Of a stretch of 64,000 nt of DNA, positions 1 through 64,000 are shown piece by piece (within the stretch, counting starts at the first letter, position 1; each line of letters starts with the position of its first letter). The stretch comes from Pirellulales bacterium (lineage in GTDB: Bacteria > Planctomycetota > Planctomycetia > Pirellulales > JAEUIK01): the NCBI GenBank assembly GCA_019636335.1, contig JAHBXR010000001.1, positions 186,001 to 250,000 of the forward strand, written 5' to 3'. Under the pieces are notes generated by a model. That model saw only the letters and a program-made list of their open reading frames with translations, was not told where the DNA came from and made no database searches. The position numbers were made by a program, and so were the translations under genes.

Positions 1-948
1 GAGATGTCGGCGCTGCACTTTGCCGTACGCGTTGATCGCAACGGTTGCCAGCTTTCGGATTTGCGCAGCGAACGCGGCACGTACGTCAACGGCCAGTCGG
101 TGCAGTCGGCTGCGCTCAGCGACGGCGACGAGATCACCGCGGGGCATTCCGTCCTCCGCGTGAGGATCGATGGCGTGCGTCCCGGTGAAGAAGTCGTCGC
201 GTCGCAGCCGACGATCCGGCACGCGGGCGCCAAAGTCGAGGTAGCGCCGGTCCGGCCTGCCACGCCGGTGCGTGTGACGAGTCCGCCTTCCAGGCCAGCG
301 CCGGCGGCAGCCGACCATCAACGTATCCCCTACACGGCACAGAGTTGCGGATCGGGCCTGTCGCTGTTGGCGGGAGTCGATCCGGCCGAGGATCCCGTCC
401 GCGTGGTGCGCCGCTTGGGACGTGCCGCGGCGTTGTACGCGGTGCTCGATGTGCGCAAAGTCGATGTGACGTTGCCATCGGACGTCGCGGCGCCGCTGTA
501 CCTGCTCGAGTGGCTGCCCGAGCTGTCGCAGCCGATGATTTCGCCCGTCGTGCTGCGACCGGGCGAAACGCAGGAGCTGCCGGCCGTCGTCGCCGGCGCC
601 TGGGGCAAGGATGGTTTGGTTTGTTTTCTGACGGGCATGGACCCCGCGGAAGCCGTGCTGCGTCTGCGACGCGCGGCGCGATTCAATCCCACGACGGGAA
701 TCGAACAGAAAGACGAAACGGCGCTCTCGTTCTGGTGGCCCGACGTGATGCGTCTGGTGCTGACGCACACGCCGGCGGCCAACGTGCAGTATTTGATCGA
801 AGGTTTTGAAGCCGTGCTGCTGGAAGGACCCGGTGGACAGGGCTGGCAACTGTTTGCCACCCCAGATTTCGCCGGACGCGTCGACGCCCTGGGCTTCGAG
901 CTCGTGGAACCGCCGGCGCCGCAGAATGAACCCAAGGCGGACGAATAG
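1..948 (+). CDS. FHA domain protein with C-terminal DUF4123-like domain (5' truncated)
   Basis: The reading frame is open to the left edge, and the first Met visible lies inside an FHA fold, so the N-terminus is outside the window. Seen: the end of an FHA domain in the first ~55 residues (SALHF, then ERGTYVNGQ, then GDEI), a Pro/Ala-rich linker (~80-105), and a ~200-residue C-terminal part with the DUF4123 pattern (LYAVLD near the start, then WGKDGLV, LRRAARF and a W-W-P-D motif). FHA domains bind phosphothreonine and are common in T6SS clusters (Fha/TagH). DUF4123 proteins are adaptors that load effectors onto VgrG or PAAR. The fusion suggests a regulatory or docking protein for the cargo modules immediately downstream. 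The PAAR gene follows after 34 bp, so co-transcription is likely. Confidence 0.75.
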   Translation, partial: EMSALHFAVRVDRNGCQLSDLRSERGTYVNGQSVQSAALSDGDEITAGHSVLRVRIDGVRPGEEVVASQPTIRHAGAKVEVAPVRPATPVRVTSPPSRPAPAAADHQRIPYTAQSCGSGLSLLAGVDPAEDPVRVVRRLGRAAALYAVLDVRKVDVTLPSDVAAPLYLLEWLPELSQPMISPVVLRPGETQELPAVVAGAWGKDGLVCFLTGMDPAEAVLRLRRAARFNPTTGIEQKDETALSFWWPDVMRLVLTHTPAANVQYLIEGFEAVLLEGPGGQGWQLFATPDFAGRVDALGFELVEPPAPQNEPKADE

Positions 949-982
949 AGAACGTTCGAGCTATTTCGCAAGGGAACACTCG

Positions 983-1276
983 ATGCCCCCTGCTTCGCGC
1001 GTTGGCGACATGCACGTCTGCCCGATGGTGACGGGCCTGGTGCCGCACATCGGTGGCCCGGTCTTGCCACCTGGCTGCCCGACGGTGCTCATTGGCGGCA
1101 TGCCGGCGGCGCGCGTGACCGACATGTGCGTCTGCGTGGGGCCGCCGGACATGATCGCCAAGGGATCCCCCACGGTCTTGATCGGCGGACTCATGGCCGC
1201 CCGCATCGGGGACATGACCGTGCATGGCGGAGTGCTGGTGATGGGATTTCCCACGGTCATCATTGGCGAGGTCGGC
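983..1276 (+). repeat. direct repeat copy 1 covering the PAAR domain
   Basis: About 294 bp almost identical to 3822-4115 (offset 2839). Differences are confined to a G/C change near 1153 and a cluster around 1184-1202; the sequence on both sides is identical. Flanking DNA is unrelated. Confidence 0.9.
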
Positions 1277-1330
1277 AGCGGCATGAGCCAGGCAAAGAAG
1301 GCCGGGGTGCCATTTAAGGAGCTTTGCTAG
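983..1330 (+). CDS. PAAR-domain T6SS spike tip protein, module 1
   Basis: A 115-residue protein made almost entirely of a PAAR domain: PPASRVGDMHVCP at the start, then repeated GCPTVLIGG, PAARVTD and GSPTVLIGG turns. PAAR proteins form the sharp cone on VgrG at the tip of the T6SS tube and carry effectors non-covalently or by fusion. Here there is no toxin extension, only ~15 extra residues (SQAKKAGVPFKEL), so cargo must be attached by an adaptor. The ATG at 983 follows an AGGGA element. The longer frame starting at 806 overlaps the upstream gene and is not needed. The first ~294 bp are nearly identical to the PAAR gene at 3822. Confidence 0.93.
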   Translation: MPPASRVGDMHVCPMVTGLVPHIGGPVLPPGCPTVLIGGMPAARVTDMCVCVGPPDMIAKGSPTVLIGGLMAARIGDMTVHGGVLVMGFPTVIIGEVGSGMSQAKKAGVPFKELC

Positions 1331-1370
1331 CCGGCGGTAACCGCAGTATGACCAGCGATGGGAGTGGTGC

Positions 1371-1874
1371 ATGCTCGTACGACGCGATATTTCGATGGAC
1401 GAGCTCCGTGTGAAATGCACGCAGGCCGAGTCGGGCATGCTCGCCGTGCTCGATGCTTGTGATGAGCCACGCGTGCCCAGCATGTTGCGGCCATTGACGC
1501 CGAGCGTAAGCTGCCTCTATCAGGGCGATGCCGAGATCAATTTCGGTCACGAGGCTCCCTATTTAGCTTACGCGACTCCGGCCTTGTTTGATTGGGTATA
1601 CGAGAATCTGTGGCTAGCCCCCTGGGGAATCTTACTGGCTTCGTCCTCGACATTCAGCGAAGTCCGACAGCATCTGCGACGGTATGTCTTGGTCAAGAAC
1701 GCGCAAGGAAGTGAGATGTTCTTTCGGTTTTACGACCCACGTGTCCTGCCGATGTTCTTGCCTACCTGTCCGGCCAGTGAGGCAGCAAAGTTCTTCGGTC
1801 CGATCGACCAGTTCTACGTGACGCGTCGAGACGGAACGTTGGAATCGTTGGCGTGGGATTCGGCATCCAGATGA
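1371..1874 (+). CDS. DUF4123 effector-loading adaptor, module 1
   Basis: A 167-residue protein with the full DUF4123 signature: LAVLDACDEP near residue 25, APYLAY (~65), PWGILLAS (~85), LRRYVLV (~105), FRFYDPRVLP (~120) and FFGPI (~145). DUF4123 proteins (TEC/TAP-type chaperones) recruit a cognate effector to VgrG or PAAR. The position between a PAAR and a toxin gene fits that role. It lies 40 bp after the PAAR gene and its end overlaps the preferred frame region of the next gene only if a far upstream start is used. It is clearly paralogous to the protein at 4234-4764, but diverged, consistent with specificity for a different toxin. Confidence 0.88.
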   Translation: MLVRRDISMDELRVKCTQAESGMLAVLDACDEPRVPSMLRPLTPSVSCLYQGDAEINFGHEAPYLAYATPALFDWVYENLWLAPWGILLASSSTFSEVRQHLRRYVLVKNAQGSEMFFRFYDPRVLPMFLPTCPASEAAKFFGPIDQFYVTRRDGTLESLAWDSASR

Positions 1875-1906
1875 GCAGATGCTCAGAAGGCAGGGGGTGT
1901 GCCACG

Positions 1907-2281
1907 ATGGAACTCAGCGAACAGCAATCCGCCGCGCTGAAAGTTGAAGCACAAAAAGCCTTTGAAACGCGCGCGGCGTCCGATGTGCGCCAGCATATAC
2001 CGCCACGAGAGACGGCGCATCTCAGCGAGACGGAGTTGTTGGCACGCGTCAGTCGCGCGGCCCGCCGTGCCAGACAGCACGGGCTGGAAACGCAACGACA
2101 GGCCATTGGCTACATCTACACTTCGTTCCTCCTGGGAGAAAACTTCGAATCGCATCCCGACTGTGCGTGGGCAAAGGAGGTATTGGCCAGCACCAACTTG
2201 TCTCCTACCGACAAGTCGAATCTGCTCGTGGCGACTTCGTGCAGTGTCTACGCCGAGCGTCAGCCAGACCGGGATGGCTAA
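1907..2281 (+). CDS. small helical partner protein of the T6SS cargo module 1
   Basis: A 124-residue, mostly alpha-helical soluble protein without a named function. The ATG at 1907 follows a purine-rich AGGCAGGGGG stretch; an upstream in-frame start at 1853 would overlap the adaptor gene. It shares with the module-2 protein at 4769 the block HGLETQ, QA(I/V), YI.T.FLLG..FE and a W-A motif. Small proteins of this kind are often encoded next to DUF4123 genes in T6SS loci of Proteobacteria (recalled from family knowledge, not searched). It could be a second chaperone or a subunit that bridges adaptor and effector. It ends 2 bp before the toxin gene start, suggesting translational coupling. Confidence 0.72.
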   Translation: MELSEQQSAALKVEAQKAFETRAASDVRQHIPPRETAHLSETELLARVSRAARRARQHGLETQRQAIGYIYTSFLLGENFESHPDCAWAKEVLASTNLSPTDKSNLLVATSCSVYAERQPDRDG

Positions 2282-2283
2282 CT

Positions 2284-3291
2284 ATGGGAAAAATGCTGCA
2301 AGGTAGCGTATCGGTTGACGATGTTGGCAGCCTCCACGATGGTCTTGCCGACAGCATGGACGGCTATAGTGACACGGCGAAGACCGACGACTTCTGCCTG
2401 GGTTGTTTCCTCAAGGGGTTCGCCGAAGGAGCAGTTATCAGCCTGGTCGCCGTCGCGGCAATCGCGGCGGCGCCTGCCTGGCTTGCCATCACGTTGACCG
2501 TGGGACTGGCTGCCTACGGAGCGTACGGTCTCTCGCAAATCGCTGCGAACTGGGATCAATACGATGGCAATCAAAAGAGCGAAATCGCGGGCGGCATGCT
2601 GGGGGGATTGGTAGGCCGGTTTGGCCCCCGTATTCCACCCAAGCCCTTGAACATTCCTGGGATCAAGCTGCTGGCGACGCCCGATGGCCAGGTCGTGCCC
2701 GTCGTCGTCAGCACGTCTGCCACGGTGCCGTTGCAAGGAGGCGCGAGCATCGTCGGTGCCGGCGCCGGCGCGGGAACCGCCGTCATGATGACCACGGGCG
2801 GAGGTGGCAATGGCAACGATGATGATGAGAACAACAGCAATGATTCGAATGCGAACGCATCGAACAATACGGTGCAGCCGAGCGGCGCCCAGGGCGGCAA
2901 GCCGAGTGGGAGACCGACGAAAGTCGAGGGAGACGCCGCGACGCAGCGATCGCTGCAGCGCGAAAACGAGGCTGCCAACGCCTTGGCCGATGAGGGCTAC
3001 AATATTGAACAGAACCCACCCGCGAAGCCCAACGGCAGTCGCCCCGACTATCGCATCGAAGGAGAGTATTTCGATGCGTATTCGCCGGGGGCCACTAAGT
3101 CTCCGCGAGGTATTTGGAGCGAAGTCGAGGGCAAAGTGGCCAAGGGCCAAGCGGACCGAATCGTCCTCAATCTCGATGACTGGGGGGGCGATATGGCGGC
3201 ACTGGAGAAGCAGTTTTCCGATTGGCCGATTGCCGATCTTCAAGAGATCAAGATCGTGCGGGGTGGGAAAGTAACTCAGTTTTTTCCTTAA
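2284..3291 (+). CDS. T6SS effector with CdiA-type C-terminal tRNase domain
   Basis: A 335-residue modular toxin. The ATG at 2284 is chosen because it directly follows the upstream stop. Residues ~35-85 contain two hydrophobic helices (ISLVAVAAIAAAPAWLAI and TLTVGLAAYGAYGL), as in many T6SS effectors that cross an inner membrane. A Gly/Ala segment and a strongly Asn/Asp/Ser-rich linker (~170-195) follow. Residues ~226-335 match the CdiA C-terminal tRNase domain of contact-dependent inhibition toxins: ENEAA, GYNIEQNP, RPDYRIEG, FDAYSP, KGQADRIVLNLDDW and WPI..L.EI. That family is a BECR-fold tRNA nuclease that acts in the target cytoplasm. There is no PAAR or VgrG domain, so delivery presumably uses the upstream PAAR/DUF4123 pair. 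Confidence 0.85.
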   Translation: MGKMLQGSVSVDDVGSLHDGLADSMDGYSDTAKTDDFCLGCFLKGFAEGAVISLVAVAAIAAAPAWLAITLTVGLAAYGAYGLSQIAANWDQYDGNQKSEIAGGMLGGLVGRFGPRIPPKPLNIPGIKLLATPDGQVVPVVVSTSATVPLQGGASIVGAGAGAGTAVMMTTGGGGNGNDDDENNSNDSNANASNNTVQPSGAQGGKPSGRPTKVEGDAATQRSLQRENEAANALADEGYNIEQNPPAKPNGSRPDYRIEGEYFDAYSPGATKSPRGIWSEVEGKVAKGQADRIVLNLDDWGGDMAALEKQFSDWPIADLQEIKIVRGGKVTQFFP

Positions 3292-3306
3292 ATGGCAGGC
3301 TGACCG

Positions 3307-3747
3307 ATGTCGTTGGATTTCACCCTCTATCTCGCTTCGACTCGTACGCCAGAGCAGGTACTGCTGGCGATCGCCAACGAGAATGGGCTCGTAAGCGCGG
3401 CCCAAAACAAAGTCGGGCGAGGAGTTGTCGTCTCGGCCGGCCCCGTTCATCCCGTAACGCGTGCGATGGTGGAAGACTGCTACCAGTTTGCCCCCACGGT
3501 TTCCCTCCTGTTTACTGTCGATAAGTTCGAGAAGAGGGATACGGGCATGGAGTTTGTCGTCTTCGGCAGCATTCGACTGGTGGAGCAGGAACGCAGTCTG
3601 GCCTTGCTGAATTCCAGTCACGATGGCGTCCTCTTTACCTGGAAGAACGGACTGCGCGCGAATCGCAATTCGCTCTTCTGGACACCGGGTAGAATTGCAA
3701 AAATTGATGTGCCGTACGTCCTGGAGTCTCTGCCTGATTTGGAGTAA
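3307..3747 (+). CDS. probable immunity protein for the tRNase effector
   Basis: A 146-residue soluble protein starting 15 bp after the toxin stop, the standard place for a cognate immunity gene. The N-terminus (LDFTLYLAS, TPEQVLLAI) resembles the SitI3-type immunity family known from Myxococcus exchange toxins, but this is a weak memory-based match. No signal peptide or membrane segment is visible, as expected for an inhibitor of a cytoplasmic tRNase. Codon use and base composition look less GC-rich than in the apparatus genes, suggesting that toxin and immunity arrived together. The function is inferred mainly from position. Confidence 0.6.
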   Translation: MSLDFTLYLASTRTPEQVLLAIANENGLVSAAQNKVGRGVVVSAGPVHPVTRAMVEDCYQFAPTVSLLFTVDKFEKRDTGMEFVVFGSIRLVEQERSLALLNSSHDGVLFTWKNGLRANRNSLFWTPGRIAKIDVPYVLESLPDLE

Positions 3748-3821
3748 ACAGCCGTCGGGCCACTCACCGCAGTCTAGTTGGCTGTCTGTTTCTAGAGCAT
3801 CTCAACGAATCAGGAGTATCC

Positions 3822-4115
3822 ATGCCCCCTGCTTCGCGCGTTGGCGACATGCACGTCTGCCCGATGGTGACGGGCCTGGTGCCGCACATCGGTGGCCCGG
3901 TCTTGCCACCTGGCTGCCCGACGGTGCTCATTGGCGGCATGCCGGCGGCGCGCGTGACCGACATGTGCGTCTGCGTGGGGCCGCCCGACATGATCGCCAA
4001 GGGATCCCCCACGGTGTTAATCGGTGGCTTGATGGCGGCGCGCATCGGGGACATGACCGTGCATGGCGGAGTGCTGGTGATGGGATTTCCCACGGTCATC
4101 ATTGGCGAGGTCGGC
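3822..4115 (+). repeat. direct repeat copy 2 covering the PAAR domain
   Basis: Second copy of the PAAR-coding direct repeat, matching 983-1276. The mismatches are mostly synonymous and cluster in one ~20 bp tract, the pattern expected from recent duplication or gene conversion. Confidence 0.9.
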
Positions 4116-4190
4116 ATGGGCGGAGCTGGCTCTCCGAAGTGCGATTGCATGGCCCAAGCCAAGCAGTCTGGGGCGGGCGTGTGCGCTTGA
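3822..4190 (+). CDS. PAAR-domain T6SS spike tip protein, module 2
   Basis: A 122-residue PAAR protein. Residues 1-98 have the same sequence as the module-1 PAAR; only the C-terminal tail differs (MGGAGSPKCDC, then AKQSGAGVCA). The start has a good AGGAG ribosome site 6 nt upstream. The distinct tail, placed after a conserved cone, may be the part that distinguishes which adaptor/effector pair docks. It lies 74 bp after the immunity gene of module 1 and 43 bp before the next DUF4123 gene. Confidence 0.93.
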   Translation: MPPASRVGDMHVCPMVTGLVPHIGGPVLPPGCPTVLIGGMPAARVTDMCVCVGPPDMIAKGSPTVLIGGLMAARIGDMTVHGGVLVMGFPTVIIGEVGMGGAGSPKCDCMAQAKQSGAGVCA

Positions 4191-4233
4191 TACGCAGGAA
4201 CCGAAAGTCACGGGCTAAAACACAGTTTGATTC

Positions 4234-4764
4234 ATGAGCGCGATCCTCACCGTTCCGATGACGGTCGAACATTTGTCGCAGATGCTCGCTGCTGCGTCGG
4301 AATCGCTCTACGCGGTGATCGATGCCTGCGACGAGCCGACGGTGCCGCCACGGATGTGGTCGCTCGAAGGTCGTGCCGTGAGCCTGTACCGTGGCACGGC
4401 CGACGAAGAGCTATGGTCGATCGCCCCCTACCTGGTCCAGGTTGATGGTGAGCTGCTGGCGTGGATCCTCGAGTGTCTGGCCGAACGTCCGTGGGGATTC
4501 TTCGCCGAGGCCACCGTGGACTTGCACGAGTTGCGGCAGCATTTTCGCCGCTTTCTTACGGTCGAGGATCCGGAAGGAAAGAGGGTCTACTTCCGCTTTT
4601 ACGATCCGCGCGTGCTACCACGTTTTCTCTCAGTCTGCACGGCGGAGGAAGCCGCACGGTTCTTTGGACCGATCTCGCGGCTCATCGTGAACGGTGGTGG
4701 CCAGTGGCAATCGATCCACCGCGCCGCGGCGACTGCTCGTCCCGCACAATCGCTTTCGAGATAG
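4234..4764 (+). CDS. DUF4123 effector-loading adaptor, module 2
   Basis: A 176-residue protein with DUF4123 motifs: LYAVIDACDEP (~25), a YRGT turn, IAPYLVQ (~65), PWGFFAEA (~88), LRQHFRRFL (~100), FRFYDPRVLPRFL (~120) and FFGPI (~145). It is a paralogue of the protein at 1371-1874, sharing DACDEP, the FRFYDPRVLP core and FFGPI. The adaptor role is known for the family; its partner is inferred to be the effector encoded at 5146. The downstream gene begins 4 bp after this stop. Confidence 0.88.
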   Translation: MSAILTVPMTVEHLSQMLAAASESLYAVIDACDEPTVPPRMWSLEGRAVSLYRGTADEELWSIAPYLVQVDGELLAWILECLAERPWGFFAEATVDLHELRQHFRRFLTVEDPEGKRVYFRFYDPRVLPRFLSVCTAEEAARFFGPISRLIVNGGGQWQSIHRAAATARPAQSLSR

Positions 4765-4768
4765 CAAC

Positions 4769-5149
4769 ATGTTTCGACTCCGTCCCGAGCACATGCAGGC
4801 GATGTCCCAGGTCGTGCGCGAGCTTTTCGACGAGCGCGTCATGGCCCATTTGCGCGAAGACTTGCCGGAGATCGTCGAAGGGCTCAGCGATGATGAACTA
4901 CGCCCCCGCATCGAACGCGCTCGCCGGCGCGCCAAGCAACATGGCCTGGAAACGCAGCAGCAGGCGGTGAGCTATATCGATACTTGTTTCTTGCTCGGGG
5001 ACGATTTCGAGCAGGATCGCCGCCATCTGTGGGCAGCGAGATTGCTGCGCGATGATTCTCGCTCCCCGGCGGAAAAGGCAGACGAATTGCTCCTGCGCGC
5101 TGAAAGCTACTACCAGCAGCACGGCGCTACGAAAGGGGGTGCGCCATGA
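4769..5149 (+). CDS. small helical partner protein of the T6SS cargo module 2
   Basis: A 126-residue, Arg/Glu-rich helical protein (FRLRPEHMQAM, DERVMAHLREDLPEI, RIERARRRAKQHGLETQ, YIDTCFLLGDDFE). It is the paralogue of 1907-2281, sharing the HGLETQ...FLLG..FE block and a following W-A. The ATG at 4769 is chosen because it directly follows the adaptor stop; the frame also opens upstream at 4694 inside the adaptor gene. Its stop overlaps the next start in an ATGA, so it is translationally coupled to the effector gene. No known catalytic motif is visible. A chaperone or docking role is inferred from the conserved gene order. Confidence 0.72.
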   Translation: MFRLRPEHMQAMSQVVRELFDERVMAHLREDLPEIVEGLSDDELRPRIERARRRAKQHGLETQQQAVSYIDTCFLLGDDFEQDRRHLWAARLLRDDSRSPAEKADELLLRAESYYQQHGATKGGAP

Positions 5150-5616
5150 GCGACGGTCAGGGAGGAACCAAGCTTCTCAAGGGCAACCTGCAGAAGAACG
5201 TCAAAGAGAAGTTCTCGAACAAGAACAAGCCGGACGACGCCAAGCAGAAGTGCTTCGTATCGTCGGACGAGTTCTTCAAAGACTATCAAGAGGTTCCCAA
5301 GAAGAAACCGAACACGTTCAAGGAATTGGCACGCCCCGATTCGATGAAGGGGAGCGTGTGGACTTTATCGCCCGGACGCGCATGCTTCGACTGGCCGGGG
5401 CTGCGCACCGGCACGCTGGAGCGGGCTCAAATACCGCTCAATTCGTCCCTTCAGCCCGGCGATGTCGCTTCCTGGGGATTTCCGAACGTGCATTTCGCCG
5501 TCTATGAAGGCAAGGGCCTGTTTTCACAGTTGGATGGCACGGATTCGAACGTCGAATTCATCAAGAAGGATGATCTCTACAAGCAGCGTGGCAACCCCCT
5601 CAGCATCTTGCGCTGA
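5146..5616 (+). CDS. putative T6SS effector, possibly an NlpC/P60- or CHAP-like hydrolase
   Basis: A 156-residue protein in the effector position of module 2, overlapping the preceding gene by ATGA. The N-terminal third is Lys/Asn-rich (KNKPDDAKQK). The rest has a Cys within GRACFDWPGL (~86), then LQPGDVASWGFPNVHFAVYEG (~115-135). This spacing of Cys, a GD turn and a His followed by a beta hairpin resembles NlpC/P60 and CHAP peptidoglycan amidases, of which the small Tae effectors are examples. The assignment is an inference from pattern only. There is no signal peptide. Only 41 bp separate it from the convergent gene, so no immunity gene follows it here. Confidence 0.5.
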   Translation: MSDGQGGTKLLKGNLQKNVKEKFSNKNKPDDAKQKCFVSSDEFFKDYQEVPKKKPNTFKELARPDSMKGSVWTLSPGRACFDWPGLRTGTLERAQIPLNSSLQPGDVASWGFPNVHFAVYEGKGLFSQLDGTDSNVEFIKKDDLYKQRGNPLSILR

Positions 5617-5657
5617 GGCCAGGCCGAGTTCGAGAAACAACTGGCGGCGATCATCCC

Positions 5658-7211
5658 TTACCCTAGTCGCAGGTGACGCATGAGCACGGCGTCTCGCCCC
5701 CGAATCGATTGCACGCTGGAAACGCCCGCCTCGCCGAGGCGATCTGCCGCGCGATCGCTCAGCAACGCTTCCGCGCACGGATAAACCACCGTCTCGCCAT
5801 CCTCTTTGTACGTGTAGAGCGGCAGGTCGCCGATTTCTCTTCCCTGCTCCGGCCGCATATTCCAGCCGTCGCGGGCGAAGGCTTCGCCTAGCGCCAACGC
5901 GCACAGGAAAGCCGAGTTTGCCCAGAGCAGGTCTTCGTGTGCCGGGCGGCCTGCGATTTCTTCGAACGCGAACGGCTGGATCGGACTGGTGCGCGGGCCG
6001 TAGGGCACTCGTACTAAAAAACGCGGCATGGCGAGCGAGACTCGTTTCGCTGCCGGCATGGCACGCAAGGCCTGCCAGGCCTCGGCGGCTTCGCCGGTGG
6101 TCTTTTTCCAATCGGCGGGGTCGGGCGTGTCGGCGAATGATTCGCAGCCGACGAGGCGCGAGTGTCCAGCGGCGAGAAACGGCGCGCCGGCTGCTGCGGC
6201 GATCTGTGCGAGGCGGCCGAGCAGTTCCGCGTCTTCGACCGTGTGGTCGAACGTGAAATTGCCGACGAGTGCTGCCCAGGGTTGCACGCCCGGCGTGTTG
6301 ATCGTTTGTTCGACGAGCAGGCGATACAAGCCCGAGTGGCTGAGGTCGTCCTGTGCGGCCAGATCAGCGGCGATCTCGGCGCGCGACAGGTCGAGTACGT
6401 AAAGCTGCAACTGCGCGTCGGTATCGAGCCGTCGTACCAGCAGGAACAAGGCTCGCCAGGCCGCTTCGAGTGCTTGAAACGTCGGTGCATGGAGCAATCT
6501 CCGCAGCGTTTCGCTCGTCGCGGCATCGACGATGCCGAGGAGTTCTTTCAACTCGGGGTCGGGCTTGGCCAGTGCATAGGGGGCCGCGATACTACGAATC
6601 AGCGCGTCCCAAGGGCCCGACGCCTTGGGTGCCGCAGCGCTAGGAGTATTGGCAGCCTGCTCGGTGGCCTCGAGTAGCGAGCCGAGCAGATTGTCTCCCA
6701 AGCTCGACGAAGTCGTCCTCTTGTCCGGGGCCGGAGCGGGGGAGTCTGCCGGCCGCGCGGTCGACGGAGAGGCAGCTTTGGCAGGACGCAGTTCGCCTGC
6801 GGCTTCAGCGAACGTCTTCGGATCCTGCAGCCGCCGGCGTAGCTGGCGCAACCTCGCGAAGATCTCTGCCTTCGGCACCAGGCGATCGGGATGAAAATCG
6901 TCGAGATCGGCGAACTCAAGATGGACACTCGCCGCGCCTTCGTCGGAGACGAGCTCCAGATCGAGTTGCGGCGCCAGCCGGGCCAGCACCTCATCAAAAT
7001 TGTCGCGATCGATGGCGATCGGCTTGCGCTTGGCAATCTCCGTGCCGCTTTCCTTGACGCCGCGATTCGCTCGACCACTGAAATCGCCGATCACGAGCAT
7101 GCGAAACGGACGCGAGCTTTGCGGTCGCGGTGCGGGGGCGGGCTCGGCGCCTTCCTCGAACGACGCCGCCAGATCGACACCGATCTTGCCAAACGAAAAC
7201 TTGGCACTCAT
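5658..7211 (-). CDS. T6SS sheath protein, TssB-like domain fused to TssC-like domain
   Basis: A 517-residue protein. Residues ~1-140 match TssB/VipA (KFSFG start, FRMLVIGDFSGR, KPIAIDRDNFDEVLARLAP, DLDDFHPDRL). After a Pro/Ala linker (~145-195), residues ~200-515 match the TssC/VipB N-terminal half (LLHAPTFQALEAAWRAL, LLVEQTINTPGVQPWAALVGNFTF, LGRLAQIAAAAGAPFLAA, MPRFLVRVPYG, WANSAFLCALALG). In canonical systems these are two proteins that polymerise into the contractile sheath. TssC normally has a further C-terminal region, which looks short here. It could be an accessory sheath or cap protein if canonical tssB and tssC exist elsewhere. It converges with the cargo module. Confidence 0.78.
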   Translation of the reverse strand: MSAKFSFGKIGVDLAASFEEGAEPAPAPRPQSSRPFRMLVIGDFSGRANRGVKESGTEIAKRKPIAIDRDNFDEVLARLAPQLDLELVSDEGAASVHLEFADLDDFHPDRLVPKAEIFARLRQLRRRLQDPKTFAEAAGELRPAKAASPSTARPADSPAPAPDKRTTSSSLGDNLLGSLLEATEQAANTPSAAAPKASGPWDALIRSIAAPYALAKPDPELKELLGIVDAATSETLRRLLHAPTFQALEAAWRALFLLVRRLDTDAQLQLYVLDLSRAEIAADLAAQDDLSHSGLYRLLVEQTINTPGVQPWAALVGNFTFDHTVEDAELLGRLAQIAAAAGAPFLAAGHSRLVGCESFADTPDPADWKKTTGEAAEAWQALRAMPAAKRVSLAMPRFLVRVPYGPRTSPIQPFAFEEIAGRPAHEDLLWANSAFLCALALGEAFARDGWNMRPEQGREIGDLPLYTYKEDGETVVYPCAEALLSDRAADRLGEAGVSSVQSIRGRDAVLMRHLRLG

Positions 7212-7527
7212 GAGTCACCGCGATAAGAACTATGAATTGGTTCACCGCCAAAATACGACCGGATCGTATCGCTCCAGGGTTGTGGCAGCAAGCAACAGGC
7301 CGTCAAACATGACTTCACCGCACTTTCCCTTCGCGCTCTTTGCGCCTTTGCGGTAATCTTTTTTTCCCGCGAAGGCGCGAAGAGCGCGAAGGGGAGAGTC
7401 GACGAACTATTGACTGGATGTCTGCAAGTTTCGATTTGTGTCGACATATTCTAATAGTGGTGGCAGGGACCACGTCTTGCGGTCATCATCATTTGTCCAA
7501 AAATAACGGATTCAGTGAGGACTTGCC
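7212..7527. other. intergenic region with a long hairpin repeat
   Basis: A 316-bp gap between the divergent sheath gene (start 7211) and methyltransferase gene (start 7528). No coding frame is convincing. It holds the 27-bp inverted repeat at 7327-7393, and should also hold the promoters of both neighbours, which I could not locate confidently. Confidence 0.6.
7327..7393. repeat. 27-bp inverted repeat (type D palindrome)
   Basis: Arms 7327-7353 and 7367-7393 are complementary at 25 of 27 positions; the two mismatches are C/T type and allow G-U pairing in RNA. The loop contains a run of seven or more T. The arm reads CCCTTCGCGCTCTT and continues TGCGCC. Confidence 0.85.
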
Positions 7528-9045
7528 GTGAATGAACAGTTGCCGAATCGACCGTTGCGAATCGACTTGCCCGATCAGGTGCGTCGCGTGCGCGAGGCGT
7601 TCCGCGAGGCGGACTTTCGGGGCGAGACGGTGCTCGAACGGCTGGGTAAGCGGGCAATGACTGCCTTCACGCCCCTCGAAGCGGCCGTGGTGCTGCATCG
7701 CACGGCGGAAGGCTCGGCTCTCGATCTGCTGGTACGGCTTTTCGTCGTGGGCGTGCCGGTCGCAGTCGATCGGCTGGAGAAGACGATTCCCACCGTCTCG
7801 CTTGAATCGTGGCAACAGCTTGGTTTGCTTGCGCGGCAAGAGAAAACCGTGTCTGCGGCCGTGCGGATCATGCCCTATCACGAGCTGTTGCTCGTCTGCG
7901 ACGCAGCGCGCCCGAGTGGCTCGCCCGTCGATCCCGAGTATGTCATGGGGGCGGGCACGAGCACGAACACCCTGGCCCAATTGATGCCGCGCCGCGACTG
8001 GCGACAGTCACTCGACCTCGGCACGGGCTGCGGCGTGTTGGCCCTCGTCGCGGCCGGCCACAGCGAACGAACCTGGGCCACCGATCTCAACACCCGAGCG
8101 GTGAACTACGCCGCGTTCAACGCCCTGTTCAACGGCTACGAGCACGTGATCGCGCGAGTGGGCAGCCTCTTCGAGCCGGTCGGAGACGAGCGGTTCGACT
8201 TGATCGTTTCGAATCCTCCCTTCGTGATCTCGCCCGAGAACCGATTCATCTTTCGCGACGGGGGCGAGGTGGGAGACGAGTTGTGTCACCGCATCGTCGG
8301 AGAAGTACCGCGTCATCTGAACGAGGGTGGCTACTGCCTGCTGCTCTGCAATTGGGTACACCCGCGGGGCGAAGATTGGCGGCAACGACTGACCGGTTGG
8401 TTTCGTGGCTCGGAGTGCGACGCGTGGGTCCTGCGTTCCGAGACTTCGGACACGGCCAAGTATGCGGCGCTGTGGCTCTCGCACACCGAGGGGGATGCCG
8501 CGGAAGATGCCGGCTCGCGGTTTCAAAGTTGGCTCGACTATTACGATCGCGCCGGCGTCGAGGCCATCAGCTACGGCATCATGATCGTGCGGCGTCGCAG
8601 CGGCGGCGGAAACTGGATCCGTTTCGACGATGCGCCGGCGCAGTTCGTCGGGCCGTGCGGCGAGGATGTCGAAGCCAGGTTTCGACGCCAGGACTTCCTG
8701 CAGCGTTTTGCCAATCCGGGCGAGCTGCTGCGCGAGCCGCTGCATTTATCTCCTCGCGTGCGTCTCGACCAGGAGTGTCAGCCGGGACAGCAACAACCGT
8801 GGGACGTGTTGCGCGCCCGGCTCCGCATCGATGGGGGAATCGCCTACGCGGGCGAGGTAGACGCCTTCGTGCTGGGCGTGCTGAGCGCCTGTCGTGGAAA
8901 TCGCCCCGTGGGCGAGATCGTGACCGAAGGGGCCCGGGCGATGTCCCTTGCGCCTGCCGAATCGTTGCAGCGTGCGGCGCCGGTCCTCTGGGCCCTGGTC
9001 GAACGGGGGTTTCTGCTTCCCGGCAGCGAAGTCTCGGCCGGGTGA
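7528..9045 (+). CDS. class I SAM-dependent methyltransferase
   Basis: A 505-residue protein with a Rossmann methyltransferase core in the middle: LDLGTGCGVLAL (motif I, ~168-180), ATDLNTRAV (~192) and FDLIVSNPPFVISP (NPPF motif, ~230). The NPPF sequence is typical of enzymes that methylate the amide or amino nitrogen of Gln, Asn or a nucleobase (HemK/PrmC, RsmC type). The N-terminal ~150 residues and the C-terminal ~200 residues are extra domains, matching the longer 'DUF7059/methyltransferase' proteins known from actinobacteria and planctomycetes. The substrate is unknown. It sits between T6SS genes, but nothing shows it belongs to the machine. Confidence 0.85.
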   Translation: MNEQLPNRPLRIDLPDQVRRVREAFREADFRGETVLERLGKRAMTAFTPLEAAVVLHRTAEGSALDLLVRLFVVGVPVAVDRLEKTIPTVSLESWQQLGLLARQEKTVSAAVRIMPYHELLLVCDAARPSGSPVDPEYVMGAGTSTNTLAQLMPRRDWRQSLDLGTGCGVLALVAAGHSERTWATDLNTRAVNYAAFNALFNGYEHVIARVGSLFEPVGDERFDLIVSNPPFVISPENRFIFRDGGEVGDELCHRIVGEVPRHLNEGGYCLLLCNWVHPRGEDWRQRLTGWFRGSECDAWVLRSETSDTAKYAALWLSHTEGDAAEDAGSRFQSWLDYYDRAGVEAISYGIMIVRRRSGGGNWIRFDDAPAQFVGPCGEDVEARFRRQDFLQRFANPGELLREPLHLSPRVRLDQECQPGQQQPWDVLRARLRIDGGIAYAGEVDAFVLGVLSACRGNRPVGEIVTEGARAMSLAPAESLQRAAPVLWALVERGFLLPGSEVSAG

Positions 9046-9085
9046 CGCGGCACGAGCGCGTCGACAGCTCTTGGCTCGAGTGACG

Positions 9086-10738
9086 TTAGCTGCCGCTGCG
9101 CCACATCGAGAAGAGCAGGCCTCCCAGGGCGACGACCATGGCGATATCGAGCGCGACGATAACGTTCGCGATTTGCGAGAAACGCTGCTCCTCGACGATC
9201 GCCGCCTGGGTCCACTCCAGGTCTTCTTGCTGCTCGGTGAGCTTCTCGAAGACGCTGCGAATGAACGCCTGGCGAGCTTCGGTCTCGCCCAGGGCGCCGA
9301 AGTAACAGCCCCCGAACAACAGCGGTTCGACCTGCTGGTCCTCCTGCGCTTCGGGAGCGTAACCCCCTTTGAGGATGCCGGCGATGCGCCCGGCGGCGTC
9401 GCGCCGAATCTTGCACAACAGGGCGTAGAGCTTTGTATTGCCGGGCTTTGTCAGCGAGCCACGCTCGCGAAACAGGTTGTAGACCCAATCCTCGAAGGAA
9501 CCGCAGGCGTGGATGGCCACCGCCTCCATCTGCGTTGCGGTGACCGGGTTCCACAGACCATGTCCCTTGCCGAAACGTTGCGCCCGCGAGCGATCGCGGC
9601 CGATGCGCCGGAGCAACTCGCGGAAGCCACTCTCCTGTTCCATGCCACAGACCAGCGCCGTCGTCGGGCAGCGCAGCTTGAGATCGCGGCGGATGATCCA
9701 GGTGTCACTCTTCACGGCGCGCTGCAATTGAATCGCTTCGCGCGGGCCCCGTTCGATCAAGTCGTAGGGAAGGAGCGTCAGGATGCCATTCAAGGGGCAG
9801 AGTGGCTGGCGCGCACGGCGCAGCAAGCGGCAGACGTATTCCAGCCGCCGACCTTGCAGCACGGCCTCTTCGGGCGAGAGCACGACCGCCTTCTTCTCGA
9901 CCGAGGAACCGAGGACCAGTTCGTCTCCCTCGGGCATGGCGGTGCCGCCGCCAATCACCATCGTGCCCCGAATGTTGCCACCGCCACCTCCCCCGCCGCC
10001 ACGATTGCCGTCGGGGATCACGGTGCTGCGGATATCCTCGGACTCGGGAATCACGGTCTGTCGCAGCGACGATTCCTCGAGTTGTCGGGCCACCCGACGC
10101 GCGGCGCTGTCGGCTTCGTCGAGCGAGGCCTGGCGTCCCAGGGCGGCCAGCTTGCTCAGCGAGCCCGCCTCGGAGCAGAAGATATAGATCGCATCCGGGT
10201 TCGCATAGAAGTGCAGCGCCGCGGGGCCTTGTGGGATATCGCGTACGCGCAAGCTCAACTGCGCCGCCTCGACGAGCAGCTTTTCTTGCAGGTCGTGGGA
10301 GGTGCCCAGCACCAAAAAGACGGGAATCTGCGTGATGTCGAGCCCGTTCTTCTTCAGTTCGCCCAGACCGGCTTTCCAGGCATAGTCGATGTCCGGAAAG
10401 GGAGAAACTTCTCCCTCGAGCCAGAACCGCAAGGCGTAGTAGAGGACGACCGGAATCAGCAGCACCAGGAACAGAATCACCAGCCAGCGCGGCAGGCTGA
10501 ACAAGGTGGGACTGTCCCAGAAGCTCGAGGCGCGCAGGGCCTCGGGCGTGTAGACGTAGTTCACGTACGACGTGATGACCGCCACGAGCAGGAAGATCGC
10601 CACCAGAATCGCCACCCGCATCGGCAGCGAGACCGATAGCAACTTGCGCGGCAATGTGAAGATCTTGTCGGGCGAATAAAACATCGCCCGAATGGGCCAC
10701 GTCAACCACGAGAAGAAGTAGCGGAGATAATAGAACAT
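9086..10738 (-). CDS. tssM: TssM-like inner-membrane T6SS protein, short form with degenerate P-loop
   Basis: A 550-residue protein. Transmembrane helices are visible at ~40-63 (VAILVAIFLLVAVITSYV), ~85-105 (WLVILFLVLLIPVVLYYAL) and ~525-545 (VIVALDIAMVVALGGLLFSMW). Between them is the cytoplasmic NTPase-like domain of TssM/IcmF, with PLNGILTLLPYDL (~290) as the best match. The Walker A site expected after IPVFLVLG is replaced by TSHDLQEKLL, so nucleotide binding is doubtful. The protein stops just after the third helix and lacks the large periplasmic part (family length is usually above 1100). It is followed by tssL and tssK on the same strand. A Gly-rich loop lies near residue 250. Confidence 0.75.
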   Translation of the reverse strand: MFYYLRYFFSWLTWPIRAMFYSPDKIFTLPRKLLSVSLPMRVAILVAIFLLVAVITSYVNYVYTPEALRASSFWDSPTLFSLPRWLVILFLVLLIPVVLYYALRFWLEGEVSPFPDIDYAWKAGLGELKKNGLDITQIPVFLVLGTSHDLQEKLLVEAAQLSLRVRDIPQGPAALHFYANPDAIYIFCSEAGSLSKLAALGRQASLDEADSAARRVARQLEESSLRQTVIPESEDIRSTVIPDGNRGGGGGGGGNIRGTMVIGGGTAMPEGDELVLGSSVEKKAVVLSPEEAVLQGRRLEYVCRLLRRARQPLCPLNGILTLLPYDLIERGPREAIQLQRAVKSDTWIIRRDLKLRCPTTALVCGMEQESGFRELLRRIGRDRSRAQRFGKGHGLWNPVTATQMEAVAIHACGSFEDWVYNLFRERGSLTKPGNTKLYALLCKIRRDAAGRIAGILKGGYAPEAQEDQQVEPLLFGGCYFGALGETEARQAFIRSVFEKLTEQQEDLEWTQAAIVEEQRFSQIANVIVALDIAMVVALGGLLFSMWRSGS

Positions 10739-10805
10739 GGCGTTTCGTCGTCGAGATCAAGAAGGAAGGGGACTGCCCGGGGTAACTCACGCAACGCCGA
10801 GCCCC

Positions 10806-11450
10806 TTAAAAGAATTCGAACATTCGAGCGCACAACATGACCAGGATCGCGGCCAGGATCACCCCGGCCAACGACGACCAGATCAGACGCGATTGGCCTT
10901 CGAGCGGCGGGGCGCCGAGTCCCGCCTCTTCGGTCTCGACGATCTTGGGACGCCCCTGCTGCAAGCGGATCGCCAGGGCCGTCTGCCGAGCCCAGGATTC
11001 CAGATCGGCGGGCAGACCGAGCGACTCCGACAAGTTCGAGGCGATTTCGGGATCGCGATACAGGCCGCGGAAACCGAGTACGACGCACACGTAGTAGACC
11101 TCGAGCGCGTCGCGGTTCGACAGGCCGCTCGCCTCGCGCGCCTTGAGATAAAACTCCTCGTGCGCCAGACGCGTGTTGAACAGCTCGACCTCGAGCACGT
11201 TCTCGTTCCACCACTCGTGGCCATCCCAGGGCGCTTCGAGCATCACCTCGTCGATCCAGGAAATGAGAGCGTACTTGGCAAGCTGCCAGTCGGGGCGGCC
11301 TCCCAGATGCCCTTCGGCCGTGTCGATCCAGCCCCGGATCTTGAGCCGTTCGTTCTGTACCGAGGGATTTTCTCCCTTGCCGATCCGGTCGAGCAGACCG
11401 AGCACGTGCAGGAAGATCGGGTCGACCGCTTTGGCAAATTCCGGCGTCAT
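10806..11450 (-). CDS. tssL: T6SS inner-membrane protein TssL (DotU family)
   Basis: A 214-residue protein of the TssL/DotU family: LLDRIGKGE near the start, LAKYALISWIDEVML (~57-70), the W-W-N-E motif (~79), FYLKAREASG, ALEVYYVCVVLGFRGLYRDP (~105-125), and one C-terminal transmembrane helix (SSLAGVILAAILVMLCARMF, ~188-210), the topology of the family. The ATG at 11450 is preferred; the frame extends upstream to 11537, but that would overlap tssK. TssL forms the membrane complex with TssM and binds the baseplate via TssK. tssK lies 31 bp upstream and the tssM-like gene 67 bp downstream. Confidence 0.93.
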   Translation of the reverse strand: MTPEFAKAVDPIFLHVLGLLDRIGKGENPSVQNERLKIRGWIDTAEGHLGGRPDWQLAKYALISWIDEVMLEAPWDGHEWWNENVLEVELFNTRLAHEEFYLKAREASGLSNRDALEVYYVCVVLGFRGLYRDPEIASNLSESLGLPADLESWARQTALAIRLQQGRPKIVETEEAGLGAPPLEGQSRLIWSSLAGVILAAILVMLCARMFEFF

Positions 11451-11481
11451 TCGTGGGGCGAGCCGTGCAGGCGCGATTCGT

Positions 11482-12948
11482 TTACTGTTGGGTCGGAACG
11501 GCGAACAAGGCGAATTGCAAGACCGCATGCTTCCCATGCGCGGCCACGATCAGCGTCCGCTGGTCCTGCAATTGATCGCGATTCACGATCAGGATGTCCT
11601 TGAGACGCATGGCCAGGGTCTGCGTTTCCTGGACGTCGCGCCAGGCCGCCCCCTGCTTGGCGAGCGAGTAGTAAATCCAGTTCCGCCCCGTCGGCAGCGG
11701 ACGTGGTGGCCGCTCGACCGGCACCAGCGAGACCCCCTGCGAACGGGTCTTGAACAGGATCTCGACCTTGTTGGCGGCGCCGAGCTTCCAGTCCAACTGG
11801 CCCGGCTGGAGCAGCTCGCGGCAGTCTTTCTCGGTCAGATCTCCCTTGGCGACCCCGATGTACCACTGCCAGTCGGAACCGAGCCATTTCTGCTCGAGCG
11901 TGACCTGCATGCCCAGGCCGACGCCGACGAAGAACCGCTGCTCGTACTCGTAATCGCGTACGGTGTTGATCAACGCCTCGATTTTTTGCTTCACATCGAG
12001 AAAGATCGTGCCCAGGTCGTCGTGGTCGTAGCGCAGCAAGGGGGGCGGCTTGCGTTCCTTGGCAAAGACCGAGAGCTGTCCCACGATGCGGCACAATTCG
12101 GTATAGGCCTCGAGCGGATGCACGCCGCGGGCGAAGGCCATCGTGCCCAGCGTGGTGTACGCCGAGTTGAGCTGCGACAGCATGAACAAGCGGTTCAAGT
12201 CGCCGGGCTCCTGGCTTTCGAAGGTGATTCCTCGATTGACCACCTGTTCGCCCAGCACCTCGATCTTTTTGCCGATAATGTCGTAGATGGCGCGGACGAT
12301 ATCGCGCCCCAGCGGTGGCCAGGCGTCGATCGCCAGCACGGGCGGAATATATTGCGGGTCGATGCGGGGCGCCGCTTCTTCCTCGCTCGCCCGTTGAATC
12401 TGCGCGATGGGAATCAACTCGTAACCGCTCAGATCCTGCGTGGACAAGAGCAGCCGCGCGTTCAGCGCGCGCAATTGGATCTCTTGATCGTTGCCCCCTT
12501 GGTTCTCGTCTTGCAGCGAGTGGATCGTCTCGGTGTAGCGGTGCTTGCCTTCGCCCGCCTCGATACCGACATTGACTGCCCCCAGCTTGACCTTGGGAAC
12601 GGCCAGGTAGACGCGGATCGTGGCCTCTTTGGCAAAGGCATCCGACAAGTCGAGCATGGCCGACTTGAGCTGATCGAGCGGATCTCGCAGATCGGCGCGA
12701 TCGGGCTCCTGGCCCGATTCGAGCGAGACGAGCGTGCCGTCGCGAAGCCGCGCCTCGCAGACGTTCAGTTGAAAGTGATAGTTGGCGATCGCGTCGGGAC
12801 TGATCTCGACGTGACGCAGCCCGTAGTTGTACTCGTTGTCCCAGCGTCCCGACGTGGAGAGGGCCTCGTTCCAATGGCGGTCCCAGGCCTGCAAATGGTG
12901 CGGCCTGAGAAACATTCCCTCCGACCAATGAACGGGCAGATTCCGCAT
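11482..12948 (-). CDS. tssK: T6SS baseplate protein TssK
   Basis: A 488-residue protein with the TssK start LPVHWSEGMFLRPHHLQAWD and, further in, YNYGLRHVEI, LNARLLLSTQ, LFMLSQLNSAY and HPLEAYTELCRIVGQLSVF, all typical of the family. The start is placed at 12948 because TssK proteins begin with this W-x-E-G-x-x-L-x-P-x-H-x-Q motif; the frame runs further upstream to 13299, but that stretch has no family similarity. TssK trimers link baseplate wedges to the TssL/TssM membrane complex. It is the first gene of the minus-strand tssK-tssL-tssM run. Confidence 0.95.
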   Translation of the reverse strand: MRNLPVHWSEGMFLRPHHLQAWDRHWNEALSTSGRWDNEYNYGLRHVEISPDAIANYHFQLNVCEARLRDGTLVSLESGQEPDRADLRDPLDQLKSAMLDLSDAFAKEATIRVYLAVPKVKLGAVNVGIEAGEGKHRYTETIHSLQDENQGGNDQEIQLRALNARLLLSTQDLSGYELIPIAQIQRASEEEAAPRIDPQYIPPVLAIDAWPPLGRDIVRAIYDIIGKKIEVLGEQVVNRGITFESQEPGDLNRLFMLSQLNSAYTTLGTMAFARGVHPLEAYTELCRIVGQLSVFAKERKPPPLLRYDHDDLGTIFLDVKQKIEALINTVRDYEYEQRFFVGVGLGMQVTLEQKWLGSDWQWYIGVAKGDLTEKDCRELLQPGQLDWKLGAANKVEILFKTRSQGVSLVPVERPPRPLPTGRNWIYYSLAKQGAAWRDVQETQTLAMRLKDILIVNRDQLQDQRTLIVAAHGKHAVLQFALFAVPTQQ

Positions 12949-13257
12949 GCGGGTCCCTCTCTGGAACGAGTCGTGGCGCATCTTGGCACCAAACCGACAT
13001 GTTACTCTGCGGTGAGGTGGTTTTGCCAGTTCGAGGCTTGTTTCAAGGGCCAGGAAGTGCCGCCATACGCGCGGCGACCCCGGCCGGGGGCGCCGGTTGT
13101 TGGATATGTAGGGAACGTACGGCCGGGGCCTTGGCGGAGACCAGGGAGCGGACACGTGTGACGGAGGGTTGCACGTCGAAACTCCCCTCAGTGTAGAATT
13201 GCCACCTCGGGGGTGAGGGCGAAAACCTTGCCCGCCTAGCAAGAGGGATCGCTCGAC
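12949..13257. promoter_or_regulatory. divergent intergenic region between tssK and the 1631-residue protein gene
   Basis: A 309-bp gap flanked by two divergent starts, so promoters for both transcripts should lie here. A weak candidate for the plus strand is TTGCAC at 13169 and TAGAAT at 13194, but the 19-bp spacing is long. Nothing coding is seen. Confidence 0.35.
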
Positions 13258-16200
13258 ATGGCCAATTCCAACCGTCCTGCCCCGTCGCCCCGTCAACAAC
13301 GATCCTGGCGGGCCGAAGCCGCGCCCCCCATGACCCCCTTCGCGCGACGCTCGCGCCTGGCGTTCATTGTGCTCGCGGTGTGCCTACTGATCGCGGCGAT
13401 GATCTACGCACTCTACGTCCCCTACGAGCCGCAGACGCATCTCGTCTATACGACGCTGGTCGAGCACAAGGAGCTCACGGCCCCCCCCTGGGCCAAGACG
13501 TTTCTCGCCCCCGAAGAAGTCGACACCCTGAAGAAGCAGACGCACGAGCCCCCCGAGGAGCTCAAGATCGAACAGGCCGAGATCGTCTCCGTGCTGGGGT
13601 CTCGCATTCGCGGCCTGGTGCGCGATCCGCAAGATCGACTGCTGACGATGGTGGGTGGGCAAGGGGTCTCACGCGTCGATGCACAAGGTAGCGCGAGCAA
13701 GCCTTACTTGCTGTTGGGTACCTTCGATCCCTCGGACCGAGGCGTGGGCTATCTCGCCGTCGAGTCACTATTGGCTGAGGTCAAAAACTGCCAGGCGAGC
13801 GTCAAGGTGCTGGTGCTCGACGGGGGCAATATCGTGTGCGATCCGCGCATCGGCATGCTCGCCAACGAATTTCCCCGGCTGGTCGAAGCAGCGGTCCGCG
13901 CGACGGGCGATCCTTCGCTGTGGGTGATCCTCTCGAATTGGAACTGGGAGGTCTCGCACCTTTCGTACGAAAAGCAACGCAGCGTCTTCAGCTATTACGT
14001 CAGCCAGGGATTGCAGGGAGCGGCCGATCGCTCGCCGGCAGGGAGCGACGGCGAGCGCGTCGTCGATCTGCGCGAACTGTACGATTACGTCTATTACGGT
14101 GTTACCAACTGGGTCGAGAAGGCGCATGGCGCGAGCTCATCGCAACATCCCGTGATCCTCCGCGGCAACCAGGGGGTGATTCGCCGGCTGGCCGATGTCG
14201 AACCGCTGGCGCTGATCAATTTGCCGCCGGTCGAACCGGCGCCAGCCAGCGAGGAAACGCAGGCCGAAAATTCAGGAACGGCCGCACACCGATCGAACGA
14301 CAAGCAAAGCGCCGTGGTCTTCTTGGCGGCGGGAATGCCGCTGCTTGTCGCGCAGGCCGAAAGTGCCACGTCCCCCGCGGCTGCGACCTCGGAGACAACA
14401 CCGCCAGCGGCCCCCGCCGCGGAAAGCCCTCCCGTCTCGGCCGAAGCGCCTGGTTCGGCGACACCCGCGGCCCCGGCTACGCCCTCCTCTGCGACGCCTC
14501 CAACTGGCGAGACACCCGGCGCTCCGGCCGCACCAGCAAATTCACCGAGTGCCACGCCAGCGCCGCCGACGTCGGAGAACCCGCCCGCGCCGGCCGCAGA
14601 GGCGGCACCAGGTGGGACTGTCACGTCGCCAGCCGCACCGCCGACACCGCGCGATCTAGCGCTGGGCAAGCTGATCGAAGGGTGGACGCTGCGCGATCGT
14701 ATCGAGCGCGAAGCCCGCGCGAATCGGACGCAGGCGAGCGCGCCGGCCGACTTTGCGCCTCACTTGTGGCGCGAACATCAGGAACGACTGCTCCACTACG
14801 AGCGGATGTTCTTGTGTGGCGAAGATGCGGACTACATCGACGAGAAACTGCCCGACAACGTGTTGCTGCTGCGCGACGTGGCCGAGGGAAAGCCGCTCGA
14901 GCCGCGGCATCGGCGCTCGCTGGTGGGGCGATTGGCCGAGCAATGGGAGGCCTACCGTCGGCAGCCGGCCCGGCCGAAGTATCGCGAATTCGTCGTGCAG
15001 GCCTTGAGCGTGCGCGACGATGCCCTGGCACGCGTGCCCTATTTTCTGCGTTGGTATGCCGTGGCCAGTCTCGTTTCGCCAGGCGATGAGCCCCCGTACG
15101 AGACCTTGCGAAGCTGGATCGACAACGTGGCGGCGCTGGCCGAGACGCTCGACGGGCCTCGCCTCGACGCCTCGCGGCGCTACGACGAGACGCAGATCGT
15201 CGAGTTGGTCGAGCGCGTCACCTCGGGCGAAGCGCAGCTTCTGGCGGCCGCCCCGCGCCCCGGCGAACGAACCACGATCTCGGCGGTCGAAAGCTATCTT
15301 TCGACCCCCTTGCCCCGGGCCACCGAGCGCGCGGCGTTGCTCAAGTGGCTCGAGGCGAACGATCGCGAGCAGTTCTACTTCGACGATCTAGCGAAGGATT
15401 TTCCGCGCCGGACCACACGCCTGGACGATCCGATCGGACCGGTCGAAGGGAGCTTCCGCGAGCCCTGGCTCCGCATGCATCGCCTGGCCGAGCTGGAGTT
15501 GGCGGCGGCCGAGCTGGTCGATCCCGGGGCCGACCTGTTTCGTAACGATGAAGAGCTGGTCCGCTCGTTGCGCACCTTGCGTACCGAGGTGGAAGCCACG
15601 TTGTCGGCCGAGCAGAACGACGCCACGGCTGCGCAAGATGCCGAGTGGAGCTATTGCCGGACGGTCGGCGTGGCGTTAGAGAACTTCTATGCCCAACTGG
15701 CCGTGCAGATCGGCAATCTCGAGCGGATCGCGACGCAGCGACGCGAGCAGGAAAATGCTCCGCCAGATCCGCAACTCGTGGCCGGGCTGGAGCGACTCTA
15801 CCAGTTGCTCGACGCGCGCGATGCCGACCTCCCCATCGTAGGATCGCTGGTGCCTTACCTGGCGGCCAATCCGGACGAACGCATCGAGACCGAGGTGACG
15901 TTCGACTTCTCACCCAGCGATCGCTTGATCCTCGACGCGCGGCAGTCGTCGACTCCGCTGCAACTGGTGACGCGCTTGCGCTTGGGGCGCCCCGGCGATG
16001 CCTGGGTCACGCTGAATTACGACGCCCAGCTCCTCGAAATCCGCGACCTCGAAGGGACGGCGCTCGTGAATCCCTCGTCGCGCACCTTGGACGATGTTTC
16101 GCGCCGGCCGCGTAGCTTTTCATTGAATGGCACTCCACCGCTCGAAAAGGTCATGAGCTTCGATGTCAGCGCGCTGGCCGAAGTGCGTCAACGTCTCGAG

Positions 16201-18153
16201 CCTGGCACGGTGATACCGCTCAAGGCGGCGCTTTATTACCGCGATTCGGATGGAAGTATTCAGGGGCCGATCGAACGCAGTATCGATGTGCTGCCCGCTC
16301 TGCCTGAAGTGGAGCTCGTCGTCGATGGCCCGAAGAACAATCGACCGCGCGCCAACAGCAAAGCGTCGCAGGTGCTACAGCCATTTCCGAACAAGGCGAC
16401 AAATTACCGACTACAGATATTCAATCGCGGCAGCGAGTCGCAAGAGGTAACGGTCAAGCTGTTCGCCGTTCCCCCCGAATTGGCGCGGCAGATGCCCAAG
16501 CGCTGGCCGCTGAGCGACGACGGTCTCGAAGTGCCTGGCGCGGGGCGCCTGAAAGCGCTCGCCACGGGAGTCTGCTCGATTCCGCCCGGTGCCACGGCGC
16601 CGGTCAAATTCGACCAGCCGGCGGCTGCCACGACATCCGCCAATGGCGCCGCGCCGGCTCCCGCCTCGCCAGCGTCCAGCGCCAGCGAACCCGAATTGCC
16701 GTCGATCGGCGATGGACTCGTCTGCCTGCTCGAAGACAAGCTCGGTCGGCGCTCGGTGGTGAATCTCGAAATCGAGGTCAAACGCCCGGCCGATTTTCTC
16801 GACGTCGACGTGGCCTGGGATCGCTCGCGCCCCAGACGCGTACAAGTGCTCGTCCGTCCACGTGGCGGCAACCCCGCGATGATGCCGCCGGGCGAGTGCG
16901 ACGTGCGTTGGGAGCGGCGCGACGAACCGGTGCCGGGCAAGGCGATGAAGGAGGCCGCCCTGCTCGTTCCGCCCAGTTTTGATCCGGCCGAACTGTTCGC
17001 CGATGTTCCCGTGGCGCAATCGGCGCCGGTGCGCGTGCGGCTCGACGTCGATCGTTATCCGCGCGCCTTCGGCTTCGAACTGCCCATCGATCGGGAAGTG
17101 AGTATCCCGCTGCGCGATGAGCAGCGCGTGCGCATCAACTGGCCGGACGAAGAGGGTTTCCCGATCAAGGCCCCCACGGCCGAGATTCCCGTGCAGTTTC
17201 AGGTGGACGTGCCGGCCGATGCCTTCAAGAAAGAAGACGCCGAGGGAATCGACGATCTGATCGAGATCGGGCTGGTCGATACGACCGATGATCGAACCCC
17301 CTTGGGCCCGACGCAGACCTTCCACACCGACCGGCAGGTCACCGCACATCTGGCCGAGACGAAAGAGGATGGCACGCTGACGATCCAATCGAGCGTGCGA
17401 GACTTCGAAGTCAGGCTCCCGGCCGAAGGTCGCCGCGATCAGCGCGTGGGCATTCTGGCGACGTTCAAACGCGCGCGGCAACGGATGGCGCAGGACTACC
17501 GCGAGATCTTTCTCGATGCCACGCCGCCGCAGGTCGTCTCCGTGGGGCAACGTCCCGCGGGGACCTCGGGCCAGGTGCGCGTCGAAAAAGGGAACGATGC
17601 CGAGGTCTTCGCCGTGGTCGACGACGAAGGGGGATTGGAGAAAGTGGAGTTCTTCCTGGTGAAGACGTCGTTCGACGTCGAGGACGATTGGGAAAACGAC
17701 GAACGGCTCCCCCCCGATTCGGCCGTGCGCGGCATCTTGCGCGACAATCACTGGGAGGCCACCATTCCCACGACCGACGCCAAGGGGGCGAGTTGGCAAC
17801 TTCTCGTGCGCGCCACCGATCGCGTGGGGCTGCGACACAAGAAGGCCATCCCGGTCGAGATCTTCATGCCCGAGAATCCAGCAGAACCGGGCAAGCCCAC
17901 CGCCAAGCTGTACGACCTGCGGGCCGTCGTCGTGGGCGATGGTCTCTCCAATATTCGCGTGCGTCTGGAAGAATCGGGGCGGGCCGAACAGCGGCCTCGT
18001 GCGAATGAAGAGTTTTCATTCAAGAAATTGCCGGCAGGCGATTACACGCTGACCGTCGAGGCTACCGTGCGGAATATTACCCAACCACCGAAACAGGTGA
18101 GTGTTACGCTTCCGCAAGAGCAGCCCCCCGAGCGTATCGATCCGAGCCGCTAG
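13258..18153 (+). CDS. giant single-pass membrane protein with inactive caspase-like domain, T6SS-associated
   Basis: A 1631-residue protein. One N-terminal transmembrane helix (~33-55, LAFIVLAVCLLIAAMIYALYV) leaves ~1570 residues outside. Residues ~155-290 follow the caspase (peptidase C14) layout: VKVLVLDGGN (~182-191), WVILSNWNWE, YEKQRSVFSYYVSQGLQGAAD and DLRELYDYV. The catalytic His-Gly and the DAC Cys motifs are both absent, so it is a pseudo-enzyme. A Pro/Ala/Thr-rich linker spans ~365-465, an acidic helical region ~470-860, beta-rich Ig-like stretches ~860-1560, and a carboxypeptidase-regulatory-like end (LPAGDYTLTVEATV). It is transcribed away from tssK. Placement beside a TssM lacking its periplasmic part suggests it supplies that part, but this is inference. 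Confidence 0.6.
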   Translation: MANSNRPAPSPRQQRSWRAEAAPPMTPFARRSRLAFIVLAVCLLIAAMIYALYVPYEPQTHLVYTTLVEHKELTAPPWAKTFLAPEEVDTLKKQTHEPPEELKIEQAEIVSVLGSRIRGLVRDPQDRLLTMVGGQGVSRVDAQGSASKPYLLLGTFDPSDRGVGYLAVESLLAEVKNCQASVKVLVLDGGNIVCDPRIGMLANEFPRLVEAAVRATGDPSLWVILSNWNWEVSHLSYEKQRSVFSYYVSQGLQGAADRSPAGSDGERVVDLRELYDYVYYGVTNWVEKAHGASSSQHPVILRGNQGVIRRLADVEPLALINLPPVEPAPASEETQAENSGTAAHRSNDKQSAVVFLAAGMPLLVAQAESATSPAAATSETTPPAAPAAESPPVSAEAPGSATPAAPATPSSATPPTGETPGAPAAPANSPSATPAPPTSENPPAPAAEAAPGGTVTSPAAPPTPRDLALGKLIEGWTLRDRIEREARANRTQASAPADFAPHLWREHQERLLHYERMFLCGEDADYIDEKLPDNVLLLRDVAEGKPLEPRHRRSLVGRLAEQWEAYRRQPARPKYREFVVQALSVRDDALARVPYFLRWYAVASLVSPGDEPPYETLRSWIDNVAALAETLDGPRLDASRRYDETQIVELVERVTSGEAQLLAAAPRPGERTTISAVESYLSTPLPRATERAALLKWLEANDREQFYFDDLAKDFPRRTTRLDDPIGPVEGSFREPWLRMHRLAELELAAAELVDPGADLFRNDEELVRSLRTLRTEVEATLSAEQNDATAAQDAEWSYCRTVGVALENFYAQLAVQIGNLERIATQRREQENAPPDPQLVAGLERLYQLLDARDADLPIVGSLVPYLAANPDERIETEVTFDFSPSDRLILDARQSSTPLQLVTRLRLGRPGDAWVTLNYDAQLLEIRDLEGTALVNPSSRTLDDVSRRPRSFSLNGTPPLEKVMSFDVSALAEVRQRLEPGTVIPLKAALYYRDSDGSIQGPIERSIDVLPALPEVELVVDGPKNNRPRANSKASQVLQPFPNKATNYRLQIFNRGSESQEVTVKLFAVPPELARQMPKRWPLSDDGLEVPGAGRLKALATGVCSIPPGATAPVKFDQPAAATTSANGAAPAPASPASSASEPELPSIGDGLVCLLEDKLGRRSVVNLEIEVKRPADFLDVDVAWDRSRPRRVQVLVRPRGGNPAMMPPGECDVRWERRDEPVPGKAMKEAALLVPPSFDPAELFADVPVAQSAPVRVRLDVDRYPRAFGFELPIDREVSIPLRDEQRVRINWPDEEGFPIKAPTAEIPVQFQVDVPADAFKKEDAEGIDDLIEIGLVDTTDDRTPLGPTQTFHTDRQVTAHLAETKEDGTLTIQSSVRDFEVRLPAEGRRDQRVGILATFKRARQRMAQDYREIFLDATPPQVVSVGQRPAGTSGQVRVEKGNDAEVFAVVDDEGGLEKVEFFLVKTSFDVEDDWENDERLPPDSAVRGILRDNHWEATIPTTDAKGASWQLLVRATDRVGLRHKKAIPVEIFMPENPAEPGKPTAKLYDLRAVVVGDGLSNIRVRLEESGRAEQRPRANEEFSFKKLPAGDYTLTVEATVRNITQPPKQVSVTLPQEQPPERIDPSR

Positions 18154-18397
18154 GCGCCGAGTTCTGATGCGCGTGCGTAAGCTGGGGAAAGTTTTCCCCC
18201 CTTCCGACTAAGTTTTACGGTAACGACAGCGCCAGTCGATGCCTTATCTAGCATTTGTGCCCACGCGCACAGTCATTGCGCATGGAGCGCCCGCGCGGGT
18301 ATTGCGCGTGTGTTAGGGATAGTCTCCACCGGAATTGTCGAGCTGCCGCACCTGTTCGTGCGGGGCAGGCGGCCTGTGGTTCATGGAGGTCGGACGC
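18154..18397. other. intergenic leader of the HEAT-repeat gene
   Basis: A 244-bp gap with no coding frame I would support. It contains a short perfect dyad GGGGAAA-TTTCCCC at 18184-18199 just after the upstream gene, which could act as a terminator, although no T-tract follows. Confidence 0.3.
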
Positions 18398-19900
18398 ATG
18401 GGACGCACGAGACTCGTAGTGTTGCTGGGTGTGGCGGCGTCGTTGACCGTCGCGGCCGAGCACGTGCAAGGGCAGGCGGTGGCCCCGGTCGCCCCGGCGG
18501 CTCCGACCACGCTGTGGAACTTCCTGGGCATACCCCAGGGGGTGAACAAGGTCTACGACGCCTCGGTAAACCGCCGCGGCAACTTCCCCGGCCTCGAACG
18601 CAAGCCTCCCCTCAAGGGCATCGCCGACCCGGCGAACCTCGAATCGACCAACCCGGCCATCAAGAAGGCCGCCGAGATCAAGCAGCAGGAAGATCTCGCC
18701 AAGCAGAAGATCAAGGCGATCAAGTACCTGGCTTCGATCGGCTGCGGTTGCTATCCGGGCGTGAAAGAAGCCCTGATGGCCGCGCTCGACGACTGCACCG
18801 AGAAGGTCCGCTACGAGGCGGCCAAGGCGATCGGCGAGGCTGCTTGCAACAACTGTGCTACCTGCAACAAGCAGTGCTGCTGCGACGAGGAACTGTCCCT
18901 CAAGCTGGCCGAAGTCGCCTACGAAATGGACGACGAGTGCTGCTATAAGGAGCGGTCGGAACGCGTGCGCGAAGCGGCTCGCCAGGCCCTCATGAACTGC
19001 TGCAGCATGAAGGGGGGCCGTGGCGATCAGCCCATCACGGACGGTACCCAGCAGCAACAGATCGAAATTCCGCGTGATACTCCCGAGGTGCCCCGCGAAG
19101 GACCGATCGAGTTGCCTCGCGAGCAAGATCCGCTCGATCCGCCGCCGGCTCCCCCCGAGCTTCCGGGCGAGATTCAGCAAGATCCGCGGGCCCTGTTCGG
19201 ACCGTCGAACGCCCCGATCACCATCATCACCGAAGAACCCGGCGTCGAGCTGGTCGGGCCGACCATCGTGATCGAAGAACGCCCGGGCATGCGTCACCCT
19301 GGTACCGTCACGCGTACTCCGCGCCCCACGACCACTCAGCCGGGCACGGTGGCCAGCACGACGCGGCGTCCCAGCTCGCGCCGGACGACACAGCCCACGG
19401 CCGAGAGCACGACGGTCGCCACGACTCCGACGAGCACCGGAAACCGCCCCTTGCGATTGGTGCCGATCCAGCCCGATGATCTCGCTTCGCTCCAGCAGGG
19501 GCAGCACTTGACGGTTTCGGACCGGGCAAACGATCGCACGGGCAAGGTCTCGCGGGTCGATCTTGCCTCGCACGTCAATGAATTGAGCCAGGTGCTCATC
19601 ACCGACGTGGCCGCGCAGAAGGAGCAGGCGGGCGTCGCACCGGTGAAGAAGAGCAAGCCGGTGCGCGGCGCCATCGCCCACGTGCGTGCGGAGAAGAACC
19701 TCGTCGAGATGACCTTCCAAAACGGTTGGAAACCGGAGGTCGGAAGCTGGGTGCTCGTCTACCACCAGTACCTGCTCGAGCGGGCCTGCCTCGGCGCGCT
19801 CGAAGTGGTCGGCACGAACGGCAATCATGTCGTGGCGCGTGCCACGGGCGATGTGAATCTGAAGGATCTCACCAAGGGGGACGAAGTCATCAGTCGCTAA
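18398..19900 (+). CDS. secreted Cys-rich HEAT-repeat protein
   Basis: A 500-residue exported protein. The ATG at 18398 has a GGAGG site 8 nt upstream and gives a clean signal peptide (RTRLVVLLGVAASLTVAAEHVQG). Residues ~95-205 are HEAT-like helical repeats (AIKYLASIGCGCYPGVKEAL, VRYEAAKAIGEAAC, VREAARQALMNCC), interrupted by an unusual Cys cluster (CNNCATCNKQCCC). Then come a Pro/Glu-rich segment, a Thr/Arg-rich linker (~300-350), and a C-terminal beta domain (~400-500). The Cys cluster suggests metal binding or disulfide scaffolding in the periplasm. Proteins of this layout are recurrent in planctomycetes but have no known function. Confidence 0.7.
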   Translation: MGRTRLVVLLGVAASLTVAAEHVQGQAVAPVAPAAPTTLWNFLGIPQGVNKVYDASVNRRGNFPGLERKPPLKGIADPANLESTNPAIKKAAEIKQQEDLAKQKIKAIKYLASIGCGCYPGVKEALMAALDDCTEKVRYEAAKAIGEAACNNCATCNKQCCCDEELSLKLAEVAYEMDDECCYKERSERVREAARQALMNCCSMKGGRGDQPITDGTQQQQIEIPRDTPEVPREGPIELPREQDPLDPPPAPPELPGEIQQDPRALFGPSNAPITIITEEPGVELVGPTIVIEERPGMRHPGTVTRTPRPTTTQPGTVASTTRRPSSRRTTQPTAESTTVATTPTSTGNRPLRLVPIQPDDLASLQQGQHLTVSDRANDRTGKVSRVDLASHVNELSQVLITDVAAQKEQAGVAPVKKSKPVRGAIAHVRAEKNLVEMTFQNGWKPEVGSWVLVYHQYLLERACLGALEVVGTNGNHVVARATGDVNLKDLTKGDEVISR

Positions 19901-20237
19901 GGGGCGAGCTGCCGGCCCTCGCGTTGCACGTTTTGCCCCGAGCCATCGCTGGTGACCCCGAAGACCAGCGCCGGCGGCGACTCGACGCGGGCCGATCCAT
20001 CTTTCCCGCGCGACAGACTGCCACCACGCGGACCGCACGACGATATCCCGCTACCGTTCGTGCGGCGCGTTGCGTCCCCCCAGCCAGACCGCGTGAGATC
20101 ATGCCCAGAGATCTCACGCGGTCTCCTGCCTTTTCTGGGGCAAGAGAATCTGCCCTGCGTCGACACCGCTCAAGCGTTGGCGCGATCTCGCTGCCGATGC
20201 GGTCTGGGTTGCAGAGAGGGGCTGGAGCACGAGCAAG
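19901..20237. other. convergent intergenic region
   Basis: A 337-bp gap between the stops of the HEAT gene and the zinc-ribbon gene. Apart from the hairpin at 20086-20124 nothing was recognised; short frames in it have no protein-like features. Confidence 0.5.
20086..20124. terminator. 15-bp perfect hairpin, probable bidirectional terminator
   Basis: Arms 20086-20100 (AGACCGCGTGAGATC) and 20110-20124 are perfectly complementary with a 9-nt loop. Position between two convergent stop codons fits transcription termination, but there is no strong T-tract, so it may instead be a repeat element. Confidence 0.5.
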
Positions 20238-20450
20238 TCAGCGGACCTGCGCGGCCTTGCCGTAGAGAAAAATACGCGTGCAGCGATCGCAGCGGTAGGC
20301 ATTTACCGTGCCGTACATGTCGAAGCGCGCCGTCACGTAGCGTAATTCCATGCCGTCGACCGAGGTGTCTTTGCCGACGCTGTTGCCGAGGCGAATGACC
20401 TGCAACGTTCCCTGGCAATCGGGGCAGCAGTCCGGCATTCCTTGCGACAT
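20238..20450 (-). CDS. small zinc-ribbon protein
   Basis: A 70-residue protein with two Cys knuckles, CCPDC near the N-terminus and CDRC near the C-terminus, separated by a beta-rich stretch. This is the layout of a rubredoxin-like zinc ribbon. The start is set at the ATG at 20450 (MSQGMPDCC); the longer frame to 20537 overlaps the next gene. Binding partner and role are unknown. It lies just downstream of the membrane protein gene on the same strand. Confidence 0.7.
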   Translation of the reverse strand: MSQGMPDCCPDCQGTLQVIRLGNSVGKDTSVDGMELRYVTARFDMYGTVNAYRCDRCTRIFLYGKAAQVR

Positions 20451-20499
20451 GATGGTTCGAACCTCTGGAGTTCCTGGGGGGCTTTCGCAGGCAGATCGG

Positions 20500-21501
20500 T
20501 CACCAGCTTGGATAGCCCCGCGTGGCAGGCGTGTCAAGCATCTCGGAGTATTGGTTCCAGGCCATCGCGGCGGGAGCAGGACGCGCCAGCAACGGCAATC
20601 TCGCCCGGTAGCGGGCCGTGACCATGGCCAGCACGACGATCACCGTTGCCGCCGCCGCGGCCAGCGCCTGCCGGCGACTGCTGTCGCCCAGCGCCACCGT
20701 CGCCAGATGGTGCAAGAGACCAATCGCGCCCACGACGGCGACACCAAAGGCGATCGTCGCCCCCAGATCGCCTAAGAGGAGCGCGCCGCTCGAGGCCGCC
20801 GGCAGCGTCGTCCACAGCCAGATGCCCACCGGAAACTGCGCCAGTGCCGCGGGGAGCGCCAAGCGTCCGCCCCACGTGGCGATGCGAGACGAGTCTTCAC
20901 TTCGTGCCGCGCGGCGGGCAAGAGGGCCCGACAGCAGAATGAGATAGGCGCCGGTCACTACGAACGACGCCAGGACATCATGGGCCACATGGGCCAGCAC
21001 CTGGGGGACTACGATCATCTGGCGAAACTCGATTGGTGCGGCACTCCCGCGCGCATCGGCCGTCACGGTCGAAACGATCGCGAACAGCACGGGAAAGTGA
21101 TAGGCCAGATTCGTACCGCCGACGAACGCCATCGCGCGGTGCAGCCAACGGCGCGAGGCCAGGCGGTCCCACAAGACCGCATAGGCCGTCAGGCAGGCCA
21201 GCGAGAAAAGCCATTCACCGGCCGCGAACCAGTAGCGGCGCGTGGGGACGCGGGCGAGCGATGCGCCATACTCGCTCCCCAGGCTCCACCACAACAGCGC
21301 CAGCGAGGCCGCGCCCAGCAACGATCCAACCACCAGGGCCAACGCCGCGTCGCGCGCCAGCCTGCGACCAACGGCGTCGGCCAACGCGTCTCCATGCTTC
21401 GTGGCACGCCACTCGAGCCACAAGCAGACAAACGGAGCCGCGATCGCGACGTCAATCGTCAGAAAATGTGCCGTCGAAACCAAAACCTGCAACAGACCCA
21501 A
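20500..21501 (-). CDS. polytopic membrane protein, cytochrome-oxidase-subunit-like
   Basis: A 333-residue protein with about eight or nine hydrophobic helices. The first reads AHFLTIDVAIAAPFVCLWLEW and resembles the first helices of cytochrome bd-type subunit I. Several His lie within or beside helices (AHF, HRAM, AYHFPV, HVAHDVL, HHLAT), which could ligate haem. This is suggestive only; no full CydA signature was recognised. The start is a TTG at 21501, preceded by an AAGGA ribosome site 7 nt upstream. Confidence 0.5.
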   Translation of the reverse strand: MGLLQVLVSTAHFLTIDVAIAAPFVCLWLEWRATKHGDALADAVGRRLARDAALALVVGSLLGAASLALLWWSLGSEYGASLARVPTRRYWFAAGEWLFSLACLTAYAVLWDRLASRRWLHRAMAFVGGTNLAYHFPVLFAIVSTVTADARGSAAPIEFRQMIVVPQVLAHVAHDVLASFVVTGAYLILLSGPLARRAARSEDSSRIATWGGRLALPAALAQFPVGIWLWTTLPAASSGALLLGDLGATIAFGVAVVGAIGLLHHLATVALGDSSRRQALAAAAATVIVVLAMVTARYRARLPLLARPAPAAMAWNQYSEMLDTPATRGYPSW

Positions 21502-21549
21502 GGCAATTCCTTCCGTTGTTCCGTTTTCTCGTCTACCAACGGTGCTCGA

Positions 21550-22869
21550 TCAGGCCGCTGAATCTACCAGGCGGTTGGGAGTTTGCCAGTGGACGCGCGC
21601 GAGCAAGGTATCGCCCCGCCAGCCATCGGCCGGGCGACCTTCACCGACCGTGATCCACGATTCGTCCGGCGTGGCGGCGACCGTGTGAAAGTTGCCCATC
21701 CGGGCCACGCCCTTCGGATCAGAGCGGGCATCGCCCGACAGCGGCAGCAGAATACGTTCGCTGGCGCGGATCAGGCAGAGCCTTTCGCGGTCCACCTCGG
21801 CCACGAAGAGGGGCGCCCGCCAGCGGAACACCTTTTCGTTCGACGCATCTCGCCGCGTGTAGACCAGAAACAGTCCGTCACTGTGCGGCAGCCAGCGTTG
21901 TTGCGTCGTCGACATGGCGAGCGGCTCGCCGTCGTCCCAGGTCCAGGGTTTTTGTTCGGTCCAAGCGAGACCATCGTCCGAGGTGGCGACGTGGCCTCGT
22001 TCGTCCTCGGCGCGGATCGTCAGGTAATAGCGGCCCTCGAGTCGCGCGAGCGAAGGTTCGAGCAGGCCGCGCTTGAAAGGGTTGGTGAGCGTAGAGCCTG
22101 TTTCCCGCACCTCGAGACGCTCGCCGTCAAACGTGCAGCGTACGGTCGTCACCGAGCGTGCTCCCTCGGCTGTGGCGCCAAACGTCAGCGGGACCAGGAC
22201 CTCACCGTTGGGCAGTTCGAGACGCTGCGCGCAACCGCACGAGTAGATGAAAGCGGCACGCTCGTCGTTCCATTCCAGTCGCGCCGGCGCGGTCCACGTA
22301 CCATCGGCGCGACGTACGGCATAGACCGGAAACCGGCGCAACTGCGGTCGCGCAAGCACGTTGTCTCGGTAGAAAACGTTGTGGCCCATCACCAGCACCG
22401 TGCCCGACGCCACGTGATACTCCGGCACGACATCGCACACGCCTTCCTCATAACCCTGCGTCGCCGCATGGCGGTCGAATCCGGCGATCGGCGTAGGCCG
22501 GCTCCAGGCATCCCCGCGGGCGTCGGTTTCGGTCCAATGGACGGGGCCGAACACGTCGGAGCCCGCGATCGACTGCATCGTCATGCCGATCGCGGCACCA
22601 CCTGACGAGTCCGGTATGCGGCAGGCCCGCGGATGAAACCACGACGTTCCGCCCTGTCGTCCGGCAAAGAGGGTCGTGCGAGTGATCTCGCGAATGAGCG
22701 AGTCATCCGGGTCCGCCGCCGGTATTTCATCCGCTAGGGCGAAACGTGGCATCAACAGCAGAGCGGAGAAGGCGCCCGCTCGCTTCAACCAGTCGCGGCG
22801 CGTCGCTTGCTGCGTTGCAAACGGGGGACCCAAGGCACGAGAGTGAACGTTATTTCGTCGTTGCGTCAT
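21550..22869 (-). CDS. Tat-exported sialidase-like (exo-alpha-sialidase family) protein
   Basis: A 439-residue protein. A twin-arginine signal is visible (TRRDWLKRAGAFSALLLMP), so it is exported folded. The remainder has the repeated beta-propeller strands of sialidase-like proteins, with Asp-box-like turns (S-x-D-x-G-x-x-W seen as TSDDGLAWTE), and residues typical of BNR repeats (TETDARGDAWSRP). Planctomycetes encode many such proteins, often for sulfated or sialylated glycans; the substrate is unknown. The ATG at 22869 is preferred over the frame start at 22911, which overlaps the divergent region. Confidence 0.72.
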   Translation of the reverse strand: MTQRRNNVHSRALGPPFATQQATRRDWLKRAGAFSALLLMPRFALADEIPAADPDDSLIREITRTTLFAGRQGGTSWFHPRACRIPDSSGGAAIGMTMQSIAGSDVFGPVHWTETDARGDAWSRPTPIAGFDRHAATQGYEEGVCDVVPEYHVASGTVLVMGHNVFYRDNVLARPQLRRFPVYAVRRADGTWTAPARLEWNDERAAFIYSCGCAQRLELPNGEVLVPLTFGATAEGARSVTTVRCTFDGERLEVRETGSTLTNPFKRGLLEPSLARLEGRYYLTIRAEDERGHVATSDDGLAWTEQKPWTWDDGEPLAMSTTQQRWLPHSDGLFLVYTRRDASNEKVFRWRAPLFVAEVDRERLCLIRASERILLPLSGDARSDPKGVARMGNFHTVAATPDESWITVGEGRPADGWRGDTLLARVHWQTPNRLVDSAA

Positions 22870-22999
22870 CGGTCGGCGCATCCTGGCGAGCGTGGCACGA
22901 ATCATCGACACCGTACGGGGGGCTGCCTATGATACTGGAACTCACTGTACCAGGGCCCAGGCCGCCGTGCCCGTGGCAAACCTCGGCGTGCAAGACGTC

Positions 23000-25048
23000 A
23001 TGGCTGCAAAAGATCCCGGCATGTCGGCACGCCATTCGGCTGGCGCGGCGCCTTACGGCGGCCGCAAGCTGTGGCTCGTTCCCCTGCTGATCGTCTCGCT
23101 CATGCTCGGCGTGGGGGCGTATCTGAATGGCCTCTTCGAGCGGATGTTTCAGAACTCGGTGCAGGCGAATCTGCAATCGATTCTGGCGGCCGAGACGGCG
23201 GCGATTCGTCTCTGGCTCGATTCACGGGGAGACTGCGTCGAGATCGCCGCCGCCGACTCGCAGGTCCGTGCCGCGATCGTCGATCTGGCCAGCGTGGCCG
23301 AGAAGCCGGGCTCGACGCCCGAGCAGCTCACCAGCGCCCCGGCTCAGAAGGCCCTGCAGCAGGAGCTTCAGCCGATTGTGGAGTTGCGGTTCCAGGGCTT
23401 TCTCGTGGTGGATCGGGACAAGCGGGTGCTCGCGGCCGATCGCGGCAGCCAGGCCTTGATCGGCGCGCGCCTCAAGGGGCAGGAAGCGGCCCTCGTCGAA
23501 CTCGGATTCAAGGACGCCAACGGCAAGGCCGACACCGTCGTCACGCATCCTTTCGCGGGCACGATCATCAAGCCGGTCGATCGCTCGAGCGCCAATCTTA
23601 CCATGCTTGCCATGACGCCCGTATTGGGCGGGGGACCAGAGAAAACGCCGGTGGCGATCCTGGCGTTGCGAATCGATCCGGCCCGCGAGTTCGATGCCCT
23701 CTTGCGAGCAGGACGCCCCGGCAGCACCGGCGAGACTTATGCCTACGATGCGAGTGGAGTGCTGTTGTCCCCCACTCGAGAAATGGGGCCACTCGCCGCG
23801 TTGGCGGCCGCCGAGGGGCGCGTCGAGGCCGGCTTCGACGTCACGGGCTACCGCGACCATCGCGGCGCGAACGTCGTGGGGGCATGGGACTGGGTGCATG
23901 GCTACGACTTCGGCATCGCCACCGAAATGGATTACACCGAGGCGTACCGTCCCCTGACGATGGTGCGCGGCATCTTCTGGGGGGCGTTTGCGCTGATGAG
24001 TCTGGCCGCGGCCTCGATTGTGCCCATCGGTTGGGTGCTCGACCGCCGGGATCTCCGCGCGCAGCGCGCCGTCCTCGAAGCGAGACGGTTGGGGCAATAC
24101 ACGCTGCACGAAAAGATCGGCGAAGGGGGCATGGGGGCCGTCTACAAGGCGCACCATGCCATGCTCCGGCGTCCCACGGCCGTGAAGTTGCTCGATCCCG
24201 AGCGTACGAACGACGCCACCATCGCCCGGTTCGAGCGCGAGGTGCGGTTGACCAGCCAGCTCAATCACCCGAACACGATCGCGATCTTCGATTTCGGGCG
24301 CACGCCCGAAGGCGTCTTCTATTACGCCATGGAGTATCTCGACGGCGTCGATCTCGAACGCCTGGTCTCGAAGCATGGCCCGCAATGCGAAGGGCGTACG
24401 GTCTTCATCTTGAAGCAGATCTGCGCGTCGCTGCGCGAAGCGCACGCCATCGGTTTGATTCACCGCGATATCAAGCCGGCGAACATCATGCTCAACAAGC
24501 GCGGCGGCCAGTTCGATGTGGCCAAGGTGCTCGATTTCGGGCTCGTGAAAGCGGCCGGCTCGCAAAATAACTCGGGGGTGACGTTGGCCGGGGCCATTCT
24601 GGGCACGGCGAACTACGTCTCGCCCGAAGCGGTCACCGACCCCGACCTGGTCGATTCGCGCAGCGACGTCTACGCCGTGGGGGCCGTGGGGTACTTCCTG
24701 CTCACGGGAACGACCGTCTTCCAAGGGGACAACTCGATGGGCATCCTCGTGGCCCATGTGAACAAGCCGGCCGAGCCACCTTCGAAACGCTTGGGTAGAC
24801 CCGTGTCGACCGAACTCGAGCGGATCATCCTGGCGTGTCTCGAGAAGAGCCCCGCCAAACGTCCGCAGAGCGCCGCCGAGTTGCTCGACGAGTTGGCCGA
24901 CTGCGCCGTCGATTCCATCTGGACGGTCGAAGACGCGGCAGCCTGGTGGGAGGCGAATCCCGTCCGCTACGGGGGTAGCTCGACCATGCCGCGGACCGAC
25001 GAGATTCACGTCGCCGAGACGATCATCGAACTGCAAAAGGGGCCGTAA
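23000..25048 (+). CDS. membrane serine/threonine kinase with extracytoplasmic Cache-like sensor
   Basis: A 682-residue receptor kinase. One transmembrane helix at ~24-43 (LWLVPLLIVSLMLGVGAYL), a ~280-residue extracytoplasmic domain of Cache type (WLDSRGDCVEIAAAD, FLVVDRDKRVLAADRG, TYAYDASGVLLSPTREMG), a second helix at ~325-347, then the kinase domain (~365-640). Seen in the kinase: GEGGMGAVYKA (P-loop), AVKLL (Lys), HRDIKPANIML (catalytic loop), DFGLVKA and SPEAV; it is a Hanks-type kinase with complete catalytic residues. The topology is the reverse of typical PknB, with sensor first and kinase last, like a histidine-kinase receptor. The ATG at 23000 is preferred. Its stop overlaps the start of a small gene. 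Confidence 0.9.
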   Translation: MAAKDPGMSARHSAGAAPYGGRKLWLVPLLIVSLMLGVGAYLNGLFERMFQNSVQANLQSILAAETAAIRLWLDSRGDCVEIAAADSQVRAAIVDLASVAEKPGSTPEQLTSAPAQKALQQELQPIVELRFQGFLVVDRDKRVLAADRGSQALIGARLKGQEAALVELGFKDANGKADTVVTHPFAGTIIKPVDRSSANLTMLAMTPVLGGGPEKTPVAILALRIDPAREFDALLRAGRPGSTGETYAYDASGVLLSPTREMGPLAALAAAEGRVEAGFDVTGYRDHRGANVVGAWDWVHGYDFGIATEMDYTEAYRPLTMVRGIFWGAFALMSLAAASIVPIGWVLDRRDLRAQRAVLEARRLGQYTLHEKIGEGGMGAVYKAHHAMLRRPTAVKLLDPERTNDATIARFEREVRLTSQLNHPNTIAIFDFGRTPEGVFYYAMEYLDGVDLERLVSKHGPQCEGRTVFILKQICASLREAHAIGLIHRDIKPANIMLNKRGGQFDVAKVLDFGLVKAAGSQNNSGVTLAGAILGTANYVSPEAVTDPDLVDSRSDVYAVGAVGYFLLTGTTVFQGDNSMGILVAHVNKPAEPPSKRLGRPVSTELERIILACLEKSPAKRPQSAAELLDELADCAVDSIWTVEDAAAWWEANPVRYGGSSTMPRTDEIHVAETIIELQKGP

Positions 25049-25197
25049 TGGCGCGCGGCCCTGGGCATCGCACGAAGGAGGCCGAATGCCTGTGGTTTCC
25101 CTTCGGGACCATCCTGGGGGTCTTCACGCTGATCGTCCTGATGCGGCCCGCCGTGAAAGCCCAATTCTTGCAGGCAAGCCGGGATCCCTTCGGCTAA
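25048..25197 (+). CDS. 49-residue single-pass membrane peptide coupled to the kinase
   Basis: Too short for usual ORF calling. The kinase stop TAA at 25046-25048 overlaps this ATG (TAATG), the arrangement for translational re-initiation. The peptide is a short basic N-terminus, then FPFGTILGVFTLIVLMRP as a membrane helix preceded by Cys-Leu-Trp, and a polar tail ending DPFG. Small membrane proteins with an FPFGT-x-LG-x-x-TL motif occur as short ORFs in diverse bacteria (recalled, not searched). It may anchor, stabilise or modulate the kinase. Confidence 0.65.
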   Translation: MARGPGHRTKEAECLWFPFGTILGVFTLIVLMRPAVKAQFLQASRDPFG

Positions 25198-25264
25198 ACT
25201 GGGCGCGACTTGAGACTGCCCACCTAACGACTTCCTCGATCTCCTCTCTCGGTAAACACTACCT

Positions 25265-27496
25265 ATGCTCTCCCTCCCTCGATGTATCACGCTTGCTGTG
25301 GTACTGATTGTCGCTGTGGCGATCTCGGCGAATGCCTCGTCTCGCGCGGTGGCCGGCGGCGCACCGCGCGTCTTCCCGGCAGGAAAGCTGCCCAACGATG
25401 CGCGTCTTGGCCCGCTGAAAGATCTCAATGGCTATTTCCCCTTCGCGCCGCCGGCCACGCCCGAGGCCTGGCAAGCCCGCGCCGAGAAGGTGCGCCGCCA
25501 GCTTCTCGTTTCGCAGGGGCTTTGGCCGATGCCGGAGCGAACTCCCGCCAACCCGGTGATCCACGGCGAGATCGATCTGGGCGATTACACGGTCGAGAAG
25601 GTTTTCTTCGAAAGCTATCCCGGCCACTTCGTGACGGGGAATCTCTATCGTCCCAAAGGGGCGGCGGGCGTAAAGAACGCCGAGGGACGCCGTCCGGCGG
25701 TGCTTTCGCCGCACGGCCACTGGTTGAATGGCCGCTTCTACGATCAAGGCGCGAAAGAGATCCGCAAGGCGATCGTCAACGGTGAGGAACGCTTTGAAGA
25801 TTCCGGTCGCAGTCCGTTGCAGGCGCGTTGCGCGCAACTGGCGCGGATGGGCTGCGTCGTCTTTCACTACGACATGCTCGGTATGGCCGATAGCCGTCAG
25901 ATCGTTCACAACCCCGGCGTCCGCGAGGCGATGAATACCACCGAGAACTGGGGGTTCTTCAGCCCGCAGGCCGAGTTGCGTTTGCAGAACATGATGGGGC
26001 TGCAAACGTACAATTCGATCCGCGCGCTCGACTTTCTGAGCGAGTTGCCCGACGTCGATCCCGCCCGTATCGCGGTCACCGGCGCGAGTGGTGGCGGCAC
26101 GCAGACGTTCATGCTCGGGGCGCTCGATCCGCGGCCGAAGGTGGCCTTTCCCGCGGTGATGGTCTCCACCGCCATGCAAGGGGGCTGCACCTGCGAGAAC
26201 GCCTGCGGGTTGCGCGTCGACACCGGCAATGTCGAAATCGCCGCGCTCTTCGCCCCCAAACCATTGGGCATGACCGCCGCCGACGACTGGACGCGCGAGA
26301 TCGCCACCAAGGGGCTGCCCGAACTGCAAACGCTCTACGAGATGCTGGGCGTGCGCGACCACGTCATGGCGCGTCCCTTGCTGCAGTTCGGCCACAACTA
26401 CAACTACGTCAGCCGCGCCGTGATGTACTCGTGGCTCAACCAGCACCTGGGGCTCGGGCTCGAAGAGCCGGTTGTCGAGGAAGACTACCAGCGCCTCTCG
26501 CGCGAGCAGTTGACGGTCTGGGACGACGAGCATCCACTGCCCCCCACGGGCGATGAATACGAACGTTCCTTGTTGCGTTATCTCACCGAAACGTCGAATC
26601 AGCAACTCGCCGCGCTCGAGCCGCGCGACGCTGAGGGGCTCGAGCGGTATCGCGGTGTGGTCGGCGCGGCATTCGACGTCCTCATCGGTCGCGACTTGCC
26701 GGCCGCGGGCGAGGTCACGCATGAACTGGCGAGCGAAGAAGACCGCGGCGACTATCTCGAGTTTACCGGCACGATCGACTACGCGAAGGCCGGAGAGTCG
26801 CTGCCCGCGCTGATGCTGCAGCCGAAGAAGTGGAATCGCCACGTCGCGATCTGGCTCGACGGCGAGGGGAAGCAGGGGCTGTACGACAGCAGCGGCGAGT
26901 TGAGTTCTGCGATCAAGAAGTTGCTCGCCGAGGGGACGGCCATCGTGGGCGCCGACCTGCTCTATCAGGGGGAGTTTCTCGACGAGGGCAAGCCACTCGA
27001 ACGGCAGCGCATGGTGGGTGATGGCAAACGCCCGAACTACGCGGGCTATACCTTCGGATACAATCCCACGCTGTTCGCCCGGCGCGTGCATGACGTTTTG
27101 TCGCTAGTCAGCTTCGCCGCGCATCACGAGACGGCGCCGGCCCGCATCGATCTCGTGGGAGTGAACGGCGCCGGTCCTATCGCTGCCGTGGCGGCGCTCC
27201 AGGTGGGCGATAAGCTCGGACGGCTGGCGATCGACACTCGTGGCTTTCGCTTCGCGAGCGCGAACCAGCTCGACGACGTCAATCTGTGGCCGGGTTCCGT
27301 GAAATATGGCGATTTGCCAGCGATCTTGGCGCTGATCGCGCCGCGACCAATTTGGGTGGCGGGGGAGCAGGAAAAAGACCTGCCATTGGTACAAGCGGCC
27401 TACCAGGCCGCCGCCAGCCGAGAGAATCTGCAAATCGATGCTGCCCCGTCTGCTGAGCGGGGCGAGACCGCCGCGACCTGGCTGCTCAAAGAATAA
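25265..27496 (+). CDS. large secreted alpha/beta hydrolase (acetylxylan esterase-like)
   Basis: A 743-residue protein with a signal peptide (CITLAVVLIVAVAISANAS). The N-terminal half is an alpha/beta-hydrolase of the acetyl-esterase type: SPHGHWLNG (~157), MGCVVFHYDMLGMADS (~197), DPARIAVTGASGGGTQTFM with the nucleophile elbow G-A-S-G-G (~270-283). A Cys-rich stretch (GGCTCENACG) follows. The C-terminal ~250 residues form a second hydrolase-like region with GVNGAGP where GxSxG would be expected, so it may be inactive. Such duplicated esterases are common in planctomycete polysaccharide use. The gene is followed by a strong hairpin terminator. Confidence 0.72.
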   Translation: MLSLPRCITLAVVLIVAVAISANASSRAVAGGAPRVFPAGKLPNDARLGPLKDLNGYFPFAPPATPEAWQARAEKVRRQLLVSQGLWPMPERTPANPVIHGEIDLGDYTVEKVFFESYPGHFVTGNLYRPKGAAGVKNAEGRRPAVLSPHGHWLNGRFYDQGAKEIRKAIVNGEERFEDSGRSPLQARCAQLARMGCVVFHYDMLGMADSRQIVHNPGVREAMNTTENWGFFSPQAELRLQNMMGLQTYNSIRALDFLSELPDVDPARIAVTGASGGGTQTFMLGALDPRPKVAFPAVMVSTAMQGGCTCENACGLRVDTGNVEIAALFAPKPLGMTAADDWTREIATKGLPELQTLYEMLGVRDHVMARPLLQFGHNYNYVSRAVMYSWLNQHLGLGLEEPVVEEDYQRLSREQLTVWDDEHPLPPTGDEYERSLLRYLTETSNQQLAALEPRDAEGLERYRGVVGAAFDVLIGRDLPAAGEVTHELASEEDRGDYLEFTGTIDYAKAGESLPALMLQPKKWNRHVAIWLDGEGKQGLYDSSGELSSAIKKLLAEGTAIVGADLLYQGEFLDEGKPLERQRMVGDGKRPNYAGYTFGYNPTLFARRVHDVLSLVSFAAHHETAPARIDLVGVNGAGPIAAVAALQVGDKLGRLAIDTRGFRFASANQLDDVNLWPGSVKYGDLPAILALIAPRPIWVAGEQEKDLPLVQAAYQAAASRENLQIDAAPSAERGETAATWLLKE

Positions 27497-27517
27497 GGCC
27501 GTGAATTTCACGGCCTT
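27495..27517. terminator. hairpin terminator between convergent genes
   Basis: AAGGCCGTGAA and its exact reverse complement (27507-27517) directly after the hydrolase stop codon form an 11-bp stem. A convergent gene ends at 27549, so it can serve both transcripts. Confidence 0.65.
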
Positions 27518-27548
27518 AGGGGGAAAACGAGATTCAGTTCGTTCGGCG

Positions 27549-27776
27549 TTAGCGCAGATTGCGTCCGCGCCCGCCGAGGTTCGTCATGCGCCGGGGGGCC
27601 TTGCCGGCCAGGATGCAGCACGCTTCGAGCTCGAGCAGTTGCGCTTCGAGCGACTTGCCGAACTCGGCGAAGGGCTCGACCAGCATGGTGGTCGCCGTCA
27701 GGCTCTCGGCGTTCATTTCGGGCGCCGGAGCCGATTCTCGATCGGTCTGATCGTGATGCTTATGCTCGTTCGACAT
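27549..27776 (-). CDS. small hypothetical protein
   Basis: A 75-residue hydrophilic protein. The start is placed at the ATG at 27776 (SNEHKHHDQ); the frame extends to 27839 without support. It has a His/Asp-rich N-terminus, a probable amphipathic helix (FAEFGKSLEAQLLELEACCILAG) and an Arg-rich tail. No family was recognised. A Cys pair lies within the helix. Confidence 0.45.
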   Translation of the reverse strand: MSNEHKHHDQTDRESAPAPEMNAESLTATTMLVEPFAEFGKSLEAQLLELEACCILAGKAPRRMTNLGGRGRNLR

Positions 27777-28197
27777 GGTAGTCCGCCTTCCTCTCTGGGG
27801 TGCCGATCCGTCGATGGTTCCCACACGATTTGCGGCCATCGGTCCCGCCGCACCTACGCGTACTAGTTACGTGCCTTACTGCTCGAATGTTCAGTCAGCC
27901 GATTGTGCGGGTGGCAGCGCGCCACATCAGGTTCTTCGCCGTTTCGGCCTGTTTGTTTCCTACCTTCGCTGCCTCCAGAAGTACGACCAATCAGGCAGCT
28001 AGCAGGTTCGCGCCTAGGTATTGCAAGTTCGATGCCGAAACTGGTGCGAGCGATTTTTCGACTCGGCGTGTTTCAGCGAAAGGGCCGTTTTTTGCGGCGT
28101 TTCGGCCGTGCCTTCTCCCCATAAGAGCGTGATTCCCTTGAAAATGTAACGCCGCCAAAATGTGCAATTCGGGAGATCAATTGGCGGCCCCATGGGC
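27777..28197. other. intergenic region without recognised features
   Basis: About 420 bp with somewhat lower GC than its surroundings. It lies upstream of the small gene at 27549 (so its promoter should be near 27800) and downstream of the EF-hand gene's terminator. Short frames have no protein-like character. Confidence 0.5.
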
Positions 28198-28245
28198 AAA
28201 AAAAAGAACGCCGCCCCTGGCCGCATTCGGTCAAGGACGGCGCCT
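28198..28245 (-). terminator. Rho-independent terminator of the EF-hand protein gene
   Basis: Read on the minus strand: stem CGCCGTCC, a ~17-nt loop, GGGCGGCG (one G-U pair), then TTCTTTTTTT. It lies 40 bp beyond the stop at 28285. This is a classical intrinsic terminator. Confidence 0.8.
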
Positions 28246-28284
28246 TTGGGTGAATCAGCTTCCCGGTCGGCGATCGTCTTGGCG

Positions 28285-29391
28285 TTAGTCGTCGTTCGAC
28301 TGGCGCTGCTTTCCGTCCTTTTTCTTCGCCTGGGCGGGCTTGCCGGCGTTGTCCGCGGCGCTCGCCGAGGCATCGTCATTTTCGCGCATCCGGCGCTGCA
28401 ACCGTTCGGCGGCGTTCTTCAACTCGTCGGCATCGAGGGCCCCGTCGCCGTTCGCGTCCATGCGATCGAAACGCTGCCGCATGCGCTCGGGCAGTTCCTC
28501 TTTCTGGAGCTTGCCGTCGCCATTCTTGTCGCCGTTCATCAACCGCCGCACGAGTTGCTCGGGATTGCCAGGCGCGTCGGGCCCGCGGTCGCGGCTGAAC
28601 GTACGCCCCGCGCCGGGGGGTGGCGGCATCAGTTCGTTCCGCGTGAGCCGGCCATCGCCGTTCTTGTCGAGTCGCTGGAGCGCGCTGCTGGCGTTCTCGA
28701 TTTCCTGAGCCGAAAGCGTCCCGTCACCATCCGCGTCGAGCGCTACGAGCAAAGGTGGCGGCCCAGGAGGACCATCGGAGCCGGGACCAGCACCGGCAGG
28801 GCCGGGGCCACCAGCAGGGCCGCGACCACCCGCCTGGCCGAACTCGCGCGCCGCCTCGGCGATCTCGTTCAGGTCCATCGCGTCGTCGTCGTTCTTGTCA
28901 AAGCGATCGAGCACCATCTCGAACATCTGTTGGCGCTCTTCCGGCACCTCGTCGAGCTCGATCTTGCCGTCGCCGTTCTTGTCGAATTCGCGCAGCCGCT
29001 CGGCAATCTGGCCAAACCGGCCGCCGCCACGGCGCCCTTCTGGTGGCCCATCCGGTCGGTCCCCTCGCTCGCGTCGCGGACGATTCCCCGGCGGACCGTC
29101 GGGCCGGTCTCCCCGTCCTGGCCCCCCCGCCTTCAACCCCGCGACAAACTCCTCCTGACTCAGCTTGCCGTCGGCGTTCTGGTCGGCATTGCGCATCAAG
29201 CGGTCGAACAGCCGGCGATGCTCCTGGCCTGCTTCGTCGGCGGTGAGCTGGCCATCCTGGTCGGCATCGAGCTTGGCGAACAGGCCGGCGTGGTCGGGGC
29301 CGCCACCAGTCGGTTTATCGTCATCGGCCCGAGTGGACGTCCCGAGGAAGAGCGTGGCCGACGAGGCCAACACGGCGATCCAGATACGCAT
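28285..29391 (-). CDS. secreted protein with eight EF-hand calcium-binding loops
   Basis: A 368-residue exported protein with a signal peptide (WIAVLASSATLFLGTSTRA). Eight EF-hand loops of D-x-D/N-x-D-G-x-(L/I)-x-x-x-E type are visible: DADQDGQLTADE, DQNADGKLSQEE, DKNGDGKIELDE, DKNDDDAMDLNE, DADGDGTLSAQE, DKNGDGRLTRNE, DKNGDGKLQKEE and DANGDGALDADE. They are joined by Gly/Pro/Arg-rich linkers. A Gln/Lys-rich tail ends the protein. It is a probable periplasmic or surface calcium-buffering or calcium-stabilised scaffold protein; this type is very frequent in planctomycetes. A terminator follows. Confidence 0.9.
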   Translation of the reverse strand: MRIWIAVLASSATLFLGTSTRADDDKPTGGGPDHAGLFAKLDADQDGQLTADEAGQEHRRLFDRLMRNADQNADGKLSQEEFVAGLKAGGPGRGDRPDGPPGNRPRRERGDRPDGPPEGRRGGGRFGQIAERLREFDKNGDGKIELDEVPEERQQMFEMVLDRFDKNDDDAMDLNEIAEAAREFGQAGGRGPAGGPGPAGAGPGSDGPPGPPPLLVALDADGDGTLSAQEIENASSALQRLDKNGDGRLTRNELMPPPPGAGRTFSRDRGPDAPGNPEQLVRRLMNGDKNGDGKLQKEELPERMRQRFDRMDANGDGALDADELKNAAERLQRRMRENDDASASAADNAGKPAQAKKKDGKQRQSNDD

Positions 29392-29648
29392 GGCAAGTCT
29401 CCCTGTTCACAATGGCAGCCGGGCGCCAGATGGCAGCCCTCCGGCACTGGGAGATCAAACCATGCCCATCGAACGAAGTTCCGGTCAACGTCGGCAGCCA
29501 GACTCGAATGCCGTCGCCTGAGTATCCCTCGCTCACGCTCTTGAAAGTGGTGCTTCTTGAACAACACCAGGAAATACTCACCGCGGAGGGTAGCACCGAT
29601 CATCATGCGGAAAAAGTTCTCCCTCTGAAACGAGGCCCCAGTCGCAAG

Positions 29649-29754
29649 ATGGTCGGTGTCGCGCAGCGACCAGAGGAACGGGCAATGTCTTGATCGAGAA
29701 CGTTCGACGGGGGGCCTTCCACCCAGCCTCTTGTCGCTGCGCGACACGGACGAT
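29649..29754. repeat. 28-bp near-perfect inverted repeat (type F)
   Basis: Arms 29649-29676 and 29727-29754 centre on GTGTCGCGCAGCGAC and its complement, with three to four mismatches; the internal spacer is about 50 bp. Confidence 0.75.
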
Positions 29755-29882
29755 TTTCCGAATCGGGCCCAGCACGCTGGCAACGCCGCTCCGGAAAATC
29801 GTTCGTGCTACCCCCCACCGCTTGACCGCAACATCAAGGGTTAACGGCGTAGGGTGGCACCCGATCCATGCGCCACTTCAAA

Positions 29883-29937
29883 ACTCACGCCTCGGGTTGG
29901 GATAGGGCGCAATCGCAATCCGAAACGTCAGCGAGAG
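29883..29937. repeat. decayed copy of the TTCGGGTTGGGAT inverted repeat (type C)
   Basis: The left part reads CTCGGGTTGGGATAGGG and the right part GAAACGTCAGCGAGAG, matching the two arms of the intact element at 59510-59581, with substitutions. Confidence 0.55.
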
Positions 29938-29964
29938 AAGCACTGGGACAGCGCCGCTTCCAAA

Positions 29965-30675
29965 CTATGGCAAATGTCGAATCCGCAAATTCCGGAACTC
30001 GACGGGCGAGCCTTCCGATTCGAGGCACAGGTAGCCGTGGTCAGGCGTGCAGCCGTTGCCCCCAGAGACCTCTTCGCCGTTGACCCACAGCCGCACCTCG
30101 CCGTTGATCGCGCGGACGTAGTAGTGGTTCCACTGGTCGACGCCACGGGTCAGCTCCTTGGTGGGAAAGCTGCGCGTGCCATCGGGCGAGATGGGCGGGA
30201 AGGGCTTCATCTTCGAGCTCCCCACCGAAAAGACGTCGCCGTGCGTGGTAAACCAATCGGCCTTGCGACCACCCTTCTCGTACTGCTCTTTGTAGCCCAG
30301 GTCGAGCACCTGCACCTCGATGCCGTGCGGCAGCTTGCCCGGCGCCAGATCCTTGAGCGACGCGGGAGGCGTCCAGACGAAGATGCCCGAGTTGCCCGCT
30401 GCCTTGCGATGGCGCCATTCGGCGACCAACTCGAAGTTCTTCACCTCCTCCTTCGAGCGAATCACGCCGACCGGCTCGCCGGTGCAGTAGGCGACGCCAT
30501 TCTCCCAACGCCACGTGTCGGGCTTGCAGTTTACGTTGACGAAGTCGGCCTCACCGAGCGCGACCCAGCCCGGGCCGGCGCCGTCGATGGTGGCTTTTGG
30601 TAGGGAAGGGGAGTCGTCGGCGTAAGTCGTCTGTGCAAGCAGCAACACGAGCAGGAGGGACAGCGAGCGCGACAT
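29965..30675 (-). CDS. secreted DUF1080 (3-keto-disaccharide hydrolase-like) protein
   Basis: A 236-residue protein with a signal peptide (SLSLLLVLLLAQTTYA). The DUF1080 lectin-like jelly roll is recognisable from WRWENGVAYCTG, the F.L..EWR motif, GNSGIFVW, HGIEVQVLD, WNHYYVRAINGEVRLWVNGEEV and LCLESEGSPVEFRNLRIR at the end. DUF1080 proteins are amplified in planctomycetes and bind or cleave modified sugars; some act on 3-keto-disaccharides. The precise substrate cannot be told. Confidence 0.88.
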   Translation of the reverse strand: MSRSLSLLLVLLLAQTTYADDSPSLPKATIDGAGPGWVALGEADFVNVNCKPDTWRWENGVAYCTGEPVGVIRSKEEVKNFELVAEWRHRKAAGNSGIFVWTPPASLKDLAPGKLPHGIEVQVLDLGYKEQYEKGGRKADWFTTHGDVFSVGSSKMKPFPPISPDGTRSFPTKELTRGVDQWNHYYVRAINGEVRLWVNGEEVSGGNGCTPDHGYLCLESEGSPVEFRNLRIRHLP

Positions 30676-30856
30676 GGTTGATTCCGTCAGGTGGCAGATG
30701 AGTGGTGTGGAGCAGGAACGTGGAAACTAATCGCCCCGGATGGCCGGGGCAAGCATGTGCCCCACAGGGGCAGTCTAAGGTAACCCCGGGCAACGCCCGG
30801 GGTACCGGATCGCCACCGAACCCTCAATCGAAAAGCCCTGTAAGGGCGCAATAAAC

Positions 30857-31327
30857 CTACGGCAACTCGCCAAACATCCGCCGCAAACGCCAGTGCCGCC
30901 ACGCGAAGGCCAATCCGAACGGCAGGGGATAAAGCGGCCCCAGCCATGCGACGCGCGGCCGGTACTCGACGTGGTCCGTGATCGTGCATCCGCCCGGGCA
31001 TGACTCGACGGTCCGCTCGTGTTGCCACACCGCCTGGGTCAGCATCGGCGAGCGTTCGAGGAACCGTTCCCCCGGCTCGAACTCGACGAGCGTGATCTCG
31101 TCATAGTCGATCGGCAGGACCCCGAACAGATAGATCCAGCTACGAAACAGCGGCCGGCCGAGCTTGTCTCCGCTGAGCGTCAGCGTGGCCGCTTCGCGCG
31201 GAAAGCTCATCCGCACCAGCGGCCACAGCTCATCATTCACCCCGCGCATGGTGATGGCGTGCGCCCAGACACGCTCGGCCGGCGCCGCCAGATTCGAACG
31301 ACGGACGATCGTGTAGCTGCGCGTCAT
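30857..31327 (-). CDS. SRPBCC-fold protein (polyketide cyclase/START-like)
   Basis: A 156-residue protein with the SRPBCC pattern: a start strand (TIVRRSNLAAPAERVWAHAI), FGVLPIDYDEITLVEFEPGERF, then WQHERTVES, CTITDHVEYRPR and a C-terminal amphipathic helix (AFAWRHWRLRRMFGEL). The fold holds hydrophobic ligands in a helix-grip pocket. No specific ligand can be assigned. It is flanked by secreted hydrolase genes on the same strand. Confidence 0.78.
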   Translation of the reverse strand: MTRSYTIVRRSNLAAPAERVWAHAITMRGVNDELWPLVRMSFPREAATLTLSGDKLGRPLFRSWIYLFGVLPIDYDEITLVEFEPGERFLERSPMLTQAVWQHERTVESCPGGCTITDHVEYRPRVAWLGPLYPLPFGLAFAWRHWRLRRMFGELP

Positions 31328-31361
31328 ACATCAAGGCGACGGAGAGTCACCTGCCCCGAAA

Positions 31362-32327
31362 CTATTTGGCCTTCAGCTTCGAGATCAAAAACTCAGCCAC
31401 CGATCCGTACTGCTTGTCTTCGTGCCCCGGGTAGGACAGGATCCCTTCGACCCCCGCGGTCTTCAACTTTTCTTCCAGCTTGATGCCATAGATGGCCGAG
31501 TGGGTCGGATCGGGACCCGCTTCGCCAATGACCGGCGTCGTCTTCTGGTTCGGGTAATCGAGATAAATCGGTGGATCATCCGTCGTCACCAGCTCGATGG
31601 GCGAATACTCCTTGATCCAGGGCAGCACCTTCTCGCGGTTCTCGATCAGCAGCTCGAATTCCTCGGGCCGCGTGCGTCCCTTTTGGGCAAAGCCGAAGGC
31701 GTGCCCACCGTAGATCGAGTTGGGCATCCACTCGCGCAGTTCCTTCGGATCCAGCGACGTCTGCGCCCCGACCACGGCGGCACATTGCAGCTTCGACGAC
31801 TGCCGAGCGATCGGGTCCTCGTGGTTCGGATCGGCCAGATCATCGGCGAGCGCCAGCCACAGGCTGGTGCAGGCGCCGGCCGAGCCCCCCGTCGCGCCGA
31901 CGCGCGTGGGATCGAGGTTCCACTCCTTCGACTTGGCGCGCAACGTCTGCAGCGCGCGAGCCGCGTCGTGCAGACAGCCCTTCACGGGAGGCTCCACGCC
32001 ATCCTCCATCGCCTGTAAGATGAAGCGGTAATTCACCGCGGCTACCGAGATGCCCTCGTCTAGATAGGGTTGGATGACGCTGGCGCCGTAGCCGGTCTTG
32101 TCGCCCCCCATCCAGCCACCGCCATGAATCAACAGCACGAGCGGCGTGGGCTGTTCGGACTTTGCCAGCCAGAGATCGAACTTTTGCCGCTCCGAGTCGG
32201 TCCCGTAGGCGTAGTCGGCCACCGTCGGTTCGGGACGTGCCGGCTTCTCGCGCTGGCGCTGGGCCCAAACGGGCGAGGCAAGCAAGGCGATCAGCGAAAG
32301 CGCCAGCAGGGAAGCACGCAGTTTCAT
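31362..32327 (-). CDS. secreted alpha/beta hydrolase (esterase/lipase type)
   Basis: A 321-residue exported protein; the ATG at 32327 has an AGGAG site 8 nt upstream and a clean signal peptide (LLALSLIALLASPVWA). Hallmarks of the hormone-sensitive-lipase group are present: LLIHGGGWMGGDK (oxyanion HGGG, ~65), VAAVNYRF, RVGATGGSAGACTSLWL (nucleophile elbow G-G-S-A-G, ~150), DPPIYLDYP and PGHEDKQYGS with the His. It probably cleaves acyl esters on polysaccharide side chains. The gene order with DUF1080 suggests carbohydrate or ester degradation. Confidence 0.82.
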   Translation of the reverse strand: MKLRASLLALSLIALLASPVWAQRQREKPARPEPTVADYAYGTDSERQKFDLWLAKSEQPTPLVLLIHGGGWMGGDKTGYGASVIQPYLDEGISVAAVNYRFILQAMEDGVEPPVKGCLHDAARALQTLRAKSKEWNLDPTRVGATGGSAGACTSLWLALADDLADPNHEDPIARQSSKLQCAAVVGAQTSLDPKELREWMPNSIYGGHAFGFAQKGRTRPEEFELLIENREKVLPWIKEYSPIELVTTDDPPIYLDYPNQKTTPVIGEAGPDPTHSAIYGIKLEEKLKTAGVEGILSYPGHEDKQYGSVAEFLISKLKAK

Positions 32328-32590
32328 GGAATTGTCTCCTGGCAAGAAGCGTGTGCTTTTGACCGTTCGGTAAGAACGCCCACAGCATAACGAGTTTCCA
32401 GGCCAGGGACTCGCATCGGCCCCACTCCGTCGTTAAATTTAACCCGAAGCGTGAGTTTTAAAGTGGCCCGATTTGATCCGGGGCTGGCGCCGCGCGAAAA
32501 TCCACAGCCAGCGCGGTGGCCGAAAATCGACGGCGCAACAAGCCGCGCACCCGTGTACAGTGTAGGCACATCGAATGTTGTCCGATTTTG

Positions 32591-32656
32591 TAGGTCAGGT
32601 ACGCGCGTACCTGACACTGGTTCGACTTGGCCACGTCGAATGTTGTCTAGTCTGAC
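32591..32656. repeat. type A palindromic element, partial copy
   Basis: Contains the perfect 22-bp palindrome GTCAGGTACGCGCGTACCTG (+AC) at 32594-32615, followed by a CCAC(G/A)TCGAA segment shared with 63308-63336. The right-hand palindrome seen at 63337 is degenerate here. CACATCGAATGTTGTC also lies just to the left. Confidence 0.8.
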
Positions 32657-32682
32657 AAGTGCTCGAGCATGCCATGTGCAAA

Positions 32683-32710
32683 GTGGCACAGGCTGTCTAG
32701 TCTGTGCAGG
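32683..32710. repeat. type B palindrome (GTGGCACAGGCTG)
   Basis: GTGGCACAGGCTGTCTAGTC and on to TGTGCAGG; an imperfect palindrome of the same family as 56604, 56663, 59474 and 48341. Confidence 0.7.
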
Positions 32711-32978
32711 CGCTGCGAGTGGTGCGCGTACCAGCGTCCCCTACGAGGCCACCAATACCCGGTTGAGAAGCACGAGCGCCCAGCATGGTCTTCGATATGC
32801 AAGTGCCCACCACAGCACCCCTTGCAACGAATCCGCTGCTCCTGGGACGACCGAGTGGTGCGCGATGGTGCGCATGGTGCGCGAACCAACACAATTTCAA
32901 AACGCACGCTTCACGCTTGGGATTGCCATCCACGAGCAGAGACCTTGAACTAGCAATCACCCGAGCAGGCGCGAAGCT

Positions 32979-33785
32979 ATGATCACTTCCAAGCTTTTCG
33001 ATCTCACCGGCCGCGTGGCCCTGGTCACGGGCGCTGCGCGCGGCATGGGGCGCGCCATTGCCCAGGCGGTCGCCGAGCATGGCGCCGATGTGATGCTCGT
33101 CGATTGGAACGCCGAGGGCCTGGCCGAGACCGCGGCGCAGATCCGCGCCCAGGGACGTCGCGTTGCCATGTCGTGCCGCGATATGTCGCAGGTCGAAGAG
33201 GTGGAGCGGCTGTTCGAGGAGTTCGATCGCGAGTTCGACCGCATCGATTTCCAGGCCAACGTGGCGGGGGGCGATGTCGTGCTCGAGCGGCCCGAGGAGG
33301 CCTCGGCCGCCAACGTCGAGCGCGCCTGGCGGGGGCTGGTGCTGGGACGCTTCTGCATGTGCCAGCAGGCCGGGCGGCGAATGATCCGGCAGGGCACGGG
33401 CAGCATCGTCAACATCGGCTCGCTGGCCAGCATCACGGCGCTCGGTCGCGGGCATATCTCGTACAGCATGGCCATGGGGGCGGTCGCGCAGATGACGCGC
33501 GAGCTGAGCACCGAATGGGCCGCGCACGGCGTGCGCGTCAACGCTATTCTGCCGGCACAAGTGGTGAACCCGAGCCTCGTCGAACGGATGGACGCCGACC
33601 CGGGGCTGAAAGATCGCTGGCTGAAGGGGATTCCGCGGGGACGACTCGGCCAGCCCGAGGATGTTCAAGGGTTGGCCGTGCTGTTGGCCTCCGATGCTTC
33701 GAGTTGGATTACCGGCGCGCTCATTCCCATGGATGGGGGCAATCTGGCGATGAACGCCGGCGGCACGCGACGCTACGTGGATTAG
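32979..33785 (+). CDS. SDR-family protein lacking the catalytic Lys
   Basis: A 268-residue short-chain dehydrogenase. Cofactor site TGAARGMGRAI (~17-27) and GSLAS (Ser ~146) are present, and the C-terminal PMDGGNLAMN is typical. The active-site motif Y-x-x-x-K reads YSMAM, replacing Lys by Met, and the NNAG motif reads NVAG. The protein may be inactive, use an altered mechanism, or be structural. It is first in a run with E1 (25 bp) and E2 of a 2-oxo-acid dehydrogenase, so it may provide or remove the alpha-keto or hydroxyketone substrate. The ATG at 32979 gives the usual SDR length. Confidence 0.85.
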   Translation: MITSKLFDLTGRVALVTGAARGMGRAIAQAVAEHGADVMLVDWNAEGLAETAAQIRAQGRRVAMSCRDMSQVEEVERLFEEFDREFDRIDFQANVAGGDVVLERPEEASAANVERAWRGLVLGRFCMCQQAGRRMIRQGTGSIVNIGSLASITALGRGHISYSMAMGAVAQMTRELSTEWAAHGVRVNAILPAQVVNPSLVERMDADPGLKDRWLKGIPRGRLGQPEDVQGLAVLLASDASSWITGALIPMDGGNLAMNAGGTRRYVD

Positions 33786-33810
33786 AAGCCATCAATCCGT
33801 GCCAGGGAGC

Positions 33811-35850
33811 ATGCACGTGTCCGAGATACTCGTGACGCCACGCAAGTACGAAGGGACGAAAGGGCCCTCGACGGCCGAATTGCTCGCGCTGTTTCGCACG
33901 ATGCAACTCATTCGTCAGACCGAGGAAGAGCTGGCCCGTTGCCATCAGCGCGGCCTGATCCAGGGCGCCTGCCATACCTACGTCGGTCAGGAGGCGATCG
34001 CCGCGGGAGTGTGCGCGCACCTGCAAACGGTTGACGTCGTCTTCAGTACTCACCGCGGCCACGGACACGCCCTGGCCAAGGGAGCCGCGGCGCGCGAGTT
34101 GATAGCGGAACTCTTCGGCCGACAGACCGGTTTGTCGCGCGGCCGGGGGGGCAGCATGCACCTCTTTTCGCCCGAGATCGGACTTTTAGGCACGAGCGGC
34201 ATCGTCGGCCCCTGCATCCTGCAGGCGGCGGGCGCCGGCTACAGCTTCAAACTGCTCGAGAAATCGCACGTCGGCGTCGCCTTCTTCGGGGATGGCGCGG
34301 TCAACAACGGAGCGTTTCATGAAGGGTTGAATCTCGCCAGCATCTGGAAGCTGCCGGTGCTGTTCGTCTGCGAGAACAACCAGTTTGCCACCGAGGTCCC
34401 TTTCTCCTACTCGAGCGGCAATCCCTCGGTCGCCGCACGCGGCGCCGCGTATGGCATGCCGGGCATCGAGGTGGATGGAAACGACGTCCGGGCGGTGTTC
34501 GCCGCCGCCGGCGAGGCCATCGCCCGCGCGCGTACCGGCGCGGGGCCGACGCTCTTGGAATGCAAGACGTATCGCACGCGGCCGCATGCCGAGGGGATGG
34601 GCGATTTTTCTTGCCGCACGCGCGAAGACGTGGAGGATTGGAAGACACGCTGCCCCATCGTGCGGCTGCGCAAGGCGATGCTCGCCACCGACCCGCTGTT
34701 GGAAGAAAAGCTCGACGGTATTGCCTCCGACGTGGCTGCCACGGTGCGCGAGGCCCGCGAGTTCGCCGAGAGCAGCACCTGGCCCGATCCCATCTCGGCA
34801 ACCAGGTATGTCTATGCGACGGAAACAGCGACCAAGGGGGTCGCCTCGACCGTGAGGCAAGTGAGCGCGGGCACGCGCGAGATCACCTACGCGCAGGCCA
34901 CGCACGAGGCGCTGGCCGAAGAGATGGCCCGCGACGAGCGCATCTTCGTCTTCGGCGAAGGAATCGGAAAGCGCGGTGGCAATTTTAATACCACCGCTGG
35001 GCTGTACGACCTCTATGGACCGGTGCGGCTTTGCGATACGCCGATCGCCGAGCGGGGATTCGTCGGCGTGGCGTGCGGCGCGGCGATGTCGGGCACGCGG
35101 CCAGTGGTCGACTTCATGTTCGCCGATTTCGTGCTCGACTCGATCGGCGAGATCATCAATCAGATCGCCAAGATGCAGTACATGAGCAGCGGCCGGTTGA
35201 AGATGCCGATCGTATTGCGCGGCTGCGTCGGCATCGGGCACTCGGCGGCGACGCACCACTCGGGCAACTACTATGCGCTGTATGCCCAGGTGCCCGGTCT
35301 GCGCGTGGTACTTCCTGCGACTCCCTACGATGCCAAGGGGCTCTTCAAACGTGCCCTGCGGGGAGACGATCCGGTGGTCTTCCTCGAGCATCGCGAGCTG
35401 TTGACGCTCAAGGGGCCGGTGCCGACCGACGATTACGAACTGGAGTTCGGGCGGGCGGCCATCGTGCGCGAGGGACGTGACGTGACCGTGGTCGCCCTGG
35501 CGCGCATGGTTCAGCAGACCCTGGCCCTGTGCGATGAATTGGAACGCGAGGGCATTTCGGTCGAGCTGGTGGATCCCCGCACGGTGTTGCCGCTCGACAT
35601 CGAAACGATCACCGCGTCGGTGCATAAGACGGGGCGGCTGCTCATCGCCGACGAGGGGTATGGTCCCTGCGGCGTTGGAGCGGAGATTGCGGCGCAGATC
35701 GTGGATCGTGCGTTCGACGATCTCGACGCGCCCATCCGCCGCGTGAATGGCGCCTTCGCGCCAACGCCCTACAGTCCGCCGCTCGAAGCGGCCGTCGTCC
35801 CACAAGCGGCCGACCTGGCGCGTGCCATTCGCGAACTAGCCGCCGAGTAA
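33811..35850 (+). CDS. 2-oxo-acid dehydrogenase E1, fused alpha and beta subunits
   Basis: A 679-residue protein (an in-frame GTG at 33799 is an alternative start). Residues ~20-330 are the E1-alpha: HTYVGQEAIAAGV, STHRGHGHALAKG, the thiamine diphosphate motif GDGAVNNGAFHEGLNLA and LPVLFVCENNQFATEVP. Residues ~350-670 are E1-beta: ITYAQATHEALAEEMARD, FGEGIGKRGG, CDTPIAERGFVGVACGAAM, GHSAATHHS and ADEGYGPCGVGAEI. The fusion is typical of acetoin, branched-chain or pyruvate-type complexes in some bacteria. The substrate is not determined, but E2 follows after 25 bp. No E3 gene is present here. Confidence 0.9.
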   Translation: MHVSEILVTPRKYEGTKGPSTAELLALFRTMQLIRQTEEELARCHQRGLIQGACHTYVGQEAIAAGVCAHLQTVDVVFSTHRGHGHALAKGAAARELIAELFGRQTGLSRGRGGSMHLFSPEIGLLGTSGIVGPCILQAAGAGYSFKLLEKSHVGVAFFGDGAVNNGAFHEGLNLASIWKLPVLFVCENNQFATEVPFSYSSGNPSVAARGAAYGMPGIEVDGNDVRAVFAAAGEAIARARTGAGPTLLECKTYRTRPHAEGMGDFSCRTREDVEDWKTRCPIVRLRKAMLATDPLLEEKLDGIASDVAATVREAREFAESSTWPDPISATRYVYATETATKGVASTVRQVSAGTREITYAQATHEALAEEMARDERIFVFGEGIGKRGGNFNTTAGLYDLYGPVRLCDTPIAERGFVGVACGAAMSGTRPVVDFMFADFVLDSIGEIINQIAKMQYMSSGRLKMPIVLRGCVGIGHSAATHHSGNYYALYAQVPGLRVVLPATPYDAKGLFKRALRGDDPVVFLEHRELLTLKGPVPTDDYELEFGRAAIVREGRDVTVVALARMVQQTLALCDELEREGISVELVDPRTVLPLDIETITASVHKTGRLLIADEGYGPCGVGAEIAAQIVDRAFDDLDAPIRRVNGAFAPTPYSPPLEAAVVPQAADLARAIRELAAE

Positions 35851-35875
35851 ACTCCCGCTCCACCGTCAGCTTGCC

Positions 35876-37270
35876 ATGCACTACGAAGTCACGGTCCCGC
35901 GTCTCGGCTGGTCGATGGACGAAGGGACCTTCGTCGGTTGGCTGAAGCGCGACGGCGAAATGGTTCAGCCGGGGGAACCCCTGTTTGAACTCGAGAGCGA
36001 CAAGGCGACGCAGCCGATCGAAGCGCTCGACCCGGGTGTGCTGCGCATTCCGCCCGATGCTCCCCAGCCGGGCGACGTCGTGCCGGTGGGTAAGGTGCTG
36101 GCCTATCTGGTCGATGCGGTGAGCGCGGCAGGTTTCGTGTTTCCCGGTTCGCAAGTCGTAACGGCGAGTGTCACTGCCGATGCGGCTCCCGTCTCGGCGC
36201 GTTCGGCTCCGGCGGCGGCTCCATCCGTCCGGCGTCTAGCCCGCTCGTTGGGCGTCTCGTTGGCCGACGTAGGGTCGGAGCAAAATTCGCCCCGCGTGAC
36301 CGCCGACGACGTGCGCGCGGCGGCCACGGTGGTCCCTGCTCCGAAAGCACTGCCACATGACGAGTCCTCTGCAGGGTCCGCGTTCGCCAGTCCTCGCGCG
36401 CGCCGCGTGGCGCAGGAGCTGGGGGTCGACTGGCGCAAGCTGCGCGGAACGGGACGCCAAGGCCGCGTGCGCGAGCGCGACGTACGGCAGGCGACCGAGG
36501 CGGACGCTCGAAACGCAGCAGCGGCGGCGTCGAGCCTCGCCGCGCCAACGCCCGCACCGGCGCCTGTTCTCGGTATCTCCCCCGCGCCATTGCCCACGAC
36601 TGGGCTCAGTCCGCGCCGGCGGACGATTGCCGCACGCATGTTGGCCAGCAGTCAGCAGACGGCTCCGGTCACGCTCACGACGCGCGCCGACGCGACCAAT
36701 CTCGTCGCCTTGCGCGAGCAGTTTCGCGCCGCCGGGCAAGATCGCATTCCCTCGTTTACGGTGATTATCGCGCGACTGTCGGCGAGCGTCTTGCGGCAAC
36801 ACCCGCCATTGGCCTCGCGCTGGGACGAGCAGGGAATCACCGTGGCCACCGACATGCACTTGGGGTTGGCCGTCGATACCGACGCCGGGCTGCTCGTGCC
36901 CGTGTTGCGCGACGTCGATCGCCGTTCGCTGCTCGACTTGGCTCTCGAATCGCAGCAGCTTTTCGAGGCGGCCCGCGCCGGGCGGCTGACAGCCGAGCAA
37001 ATGCAGGGGGGAGTCTTCACGATCAGCAACCTGGGGGCGTACGGCATCGACGCCTTTACGCCGATCATCCATCAGCCGCAGGCGGCGATCTTGGGGTTAG
37101 GGGCGATCCGTGACGAGCCGACGGTGCGGTCGGGGCAAGTCGTCGTGCGCGCACAGATGACGTTGAGCCTGACGTTCGACCATCGCCTTCTCGACGGCGC
37201 CCCCGCGGCGCGAGCACTGCAGACGCTCGTCTCCGCGATCGAGAATCCGGCGGCCTGGCTCTTGAGCTGA
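35876..37270 (+). CDS. 2-oxo-acid dehydrogenase E2 (dihydrolipoamide acyltransferase)
   Basis: A 464-residue protein. The N-terminal lipoyl domain carries the swinging-arm Lys in ELESDKATQPIEAL (~42). Two E3/E1-binding-like modules follow: a degenerate one (RRLARSLGVSLADV, ~120) and a canonical one (ASPRARRVAQELGVDWRKLRGTGRQGRV, ~165-190). An Ala/Pro linker leads to the acyltransferase core with LSPRRRTIAARM, FTISNLGAYGIDAFTPI and the catalytic DHRLLDG near residue 440. It works with the E1 upstream. Confidence 0.92.
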   Translation: MHYEVTVPRLGWSMDEGTFVGWLKRDGEMVQPGEPLFELESDKATQPIEALDPGVLRIPPDAPQPGDVVPVGKVLAYLVDAVSAAGFVFPGSQVVTASVTADAAPVSARSAPAAAPSVRRLARSLGVSLADVGSEQNSPRVTADDVRAAATVVPAPKALPHDESSAGSAFASPRARRVAQELGVDWRKLRGTGRQGRVRERDVRQATEADARNAAAAASSLAAPTPAPAPVLGISPAPLPTTGLSPRRRTIAARMLASSQQTAPVTLTTRADATNLVALREQFRAAGQDRIPSFTVIIARLSASVLRQHPPLASRWDEQGITVATDMHLGLAVDTDAGLLVPVLRDVDRRSLLDLALESQQLFEAARAGRLTAEQMQGGVFTISNLGAYGIDAFTPIIHQPQAAILGLGAIRDEPTVRSGQVVVRAQMTLSLTFDHRLLDGAPAARALQTLVSAIENPAAWLLS

Positions 37271-37371
37271 GCAGCCGTTGAAGCGCAGGCCGCCATGTCT
37301 CTTCTCGGCGCGATACCACTCTGCCAATAAGCCACCTTTGCGCATCGCGGGGCGCTGAGTATGCTCGTGCC

Positions 37372-37761
37372 ATGTCACGAACCGTGCTCAATTTCTTGGT
37401 CGATCTGGCCCTGCTGCTGATCACGACGACCTTGCTCTGGACGGCCGTAGTGGTGCATTTCGTGTTTCCCCCCGGCACGGACGCGGCCGGATGGACGCTG
37501 TGGGGCTTGGGCTACGACGATTGGACGACGCTCCAGTTCTCGCTGTTGTGCGTGGTTGCGTTGACGATCTTGCTCCACGTGATGCTGCACTGGAGCTGGG
37601 TCTGCGGCGTGGTCATCACGCGGATTCTCAAACGCAAGAAGGCGGGGGGTACTGACGATGGTTCGCAGACGATCTACGGCGTGGCCACGCTGATCGTGCT
37701 GCTCAACGTCATCGGGGGCATGGTGGCGCTGGCCAGTCTCATGATTCGTCCGCCAGCGTGA
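37372..37761 (+). CDS. DUF4405 membrane protein
   Basis: A 129-residue protein with three membrane helices (LVDLALLLITTTLLWTAVVVHF; LLCVVALTILLHVMLHWSWV; LIVLLNVIGGMVALASLMI). The paired His residues in VVHFV and LHVMLHW match the DUF4405 family, often associated with membrane haem or formate and hydrogenase-type cytochromes. A small DUF4405 alone suggests a haem b membrane anchor, but no partner is beside it. Confidence 0.72.
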   Translation: MSRTVLNFLVDLALLLITTTLLWTAVVVHFVFPPGTDAAGWTLWGLGYDDWTTLQFSLLCVVALTILLHVMLHWSWVCGVVITRILKRKKAGGTDDGSQTIYGVATLIVLLNVIGGMVALASLMIRPPA

Positions 37762-37914
37762 CGAGTTGGTTGGACACTTGCCGGCCCCGCGCAGGAAGTC
37801 GCCTCGCGACACGGATTTCCGCGCCTTCCGAGGCTCCGGTCGAACTTCTGCTTGCCAGCCGGAGCCGGGCGGATGAGAATCGGAGGGTCCGCTGTCACGC
37901 ACGAAGGGTCAGGC

Positions 37915-39087
37915 ATGCGCGCTGTATTTGTCCCATCGGTCTGCCTTGTCTTGTGGCTTGGTTTCACGGGCAAGTCTTCTCTGGGCGCTGACGATACGCC
38001 CGCCGCGGCCGGCGAGAGTGAGGCGGCCGGCAAGGCGATCGAAGCGGAACTGGGCCAGAAGGGGCTGCGTCGGCAGGGCGCTTCGCTCGTGCTCGTCGAA
38101 GAGGCCGAACTCTCGAAGCTGCTGGCCGACGAAAAGAAATTCAAACGCGAAGTGCTGAAGGCCGCCAAGGCGATGAACGAAGCGCTGGCGTTCGACTACG
38201 AGGCGCAATTGCTGTTGGCGCAGTACCGGCAGCAACGCCGGCAATTGAACGCTGAACTGCCCAATGCCAGCAGCGTCGCTCGCCATAATCGAATCGTCGT
38301 GATGATGAACGAGCTGGCCGAGCGGATCACCGATCTACAGAACAACAAGGAACTGGCCGATCGCGTCCGCGTGGCGCGGCAGGAGTTCTCGAAGGTTCGC
38401 GAGCAGTACATCGAGCGGCTGCTGGCCGCGCGCCGGCTGGCCGACAAGCTGCGCGAAGACTGGGCCGATCTCGTCGAAGACGCGGATGTTAAGGAAATCG
38501 TGGCACGCCTGAGCGAGGCCACCGGCCGAGAGTTGGCACTGGCCGAGTCGAAATCCCTGCAGGCGATGATCAAGCAAATCGAGAAGCTGGAAGAAACCGT
38601 CCTCTCCGAATCGATCGATCTGCGCAACGACGGCAGCAATACCTACCAGGTGAGCGTGACCGTCAACGGCGAGCACACGAAAGAAATGGCGGTCGATTCC
38701 GGCTCGAGCATCGTGGTCTTTCCTTATCGCGAGGCCGAGGCGATGGGCGTGGCCCCCAGCGAAGGGGCCGAGACGATCATCCTGGTGCTGGCCGACGGGC
38801 GCCAGGTGCCCGCCAAACGCATCACGATCGAAAGCGTCCGCGTGGGCAAGTTCGTGGTGGAGAACGTCGAGGGGGCGGTGTTGCCGGCCGAGCTTACCCG
38901 GGCGCCGCTCATCCTGGGGATGAGCTACCTGGGCAACTTCAAGTTCGATATCGATCCAGGCACGATGAAGCTCACCATGACCCGGCTCGACGGGGATGAT
39001 CTCGAGCCGCAACGCCCCGGCGCGAAGGCCAAGCCGGGGGCGAAGACCAAGAAGAAAGAAGCGGACGGTACGAGTAAGGAAGATTGA
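37915..39087 (+). CDS. secreted retropepsin-like aspartic protease
   Basis: A 390-residue protein. The ATG at 37915 (AAGGG ribosome site) gives a signal peptide (VFVPSVCLVLWLGFTG). Residues ~50-240 form long charged helices, likely coiled coil. Residues ~250-365 are a retropepsin-like domain: VNGEHTKEMAVDSGSSIVV with the catalytic D-S-G (~260), and the hydrophobic flap/hairpin ending in APLILGMSYLGNFKFDID. Such single-domain aspartic proteases act as dimers. A Lys-rich tail ends the protein. The function is unknown. Confidence 0.8.
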   Translation: MRAVFVPSVCLVLWLGFTGKSSLGADDTPAAAGESEAAGKAIEAELGQKGLRRQGASLVLVEEAELSKLLADEKKFKREVLKAAKAMNEALAFDYEAQLLLAQYRQQRRQLNAELPNASSVARHNRIVVMMNELAERITDLQNNKELADRVRVARQEFSKVREQYIERLLAARRLADKLREDWADLVEDADVKEIVARLSEATGRELALAESKSLQAMIKQIEKLEETVLSESIDLRNDGSNTYQVSVTVNGEHTKEMAVDSGSSIVVFPYREAEAMGVAPSEGAETIILVLADGRQVPAKRITIESVRVGKFVVENVEGAVLPAELTRAPLILGMSYLGNFKFDIDPGTMKLTMTRLDGDDLEPQRPGAKAKPGAKTKKKEADGTSKED

Positions 39088-39141
39088 TTTGCCGTTCCCT
39101 TACCGCGTCAAGCCACGCGTCAGCTTGGCTTGGACGGAATA

Positions 39142-39591
39142 TTAACGCGGGCCGCTCGAGTCTTCCATACCCTGGATGTAGCGCCGCAGGCGTTCGACCT
39201 CGTCGGTCACCGAGTGTAGTTTGAGCATGTTCTCGACGCGCTTGATGAGCTCGACCTTGTTGACCGGCTTGCTGAGAAAATCGTCCGTGCCGGCATTCAC
39301 GGCCCGCTCGATATCGCCCAACTCGTTCAGGGCCGTCACCATGAGGATCATGATGCCTTTGGTGGCCGCATCCCCCTTCAGCTTCTGGCAGACCTCGAAG
39401 CCCGACAGTTTCGGCATCATGATGTCGAGCAGGATCAGGTCCGGTTGGAACGAGGCGACCTTGTCGAGCGTGTCGCGCCCATCGACCGCCACGGCGATCT
39501 CGCACTCGACGTTCGCCAGATAGGCCTCGAGCAACTCGACGTTCGTCTGATTGTCGTCGGCGATCAGAATGCGACTCTTCGCAGCGGCCAT
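39142..39591 (-). CDS. CheY-like response regulator
   Basis: A 149-residue single receiver domain: RILIADDNQTN (acidic pair), DLILLDIMMPKLSG with the phospho-Asp, MILMVTALNE (Thr) and DDFLSKPVNKVEL (Lys). A short C-terminal coiled-coil extension (VTDEVERLRRYIQGM) may allow dimerisation. No histidine kinase or output domain lies nearby. It is encoded directly downstream of glyA on the same strand. Confidence 0.92.
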   Translation of the reverse strand: MAAAKSRILIADDNQTNVELLEAYLANVECEIAVAVDGRDTLDKVASFQPDLILLDIMMPKLSGFEVCQKLKGDAATKGIMILMVTALNELGDIERAVNAGTDDFLSKPVNKVELIKRVENMLKLHSVTDEVERLRRYIQGMEDSSGPR

Positions 39592-39630
39592 AGCGGCTTC
39601 CTACTCCGTTCGGTCCTTGATCCTGTCCGC

Positions 39631-40884
39631 TCAGACGGTGGCGAGACGGGCGGCGGGCACGGGAAACTCGGTGCATAGATCCGACACCTCGCCGCGAATA
39701 CGCTTGAGCGTGGCTTCGTCCTGCGGATGCTTCAGAGCCTCGAGCATCCAGGCGCCGATCTTGCGCATCTCGTCGGTGCCCATGCCGCGCGTGGTGAGGG
39801 CGGGCGTGCCGATGCGAATGCCCGACGGATCGAGCGGCTTCCGCTCGTCGTAGGGAATCATGTTCTTGTTCACGGTGATGCCGCAGTGGCCGAGCGTCGC
39901 TTCGGCCAGCTTGCCGGTGAGGCCGATCGTCGTGACGTCAGCCAGCATCAGGTGGTTGTCGGTGCCGCCCGAGGCGAGCTTGATGCCGCCGGCCAGCAGC
40001 ACCTCGGCCAGCGCCTGGGCATTGTCGATCACCTGCCGGCCGTACTGCTTGAATTCGGGCCGCAGAGCCTCGCTGAAGCAGACCGCCTTGGCCGCCACGA
40101 TGTGCATCAGCGGGCCACCCTGGATGCCCGGGAAGACCTGCCGATCGACATCTTTGGCGTATTCCTCGCGGCACATGATCATGCCGGCCCGCGGACCGCG
40201 CAGCGTCTTGTGGGTGGTCGTTGTGACGAAGTCGGCCAAGGGCACCGGGCTGTTGTGCAGGCCCGCGGCCACGAGCCCCGCGTAGTGGGCCATGTCGACA
40301 AAGAGCTTGGCCCCCACCTCGCGGGCGATCTCGGCGAACCTAGCGTGAGGGATCTCACGGGGATAGGCGCTGGCGCCCGCCACGATCAACTTCGGCTTGT
40401 GCTCGCGCGCCAGCCGAGCGACCTGGTCGAAGTCGATGCGGTTCGTATCGCGCGTGACGCCGTAGCTGTGGAAGTGGTAAAGCTGGCCCGAGATGTTCAA
40501 CTTCATGCCGTGCGTCAGGTGGCCGCCGTGGGCCAGGTCGAGCCCGAGCACGGAGTCGCCCGGCTGCAGTACGGAGAGATACACGGCCAGGTTGGCCTGA
40601 CTGCCCGAGTGGGGCTGCACGTTGACGTGCTGAGCGCCAAAGAGCTGCTTCGCCCGATCGCGGGCCAGATCTTCGACGATGTCGACATATTCGCAGCCGC
40701 CGTAATAACGCCGGCCAGGGTAGCCCTCGGCGTACTTGTTCGTCAGCACGCTCCCCGCCGCCTGCATGACGGCCGGGCTGACGTAGTTTTCGCTGGCGAT
40801 CATCTCGAGGCCGTCTTCCTGACGCTCGATCTCCGAGGCGATCGCGGACCAAACCTCCGGGTCTTCTTTTTCGAGCCAATTCAT
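39631..40884 (-). CDS. glyA: serine hydroxymethyltransferase
   Basis: A 417-residue PLP enzyme interconverting serine and glycine with tetrahydrofolate. Family motifs: [67 protein letters not shown] and [15 protein letters not shown] with the PLP-binding Lys. The start at 40884 ([12 protein letters not shown]) matches the usual length; the frame continues to 40995 without homology. It is a core metabolic gene. Confidence 0.97.
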
Positions 40885-41014
40885 CGGGGTTCGGACCTCG
40901 CGGGAAAGAGTTCGACCTGGCATTCGGCACGGCGGCAGGGGGCCATGCCTTGGGGGCAAAGGGGCTATTGTCGAGATCGCCCCGCCGGTCGTCAATCACG
41001 CGGCCGGCAGATGG

Positions 41015-42370
41015 TTAGCGAACTTTCACCTTACTACGTATCTCGACCTCGATCGTCCCCACATTGTCGGACAATTCCGCGGGGGAATCGTTCACGCGCA
41101 GGTAAAGCGTGCCGACGACGGGCGTTGTGACCGTTGCTCCCAGCCCAATCGGAATCGGATGATCGAGTCCGAGTTGGTTCATTTGCTCCGAACTGCCTGG
41201 ATTCACTGGATCGGGTACAATCGCTCCCTGGAGCATGCCCAGGGGGGCTCCACGGTGATAGCGGATCGTCACGCCACCTGACTCACACCACCACACCGGC
41301 GGTCCGGCGGAGATCTGGTATCTCCCCTTGGCACGCAGGGCGTACGTCGAGCCCGGCTCGAGCTGCACGCCGGTCGACTGCCAGCCACGATCGGTGGCCA
41401 GTGTCACGACTTTGCCCGCCTCGGCGAGGGGCTTGCCAGTCGCCATGTCGACGGCGGTCCGCGCGAGATCGCGCCCGTAGTCGAGTTCCGTGGCGAACGA
41501 TGCCCATTCGAGATCGATGTCGTCCAGGTCGTCGCGAAACGCTGCCACGAAGCGATCGTTGAAATCCTTCTCGCCCACTCGTGGGATCAGGGCGCGAAAG
41601 CGTTCGCGGTAACGCGGGTGGCTGTCGAGATAGCAAGCCCAGGCCCAGGCCCAGGCGTAGCCGCTATTGTCGCGCGGGCTGAGATTCAGCAATTGTTCGG
41701 TCTGCGGCAGGCGCCCCGACTGGATATCGTCACGTACCAGTTTGATACGTCCCAACATCGGCACTTCGTCGCGCGAGCGGGGGAAATAGCCCAGCTCGAC
41801 TTCCGTGCCGCCGCCACGATGCGTGCCCAACCGTTCGGCGATGCCTTCGGCATACCACGCCGGGCCGGTACTGCCCAAACGCGTGAGCATGAAGCTGTGC
41901 GTCCCTTCGTGCAGCATCAGGTGGCGGCGGTAGTATTCGCTTGGCTGCTCGTCGAACCAAAAGCGATCGTTGTAGGTGTAGCCGTGCAGGAATTCGGGCA
42001 ACTCGGCCGGCAACAGACCCGCGCGGCGGAAACGCTCTCGGTCGAGCATCAGACAGCCCGTGACGTGCCAGGTGGGTGAAGTCTCGACCGGTACGTGGAA
42101 ATACCGGCACCATTGCGGGTAGGCAGCGTCGAAGGTGGCCAGTAGCGACTCGCACGCCGTGTCATCGCCCAGATCGGTGTAGAGCGTCAGTCGCTGGCCT
42201 TCGTGCCGGCGGATGCCCGCGGCCCGCGCGGCGTCTTCGTCGACCTCAACCACCAATCGCTTGGGGGGCTGGCCGGCTCGGCCCTGCGCGCGCACCGGCT
42301 GCGGCGAGAGAGCGTTCGCCAGTACGAATAGGAACGTCGCGAGTGGAAGAAGAGGGGTCGTCGGCCGCAT
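41015..42370 (-). CDS. secreted metallopeptidase-like protein (H-E-G-T-H motif) with C-terminal beta domain
   Basis: A 451-residue exported protein; the ATG at 42370 gives a signal peptide (LPLATFLFVLANALS). Residues ~165-175 contain LMLHEGTHSFM, an HEXXH-type zinc site, followed by WYAEGIAERLGTH, which supplies the third ligand region as in DUF1570-like peptidases. Residues ~310-445 form a beta-sandwich with GVTIRYHRGAPLGMLQGAI, PIGLGATVT and GTLYLRVNDSPAELSDNVG, resembling the carbohydrate-binding PA-IL-like fold. It is probably a surface peptidase with a sugar-binding module. Confidence 0.75.
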   Translation of the reverse strand: MRPTTPLLPLATFLFVLANALSPQPVRAQGRAGQPPKRLVVEVDEDAARAAGIRRHEGQRLTLYTDLGDDTACESLLATFDAAYPQWCRYFHVPVETSPTWHVTGCLMLDRERFRRAGLLPAELPEFLHGYTYNDRFWFDEQPSEYYRRHLMLHEGTHSFMLTRLGSTGPAWYAEGIAERLGTHRGGGTEVELGYFPRSRDEVPMLGRIKLVRDDIQSGRLPQTEQLLNLSPRDNSGYAWAWAWACYLDSHPRYRERFRALIPRVGEKDFNDRFVAAFRDDLDDIDLEWASFATELDYGRDLARTAVDMATGKPLAEAGKVVTLATDRGWQSTGVQLEPGSTYALRAKGRYQISAGPPVWWCESGGVTIRYHRGAPLGMLQGAIVPDPVNPGSSEQMNQLGLDHPIPIGLGATVTTPVVGTLYLRVNDSPAELSDNVGTIEVEIRSKVKVR

Positions 42371-42537
42371 TACTCCAGGGTAGCATGGCGGCCGCGCCAT
42401 TCACCAGCAATGCCGGGCCTGCCGGTCGGAACGTTCGTCGAGCGAGGCGGACGGCGGAATGCCTGCCACCGTGCGATCCGGAAGGTCGGCACACACGACC
42501 TGCGCTAACCCCATGCGTTCGTAGGGCAACCAACACC

Positions 42538-43098
42538 ATGCAGCGACATGCCATCAAGCGACTTCCGGCCGCACATTTGGCGCTCGTGGGAGTTTGCCTG
42601 GCGGGGGTGGTTGCCATGACCTGGTCGTTCGTAGAGCATCGCCCGGCGACGAGCCTGCCCGCGATTTTTGCACGCGCCGTGACGGTGGAAGCGGCCGCCG
42701 CGGCGGTCTACCTGTTGGCGGTGGGGCTGTTCGCAAGCTTACGTCTGGCACGCGTCCCTGGAACGGCGGCCTTGGCTCAGCGGTTGCTCAAGCCGACGGT
42801 CGCGGTCGAGGCGATGTTAGTGCTTGCATGCACGTCCGTTTTGATTCGAGGCTACTCGTCGCGTGGCTTGCTCGCTGGGCTCGACGTGTTGCTCCCCACG
42901 GTGATCGTCGTAGCGGTCATGTCGATCGCCGTGACCATGGCCACTCGACACGAAGCAGCGGACGATCTCTTGCCGGAGTGGCCGCGTGGAGCATGGCTCT
43001 GGGCGACGAGCCTGGTGCGCATCGCCGCTTGCCTCGTGTTGCTAGGGGCACTCGGATTTCTCGAAGGGCAATCGCTGCCGAACTCGCTCGTCCACTAA
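42538..43098 (+). CDS. membrane protein of unknown function
   Basis: A 186-residue protein with four hydrophobic helices (LALVGVCLAGVVAMTW; AVYLLAVGLFASL; VLLPTVIVVAVMSIAV; WATSLVRIAACLVLLGALGFLEG). The ATG at 42538 is chosen as the first with a matching start of the membrane segment. No family was recognised. The gene is divergent from the metallopeptidase gene (168-bp gap) and convergent with the acylase gene. Confidence 0.55.
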   Translation: MQRHAIKRLPAAHLALVGVCLAGVVAMTWSFVEHRPATSLPAIFARAVTVEAAAAAVYLLAVGLFASLRLARVPGTAALAQRLLKPTVAVEAMLVLACTSVLIRGYSSRGLLAGLDVLLPTVIVVAVMSIAVTMATRHEAADDLLPEWPRGAWLWATSLVRIAACLVLLGALGFLEGQSLPNSLVH

Positions 43099-43129
43099 GT
43101 GTGCGGTCAAGCGGCATGGACGAGCGCGA

Positions 43130-45391
<2,262 letters not shown>

Positions 45392-45607
45392 TCAGGGTGA
45401 CTTTCTGGCTGAGTCAGGTTTGGCGGGAATGTCACATGCTAACCTGCCGGCGGCAGGCGGAGCAAACTTGTGCGGGCAGGGGAACCAGGAGCGGAGAGCC
45501 GAATTCGTTCGCCGGCCGGCCCGATTTGCCTGTCTTCGGTATACTTGCGAGCGAGGCCCGAAGTTTCGTTCCCTCGGCCGGTCTCGTCGCCGCCACACGC
45601 CAAAAAG

Positions 45608-46210
45608 ATGCCACGCACGCGGATTGCCCGATCGCTCGACGCTCTGCTGGCAGAAGTTCGTGCCTGTCGGCATTGCGTGGGCAAGTTGCCGCTCGAGCCC
45701 CGGCCGGTCTTGCGAGCCGGCGCCAACGCCCGGCTCCTGATCGTGGGGCAGGCCCCCGGCACGCGGGTCCACGAGACCGGCATCCCCTGGAACGACCCCA
45801 GCGGCGACCGACTGCGCGAGTGGCTGCGGGTGGATCGCGAGCAGTTCTACGACGAGGACCGCGTCGCCATCATCCCGATGGGCTATTGCTATCCGGGGCG
45901 GGGCAAGTCGGGCGATCTGCCGCCGCGCCGCGAGTGTGCCGAGCTGTGGCTGCCGCGGCTGCTCGAGCATCTGCCGAAGCTGGAGCTGACGCTGCTGGTC
46001 GGCCAGTATGCCCACGCCCATTATCTGGGCGAACGTCGCAAAGCGACGTTGACCGAGACGGTCCGCGCGTGGCGTGAGTATCTGCCCCAGTTCATCCCGC
46101 TGCCGCACCCTTCGCCACGCAACAACATCTGGCTGGCAAAGAACGCCTGGTTCGAAAAAGAAGTCGTGCCGGCGATGCGGCGCAAGTGCCGGAAGTTGAT
46201 GGTGGTGTGA
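45608..46210 (+). CDS. uracil-DNA glycosylase family protein
   Basis: A 200-residue protein. The ATG at 45608 starts close to the first conserved strand. The UDG motifs LLIVGQAPGTRVHETGIPW (motif A region) and PLPHPSPRNNIWL (His motif) are clear. A CRHC pair near the N-terminus resembles part of the Fe-S ligand set of families 4 and 5, although the full four-Cys pattern is not obvious. It likely removes uracil from DNA, or belongs to the related family of unknown specificity. It is divergent from the acylase gene. Confidence 0.8.
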   Translation: MPRTRIARSLDALLAEVRACRHCVGKLPLEPRPVLRAGANARLLIVGQAPGTRVHETGIPWNDPSGDRLREWLRVDREQFYDEDRVAIIPMGYCYPGRGKSGDLPPRRECAELWLPRLLEHLPKLELTLLVGQYAHAHYLGERRKATLTETVRAWREYLPQFIPLPHPSPRNNIWLAKNAWFEKEVVPAMRRKCRKLMVV

Positions 46211-46323
46211 GCGATCGAGCTGCTCACGGCGCATCAGGTGCCAGAATGTTTCAACCTGGCATCGCGATAAGGTAGACTTGGGATGGCAACGAAACCAGAC
46301 GATGGTCGACGATAAGGTGCGCT

Positions 46324-46539
46324 ATGTTTGATCGCATCACGTTCAATTCCGAAATGGTGGAGGGACGTGCGTGCATCCGTGGCATGCGGATGCCGGTATC
46401 CGTGATCGTTAGCCAGATCGCCCACGGCAGCACGTGGGATGAGGTGCTGGCCGAATATCCCGATCTCGAGCGGGACGATATCCAGCAGGCGCTCGATTAT
46501 GCGGCGTGGTTGACGCAGGAAGAAGTCCGCACGCCGTAA
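46324..46539 (+). CDS. DUF433 antitoxin-like protein
   Basis: A 71-residue protein of the DUF433 family (ACIRGMRMPVSVIVSQIAHG, WDEVLAEYPDLERDDIQQALDYAAW). DUF433 proteins carry a winged helix-like fold and act as antitoxins to adjacent PIN-like toxins of the DUF5615 family. The next gene starts 10 bp further. Small size, tight spacing and partner type support a toxin-antitoxin pair. Confidence 0.88.
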   Translation: MFDRITFNSEMVEGRACIRGMRMPVSVIVSQIAHGSTWDEVLAEYPDLERDDIQQALDYAAWLTQEEVRTP

Positions 46540-46548
46540 GTTGCTGAC

Positions 46549-46917
46549 ATGCGTTTGCTGGCCGATATGGGCATTTCGCCGACGGTCGTCCGCGCCCTGC
46601 GAGGCGAGGGACACGATGTCGCCTATCTCCCGGATGTCGGACTTCAACGCTTGTCTGACAGGGATATCTTTTCGCTGCCGGCACGCGAGGATTGCATCGT
46701 GGTGACTGTCGCCCTCGAGTTTGGCGAGATTGTGGCGGCGAGTGCGCCAACGGTAGTCAGCGTCGTGTTGTTGCGACTGCGCAGTATGCGTGCGCAATTC
46801 GTCATGCAACGGTTGGCTATCGTCTTGCCAGATGTGACGGAAGCGCTGGAAGCGGGCGCTGTGGTTGTCGTCGAGGACACACGGCACCGGGTGCGAAAGC
46901 TGCCGATAGGCGGTTAG
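46549..46917 (+). CDS. DUF5615 PIN-like toxin protein
   Basis: A 122-residue protein of the DUF5615/PIN-like group (RLLADMGISPTVVRALRGEGHDVAYL, DRDIFSLPAREDCIVVTVALEFGE). The acidic residues LLADMG, DRD and E/D of the core fit a metal-dependent RNase. It is the expected toxin partner of the DUF433 gene upstream. Its stop overlaps that of the convergent secretin-like gene by about 4 nt. Confidence 0.85.
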   Translation: MRLLADMGISPTVVRALRGEGHDVAYLPDVGLQRLSDRDIFSLPAREDCIVVTVALEFGEIVAASAPTVVSVVLLRLRSMRAQFVMQRLAIVLPDVTEALEAGAVVVVEDTRHRVRKLPIGG

Positions 46918-47708
46918 TCCGCCGATTTCTCGACCAGTTCGGCGGTGACGAGGAGCAGGACCTCGATCTCATTTTCTTTCTCGCGCCGTTCGGTTGCGTG
47001 CTGAGTGACCTCGATTCGCTTTTCTGTTTGGCTCACGGCCCCCATCTGGCCCGATTTCAGATCAAAGCTCGTGTCGAATTCTGTGGTACGGAGGTAGCGT
47101 GGTAAGCCGCGTTCTGGGGAGTATTCTGCGCTGGAGGAGCGCACCGCGTGCCGATAGTCGAGGTGGATGGTTCCGTCGTCGAGGAGCCGCGCCGTACAGT
47201 GAATTCTGGTGCCGGCGTGGATCATCTCCACGGTGCTCTCGCCCTGGGGCTGGGGGACTCGCATGGGGATCTCGGGTCCAACTCGTATCGAGGCCGGTTT
47301 GCCTGTCGTTACGACAATCTCGGAACTCGATAAGACCTTGGCGAGTTGGTTCTTGAGTAGCGCATCAAAGAACTTGCGGACGTGCCGTGTCGCGGCAGGA
47401 TCGTCAGGGGAGGACGCAATCAATGCCGCCATTGAGGTTGGTACGGCAGCAGTAGAGTTTTCACCTTCTTCGGCGGCGCCATCGATGCGTGCGAAATCGA
47501 TGCCCAAGGTACGCATCTTTGTTCGCGATACCTCGATGACCTCCGCCTTCACCAGGACCTGGCGCTGATCGAGCGGTGCCTGCTGGACTATGGCGTCCGT
47601 AGCCACGGGCTTTGCCGGTGCGCAAGGCTCTCCCGCCGCTGCACGCAGCGCGGCCGCGCTGCTGAGTACCGCGGTGACGAACAGCGCAAATAACAAGTAG
47701 GTCCGCAT
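46914..47708 (-). CDS. secretin-like exported protein (type II/III secretin domain)
   Basis: A 264-residue protein with a signal peptide (TYLLFALFVTAVLSSAAALRAA). Residues ~55-260 carry the secretin beta-barrel-like sequence: RQVLVKAEVIEVSRTKMRTLGIDF, KVLSSSEIVVTTGKPASIRVG and IEVLLLVTAELVEKS. No N0-N3 domains and no clear lipid anchor, so it is much shorter than a GspD-type secretin. It may be an accessory outer-membrane pore subunit, or a lone secretin-domain protein as seen in planctomycetes. The start at 47708 is the preferred ATG. Confidence 0.72.
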   Translation of the reverse strand: MRTYLLFALFVTAVLSSAAALRAAAGEPCAPAKPVATDAIVQQAPLDQRQVLVKAEVIEVSRTKMRTLGIDFARIDGAAEEGENSTAAVPTSMAALIASSPDDPAATRHVRKFFDALLKNQLAKVLSSSEIVVTTGKPASIRVGPEIPMRVPQPQGESTVEMIHAGTRIHCTARLLDDGTIHLDYRHAVRSSSAEYSPERGLPRYLRTTEFDTSFDLKSGQMGAVSQTEKRIEVTQHATERREKENEIEVLLLVTAELVEKSAD

Positions 47709-48028
47709 GAACCTGCCTCCGTGTCGACGAGAAGGGGCGAGACGAGCGCACCAACGTGGGTCCGCTCGTATATCGCCCGGCCGCGAGGCCGACAATGGCA
47801 ACTTCGCAGCTAGCAAGGTCAGACGGCGGGAATCCCCGGCCGGACCTGGAAAAGAAGCGGGGTTGGATTTTCCCTTGCCAGCTTGAAAGCGTCGCCGCGG
47901 TCGGACAGACTGAAACGCTGCCGGCCAGGGGAGAGTAGATGCCTGTGCAGGACTCCTTCCCCCCGAGCCGGCCGCTTGCCTCCAACCACTGCCTTATCCC
48001 AGGTCACACCAGCCCCAGGGCATACGCC
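47709..48028. other. intergenic region between divergent genes
   Basis: About 320 bp with no recognised element. A continuous frame extends from 47939 into the next gene, but the first 30 codons look untranslated (no conserved character). Promoters for both flanking genes are expected here. Confidence 0.45.
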
Positions 48029-48307
48029 ATGTACGATCCGAACGTGAATTACGAGCTTCTGCCCACGCCCCCGCAGGACGAGACTGAAGTCAACCTGCGG
48101 AGTTATTTCAGCCGCCTCTCGGACGAGCGTCTGATGGAGTACGACCCCGACTGGACCGACGAGCAGGTCATGGCGTGGGACGACAACTTCACCAGCGACG
48201 GCGAGCTGTTCCTGATCTGCTGCGAGCGCGAGGTGGACGTCGCCGAGTACCGCCGCGTGCTGGTCGAACACATGACGTTGCGCCAACTGACGCCAACGGC
48301 CAAGTAG
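48029..48307 (+). CDS. small acidic hypothetical protein
   Basis: A 92-residue soluble, acidic protein ([21 protein letters not shown], then [18 protein letters not shown]). It has a Cys pair (LICCE) and an ordered C-terminus ([18 protein letters not shown]). The ATG at 48029 is preferred; the frame starts at 47939. No family was recognised. It is followed by a type B palindrome. Confidence 0.45.
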
Positions 48308-48340
48308 TTGGCTCGTAGCTCGATGCCGGGTGACAACGGC

Positions 48341-48369
48341 TTGCACAGACTGGACAGCCTGTGCCACTC
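48341..48369. repeat. type B palindrome (inverse orientation)
   Basis: TTGCACAGACTGGACAGCCT and on to GTGCCACTC; the same family as 56604 and 59474 in the opposite orientation, lying between the stops of two convergent genes. Confidence 0.75.
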
Positions 48370-48372
48370 GCG

Positions 48373-49653
48373 CTACCAGATCTTGAGCGACGCTTCGAAC
48401 AGCGCTGCCAGGTCGGCTTCGTTCGCCGGGCGCGGCGAGAGCTTCGTCACTCGATGTTGCGGCAGCGTGCCCTGCGCCAGGGCAGGCACGTCGGCGCGGG
48501 TAAATCCGATCGCTTCCAGACCGCTGGGCAGCTCGAGCTTTTGCATCAGCTCGATCAGCCGGCCGACGAGCAATTCGGCGGCATCCTCGGGACGCGCCCC
48601 TTGCACGTCGGCCCCCAGTAGTTCCGCGGCACGCAGGTGACGCTCGGGACCGGCCGGCGCTGTGAAGCGGAAGACCGCCGGCGCGGTCAGCACGACCGAA
48701 ATACCGTGTGGCACCAGGGGGTGATCGTCGGGATAGCCAGGGGGCTGGTAGGCACGCACCATGCCGCTGACGGGATACGACATGCCGTGGCAGAGGTGTA
48801 CGCCCGCGTTGCCGAAGCCCATGCCGGCGAAGGCGCTCGCCAGGAGCATATTCCCGCGAGCTTCGTCGTCGCTCGTATCGCGATAGGCCCGCAGCAGGTA
48901 CTGCTGCACGAGGGCGATGGCGCGCTCGGCCCAGATGTCGCTGATGGGATTGGCCCCTTGGTAGGCGGGACGCAGGATCGGCCGCGCGGGCAAAGGACGC
49001 TCGAAGTAGGGCAGCGCAGTGTACGACTCGAGCGCGTGGCACAACACGTCGAGTCCCGTGGCGGCCGCCACCAGCGGGGGCATCGTCCGCGTGTTCTCGG
49101 GATCGACGATGCCCAGCGTGGGCTTCAGCCGGCGATCGGCGATGCCGGTCTTGGCATGCATCTCGACGAGATCGAAGATCGCCACGCCCGTGGTCTCGCT
49201 GCCGGTGCCGGCGGTCGTGGGAATGGCCACGAGGGGCTTCAAGGGCCCCGGCACCGGTTTGCCTTCACCCAGCGGTGCGTTTACATAGGCGAGAAAATCG
49301 GCCGGGTGGCTCGAGTAGAGATTGGCCGCTTTGGTGGTGTCGATCGTCGAGCCACCCCCCACCGCGACGAAGGCGTCGTACTGTCCCTCGATCGCCACCT
49401 CGATCGCCTCGCGGAACGAGGCGTCGGTCGGCTCGACGCGGACACGATCGAACAGTTCGTACGAGATCCGCTCGCGCTCGAGTGATTCGCGAACCGTCGC
49501 CACGGGGGGGAGTTGGGCCAGTTGGCGATCGGTGAGCACGAGGACGTGCCGCGCGCCGAGATCGGCCAGGTCCATGCCCACCTCGCGCGTTGCCCCGGCG
49601 CCGAACCGCAGGTTCGAGGTCGCCATTTCGAAGGCCGTGTCGCGCTGTGGCAT
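48373..49653 (-). CDS. hydroxyacid-oxoacid transhydrogenase-type iron alcohol dehydrogenase
   Basis: A 426-residue iron-containing alcohol dehydrogenase. It matches the HOT subfamily (ADHFE1): SNLRFGAGATREVGMDLADLG, VLTDRQLAQLPPV, AVGGGSTIDTTKAANLYSS, IPTTAGTGSETTGVAIFD, and the metal-binding HALESY, FGNAGVHLCHGMSYP and HPLVPHGISV. HOT enzymes couple oxidation of 4-hydroxybutyrate to reduction of 2-oxoglutarate. The start at 49653 is the ATG matching the family N-terminus. It lies 37 bp downstream of ugd. Confidence 0.9.
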   Translation of the reverse strand: MPQRDTAFEMATSNLRFGAGATREVGMDLADLGARHVLVLTDRQLAQLPPVATVRESLERERISYELFDRVRVEPTDASFREAIEVAIEGQYDAFVAVGGGSTIDTTKAANLYSSHPADFLAYVNAPLGEGKPVPGPLKPLVAIPTTAGTGSETTGVAIFDLVEMHAKTGIADRRLKPTLGIVDPENTRTMPPLVAAATGLDVLCHALESYTALPYFERPLPARPILRPAYQGANPISDIWAERAIALVQQYLLRAYRDTSDDEARGNMLLASAFAGMGFGNAGVHLCHGMSYPVSGMVRAYQPPGYPDDHPLVPHGISVVLTAPAVFRFTAPAGPERHLRAAELLGADVQGARPEDAAELLVGRLIELMQKLELPSGLEAIGFTRADVPALAQGTLPQHRVTKLSPRPANEADLAALFEASLKIW

Positions 49654-49690
49654 TGAGGAGTGGTCAGTGGTCAGTGCTGTTGTTTTGATC

Positions 49691-51007
49691 TTACTTCGGT
49701 TGCACGGTCTGGCGGCCGATGCTGTAGTATGTGAACCCGTGCTCGACCATGTTTGCCGGCTCGTAGACGTTGCGGCCATCGAACACGACCGGCGAACGCA
49801 TCAGGCTGCGCATGGCGTCGAAGTCGGGATTACGAAACTCTTCCCATTCGGTCATGATCACGAGCGCGTCGACATTCTGCAAGGCGTCGTAAGGGACGTC
49901 GGCATAGCCGAGCCGGTCGCCGTAGTCGCGCCGGATGTGGGGCATTCCCTCGGGATCGTGTACGACGAGCGTCGCGCCGCGCTTGAGCAACTCGTCGATC
50001 ATCAAGCGGGCCGGGGCCTCGCGGGTATCGTCCGTGCGCGGCTTGAACGCCAGGCCCCATATGGCCAGACGTTTGCCCGCCAGGTCGTTGCGGAAGTGCG
50101 CTTCGATCTTGGGGAGCAGAATCGTCTTTTGCCGCGAGTTGACCGTTTCGACCGCCTGGATCAGCGGCATGGCCTCATCGTGTTCGCGTCCCATGGCGAG
50201 AATCGCCCGCGTGTCCTTGGGAAAACAACTTCCCCCATAGCCGACTCCCGGAAAGAGAAAGGCGAAGCCGATGCGGGCGTCGTGGCCGATGCCGCGGCGC
50301 ACGTCGTTGATATCGGCTCCCATCTTCTCGCACAGGTTGGCCGCTTCGTTGATGAAGCTGATCTTCGTCGCCAGCAGGGCATTGGCCACGTACTTGGTCG
50401 TCTCGGCACTCTCGGGCGACATGACCAGGAAGGGCTTTTCCGTGCGCAGGAAGGGGGCGTAGAGCTCGTTGAGCACGTCGGCGACTCGCTCGTCGCGGAC
50501 GCCGACCACAACGCGATCGGGCTTGCGGCAGTCCTCGAGCGCCGTGCCTTCCTTGAGAAACTCGGGATTGCTGGCCACGTGGCAGTCGCGGCCCGACCGA
50601 TCGCGCAGACGGCGGGCCACGGCCGCATTCGTACCGACCGGCACCGTGCTCTTGATCACCACGATGGCATCTTCGCGCAGGTGGGGGGCGAGCGTGTCGA
50701 CGACGTTCCACAGGCTCGACAAATCGGCGGCGCCGTGATCGTCGCTCGGCGTGCCGACCGCCAGAAAGACGAGATCGGCCGGCTCGGCGGCTTCGCCCAA
50801 GTCGGTGGTGAAGTGGAGCCGTTGCCGCGCGATGTTACGCTCGACGAGCTCGGTCAGACCTGGTTCGTAGATCGGGATCTCGCCGCGGCGCAGACGCTCG
50901 ATCTTCTTGGCGTCGATATCAACGCACGTGACGTGATTGCCGCTATCGGCAAAGCAGGTGCCGGTGACGAGTCCTACATATCCGGTGCCCACGACGGCGA
51001 TACGCAT
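49691..51007 (-). CDS. ugd: UDP-glucose 6-dehydrogenase
   Basis: A 438-residue enzyme oxidising UDP-glucose to UDP-glucuronate. Seen: [15 protein letters not shown] (NAD site), [52 protein letters not shown] with the catalytic Cys, and [14 protein letters not shown]. The ATG at 51007 is preferred to a GTG nine bases upstream. With gmd upstream it supplies nucleotide sugars for envelope or exopolysaccharide. Confidence 0.96.
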
Positions 51008-51235
51008 ACGTGCCACTTTCTGTACGTTCAGTGAGGGCTTACAACCGAATCATCCTGAATTATAGAACGCTCCCCGGGCGCCAGATTGTGCCCTAAAATC
51101 GATTCCAAGCGTCACAGATGTACGGGAAACTGGCCCGGGCGGCGAGCCCAGCTTGTCGCGAGCGAAGCAGGGTGCAAGCTGCGCAAAATGCGAAGATTGA
51201 GGGCCGCGTTGCATCGCGTCGCGTGGTATTGCGGG

Positions 51236-52288
<1,053 letters not shown>

Positions 52289-52295
52289 TTATTCA

Positions 52296-52361
52296 CCACG
52301 ACGACACCACGAAAAGATTTTCAACCAGAAAACCCTACGTCGTGCCGTGGTGTCGTCGTGG
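52296..52361. repeat. 16-bp perfect inverted repeat (type E)
   Basis: CCACGACGACACCACG at 52296-52311 and its exact complement at 52346-52361, with a 34-nt spacer. A third partial copy (CGACACCACGGCAC) starts near 52380. It lies between gyrA and gmd. Confidence 0.8.
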
Positions 52362-52425
52362 TCAGACAATTCTCTACTGCGACACCACGGCACGGCGCAG
52401 GGCTGCGGGATTCGTCTGAAAAGTA

Positions 52426-55167
<2,742 letters not shown>

Positions 55168-55265
55168 CGCTCATCCTCTTGGCTGGCCGTGATGGAAGGG
55201 GTCGAAACGAGGGCGCCGCGCCTCGTTGCGCGTGTCCTCCGGCGGGTTGCCGCGTCCCCTTCGCG

Positions 55266-55287
55266 AAAACGGAAAATATACCGTTTT
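55266..55287. promoter_or_regulatory. AT-rich dyad upstream of gyrA
   Basis: AAAACGG, eight bases AAAATATA, then CCGTTTT form a perfect 7-bp dyad about 100 nt before the gyrA start. It could hold a -10-like box or bind a regulator; the position fits the gyrA promoter region. Confidence 0.4.
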
Positions 55288-55395
55288 TGGCCCAGATTCA
55301 CAACCGGCTGGGGCGATTCCCGCAGGGCGTTTTTCTGGTTGTTTCAGGCCACTTCGACGGGCGTCGTCGAGTGTCAAGAACTGCGTCATGCGTCG

Positions 55396-55623
55396 CTATT
55401 CCGCAAGCTTCTTGAATGCCTTGGAATACTTGGCGTTGACCTTCTTGCGCGCCGTGCGGACGCGAGACTTGTGGTCCACGTCTCCGACCGGCACCACCAT
55501 AATCGATCGGCCGTCGGTCGTGATCTCCAATGGAGCCTCAGGGCTGATCTTCAACAAATCGAGGATCGGCCGATCGATGACCAACGCCCAACTGTTGCCG
55601 TGCTTCACCAGGTTCTTGATCAT
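55396..55623 (-). CDS. orphan AbrB/MazE-type antitoxin
   Basis: A 75-residue protein with the swapped-hairpin AbrB/MazE fold: IKNLVKHGNSWALVIDRPILDLLKI, then PLEITTDGRSIMVVPV, and a basic C-terminus (RTARKKVNAKYSKAFKKLAE). The ATG at 55623 has a GAGGAG site about 7 nt upstream. No toxin gene follows or precedes it. Three spaced TACACCATTG-like repeats upstream suggest autoregulation. Confidence 0.85.
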   Translation of the reverse strand: MIKNLVKHGNSWALVIDRPILDLLKISPEAPLEITTDGRSIMVVPVGDVDHKSRVRTARKKVNAKYSKAFKKLAE

Positions 55624-55641
55624 GCTTAGCTCCTCAGGATA

Positions 55642-55672
55642 TACACCATTGGTACACCATTGTAGCACCATA
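55642..55672 (-). promoter_or_regulatory. triple direct repeat, probable autoregulatory operator of the AbrB-type gene
   Basis: TACACCATTG occurs at 55642-55651 and 55653-55662, and an imperfect copy (TAGCACCATA) at 55663-55672, at ~11-bp spacing on one face of the helix. It lies 19-49 nt upstream of the antitoxin start. Confidence 0.55.
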
Positions 55673-55780
55673 TTCAGGGTGAAGGAAACAAGACGGGCCG
55701 AACCCGCGATCGTGGTGACGGACAGTCATTTTGTTTCTGAGGCTGTCCGCGCAACAGAAAAAGCCCCCTCTTCTTTAGTT

Positions 55781-56569
55781 TCAATGCTCGTAGTGAGCAA
55801 TATACCGTTCGACAGCCCAGGGCGCGAGGCGATTGATCCAGTAGAGGAATCTTGCCGACCAACTGGGGAATAGCTCGTGGCGGCCCAATCGAATGGCTCG
55901 CACGGTGCGTTGGGCCACGAGTTCGGCGCTGGCGCCCGTGACGTCGGGCCAGAGATTTTCGCTCCTCGACTCGAGCATGTTGTCGACGAACTCGCTCGCC
56001 GTGCGCGCGGGGCTGACGAGCAGCACGTCGATCCCGTCGCGGACGAATTCGGCTCGCAGCGCCAGGGTCAAACCGCGCAGGGCGAACTTGCTCGCGCCAT
56101 ACTCGCTCATCCGCGGCACGCTCCAGTGCCCCAGGACCGAGCCGATGTTGACGACCATCGGGTTCGTGCCGGCCCGCAGCAGGGGATGCGCCTCGCGGAT
56201 GAATTCGGCCGGCGCGAAGAAGTTGACTTCCATGACGCGGCGCAGCAGTTGCTCATCGGCGTGCGAGAAGAAGCCGAGCGCCCCGGCGCCGGCATTGTTC
56301 ACCAGCAGGTCGAGCCCGCCGTAGAGCGATTTCGCGCGTTCGAGCGCCGCGCGGCGCACCTCGGCCAGCGTGATATCGCCGACCACGACTTCCAAGGTGC
56401 CGCCGGTGGTGACGACCTCGGCAGCCAACTCATCGAGCCGCTCGCGGCGCCGCGCGACGGCGACGCAGCGGGCGCCCTGACGGCACAGCTCGATGACGAG
56501 CGCACGTCCGATCCCGCTCGAGGCGCCCGTGATAATGGCGCGGCAGCCGCGGATCTCGCGTATGGCCAT
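55781..56569 (-). CDS. short-chain dehydrogenase (classical SDR)
   Basis: A 262-residue SDR with complete motifs: ITGASSGIGRALV (cofactor), NNAGAG, NIGSVLG (Ser) and YGASKFAL (Tyr-x-x-x-Lys). The C-terminus (SWSARFLYWINRLAPWAVE) is hydrophobic and may contact membrane. It belongs to the DltE/ short fatty-acid-like subgroup; substrate unknown. The start at 56569 is the ATG giving usual length. Confidence 0.9.
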   Translation of the reverse strand: MAIREIRGCRAIITGASSGIGRALVIELCRQGARCVAVARRRERLDELAAEVVTTGGTLEVVVGDITLAEVRRAALERAKSLYGGLDLLVNNAGAGALGFFSHADEQLLRRVMEVNFFAPAEFIREAHPLLRAGTNPMVVNIGSVLGHWSVPRMSEYGASKFALRGLTLALRAEFVRDGIDVLLVSPARTASEFVDNMLESRSENLWPDVTGASAELVAQRTVRAIRLGRHELFPSWSARFLYWINRLAPWAVERYIAHYEH

Positions 56570-56603
56570 GCGCTCCCTCGCATTCCAGCTTGCTGGGCAA
56601 TCA

Positions 56604-56688
56604 CAAAGTGGCACAGGCTGCCAGCCTGTGCAGGTGATTGAGAACCAATTATTATAAGTTTTGCACAGGCCGGCAGCCTGTGCCGCTT
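56604..56688. repeat. pair of type B palindromes in inverted arrangement
   Basis: AAGTGGCACAGGCTGCCAGC (+CTGTGCA) at 56604-56632 and TGCACAGGCCGGCAGCCTGT (+GCCGCTT) at 56662-56688. The second is the reverse-complement arrangement of the first, with a 29-bp AT-rich spacer (AATTATTATAAG). Confidence 0.85.
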
Positions 56689-56709
56689 GTCTGAGGATAA
56701 CCTTACGGC

Positions 56710-58044
56710 TCAGGCTACCAGATCATCGGCTCCATCGAGGGCCAGCGGGGCCTCGGCGATCGGATGGCCATGGACGGCGTGCGGACGCACGATGGTTCCG
56801 TCGCCGTTCACCTGGCCCAGGAACTGCTGGGGCAGGCGGCAGTGGACGGTAACGCGGCTGTCGTGGAAACGCTGCGAGAGGATCTCGCCCCGGGCGGCGA
56901 GGTAGGCCAGCAACTTGCCGTTCTCGACCCCGGTCTCGATGTCGAGATCGAGAAAATTGCGGCTCAAGGCGTCGCTCACCGCGGCGGCCAACCCGTCGAG
57001 TCCGCCACGGCGCCGAGCGCTGATGGGAATCGCGTTCGGGTAGCGATGCAGCAGGGCATCGAGCCGTCCCTTGTCTTCGATGGCATCGACCTTGTTCAGA
57101 ATGAGCAACGTGTCTTTGGCGCGGATCTCGAGTTCTTCGAGCACCTTGTAGACCGCGGCGATTTGCTCGTCGACGGCCGGGTTGCTCGCGTCGGCCACGT
57201 GGAGCAGCAGGTTGGCCTGGCGTGCCTCTTCGAGCGTGGCCTTGAAGCTGGCGATCAATTCGTGAGGCAGGTCGCGGATGAAACCGACCGTGTCGCTCAG
57301 CAAGACGGGCCCCCAGCCGGGCAGATGCCATTTGCGCGTGCGCGTGTCGAGCGTGGCGAAGAGCTTGTCCTGCGCCAGCACGTCGGCTTCGGTCAACACG
57401 TTCAAGAGCGTGCTTTTGCCGGCATTCGTGTAGCCGACGAGCGAAACAGTCATGCGGTCGGCGCGGGCGGCGACCTGGCGTTCCTTGCGACGCTGGATGG
57501 CTCCGAGTTCCTCGCGCAGGTCGAAGATGCGTTTCTCGACGAGCCGGCGGTCGGTTTCCAACTGCTTTTCACCGGGACCACGCATGCCGATGCCCATCTT
57601 GAGGCGCGACAAGTGGGTCCACATGCGTTTGAGGCGCGGCAGCGAGTATTCGAGTTGCGCGAGCTCGACCGCGAGGCGGGCCTCGTGCGTCTGCGCGCGA
57701 CTGGCGAAGATATCGAGAATCAACTCGGTGCGGTCGAGCACCTTGGCTCCGCAGGCTTTCTCGAGATTGCGTGTCTGAGCGGGGGAAAGGTCGTTGTCGA
57801 AGACGACGACGTCGGCCTCGGCCCCTTCGACCAGAATGCGGAGCTCTTCGACCTTGCCCTTACCGAGGTAGGTCGTCTTGTCGGGCATCATACGACGCTG
57901 GACAAGTTGACCGACGATGCGCCCGCCGGCGGTCTTCGCCAGACCGGTGAGCTCTTCCAGGGGATCTTCCTCCGACTTGCGATCGGGAAGTACGACACCG
58001 ACGAGCACGACCGATTCGCGGGCGACACTGTCGACGCGATTCAT
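56710..58044 (-). CDS. hflX: GTPase HflX
   Basis: A 444-residue ribosome-splitting GTPase. The N-terminal HflX domain is clear (LTGLAKTAGGRIVGQLVQRR, TYLGKGKVEEL, VVFDNDLSPAQTRNLEK, DRTELILDIFASRAQTHEARLAVELAQLEY, RMWTHLSRLKMGIGMRGPGEKQLE). The GTPase core follows: GYTNAGKSTLLN (P-loop), DTVGFIRDLPH (G3) and NKVD (G4). The C-terminal domain is short. Length and motifs indicate a functional protein. Confidence 0.96.
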   Translation of the reverse strand: MNRVDSVARESVVLVGVVLPDRKSEEDPLEELTGLAKTAGGRIVGQLVQRRMMPDKTTYLGKGKVEELRILVEGAEADVVVFDNDLSPAQTRNLEKACGAKVLDRTELILDIFASRAQTHEARLAVELAQLEYSLPRLKRMWTHLSRLKMGIGMRGPGEKQLETDRRLVEKRIFDLREELGAIQRRKERQVAARADRMTVSLVGYTNAGKSTLLNVLTEADVLAQDKLFATLDTRTRKWHLPGWGPVLLSDTVGFIRDLPHELIASFKATLEEARQANLLLHVADASNPAVDEQIAAVYKVLEELEIRAKDTLLILNKVDAIEDKGRLDALLHRYPNAIPISARRRGGLDGLAAAVSDALSRNFLDLDIETGVENGKLLAYLAARGEILSQRFHDSRVTVHCRLPQQFLGQVNGDGTIVRPHAVHGHPIAEAPLALDGADDLVA

Positions 58045-58275
58045 TTCCTTGGCGATAGTCTGGTTCCTCCGAGCGCTAGGTTTGGCCCACGGCCGGGAAC
58101 GTCCCGCCGTGCCGCCTGTGGCCGACGCTTACGTCTCCATAGTACGACGGTAAGGCCGCATTTTCCAGCAATCCGCAGCAGGACCGAGCGCCGCGCAGGG
58201 CGCCCATCCCGCGGATATCGAGCTTCGAACCGGAGAGGACACGGGGCCCGGCCGGCGGGTTCGCAAACGCTGGGC

Positions 58276-59409
58276 CTACTCTTCGTCGTCCCCCGCCACG
58301 AAACCGAGATAGCTTTCATAGCGCCGCGCGTCGAGCAGGTCGTCGGCCACGGCATCCTTCACCGCGCAGTCGGTCTCGTGCGTGTGGGTGCAATTCGGAT
58401 AGCGACAACGGCTGACGAAGGGGCGAAGGTCGCGAAAGTAGCCGGCCACCTCGGCGGGAATGACATCCCACAATTTGAATTGCCGGATGCCGGGCGTGTC
58501 GACGACGTAGCCACCGCCCGGCAGGGGCACGAGCCGTGCGGTCGTGGTCGTATGTCGGCCCTTCTGCGTATCCGCGCTGACGGCGCTCACGCGCAGATTC
58601 AAGCCGGGATGCACGGCGTTGAGCAACGACGATTTGCCGACGCCGCTCTGACCGGCGATGACGCTTTCCTTGCCGGCGAGCGCGTGTCGCAGGCGGTCGA
58701 CCCCCTGGCCCGTCTTGGCGCTCAGCAGCAGCACGCGATAGCCCATCTGGCTGTAGACGCCCACGAGCGGCTCGAGCGAGGCCTGTTCGACGAGGTCGAC
58801 CTTGTTGATGCAGACGAGCGGTCGAATGCGATTCTTGTCGGCGGCGACGAGAAAGCGGTCGATCAAGTTTGGCTTGAGCCGGGGCTCGGCGGCGCTGCCG
58901 ACGATCAGAAGTTGATCGACGTTGGAGACCAGGATGTGCTGTCGTCCGCGAATACGCCGGTCGAGGATGCCGCGGCGCGGCTCGATCCGCTCGATGATGC
59001 CCTCCTCGTTGTCGGCGGGGCGAAAGAGCACGATGTCCCCCGCGGCCACCACGTGGCGCTCGTCGGTGCTGAGGGTTTTTAATAACCGCCTGGTGGCGCA
59101 GCGAAAGACGTGCCCATCCTCGGCTTCGACATCGCTCAATAGCCCGTACACGCTGAGCACGCGGCCGCGCCGGCAGTTGGCCGTGTCGACGTCGATTTGT
59201 ACGGCGTCCCCTTCGCCCGTATCCGCTTCGGAAGTGACGACGGTGCGGCGACGGGTGAGCTCTCCCTTGCCGCTGATGCGCTCGTCGCTGACCAGATCGT
59301 CCGTCTCCGTCCCCTCGACATCGCCGTGGAAACGCCGCGTCAGATCGGTCTTGCGCGTGCGTGGCGCGCGGTTTTTGCGGAAATCGGCCCGAATCTTTTT
59401 CTTCGCCAT
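58276..59409 (-). CDS. rsgA: ribosome small-subunit GTPase RsgA
   Basis: A 377-residue circularly permuted GTPase: the NKVD motif (G4) comes before GQSGVGKSSLLN (G1) and DTPGIRQF (G3). An OB-fold precedes (RGRVLSVYG, VAAGDIVLF) and a zinc knuckle follows (CRYPNCTHTHETDC). The start at 59409 (MAKKKIRADF) agrees with a basic N-terminal tail typical of planctomycete homologues. It acts in maturation of the 30S subunit. Confidence 0.95.
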   Translation of the reverse strand: MAKKKIRADFRKNRAPRTRKTDLTRRFHGDVEGTETDDLVSDERISGKGELTRRRTVVTSEADTGEGDAVQIDVDTANCRRGRVLSVYGLLSDVEAEDGHVFRCATRRLLKTLSTDERHVVAAGDIVLFRPADNEEGIIERIEPRRGILDRRIRGRQHILVSNVDQLLIVGSAAEPRLKPNLIDRFLVAADKNRIRPLVCINKVDLVEQASLEPLVGVYSQMGYRVLLLSAKTGQGVDRLRHALAGKESVIAGQSGVGKSSLLNAVHPGLNLRVSAVSADTQKGRHTTTTARLVPLPGGGYVVDTPGIRQFKLWDVIPAEVAGYFRDLRPFVSRCRYPNCTHTHETDCAVKDAVADDLLDARRYESYLGFVAGDDEE

Positions 59410-59473
59410 AGCGCCACTATACCACCGGCCCTCAGCACGACCGAAGGGCAAAGAAGAAGTGAGACATCATGTG

Positions 59474-59499
59474 AAGTGGCACAGGCCGCTAGCCTGTGC
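59474..59499. repeat. type B palindrome
   Basis: AAGTGGCACAGGCCGCTAGC and on to CTGTGC; same family as 56604 and 32683. Confidence 0.8.
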
Positions 59500-59509
59500 G
59501 CATAAAAAG

Positions 59510-59581
59510 CCCTCGCTGACGCTTCGGGTTGGGATGCGCCGATTGGGCATCCAACATCCCAACCCGAAGCGTCAGCGAGGG
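59510..59581. repeat. 27-bp perfect inverted repeat (type C)
   Basis: Left arm 59510-59536 (CCCTCGCTGACGCTTCGGGT and on to TGGGATG) and right arm 59555-59581 are exact reverse complements, with an 18-nt loop. It lies between the rsgA and redoxin genes, where a transcript could form a long hairpin. Confidence 0.9.
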
Positions 59582-59616
59582 CGTGTGAACATCCGCGATT
59601 GACTGGAAGTCCGGGC

Positions 59617-61449
59617 CTAGAACGCCGCGGGGCGTTTTTCGCCGTCGGCCGCTGGTTCCTCCGCCTCGGCCATTGGACGCTTGCTCTTCTTCTTGTGATC
59701 CGCTGGCTTGATGGTCGAGTAGAAGCCGAACATCATTTCGTCCCACGTCTGCTCGCCCCATTTCACTTCCTTCGTGGGGTCGGGGTTTGACGGGTTCTGG
59801 TCCGAGTTGTCGAACGAGGCGGTGCAGACCATGCGGCTGCCCGCCGGAATGACTTTGGGTTCCTGGAGCATGTACCAGAGTTGCCAGTTGAAGTCGTACT
59901 TGGGCACGTCGAGCAAGGTCTCCATCGTGCCGTCCGGGTACTTCAATTCGTACTTGAACGACTTGCCCCGCACGTGCATGTGCGGGTTCATACCAAGCAG
60001 AATGGTCTCGCGGCGGAACTTCTGCTCGGCCACGACGACGTGGTTGCCGGCATGGGGCGGAATCTTGAAGAGGAAGTTTCCGCAGGCGCCCCCCTGTACT
60101 TCCTGCGTGACCTCCTTGGGGTCGGCGTAGACGAAACCGACGTAGCTGCGGTCGGTGGTTGCCTTGCCATTGGGGGTGTAGTGATTTTGGAACATGAGCT
60201 TCGAGCCGGCGGGGATCTTGATCGCGGCGCCATTTTCCAAGCGGCGCGGCGTCATGCCCGGCGCGAAGGCCATCTGCGGGCTGCCAAACTGGCTGGCCCC
60301 CGGCGCCTGGATGAAGACGATCACGTGATGCACGACGGCGGGATTCCCCGCCTTGACCTCGGCCTCTTTGATCCACTTGTCTTCGGTGAAGCCGGGATCG
60401 ACCGTGTAGTACTGGTAGTCGACGGCCCCCTCGGCGGGAATCGCGAAGGGCTCGTCACTCATGTAGAAGACATCGTCCGGCTGCGAGATGCCCCAGCCTT
60501 CGGCGAACTCGATCGGCTCGGGCAGTTGCGCGGGGTCCCCCTCGGGGCAACCGTTTTCGACCCAGCGATCGATCCGCTCCAGCTCTTCGCTCGAGAGGGA
60601 GGGATTGTTCTTGAAGTCGCCATGCTCGGGGGATGCCTGCCAGGGGGGCATGCGGCGGTTGTGGACCACCTCGCGCACCATGTCGGCCCAGCCCAGCACG
60701 TCTTCGTAACTGGTCAGCACGAACGGCGCCACCTGGCCTTCGTGGTGGCATTCGGTGCAGTGCTTCTGCATGATCCGCGAGATCTGATTCGCGTAGGTCA
60801 CCTCGTCCGAGGTCGACGTGTGCTTGACGCGGCCGATCAGGCAGCCTGGCGGATCGGTGGCAGGCTCGGTCACTTCCTTGCCCGCGAGCAGTTCCTCGAT
60901 CGCGACTTCCAAGTCGTGTCGGCCGGCCTGCTTCTTCTGCACGCCGACGCTGTACTGATCGTCGATCCGTCCGACGTAACGCACGGCGCGATCGGCGTCG
61001 AGCAGAAAGACTTCTGGCGTGCGCTCCGCGCCGAACTGGTCGGCCACGCGGTTGCCGACATCCTTGAGCACGGGAAAGGTGAGTTCCAGCTTTGCGGCAT
61101 GGGCCGCTACTTCGCTGGGGGTATCCTGCTGGTTCGAGTTGATGCCGATGACGGCGACCCCTTCGGGCTTCAGCTTCTCGGCAAGGCTCGAAAGTCGCGG
61201 AGCATAGAGGTTCGCCAGCGGGCACTCGGTGCCCAGGAACGCGACGATCACGAGCTTCGCGTCGGCCAGATCGGCGAGCGAGCGCTGCTTGCCGTGCGCG
61301 TCGGTCAGCTCGAAGTTGTCGATCTTCTTGCCGAGCCGCGCGTGGCTGGCGGTTTCCGAGTGGCCGCTCGAGGCCAAGCCGGCCATCAGGGCCACGACCA
61401 GAACCAGGCCGGCAAAACGAGACGGAGCCGTACGGAGCGATCGCAGCAT
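59617..61449 (-). CDS. secreted redoxin – cytochrome-like – copper monooxygenase-like fusion
   Basis: A 610-residue exported protein (signal peptide SRFAGLVLVVALMAGLASSG). Residues ~35-190: thioredoxin/AhpC-like domain (DNFELTDAHGKQRSLADL, VIVAFLGTECPLANLYAPRLSSL) with one clear Cys instead of a CxxC. Residues ~225-245: haem-like motif HCTECHHEG in a planctomycete cytochrome-type domain. Residues ~330-580: a domain like Cu type II ascorbate-dependent monooxygenase, with VVHHVIVF, NHYTPNG and NPHMHVRGKSF as His ligand pairs. Such fusions are common in planctomycetes. The substrate is unknown. Confidence 0.85.
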   Translation of the reverse strand: MLRSLRTAPSRFAGLVLVVALMAGLASSGHSETASHARLGKKIDNFELTDAHGKQRSLADLADAKLVIVAFLGTECPLANLYAPRLSSLAEKLKPEGVAVIGINSNQQDTPSEVAAHAAKLELTFPVLKDVGNRVADQFGAERTPEVFLLDADRAVRYVGRIDDQYSVGVQKKQAGRHDLEVAIEELLAGKEVTEPATDPPGCLIGRVKHTSTSDEVTYANQISRIMQKHCTECHHEGQVAPFVLTSYEDVLGWADMVREVVHNRRMPPWQASPEHGDFKNNPSLSSEELERIDRWVENGCPEGDPAQLPEPIEFAEGWGISQPDDVFYMSDEPFAIPAEGAVDYQYYTVDPGFTEDKWIKEAEVKAGNPAVVHHVIVFIQAPGASQFGSPQMAFAPGMTPRRLENGAAIKIPAGSKLMFQNHYTPNGKATTDRSYVGFVYADPKEVTQEVQGGACGNFLFKIPPHAGNHVVVAEQKFRRETILLGMNPHMHVRGKSFKYELKYPDGTMETLLDVPKYDFNWQLWYMLQEPKVIPAGSRMVCTASFDNSDQNPSNPDPTKEVKWGEQTWDEMMFGFYSTIKPADHKKKSKRPMAEAEEPAADGEKRPAAF

Positions 61450-61605
61450 GGCTATCCCTACTTGGGTGAATGAGCTCTGCACAGGAAGTCGTTGCCCGGG
61501 CAGGGGGGGACCTCCACCTTCAGAGAACAAGAGGCGTGCTAAGAATACAATAGCGATTGGTGCAAGTCATTACTCGCACGCGGGCAAGGTCGTTTCAAAC
61601 GACCG

Positions 61606-62097
61606 CTACATGGGGCGATTCGGATCCTTGATCTGCCCGGCTTCGTCATTCATGACGTCATAGCGCCGATTCTCAGGCTTGTCGAGCGGCACGCTGCCGG
61701 CCAGCCCCGCGAGCCCCTTCTTGCCGGCGAGCCCAGCACGTTCCAGGAGCGAACGGCCAAAGATGTTCGACTTCAAGTCGTCGTTGGGGGGAGGACCGAC
61801 GGCGCCCAAATCCATCGGCGCGTACTCCACCGTGTAGACGTGTTTGGCAACCGCCAGGGTATCGCCCGGATCGAGCCGCTTTTCGGTCACCCGAGCGCCA
61901 TTCACTTTGACGCCGTTGCGGCTTTGCAGATCCTTCACATACCAATAGCCGCCGTTGACGGTCAGTTGGCAGTGGTGTGCCGAGACGTTGGGAAAGCGCA
62001 GCACGATGTCGCAGCTCTCGCGACGACCGATGAGCACGTTTTTCTTCTTCAGCGGAATGGTATCTCCGCCACCGGTCGGAACGAGCTCGCCGTACAT
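61606..62097 (-). CDS. FHA domain protein
   Basis: A 163-residue protein. The FHA domain fills residues ~1-95: LIGRRESCDIVLRFPNVSAHHCQL, WYVKDLQSRNGVKVNG and LDPGDTLAVAKHVYTVEY, with the Arg, Ser and Asn that bind phosphothreonine. A low-complexity Gly/Pro-rich C-terminal region with GLAGKKGLAGLAG follows. The ATG at 62097 is preferred over a TTG at 62106. It could be a reader for the Ser/Thr kinase system. Confidence 0.9.
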   Translation of the reverse strand: MYGELVPTGGGDTIPLKKKNVLIGRRESCDIVLRFPNVSAHHCQLTVNGGYWYVKDLQSRNGVKVNGARVTEKRLDPGDTLAVAKHVYTVEYAPMDLGAVGPPPNDDLKSNIFGRSLLERAGLAGKKGLAGLAGSVPLDKPENRRYDVMNDEAGQIKDPNRPM

Positions 62098-62328
62098 GCG
62101 CCGCAATCCCTTTTGAATCGACTAGGGCAAGCCCGCACCCTGAGCGAACTTGCCATCTCGCACGAATCCACCGGCGTCCGTGCTGCGTTGGCCTGGTGCC
62201 ACACAGACGCTAAGATCAATGCTGAAAGACGGTTTCAGTCTAGGCAGCCCCTGCGGCTGCGTCAACGAATCTTGGCGCCAAGGTCGTGTGTTTACAGGTC
62301 GGGTGCCACTCGGCGCTCAAGGTAACGG

Positions 62329-63285
62329 ATGATGGCATCGGACACCGGCATTTCGACGCTCGACTGGCGCGCGGCCGGGCTTCGCTACCACGCCTACAAC
62401 CACTACCTGCGGCGCAAGTTCGGCGGCCGCGTGCAGAAGGTGAGTCTCGACGCCGGTTTCACCTGCCCCAACGTCGATGGGACCGTGGCCATCGGCGGTT
62501 GCGTCTTTTGCGACAACCGCAGCTTCAGTCCCAGCCGACGGGTGCCGCGGACGTCGATCCGCGGTCAACTCGAGGAGGGCATCCGGCGGTTGAAGTGGCG
62601 CTACGACGTCGACCGCTTCATGGCCTATTTTCAGCCGGCAACGAATACGTATGCCCCGGTCGAGCGGCTTGAGCCGCTCTATCGCGAGGCGATCGACGAT
62701 CCCCGCGTCGTAGGCCTGGCTATCGGCACCCGTCCCGATTGCGTGCCCGACCCCGTGCTCGATCTGCTGAGCGATCTTGCCCGGACGACCTATCTGTCGC
62801 TCGAGCTGGGCATGCAGTCGATGCACGACCGTTCGCTCACGTGGATGAATCGGGCGCACGACCACGCGAGCTTTCTCGACGCGATGTCGCGCGCTCGCGG
62901 ACGGGGCTTCGAATTGTGCGCGCACGTCATCATCGGAGTGCCGGGCGAGAGTCGCGACGATATCCTGGCGACGGCGCGGGAACTCGCACGGCTGAAGATC
63001 GACGCCGTGAAGCTGCACAACCTTTACGCGGTGCGCAAGACACCGTTGGGAGATTGGGTGGCGGCGGGCGAAGTCAAGCTCATGGAGCGCGACGAGTACA
63101 TTGCGACCGTGGTCGACTTTCTCGAACTGCTGCCGCCGGAGTGCGTCGTCGAGCGCGTGAGTGGCGAAGCGCCGCCCGATTATCTCGTCGGTCCAGCCTG
63201 GTGCCTCGACAAGCCCGAGATCCGCCGTGCGCTCGACGGCGAGTTCCGCCGGCGCGATACGTGGCAGGGGAAGTGCTTCAAGTAG
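62329..63285 (+). CDS. TIGR01212-family radical SAM protein (YhcC type)
   Basis: A 318-residue radical SAM enzyme. The Cys cluster reads FTCPN(10 residues)GGCVFCDN (C-x-x-C at the end, residues ~44-60). Other family motifs: ATNTYAPVERLEPLYREAI, GTRPDCVPDPVLDLL, SLELGMQSMHDRSL, HVIIGVPGESRDDIL and DAVKLHNLYAVRKT. The function of this family is not settled. Its TAG stop lies inside the palindromic element at 63283. Confidence 0.93.
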   Translation: MMASDTGISTLDWRAAGLRYHAYNHYLRRKFGGRVQKVSLDAGFTCPNVDGTVAIGGCVFCDNRSFSPSRRVPRTSIRGQLEEGIRRLKWRYDVDRFMAYFQPATNTYAPVERLEPLYREAIDDPRVVGLAIGTRPDCVPDPVLDLLSDLARTTYLSLELGMQSMHDRSLTWMNRAHDHASFLDAMSRARGRGFELCAHVIIGVPGESRDDILATARELARLKIDAVKLHNLYAVRKTPLGDWVAAGEVKLMERDEYIATVVDFLELLPPECVVERVSGEAPPDYLVGPAWCLDKPEIRRALDGEFRRRDTWQGKCFK

Positions 63286-63360
63286 GTCAGGTACGCGCGT
63301 ACCTGACAATCAATCGAGTTTGCCACATCGAACGATGTCAGGTACGGAGTACCTGACCTA
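63283..63360. repeat. type A composite palindrome carrying the stop codons of both flanking genes
   Basis: Left palindrome 63286-63307 (GTCAGGTACGCGCGTACCTG+AC) and right palindrome 63337-63357 (GTCAGGTACGGAGTACCTGA+C) are joined by a 29-nt spacer. The outer ends TAGGTCAGG and CCTGACCTA mirror each other. TAG at 63283 ends the radical SAM gene; the mirrored CTA at 63358 is the TAG of the minus-strand gene. Confidence 0.9.
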
Positions 63361-64000
63361 CTTCCTCTCATCCTTCCACACCTGACGCTTGGCTTTGAGC
63401 AGCCGTTCGGTGTAGCTCTCCGGCTCCTGGTCTTTTTCCGGCGCCAGCGACGTGGGTTTAGGCTTCGGCGTTTCGCGTGGTGCGATCAGCGTGGACTTTA
63501 TTTCTGAAGCTAGGTCGACGTTCGTCGTCGCGGCGGGCGTGCCTTCTTGCGGCTCGAAGTGGGCGGCCGCGCGGCGTTCCTCCATCTGGCGATGGATCGC
63601 TTCCTTGCGCGCCTGCAAGCGCGCCATGGCTACCGGAGCAGGTTGTAAACGCTCGCGGCGCAGCACGCGATCGCGCACGAGGGCGAGCTTCCCGTAGATC
63701 CAACTTGGATCGACCATCACGCGACGGTTGAACACGTCGGCGAAGAACAGGCACGCCACGATGAAGGCGAGCACGTGCCACGCCGATTGTCGGCTGCTGG
63801 CCAGCGGCAGATCGCGGCGGAAGACGTTGACTCCCACCGCCTGTTCGAGCGACTCGTCGTCCGTAGGCTCTGGAATCACCTGGCCCGACTTGCCCCCCTC
63901 GGGCACGATCGATGCCAGCCGTTCGAGCAACGCGGCATTGCTTTCTCGATCGGCGAATTCTGGGGAGTAGGGCACGCTGACGCCCCCCCGCACGGCCGCG
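63358..64000 (-). CDS. C-terminal part of a large membrane protein (VWA/BatA-like), cut by the window edge
   Basis: The frame is open to position 64000, so only ~213 C-terminal residues are seen. They begin with SVPYSPEFADRESNAALLERLASIVPEGG, a motif seen in planctomycete VWA/glutamine-amidotransferase-like proteins, and contain one transmembrane helix (WHVLAFIVACLFFADVF). A basic, charged coiled-coil region (LQARKEAIHRQMEERRAA) and Pro-rich tail follow, ending YTERLLKAKRQVWKDERK. Assignment to the family is inferred. Confidence 0.6.
   Translation of the reverse strand, partial: AAVRGGVSVPYSPEFADRESNAALLERLASIVPEGGKSGQVIPEPTDDESLEQAVGVNVFRRDLPLASSRQSAWHVLAFIVACLFFADVFNRRVMVDPSWIYGKLALVRDRVLRRERLQPAPVAMARLQARKEAIHRQMEERRAAAHFEPQEGTPAATTNVDLASEIKSTLIAPRETPKPKPTSLAPEKDQEPESYTERLLKAKRQVWKDERK

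Follow-up and report, generated by a model that had tools for sequence, protein, structure and literature searches.

A perfect palindrome between rsgA and a redoxin gene

The analyzed DNA is a 64,000-nucleotide stretch of a draft Pirellulales genome (the window), in which two minus-strand genes enclose a long palindrome. On one side lies rsgA (58276-59409; PF03193; start placed by eye at the MAKKK codon), whose best relatives are 61 to 69% identical and come from Planctomycetaceae or Pirellulales bins; on the other lies an AhpC-TSA/redoxin gene (59617-61530; PF00578 and PF08534). The first-pass annotation had placed an exact 27-bp inverted repeat at 59510-59581 between these two genes. The Pfam matches agree with that position, and a repeat search of the window extends the arms to 28 nt each (59509-59536 and 59555-59582), 100% complementary and separated by an 18-nt loop (59537-59554, no strand). 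The first arm, on the plus strand, consists of a 20-nt core (CCTCGCTGACGCTTCGGGTT, 59511-59530) and a GGGATG tail; the second is inverted on the minus strand (core at 59561-59580), so that the two units, which we read as REP units, stand tail to tail.

Allowing up to three mismatches, one would expect 0.01 occurrences of the core in the window by chance; three were found, two of these being the palindrome arms. The minus-strand RNA of the palindrome has a predicted folding energy of -73.1 kcal/mol (z = -10.55), and none of 200 shuffled sequences folded as stably. On both counts, the inverted repeat at 59509-59582 is a real element that did not arise by chance. The window has no match in Rfam at the gathering threshold.

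Read along the minus strand, the redoxin stop (59617) is followed by 34 nt, the hairpin (59582-59509), a run of five T residues (59508-59504) directly after it, and then rsgA. The hairpin thus has the layout of an intrinsic terminator: it is GC rich, lies past a stop codon, and has a T run immediately after it. A terminator scan with a loop limit of 8 nt did not list this hairpin, which has an 18-nt loop. We infer that the window copy probably serves as the terminator of the redoxin gene, ending its transcript before rsgA, and selection on 59509-59582 for this function is plausible given its position and T run.

The palindrome belongs to a dispersed family of short units

A search of the draft genome (6.38 Mb) with up to three mismatches gives 121 matches to the core, as against none for the same pattern read backwards. 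Plasmid records gave no match. The lack of other intact copies, which the first-pass annotation had named as refuting its view, is not seen: at least 43 exact 20-mers occur in the genome, and the 16-mer of that annotation has 18 exact matches. We surveyed the window and 60 stretches chosen around listed core matches (about 100 of the 121), which together hold 117 units arranged as 38 head-to-head pairs, 5 tail-to-tail pairs (including that of the window), and 31 single units. Head-to-head pairs are spaced by exactly 53 nt in 29 of 38 cases, by 50 to 71 nt in seven, and by 87 and 137 nt in the remaining two. A unit is about 25 nt long (CCTCGCTNACGCTTCGGGTTRNGAT), and beyond its core lies an outer RNGAT tail; of 107 units, 97 have G, 90 have A, and 83 have T at the last three tail positions, in that order. 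Single units fold weakly and variably (about -1 to -5 kcal/mol), and the consensus base pairs are kept in 48 to 57 of 57 distinct units, a count limited by the collecting pattern, which fixed most letters.

A simple, home-made gene caller trained on the sequence itself placed 100 of 115 units outside genes, though it called 80% of the sequence coding. Among six loci with units inside called genes that we read individually, the units at four (L163, L173, L190, and L192) lie upstream of the likely start as judged by eye.

The first-pass annotation took the perfection of the palindrome as an indication of recent mobility or selection. Mobility of the family is well supported by its copy number, its distribution, and the transposase linkage described below. 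The perfection itself carries no such weight: 43 of the 117 units in the fetched stretches are the exact consensus 20-mer, so identical arms require no special recent event.

The dispersed family also bears on the view that the palindrome is nothing more than the intrinsic terminator of the redoxin gene, one that chance or selection made long and perfect and that had no mobile origin. The strong hairpin 34 nt past the stop and the TTTTT at its foot are what such an account would lead one to expect. However, the unit occurs at 121 places in the genome, mostly in another arrangement, and flanks transposases elsewhere, and most pairs lack a T run: a loose T-run test was passed by 6 of 42 paired elements, and a run right at the hairpin foot was seen by eye at the window copy and at one other (L180:2810-2882) alone. 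A T run at the hairpin foot is therefore no family trait, and the probable terminator use is a local matter. As a full account termination is contradicted by the dispersed family, and we give it scarcely any credence; as a second role of this copy it is plausible.

Degenerate pieces near 29883, 32443, and 32920 had also been reported as decayed copies, and all three exist. The first is a decayed tail-to-tail pair at 29888-29936, recovered by core and 16-mer matching, in which 29888-29903 (plus strand) faces 29912-29936 (minus strand). The second, at 32441-32455 on the minus strand, is a truncated 15-nt unit (AACCCGAAGCGTGAG) that, by eye, ends where TTTTAAAG begins. The third is a divergent fragment at 32906-32923 on the plus strand, also identified by eye. 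The 16-mer of the first-pass annotation, at up to three mismatches, is found four times in the window against about one expected by chance, with 1 of 100 shuffles reaching as many; since such a match turns up about once by chance, the piece near 32920 is weak by itself.

Larger elements and insertion sites

Some family units sit within or are interrupted by larger mosaic elements with TTTTGAAGTTGCGC arms. We noted these, for example, at four loci of the window's genome, G000 (L160, L176, L193, and L211), and likewise around or within the units at 29860-29890 and 32441-32460 of the window. At L178, L188, and L191 other outer arms (TTGTCAAAGCCAGAAG...) enclose some head-to-head pairs.

One could regard the units as the central parts of larger palindromes that end in sequences like TTTTGAAGTTGCGC, that is, as MITEs of a DDE transposon moved by another transposase. 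Many head-to-head pairs do lie within longer arms of the form TTTTGAAGTTGCGC...GCGCAACTTCAAAA, and the TTTTGAAGTTGCGC arm has 39 matches in the genome at up to three mismatches. Yet the flanks of other pairs are unrelated beyond RNGAT, and in other genomes it is the unit, not the arm, that flanks Y1 transposases. We consider a MITE origin unlikely.

Neither a target duplication nor an empty site was found for family elements in the stretches examined. At the rsgA junction we compared 26 rsgA loci, several of which end early at contig ends; none contains the redoxin gene at an E value of 1e-5, so no orthologous empty site can be read there. Composite arms without a REP pair were considered as empty sites and rejected, as their arrangements are too mosaic. 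Within pairs, the first two tail bases are common to both units in 10 of 36 cases against 4.35 expected (P = 0.008), and the single positions are not significant (P = 0.06 and 0.15). This symmetry would fit insertion at palindromic target sites but is no more than suggestive.

The family is patchily distributed across planctomycetes

At up to one mismatch, the window-type core occurs in 9 of 392 phylum-wide genomes; among 57 nearer relatives, 16 have it, this genome being counted in both sets. The genome's own family is almost devoid of it: six other members hold 1, 0, 0, 3, 0, and 0 copies, compared with 89 here. Of 149 genomes drawn from the class, 76 contain a wider pattern that covers the variants, and 35 of these hold at least ten copies. 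This patchiness and the near identity of units across orders and classes fit what would be expected of a mobile family. One distant planctomycete, G064, holds 991 matches to a GGGYT form at up to two mismatches. Tandem direct arrays occur in G410 (contigs C15, C36, C46, and C63) and at G461:C1:5215896-5216050, with periods of about 27 to 33 or about 200 to 245 nt.

In other planctomycetes the repeats flank Y1/HUH transposase genes

PF01797 searches of repeat-rich genomes combined with a locus scan identified two Y1 genes lying between repeat copies in genome G361, one (G361:C1:956169-956630) with exact window-type units and the other with CCTCGCTTGCGCTTCGGGCT units. The two proteins score 23.8 and 31.8 bits against PF01797, for which the cut-off is 23. 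We then considered 47 transposase loci that match profiles built from such proteins at E 1e-20 or better, from which weaker rows and four duplicates had been dropped. Units of the repeat pattern (up to three mismatches, within 400 nt) stand on both sides of the gene at 27 of these loci and on one side at 6, that is, on at least one side at 33 of 47. The other 14 have no unit of the pattern within 400 nt, and some of them carry other inverted repeats. Control stretches contain the repeat far less often, in 1 of 91 cases for the outer parts of transposase loci and in 2 of 428 for rsgA loci. Both-sided flanking was found at 15 of 26 loci from a class-wide draw blind to the repeat and at 12 of 21 loci from a 30-genome set in which 19 genomes had been chosen for holding the repeat. 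At one locus (L253) the left and right units have direct instead of inverted orientation.

The flanking units vary together with the transposases. Left and right units of a locus differ at 1.11 positions on average, against 3.76 for shuffled partners, and none of 5,000 shuffles gave so low a value. Repeat distance correlates with protein distance among the 27 flanked loci (Mantel r = 0.46, P = 0.0001). The four transposases that have the exact window 20-mer as their most frequent flanking unit (L150, L254, L264, and L265) form one group with support of 99/92 in a 43-row tree, and in 0 of 500 shuffles were window-type transposases as clustered; the exact window variant thus marks a single transposase clade in this tree. 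The flanked proteins carry motifs reported for class 3 TnpAY1 transposases: the HUH motif reads NHVH in 21 of 27 (other residues in 6), and a pattern match finds Y----Q in 26 of 27. A CnGA foot is present at the matching place in 37 of 57 distinct units.

Across the class-wide draw, copy number and transposase presence are modestly associated. Among the 35 genomes that hold at least ten copies, 22 have a detected transposase, against 44 of the 114 others (Fisher P = 0.019); with a cut-off of fifty copies, which was tried second, the counts are 17 of 23 and 49 of 126 (P = 0.0026). No transposase was detected in the other 13 of the 35 genomes at the lower cut-off, and such absences are uncertain in this draw, where the search scored 25 candidates per genome.

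At several transposase loci (L154, L133, L139, and L157, in G064, G423, and G047), the 4 to 5 nt outside the unit pair are often identical at both ends, and they vary between pairs of one genome (for example TACTA and AGTTA at L154). These matching outer bases may reflect palindromic target sites.

No cognate transposase was detected in the window's genome

The profiles of the repeat-linked transposases have no match in the window's genome at an E value of 0.001, and again none at E values up to 10. Elsewhere these profiles do find matches, in 21 genomes of the set of 30 and in 66 of the 149 in the class-wide draw (25 candidates being scored per genome in the latter). PF01797 has four matches here, L039, L040, L041, and L042, and we rejected each as the cognate enzyme. 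L040 has one REP pair nearby, but GGGGTCAGAAC repeats of its own bound the gene; L042 is bounded by GTCAGGTAC palindromes; and L039, L041, and L042 have no family unit within their 1.5-kb flanks.

The GGGGTCAGAAC inverted repeats that bound the Y1 gene L040 (G000:C24:2240-5575) resemble the TIRYT consensus GGGG[AT][CG]A[CG] given in the available text of PMC6006769. L042 (G000:C3:315880-319251) is a Y1 gene bounded by a second REP-like family, GTAGGTCAGGTAC...GTACCTGACCTAC, copies of which are also nested in the spacers of two pairs of the present family (L164:4389-4495 and L201:1070-1226).

With an assembly of 60 contigs and 99.1% completeness, a transposase could still lie in a gap. A location at contig breaks finds no support in 120 contig-end stretches (60 starts, 56 ends, and 4 small contigs taken whole, the starts of which are counted in the 60 as well): none matches a transposase profile, and 1 of the 120 contains the repeat. 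The repeat population of this genome is apparently orphaned, and a transposase likewise went undetected in 12 other genomes of the class draw that hold at least ten copies, again with 25 candidates scored in each.

This persistence in 13 genomes, together with the uniformity of the copies and their intergenic placement, is what one would predict if the repeat were a binding site for a host protein or an uptake site (in chromosome organization or DNA uptake) kept by selection and not spread by a transposase. Such a site would not, however, be expected to be near absent from genomes of the same family and patchy over the phylum, and its variation would have no reason to track transposases as that of the units does. 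We regard a host site as highly unlikely.

Proposed origin and significance of the repeat

Taken as a whole, we consider it quite probable that the palindrome is a tail-to-tail REP/REPIN pair of a family linked to class 3 RAYTs, part of an orphaned population in this genome, and a probable terminator at this site. By analogy to E. coli TnpAREP and IS200/IS605 (PMC8266576 and PMC6006769, each in its available text, and general knowledge), the transposase would recognize a unit by the small hairpin it forms in single-stranded DNA and would cut and rejoin at the foot of the unit, and single units and head-to-head pairs would thereby be copied to intergenic sites. The large, fairly uniform population in the window's genome would then have been left by a transposase since lost, and it is probably now immobile, as no cognate transposase was detected. 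At the window locus, the two units and the five T residues on the minus strand would form a strong hairpin 34 nt past the redoxin stop and a probable transcript end. Several observations weigh against this reading: no cognate transposase was detected in this genome, 14 of 47 transposase loci have no unit nearby, neither empty sites nor target duplications were found, single units fold weakly, the CnGA foot is seen in 37 of 57 distinct units, 13 of the 35 genomes with at least ten copies gave no transposase, and most pairs lack a T run.

A broader scenario is possible, though we put it forward tentatively and think it more doubtful than not. Class 3 RAYT genes with matching inverted REP flanks might be autonomous, IS-like single-strand transposons, with the 73-bp head-to-head pairs as internally deleted derivatives; the family would have radiated with its transposases by horizontal spread across Planctomycetes, and orphan populations would persist in part through second uses such as transcription termination.

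The family described here is a common planctomycete repeat, with no sequence description found in the papers searched, that is tied to class 3 transposases. The 27 natural transposase-repeat pairs with known variation offer material on repeat recognition by HUH transposases, and the genomes with and without a transposase offer material on how repeats persist. The repeat-transposase pairing is clear across planctomycetes, and the population in this genome is apparently orphaned.

Relation to known REP systems

The window repeat is an element of the REP/REPIN type, probably spread by class 3 RAYTs. It shares with such elements a high copy number, extragenic placement, and regularly spaced inverted doublets; a Y1 transposase in the same genome is found in other planctomycetes and was not detected in the window's genome. 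The outer unit end carries no GTAG tag in G000, where the tail is RNGAT, and two units of G361 end in GGTAG and AGTAG. A literature search found no description of the repeat by sequence in the texts available; the lone text match for the repeat or its peptides was a 12-mer in an unrelated tomato paper. One PDB sequence match (E = 0.88) was disregarded.

In the GTAG- and CGTC-tagged REP superfamilies (PMC3733652), REPs are reported for Planctomycetes among other phyla. The tag differs from that in the window's genome, and the available text of that paper leaves the searched-for planctomycete genera unnamed. The Pseudomonas REPIN/RAYT and E. coli TnpAREP-REP systems (PMC3116915 and PMC8266576, as far as their available texts go) resemble the present family in having a short palindromic, extragenic unit, head-to-head doublets at fixed spacing, and a Y1 transposase paired with a repeat type of its own. 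They differ from it in the class of transposase and in the GTAG tag, in place of which units of G000 end in RNGAT.

The closest description is that of the class 3 TnpAY1 transposases (Quentin et al. 2018, PMC6006769). According to its available text, these enzymes occur mainly in Planctomycetes, Acidobacteria, and Proteobacteria and carry the motifs NHVH and Y----Q, and their genes stand between atypical repeats that fold weakly, have a CnGA foot, and reach high copy numbers (about 600 in Solibacter usitatus). Its authors view class 3 as a possible evolutionary intermediate that needs experiments. The transposases linked to the window's repeat family share the phylum, both motifs, and the placement of the gene between weakly folding, high-copy repeats, and it is on motifs, phylum, and anatomy that we take the window repeat to be a REP of class 3. 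The likeness is to that description and not to a repeat sequence, with CnGA present here in the 37 of 57 distinct units given above; what the present family adds to the account in the available text is the match between left and right units and a large repeat population in a genome where no transposase gene was detected.

Follow-up and report, generated by a model that had tools for sequence, protein, structure and literature searches.

A GTAG-tagged REPIN/RAYT family in a Pirellulales bacterium and a copy whose TAG ends both neighbouring genes

Introduction

REPINs and RAYTs have been described as systems in which inverted REP doublets form the repeated unit, the RAYT gene is present as a single copy with REPs at its borders, and the stop codon of that gene is immediately followed by a REP (Bertels and Rainey 2011, PMC3116915; Nunvar 2010, PMC2817692). 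TnpA-REPs cleave at CT or CA dinucleotides in vitro, and these sites are selected through the GTAG motif (PMC8266576). The supply of stop codons by GTAG-tagged REPs was published in 2013 as a side effect, and GTAG repeats are on record for the PVC superphylum (Di Nocera, De Gregorio, Rocco, PMC3733652; that paper names TAG opal, whereas TAG is amber).

The palindrome analysed here belongs to this described phenomenon and represents a new REPIN/RAYT family. It shared the doublet organisation, the single-copy RAYT, the bordering REPs and the REP after the RAYT stop with the described systems, but its host is of the Pirellulales type. Compared with the GTAG-tagged REPs of PMC3733652, the family differs in its stem (GTCAGGTAC/GTACCTGAC) and in its host. 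A phase count and a comparison of orthologue ends are added to that picture.

Results

Anatomy of the palindrome and the two stops

The window was a stretch of 64,000 nucleotides from a Pirellulales bacterium (GCA_019636335.1, contig JAHBXR010000001.1, positions 186,001 to 250,000). Near its end, two convergent genes met at the palindrome, and the features were as follows.

62329..63285, + strand: gene A, tRNA modification radical SAM protein MnmL/YtqA (TIGR01212), 318 aa, ending ...QGKCFK*
63282..63361: REPIN, an inverted REP doublet, GTAG...CTAC, 80 bp
63282..63307, + strand: left REP, GTAG tag and hairpin GTCAGGTAC-GCGC-GTACCTGAC
63283..63285, + strand: TAG in the left GTAG, stop of gene A
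63308..63336: spacer of 29 nt separating the REPs, its sequence varying among copies
63337..63361, - strand: right REP, inverted, hairpin GTCAGGTAC-TCC-GTACCTGAC (- strand reading) and GTAG tag
63358..63360, - strand: TAG in the right GTAG, stop of gene B
63358..64000, - strand: gene B, with VWA and GATase1-like domains, ending ...KRQVWKDERK* and running past the window

Gene A scored 327.6 bits against TIGR01212 (cut-off 180). Read on the + strand, the element consisted of GTAG, GTCAGGTAC-GCGC-GTACCTGAC, 29 nt, GTCAGGTAC-GGA-GTACCTGAC and CTAC, so that the letters of the junction were TTC AAG TAG GTCAGGTACGCGCGTACCTGAC - 29 nt - GTCAGGTACGGAGTACCTGAC CTA CTT. A preliminary description had stated that the TAG at each mirrored end is the actual stop of the convergent neighbour and that both genes terminate in AAG-TAG-GTCAGG; the open reading frames (62329-63285 on the + strand, and that ending at 63358 on the - strand) and the sequence agreed with both statements. 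The palindrome itself was also real, but its borders were corrected from 63283-63360 to 63282-63361, which takes in both G's of the GTAG tags.

The single-strand fold of 63282-63361 had a free energy of -51.1 kcal/mol with a z score of -7.3, which was equalled by none of 200 shuffles. The stems were perfect with loops of 3-4 nt, unlike the E. coli REP, whose stem is described as bulged. No T-run was found by eye 3' of 63282-63361 on either strand, and the element is therefore not a typical intrinsic terminator. The sole other hairpin copy in the window was a single REP of the same family at 32590-32616 (GTAGGTCAGGTACGCGCGTACCTGAC).

The REPIN family across the genome

In the fetched loci, 60 distinct doublets were catalogued, most of them 78-80 bp with tags, and the copies were mostly outside genes. 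The full doublet pattern gave 30 matches per strand, which correspond to 30 places as the pattern is palindromic, and the reversed control pattern gave 0; patterns with relaxed ends added doublets beyond these 30 exact ones. A whole-genome search, in which part of the candidates was scored, yielded 84 strand-matches, or about 43 places. The consensus fold of 18 copies contained 27 pairs, nearly all invariant, and an exact GTAG was present at 96 of the 120 borders. Inverted REPs with a spacer formed the repeated unit and a long single-strand hairpin, as in REPINs, and the GTAG stood at the 5' foot of the REP stems, as in the GTAG REP super-family. REPINs are non-autonomous miniature elements of two inverted REPs, and the element at 63282-63361 is one of them. 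The only Rfam match, to the mir-2238 hairpin, was below threshold and spurious.

In 14 of 46 elements both REPs had the same loop letters, against a mean of 8.8 in shuffled pairs (p 0.03), which is weak evidence that the two arms of the REPIN evolve together. At two loci (L067:1500-1530 and L068:1500-1530) a minimal palindrome consisted of just a single hairpin bounded by GTAG at each end (GTAGGTCAGGTACCCCGTACCTGACCTAC), resembling a REPIN collapsed to one stem. Three REPs in alternating orientation formed a small BIME-like array at L044:1500-1640.

The cognate RAYT transposase

The genome has four Y1_Tnp genes. One of them, on a contig other than that of the palindrome, encodes the RAYT, which was present as a single copy.

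G000:C3:317236-317787 (L049:4237-4788), - strand: RAYT, 183 aa

The protein matched NF047646, REP-associated tyrosine transposase, with 189 bits (cut-off 80; 3e-56), and E. coli TnpA-REP (4er8) with an E value of 8e-40, the HxH motif and the VDY/FDY tyrosine region being aligned. Four exact GTAGGTCAGG sequences, belonging to REPINs of the same stem, surrounded the gene on both sides, and one REP hairpin of this stem directly followed its TAA stop. The other three Y1_Tnp genes had no exact GTAGGTCAGG within the fetched loci. A second, distant Y1_Tnp gene (L033, G000:C2:50964-51317) was 27% identical to the RAYT and contained one in-frame TAG.

RAYT homologues with about 50-66% identity, from other families of the order, also had REPs alongside, with the same GTAG but with other stems (GTAGGTCAGGCC, GTAGGTCAGGCAC, GTAGGATGGGTGC and GTAGCGTGGGTGC). 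The GTAG thus stayed fixed while the stems diverged, as in known RAYT/REP pairs, and this pattern indicates that RAYT and REP stems co-evolve.

Flanks of the insertion sites

CT or CA occupied positions -3/-2 before the GTAG at 34 of 96 borders, compared with about 11 at other offsets, and a G immediately preceded the GTAG at one border of 96. The left border of 63282-63361 (TTCAA before GTAG) had CA at -3/-2. No target-site duplication was found at the catalogued REPIN borders, which is expected for the HUH/Y1 type. The homology to E. coli TnpA-REP, the GTAG guide motif and the CT/CA dinucleotides near the hairpin resembled the features of REPtrons (PMC8266576), and the CT/CA enrichment is indirect support that the RAYT may cleave and mobilise the REPs here. 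Look-alike flanks had raised the idea of insertion into palindromes or terminator loops; this was rejected, as the left-right symmetry of the flanks was that of shuffles, except for a weak signal at -2 (p 0.03).

Stop donation and reading phase

Gene ends were taken from a home-made codon-usage caller, with the checked donated genes belonging to recognisable families, and all gene statistics refer to the fetched loci. Genes heading into an element and ending within -400 to +130 nt of it were found at 76 of the 120 borders. At 12 of the 120 borders, in ten elements, the gene stopped at the TAG of the tag: on both sides at L001 (63282-63361) and L009, and on one side at L007, L011, L016, L017, L027, L038, L062 and L063. 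The expectation that further copies would supply stops was thus confirmed. If borders are independent, 0.65 double donations are expected; two were seen (P 0.14), and double donation was rejected as a special event.

Among the genes that reached an intact tag, 12 of 13 entered it in the TAG phase (binomial p 1.7e-5). The sole gene that crossed an intact tag in another phase, at L029, gained seven extra codons. A further gene, at L064, ended at a degenerate border. At seven of the 12 donated ends the last two codons were AAG-TAG or AAA-TAG, giving a C-terminal lysine.

The preliminary description had proposed a defined element inserted at gene ends that donates stop codons. A defined, dispersed element that lies at gene ends and gives TAG was indeed found. 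It is not specialised for donating stops: GTAG is the standard 5' REP tag, and the majority of copies (50 of 60) supply none.

Gene ends in relatives

That description had also held that relatives sharing the gene ends but lacking the element would speak against such an insertion. This was largely what the comparison showed. Relatives of gene B, of the universal stress protein and of NhaD ended at the same place or within about two residues of it, with their own TAA, TGA or TAG and without the element, while those of gene A were mostly longer. The element has therefore mostly replaced native stops and did not define the ends. The end residue was the same in 6 of 6 universal stress protein homologues (stops TAA, TGA or TAG) and in 5 of 8 NhaD homologues, whereas the ends of the uracil-DNA glycosylase homologues differed by -1 to +4 residues, and an ABC protein was 1-8 residues longer than its homologues.

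At the MnmL/VWA locus, the element was absent from the relatives compared, which belong to other genera. The end of the VWA protein lay within about two residues of those of three relatives without the element. The tails of gene A relatives were mostly 0-9 residues longer (24 in one) and unconserved, and gene A was likely slightly truncated by the REPIN. When the flanks were joined without the element, the end of gene B stayed in place (...KDERN, TGA), and 12 codons overlapping gene B were added to gene A. These joined flanks make it probable that the 3' ends of the convergent pair once overlapped or met, and that both stops came with a single insertion. At most other donated borders the joined flanks left no nearby stop, and no offset from -4 to +4 generally restored native stops, the -4 row and partly the -3 and -2 rows being trivial as element letters are kept. 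Decay of boundaries or flanks would account for this, or else simple joining does not capture the whole event. In a Pirellulales MAG (JALHLM010000320.1, L101:3900-4060), the MnmL/YtqA orthologue ended in TCG TAG GTCAGGCAC, a REP-like sequence with a different stem and apparently an independent stop donation.

Discussion

The REPIN has very probably been spread by the RAYT; the TAG within its GTAG ends neighbouring genes, and the surviving copies would be those filtered by reading frame or lying past a native stop. We infer the mobility, the insertion event and the selection behind the phase bias from the sequences compared. The RAYT, a TnpA-REP of the HUH/Y1 type encoded elsewhere, would insert the REPIN next to CT or CA, and the GTAG would be kept as TnpA-REP reads the tag as a recognition or guide motif. 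Because the GTAG contains TAG, a gene that enters the element in one of the three phases stops there. Among insertions, those just past a native stop would survive, as would those that hit one of the last few codons with the TAG in frame, and at the MnmL/VWA junction a single insertion into a tail-to-tail pair would have supplied both stops. For the TAG stop itself, a by-product on which reading frame acts as a filter is the best explanation.

A host-selected, bidirectional gene-end module, in which the hairpin and the stop were recruited for mRNA 3'-end or translational control, is rather doubtful. Incoming genes on both sides were found for 26 of 60 copies (43%), compared with 15% of the intergenic points of the window, and in E. 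coli ribosomes are reported to stall at REPs that lie within 15 nt of a stop, according to work cited in PMC12306157. As in E. coli, a large share of the copies here lay within 15 nt of a stop, but here the stop can belong to the repeat itself. The module is opposed by the missing T-run, by the relatives that lack the element at the MnmL/VWA locus, and by the unrelated genes that the copies adjoin.

Active targeting of stop codons or gene 3' ends by the RAYT, which would make the donated stops a matter of target choice instead of selection, is unlikely. The crowding at 3' ends would fit such targeting, with 22 of the 62 other incoming genes stopping within 15 nt before the tag (about 9.5% expected from the window's intergenic points), as would the native ends shared with universal stress protein and NhaD relatives. 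AA also preceded the GTAG more often where a stop was donated, in 7 of 12 cases against 11 of 84 at the other borders (Fisher p 0.001). However, what marks the flanks is CT/CA at -3/-2 and not a stop codon, and insertions became gradually fewer with distance past the stop. A tolerance of about eight terminal codons, at the roughly 1.5 insertions per nt observed downstream of stops, yields the 12 donated ends, so that stop-codon targeting is not needed.

Equally improbable is a role of translation in fixing the motif, by which GTAG families would be kept, or would spread better, as one frame is always safely closed, and translation would filter the REPINs. The CGTC and GTGG families have guide motifs without a stop, unlike GTAG. 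An ordinary palindrome that arose by chance at the gene junction can be dismissed, since nothing beyond the shortness of TAG favours it, against 60 copies, 0 control matches and a cognate RAYT.

Spread of the REPIN by its RAYT accounts for both stop codons at the junction, and no new mechanism is needed. A well-defined REPIN/RAYT family of about 60 copies is added for a Pirellulales-type planctomycete. The count of 12 to 1 in favour of the TAG phase suggests that reading frame filters the sites at which REPINs survive, and annotated C-termini in such genomes should be read with caution, as they can be repeat-derived.
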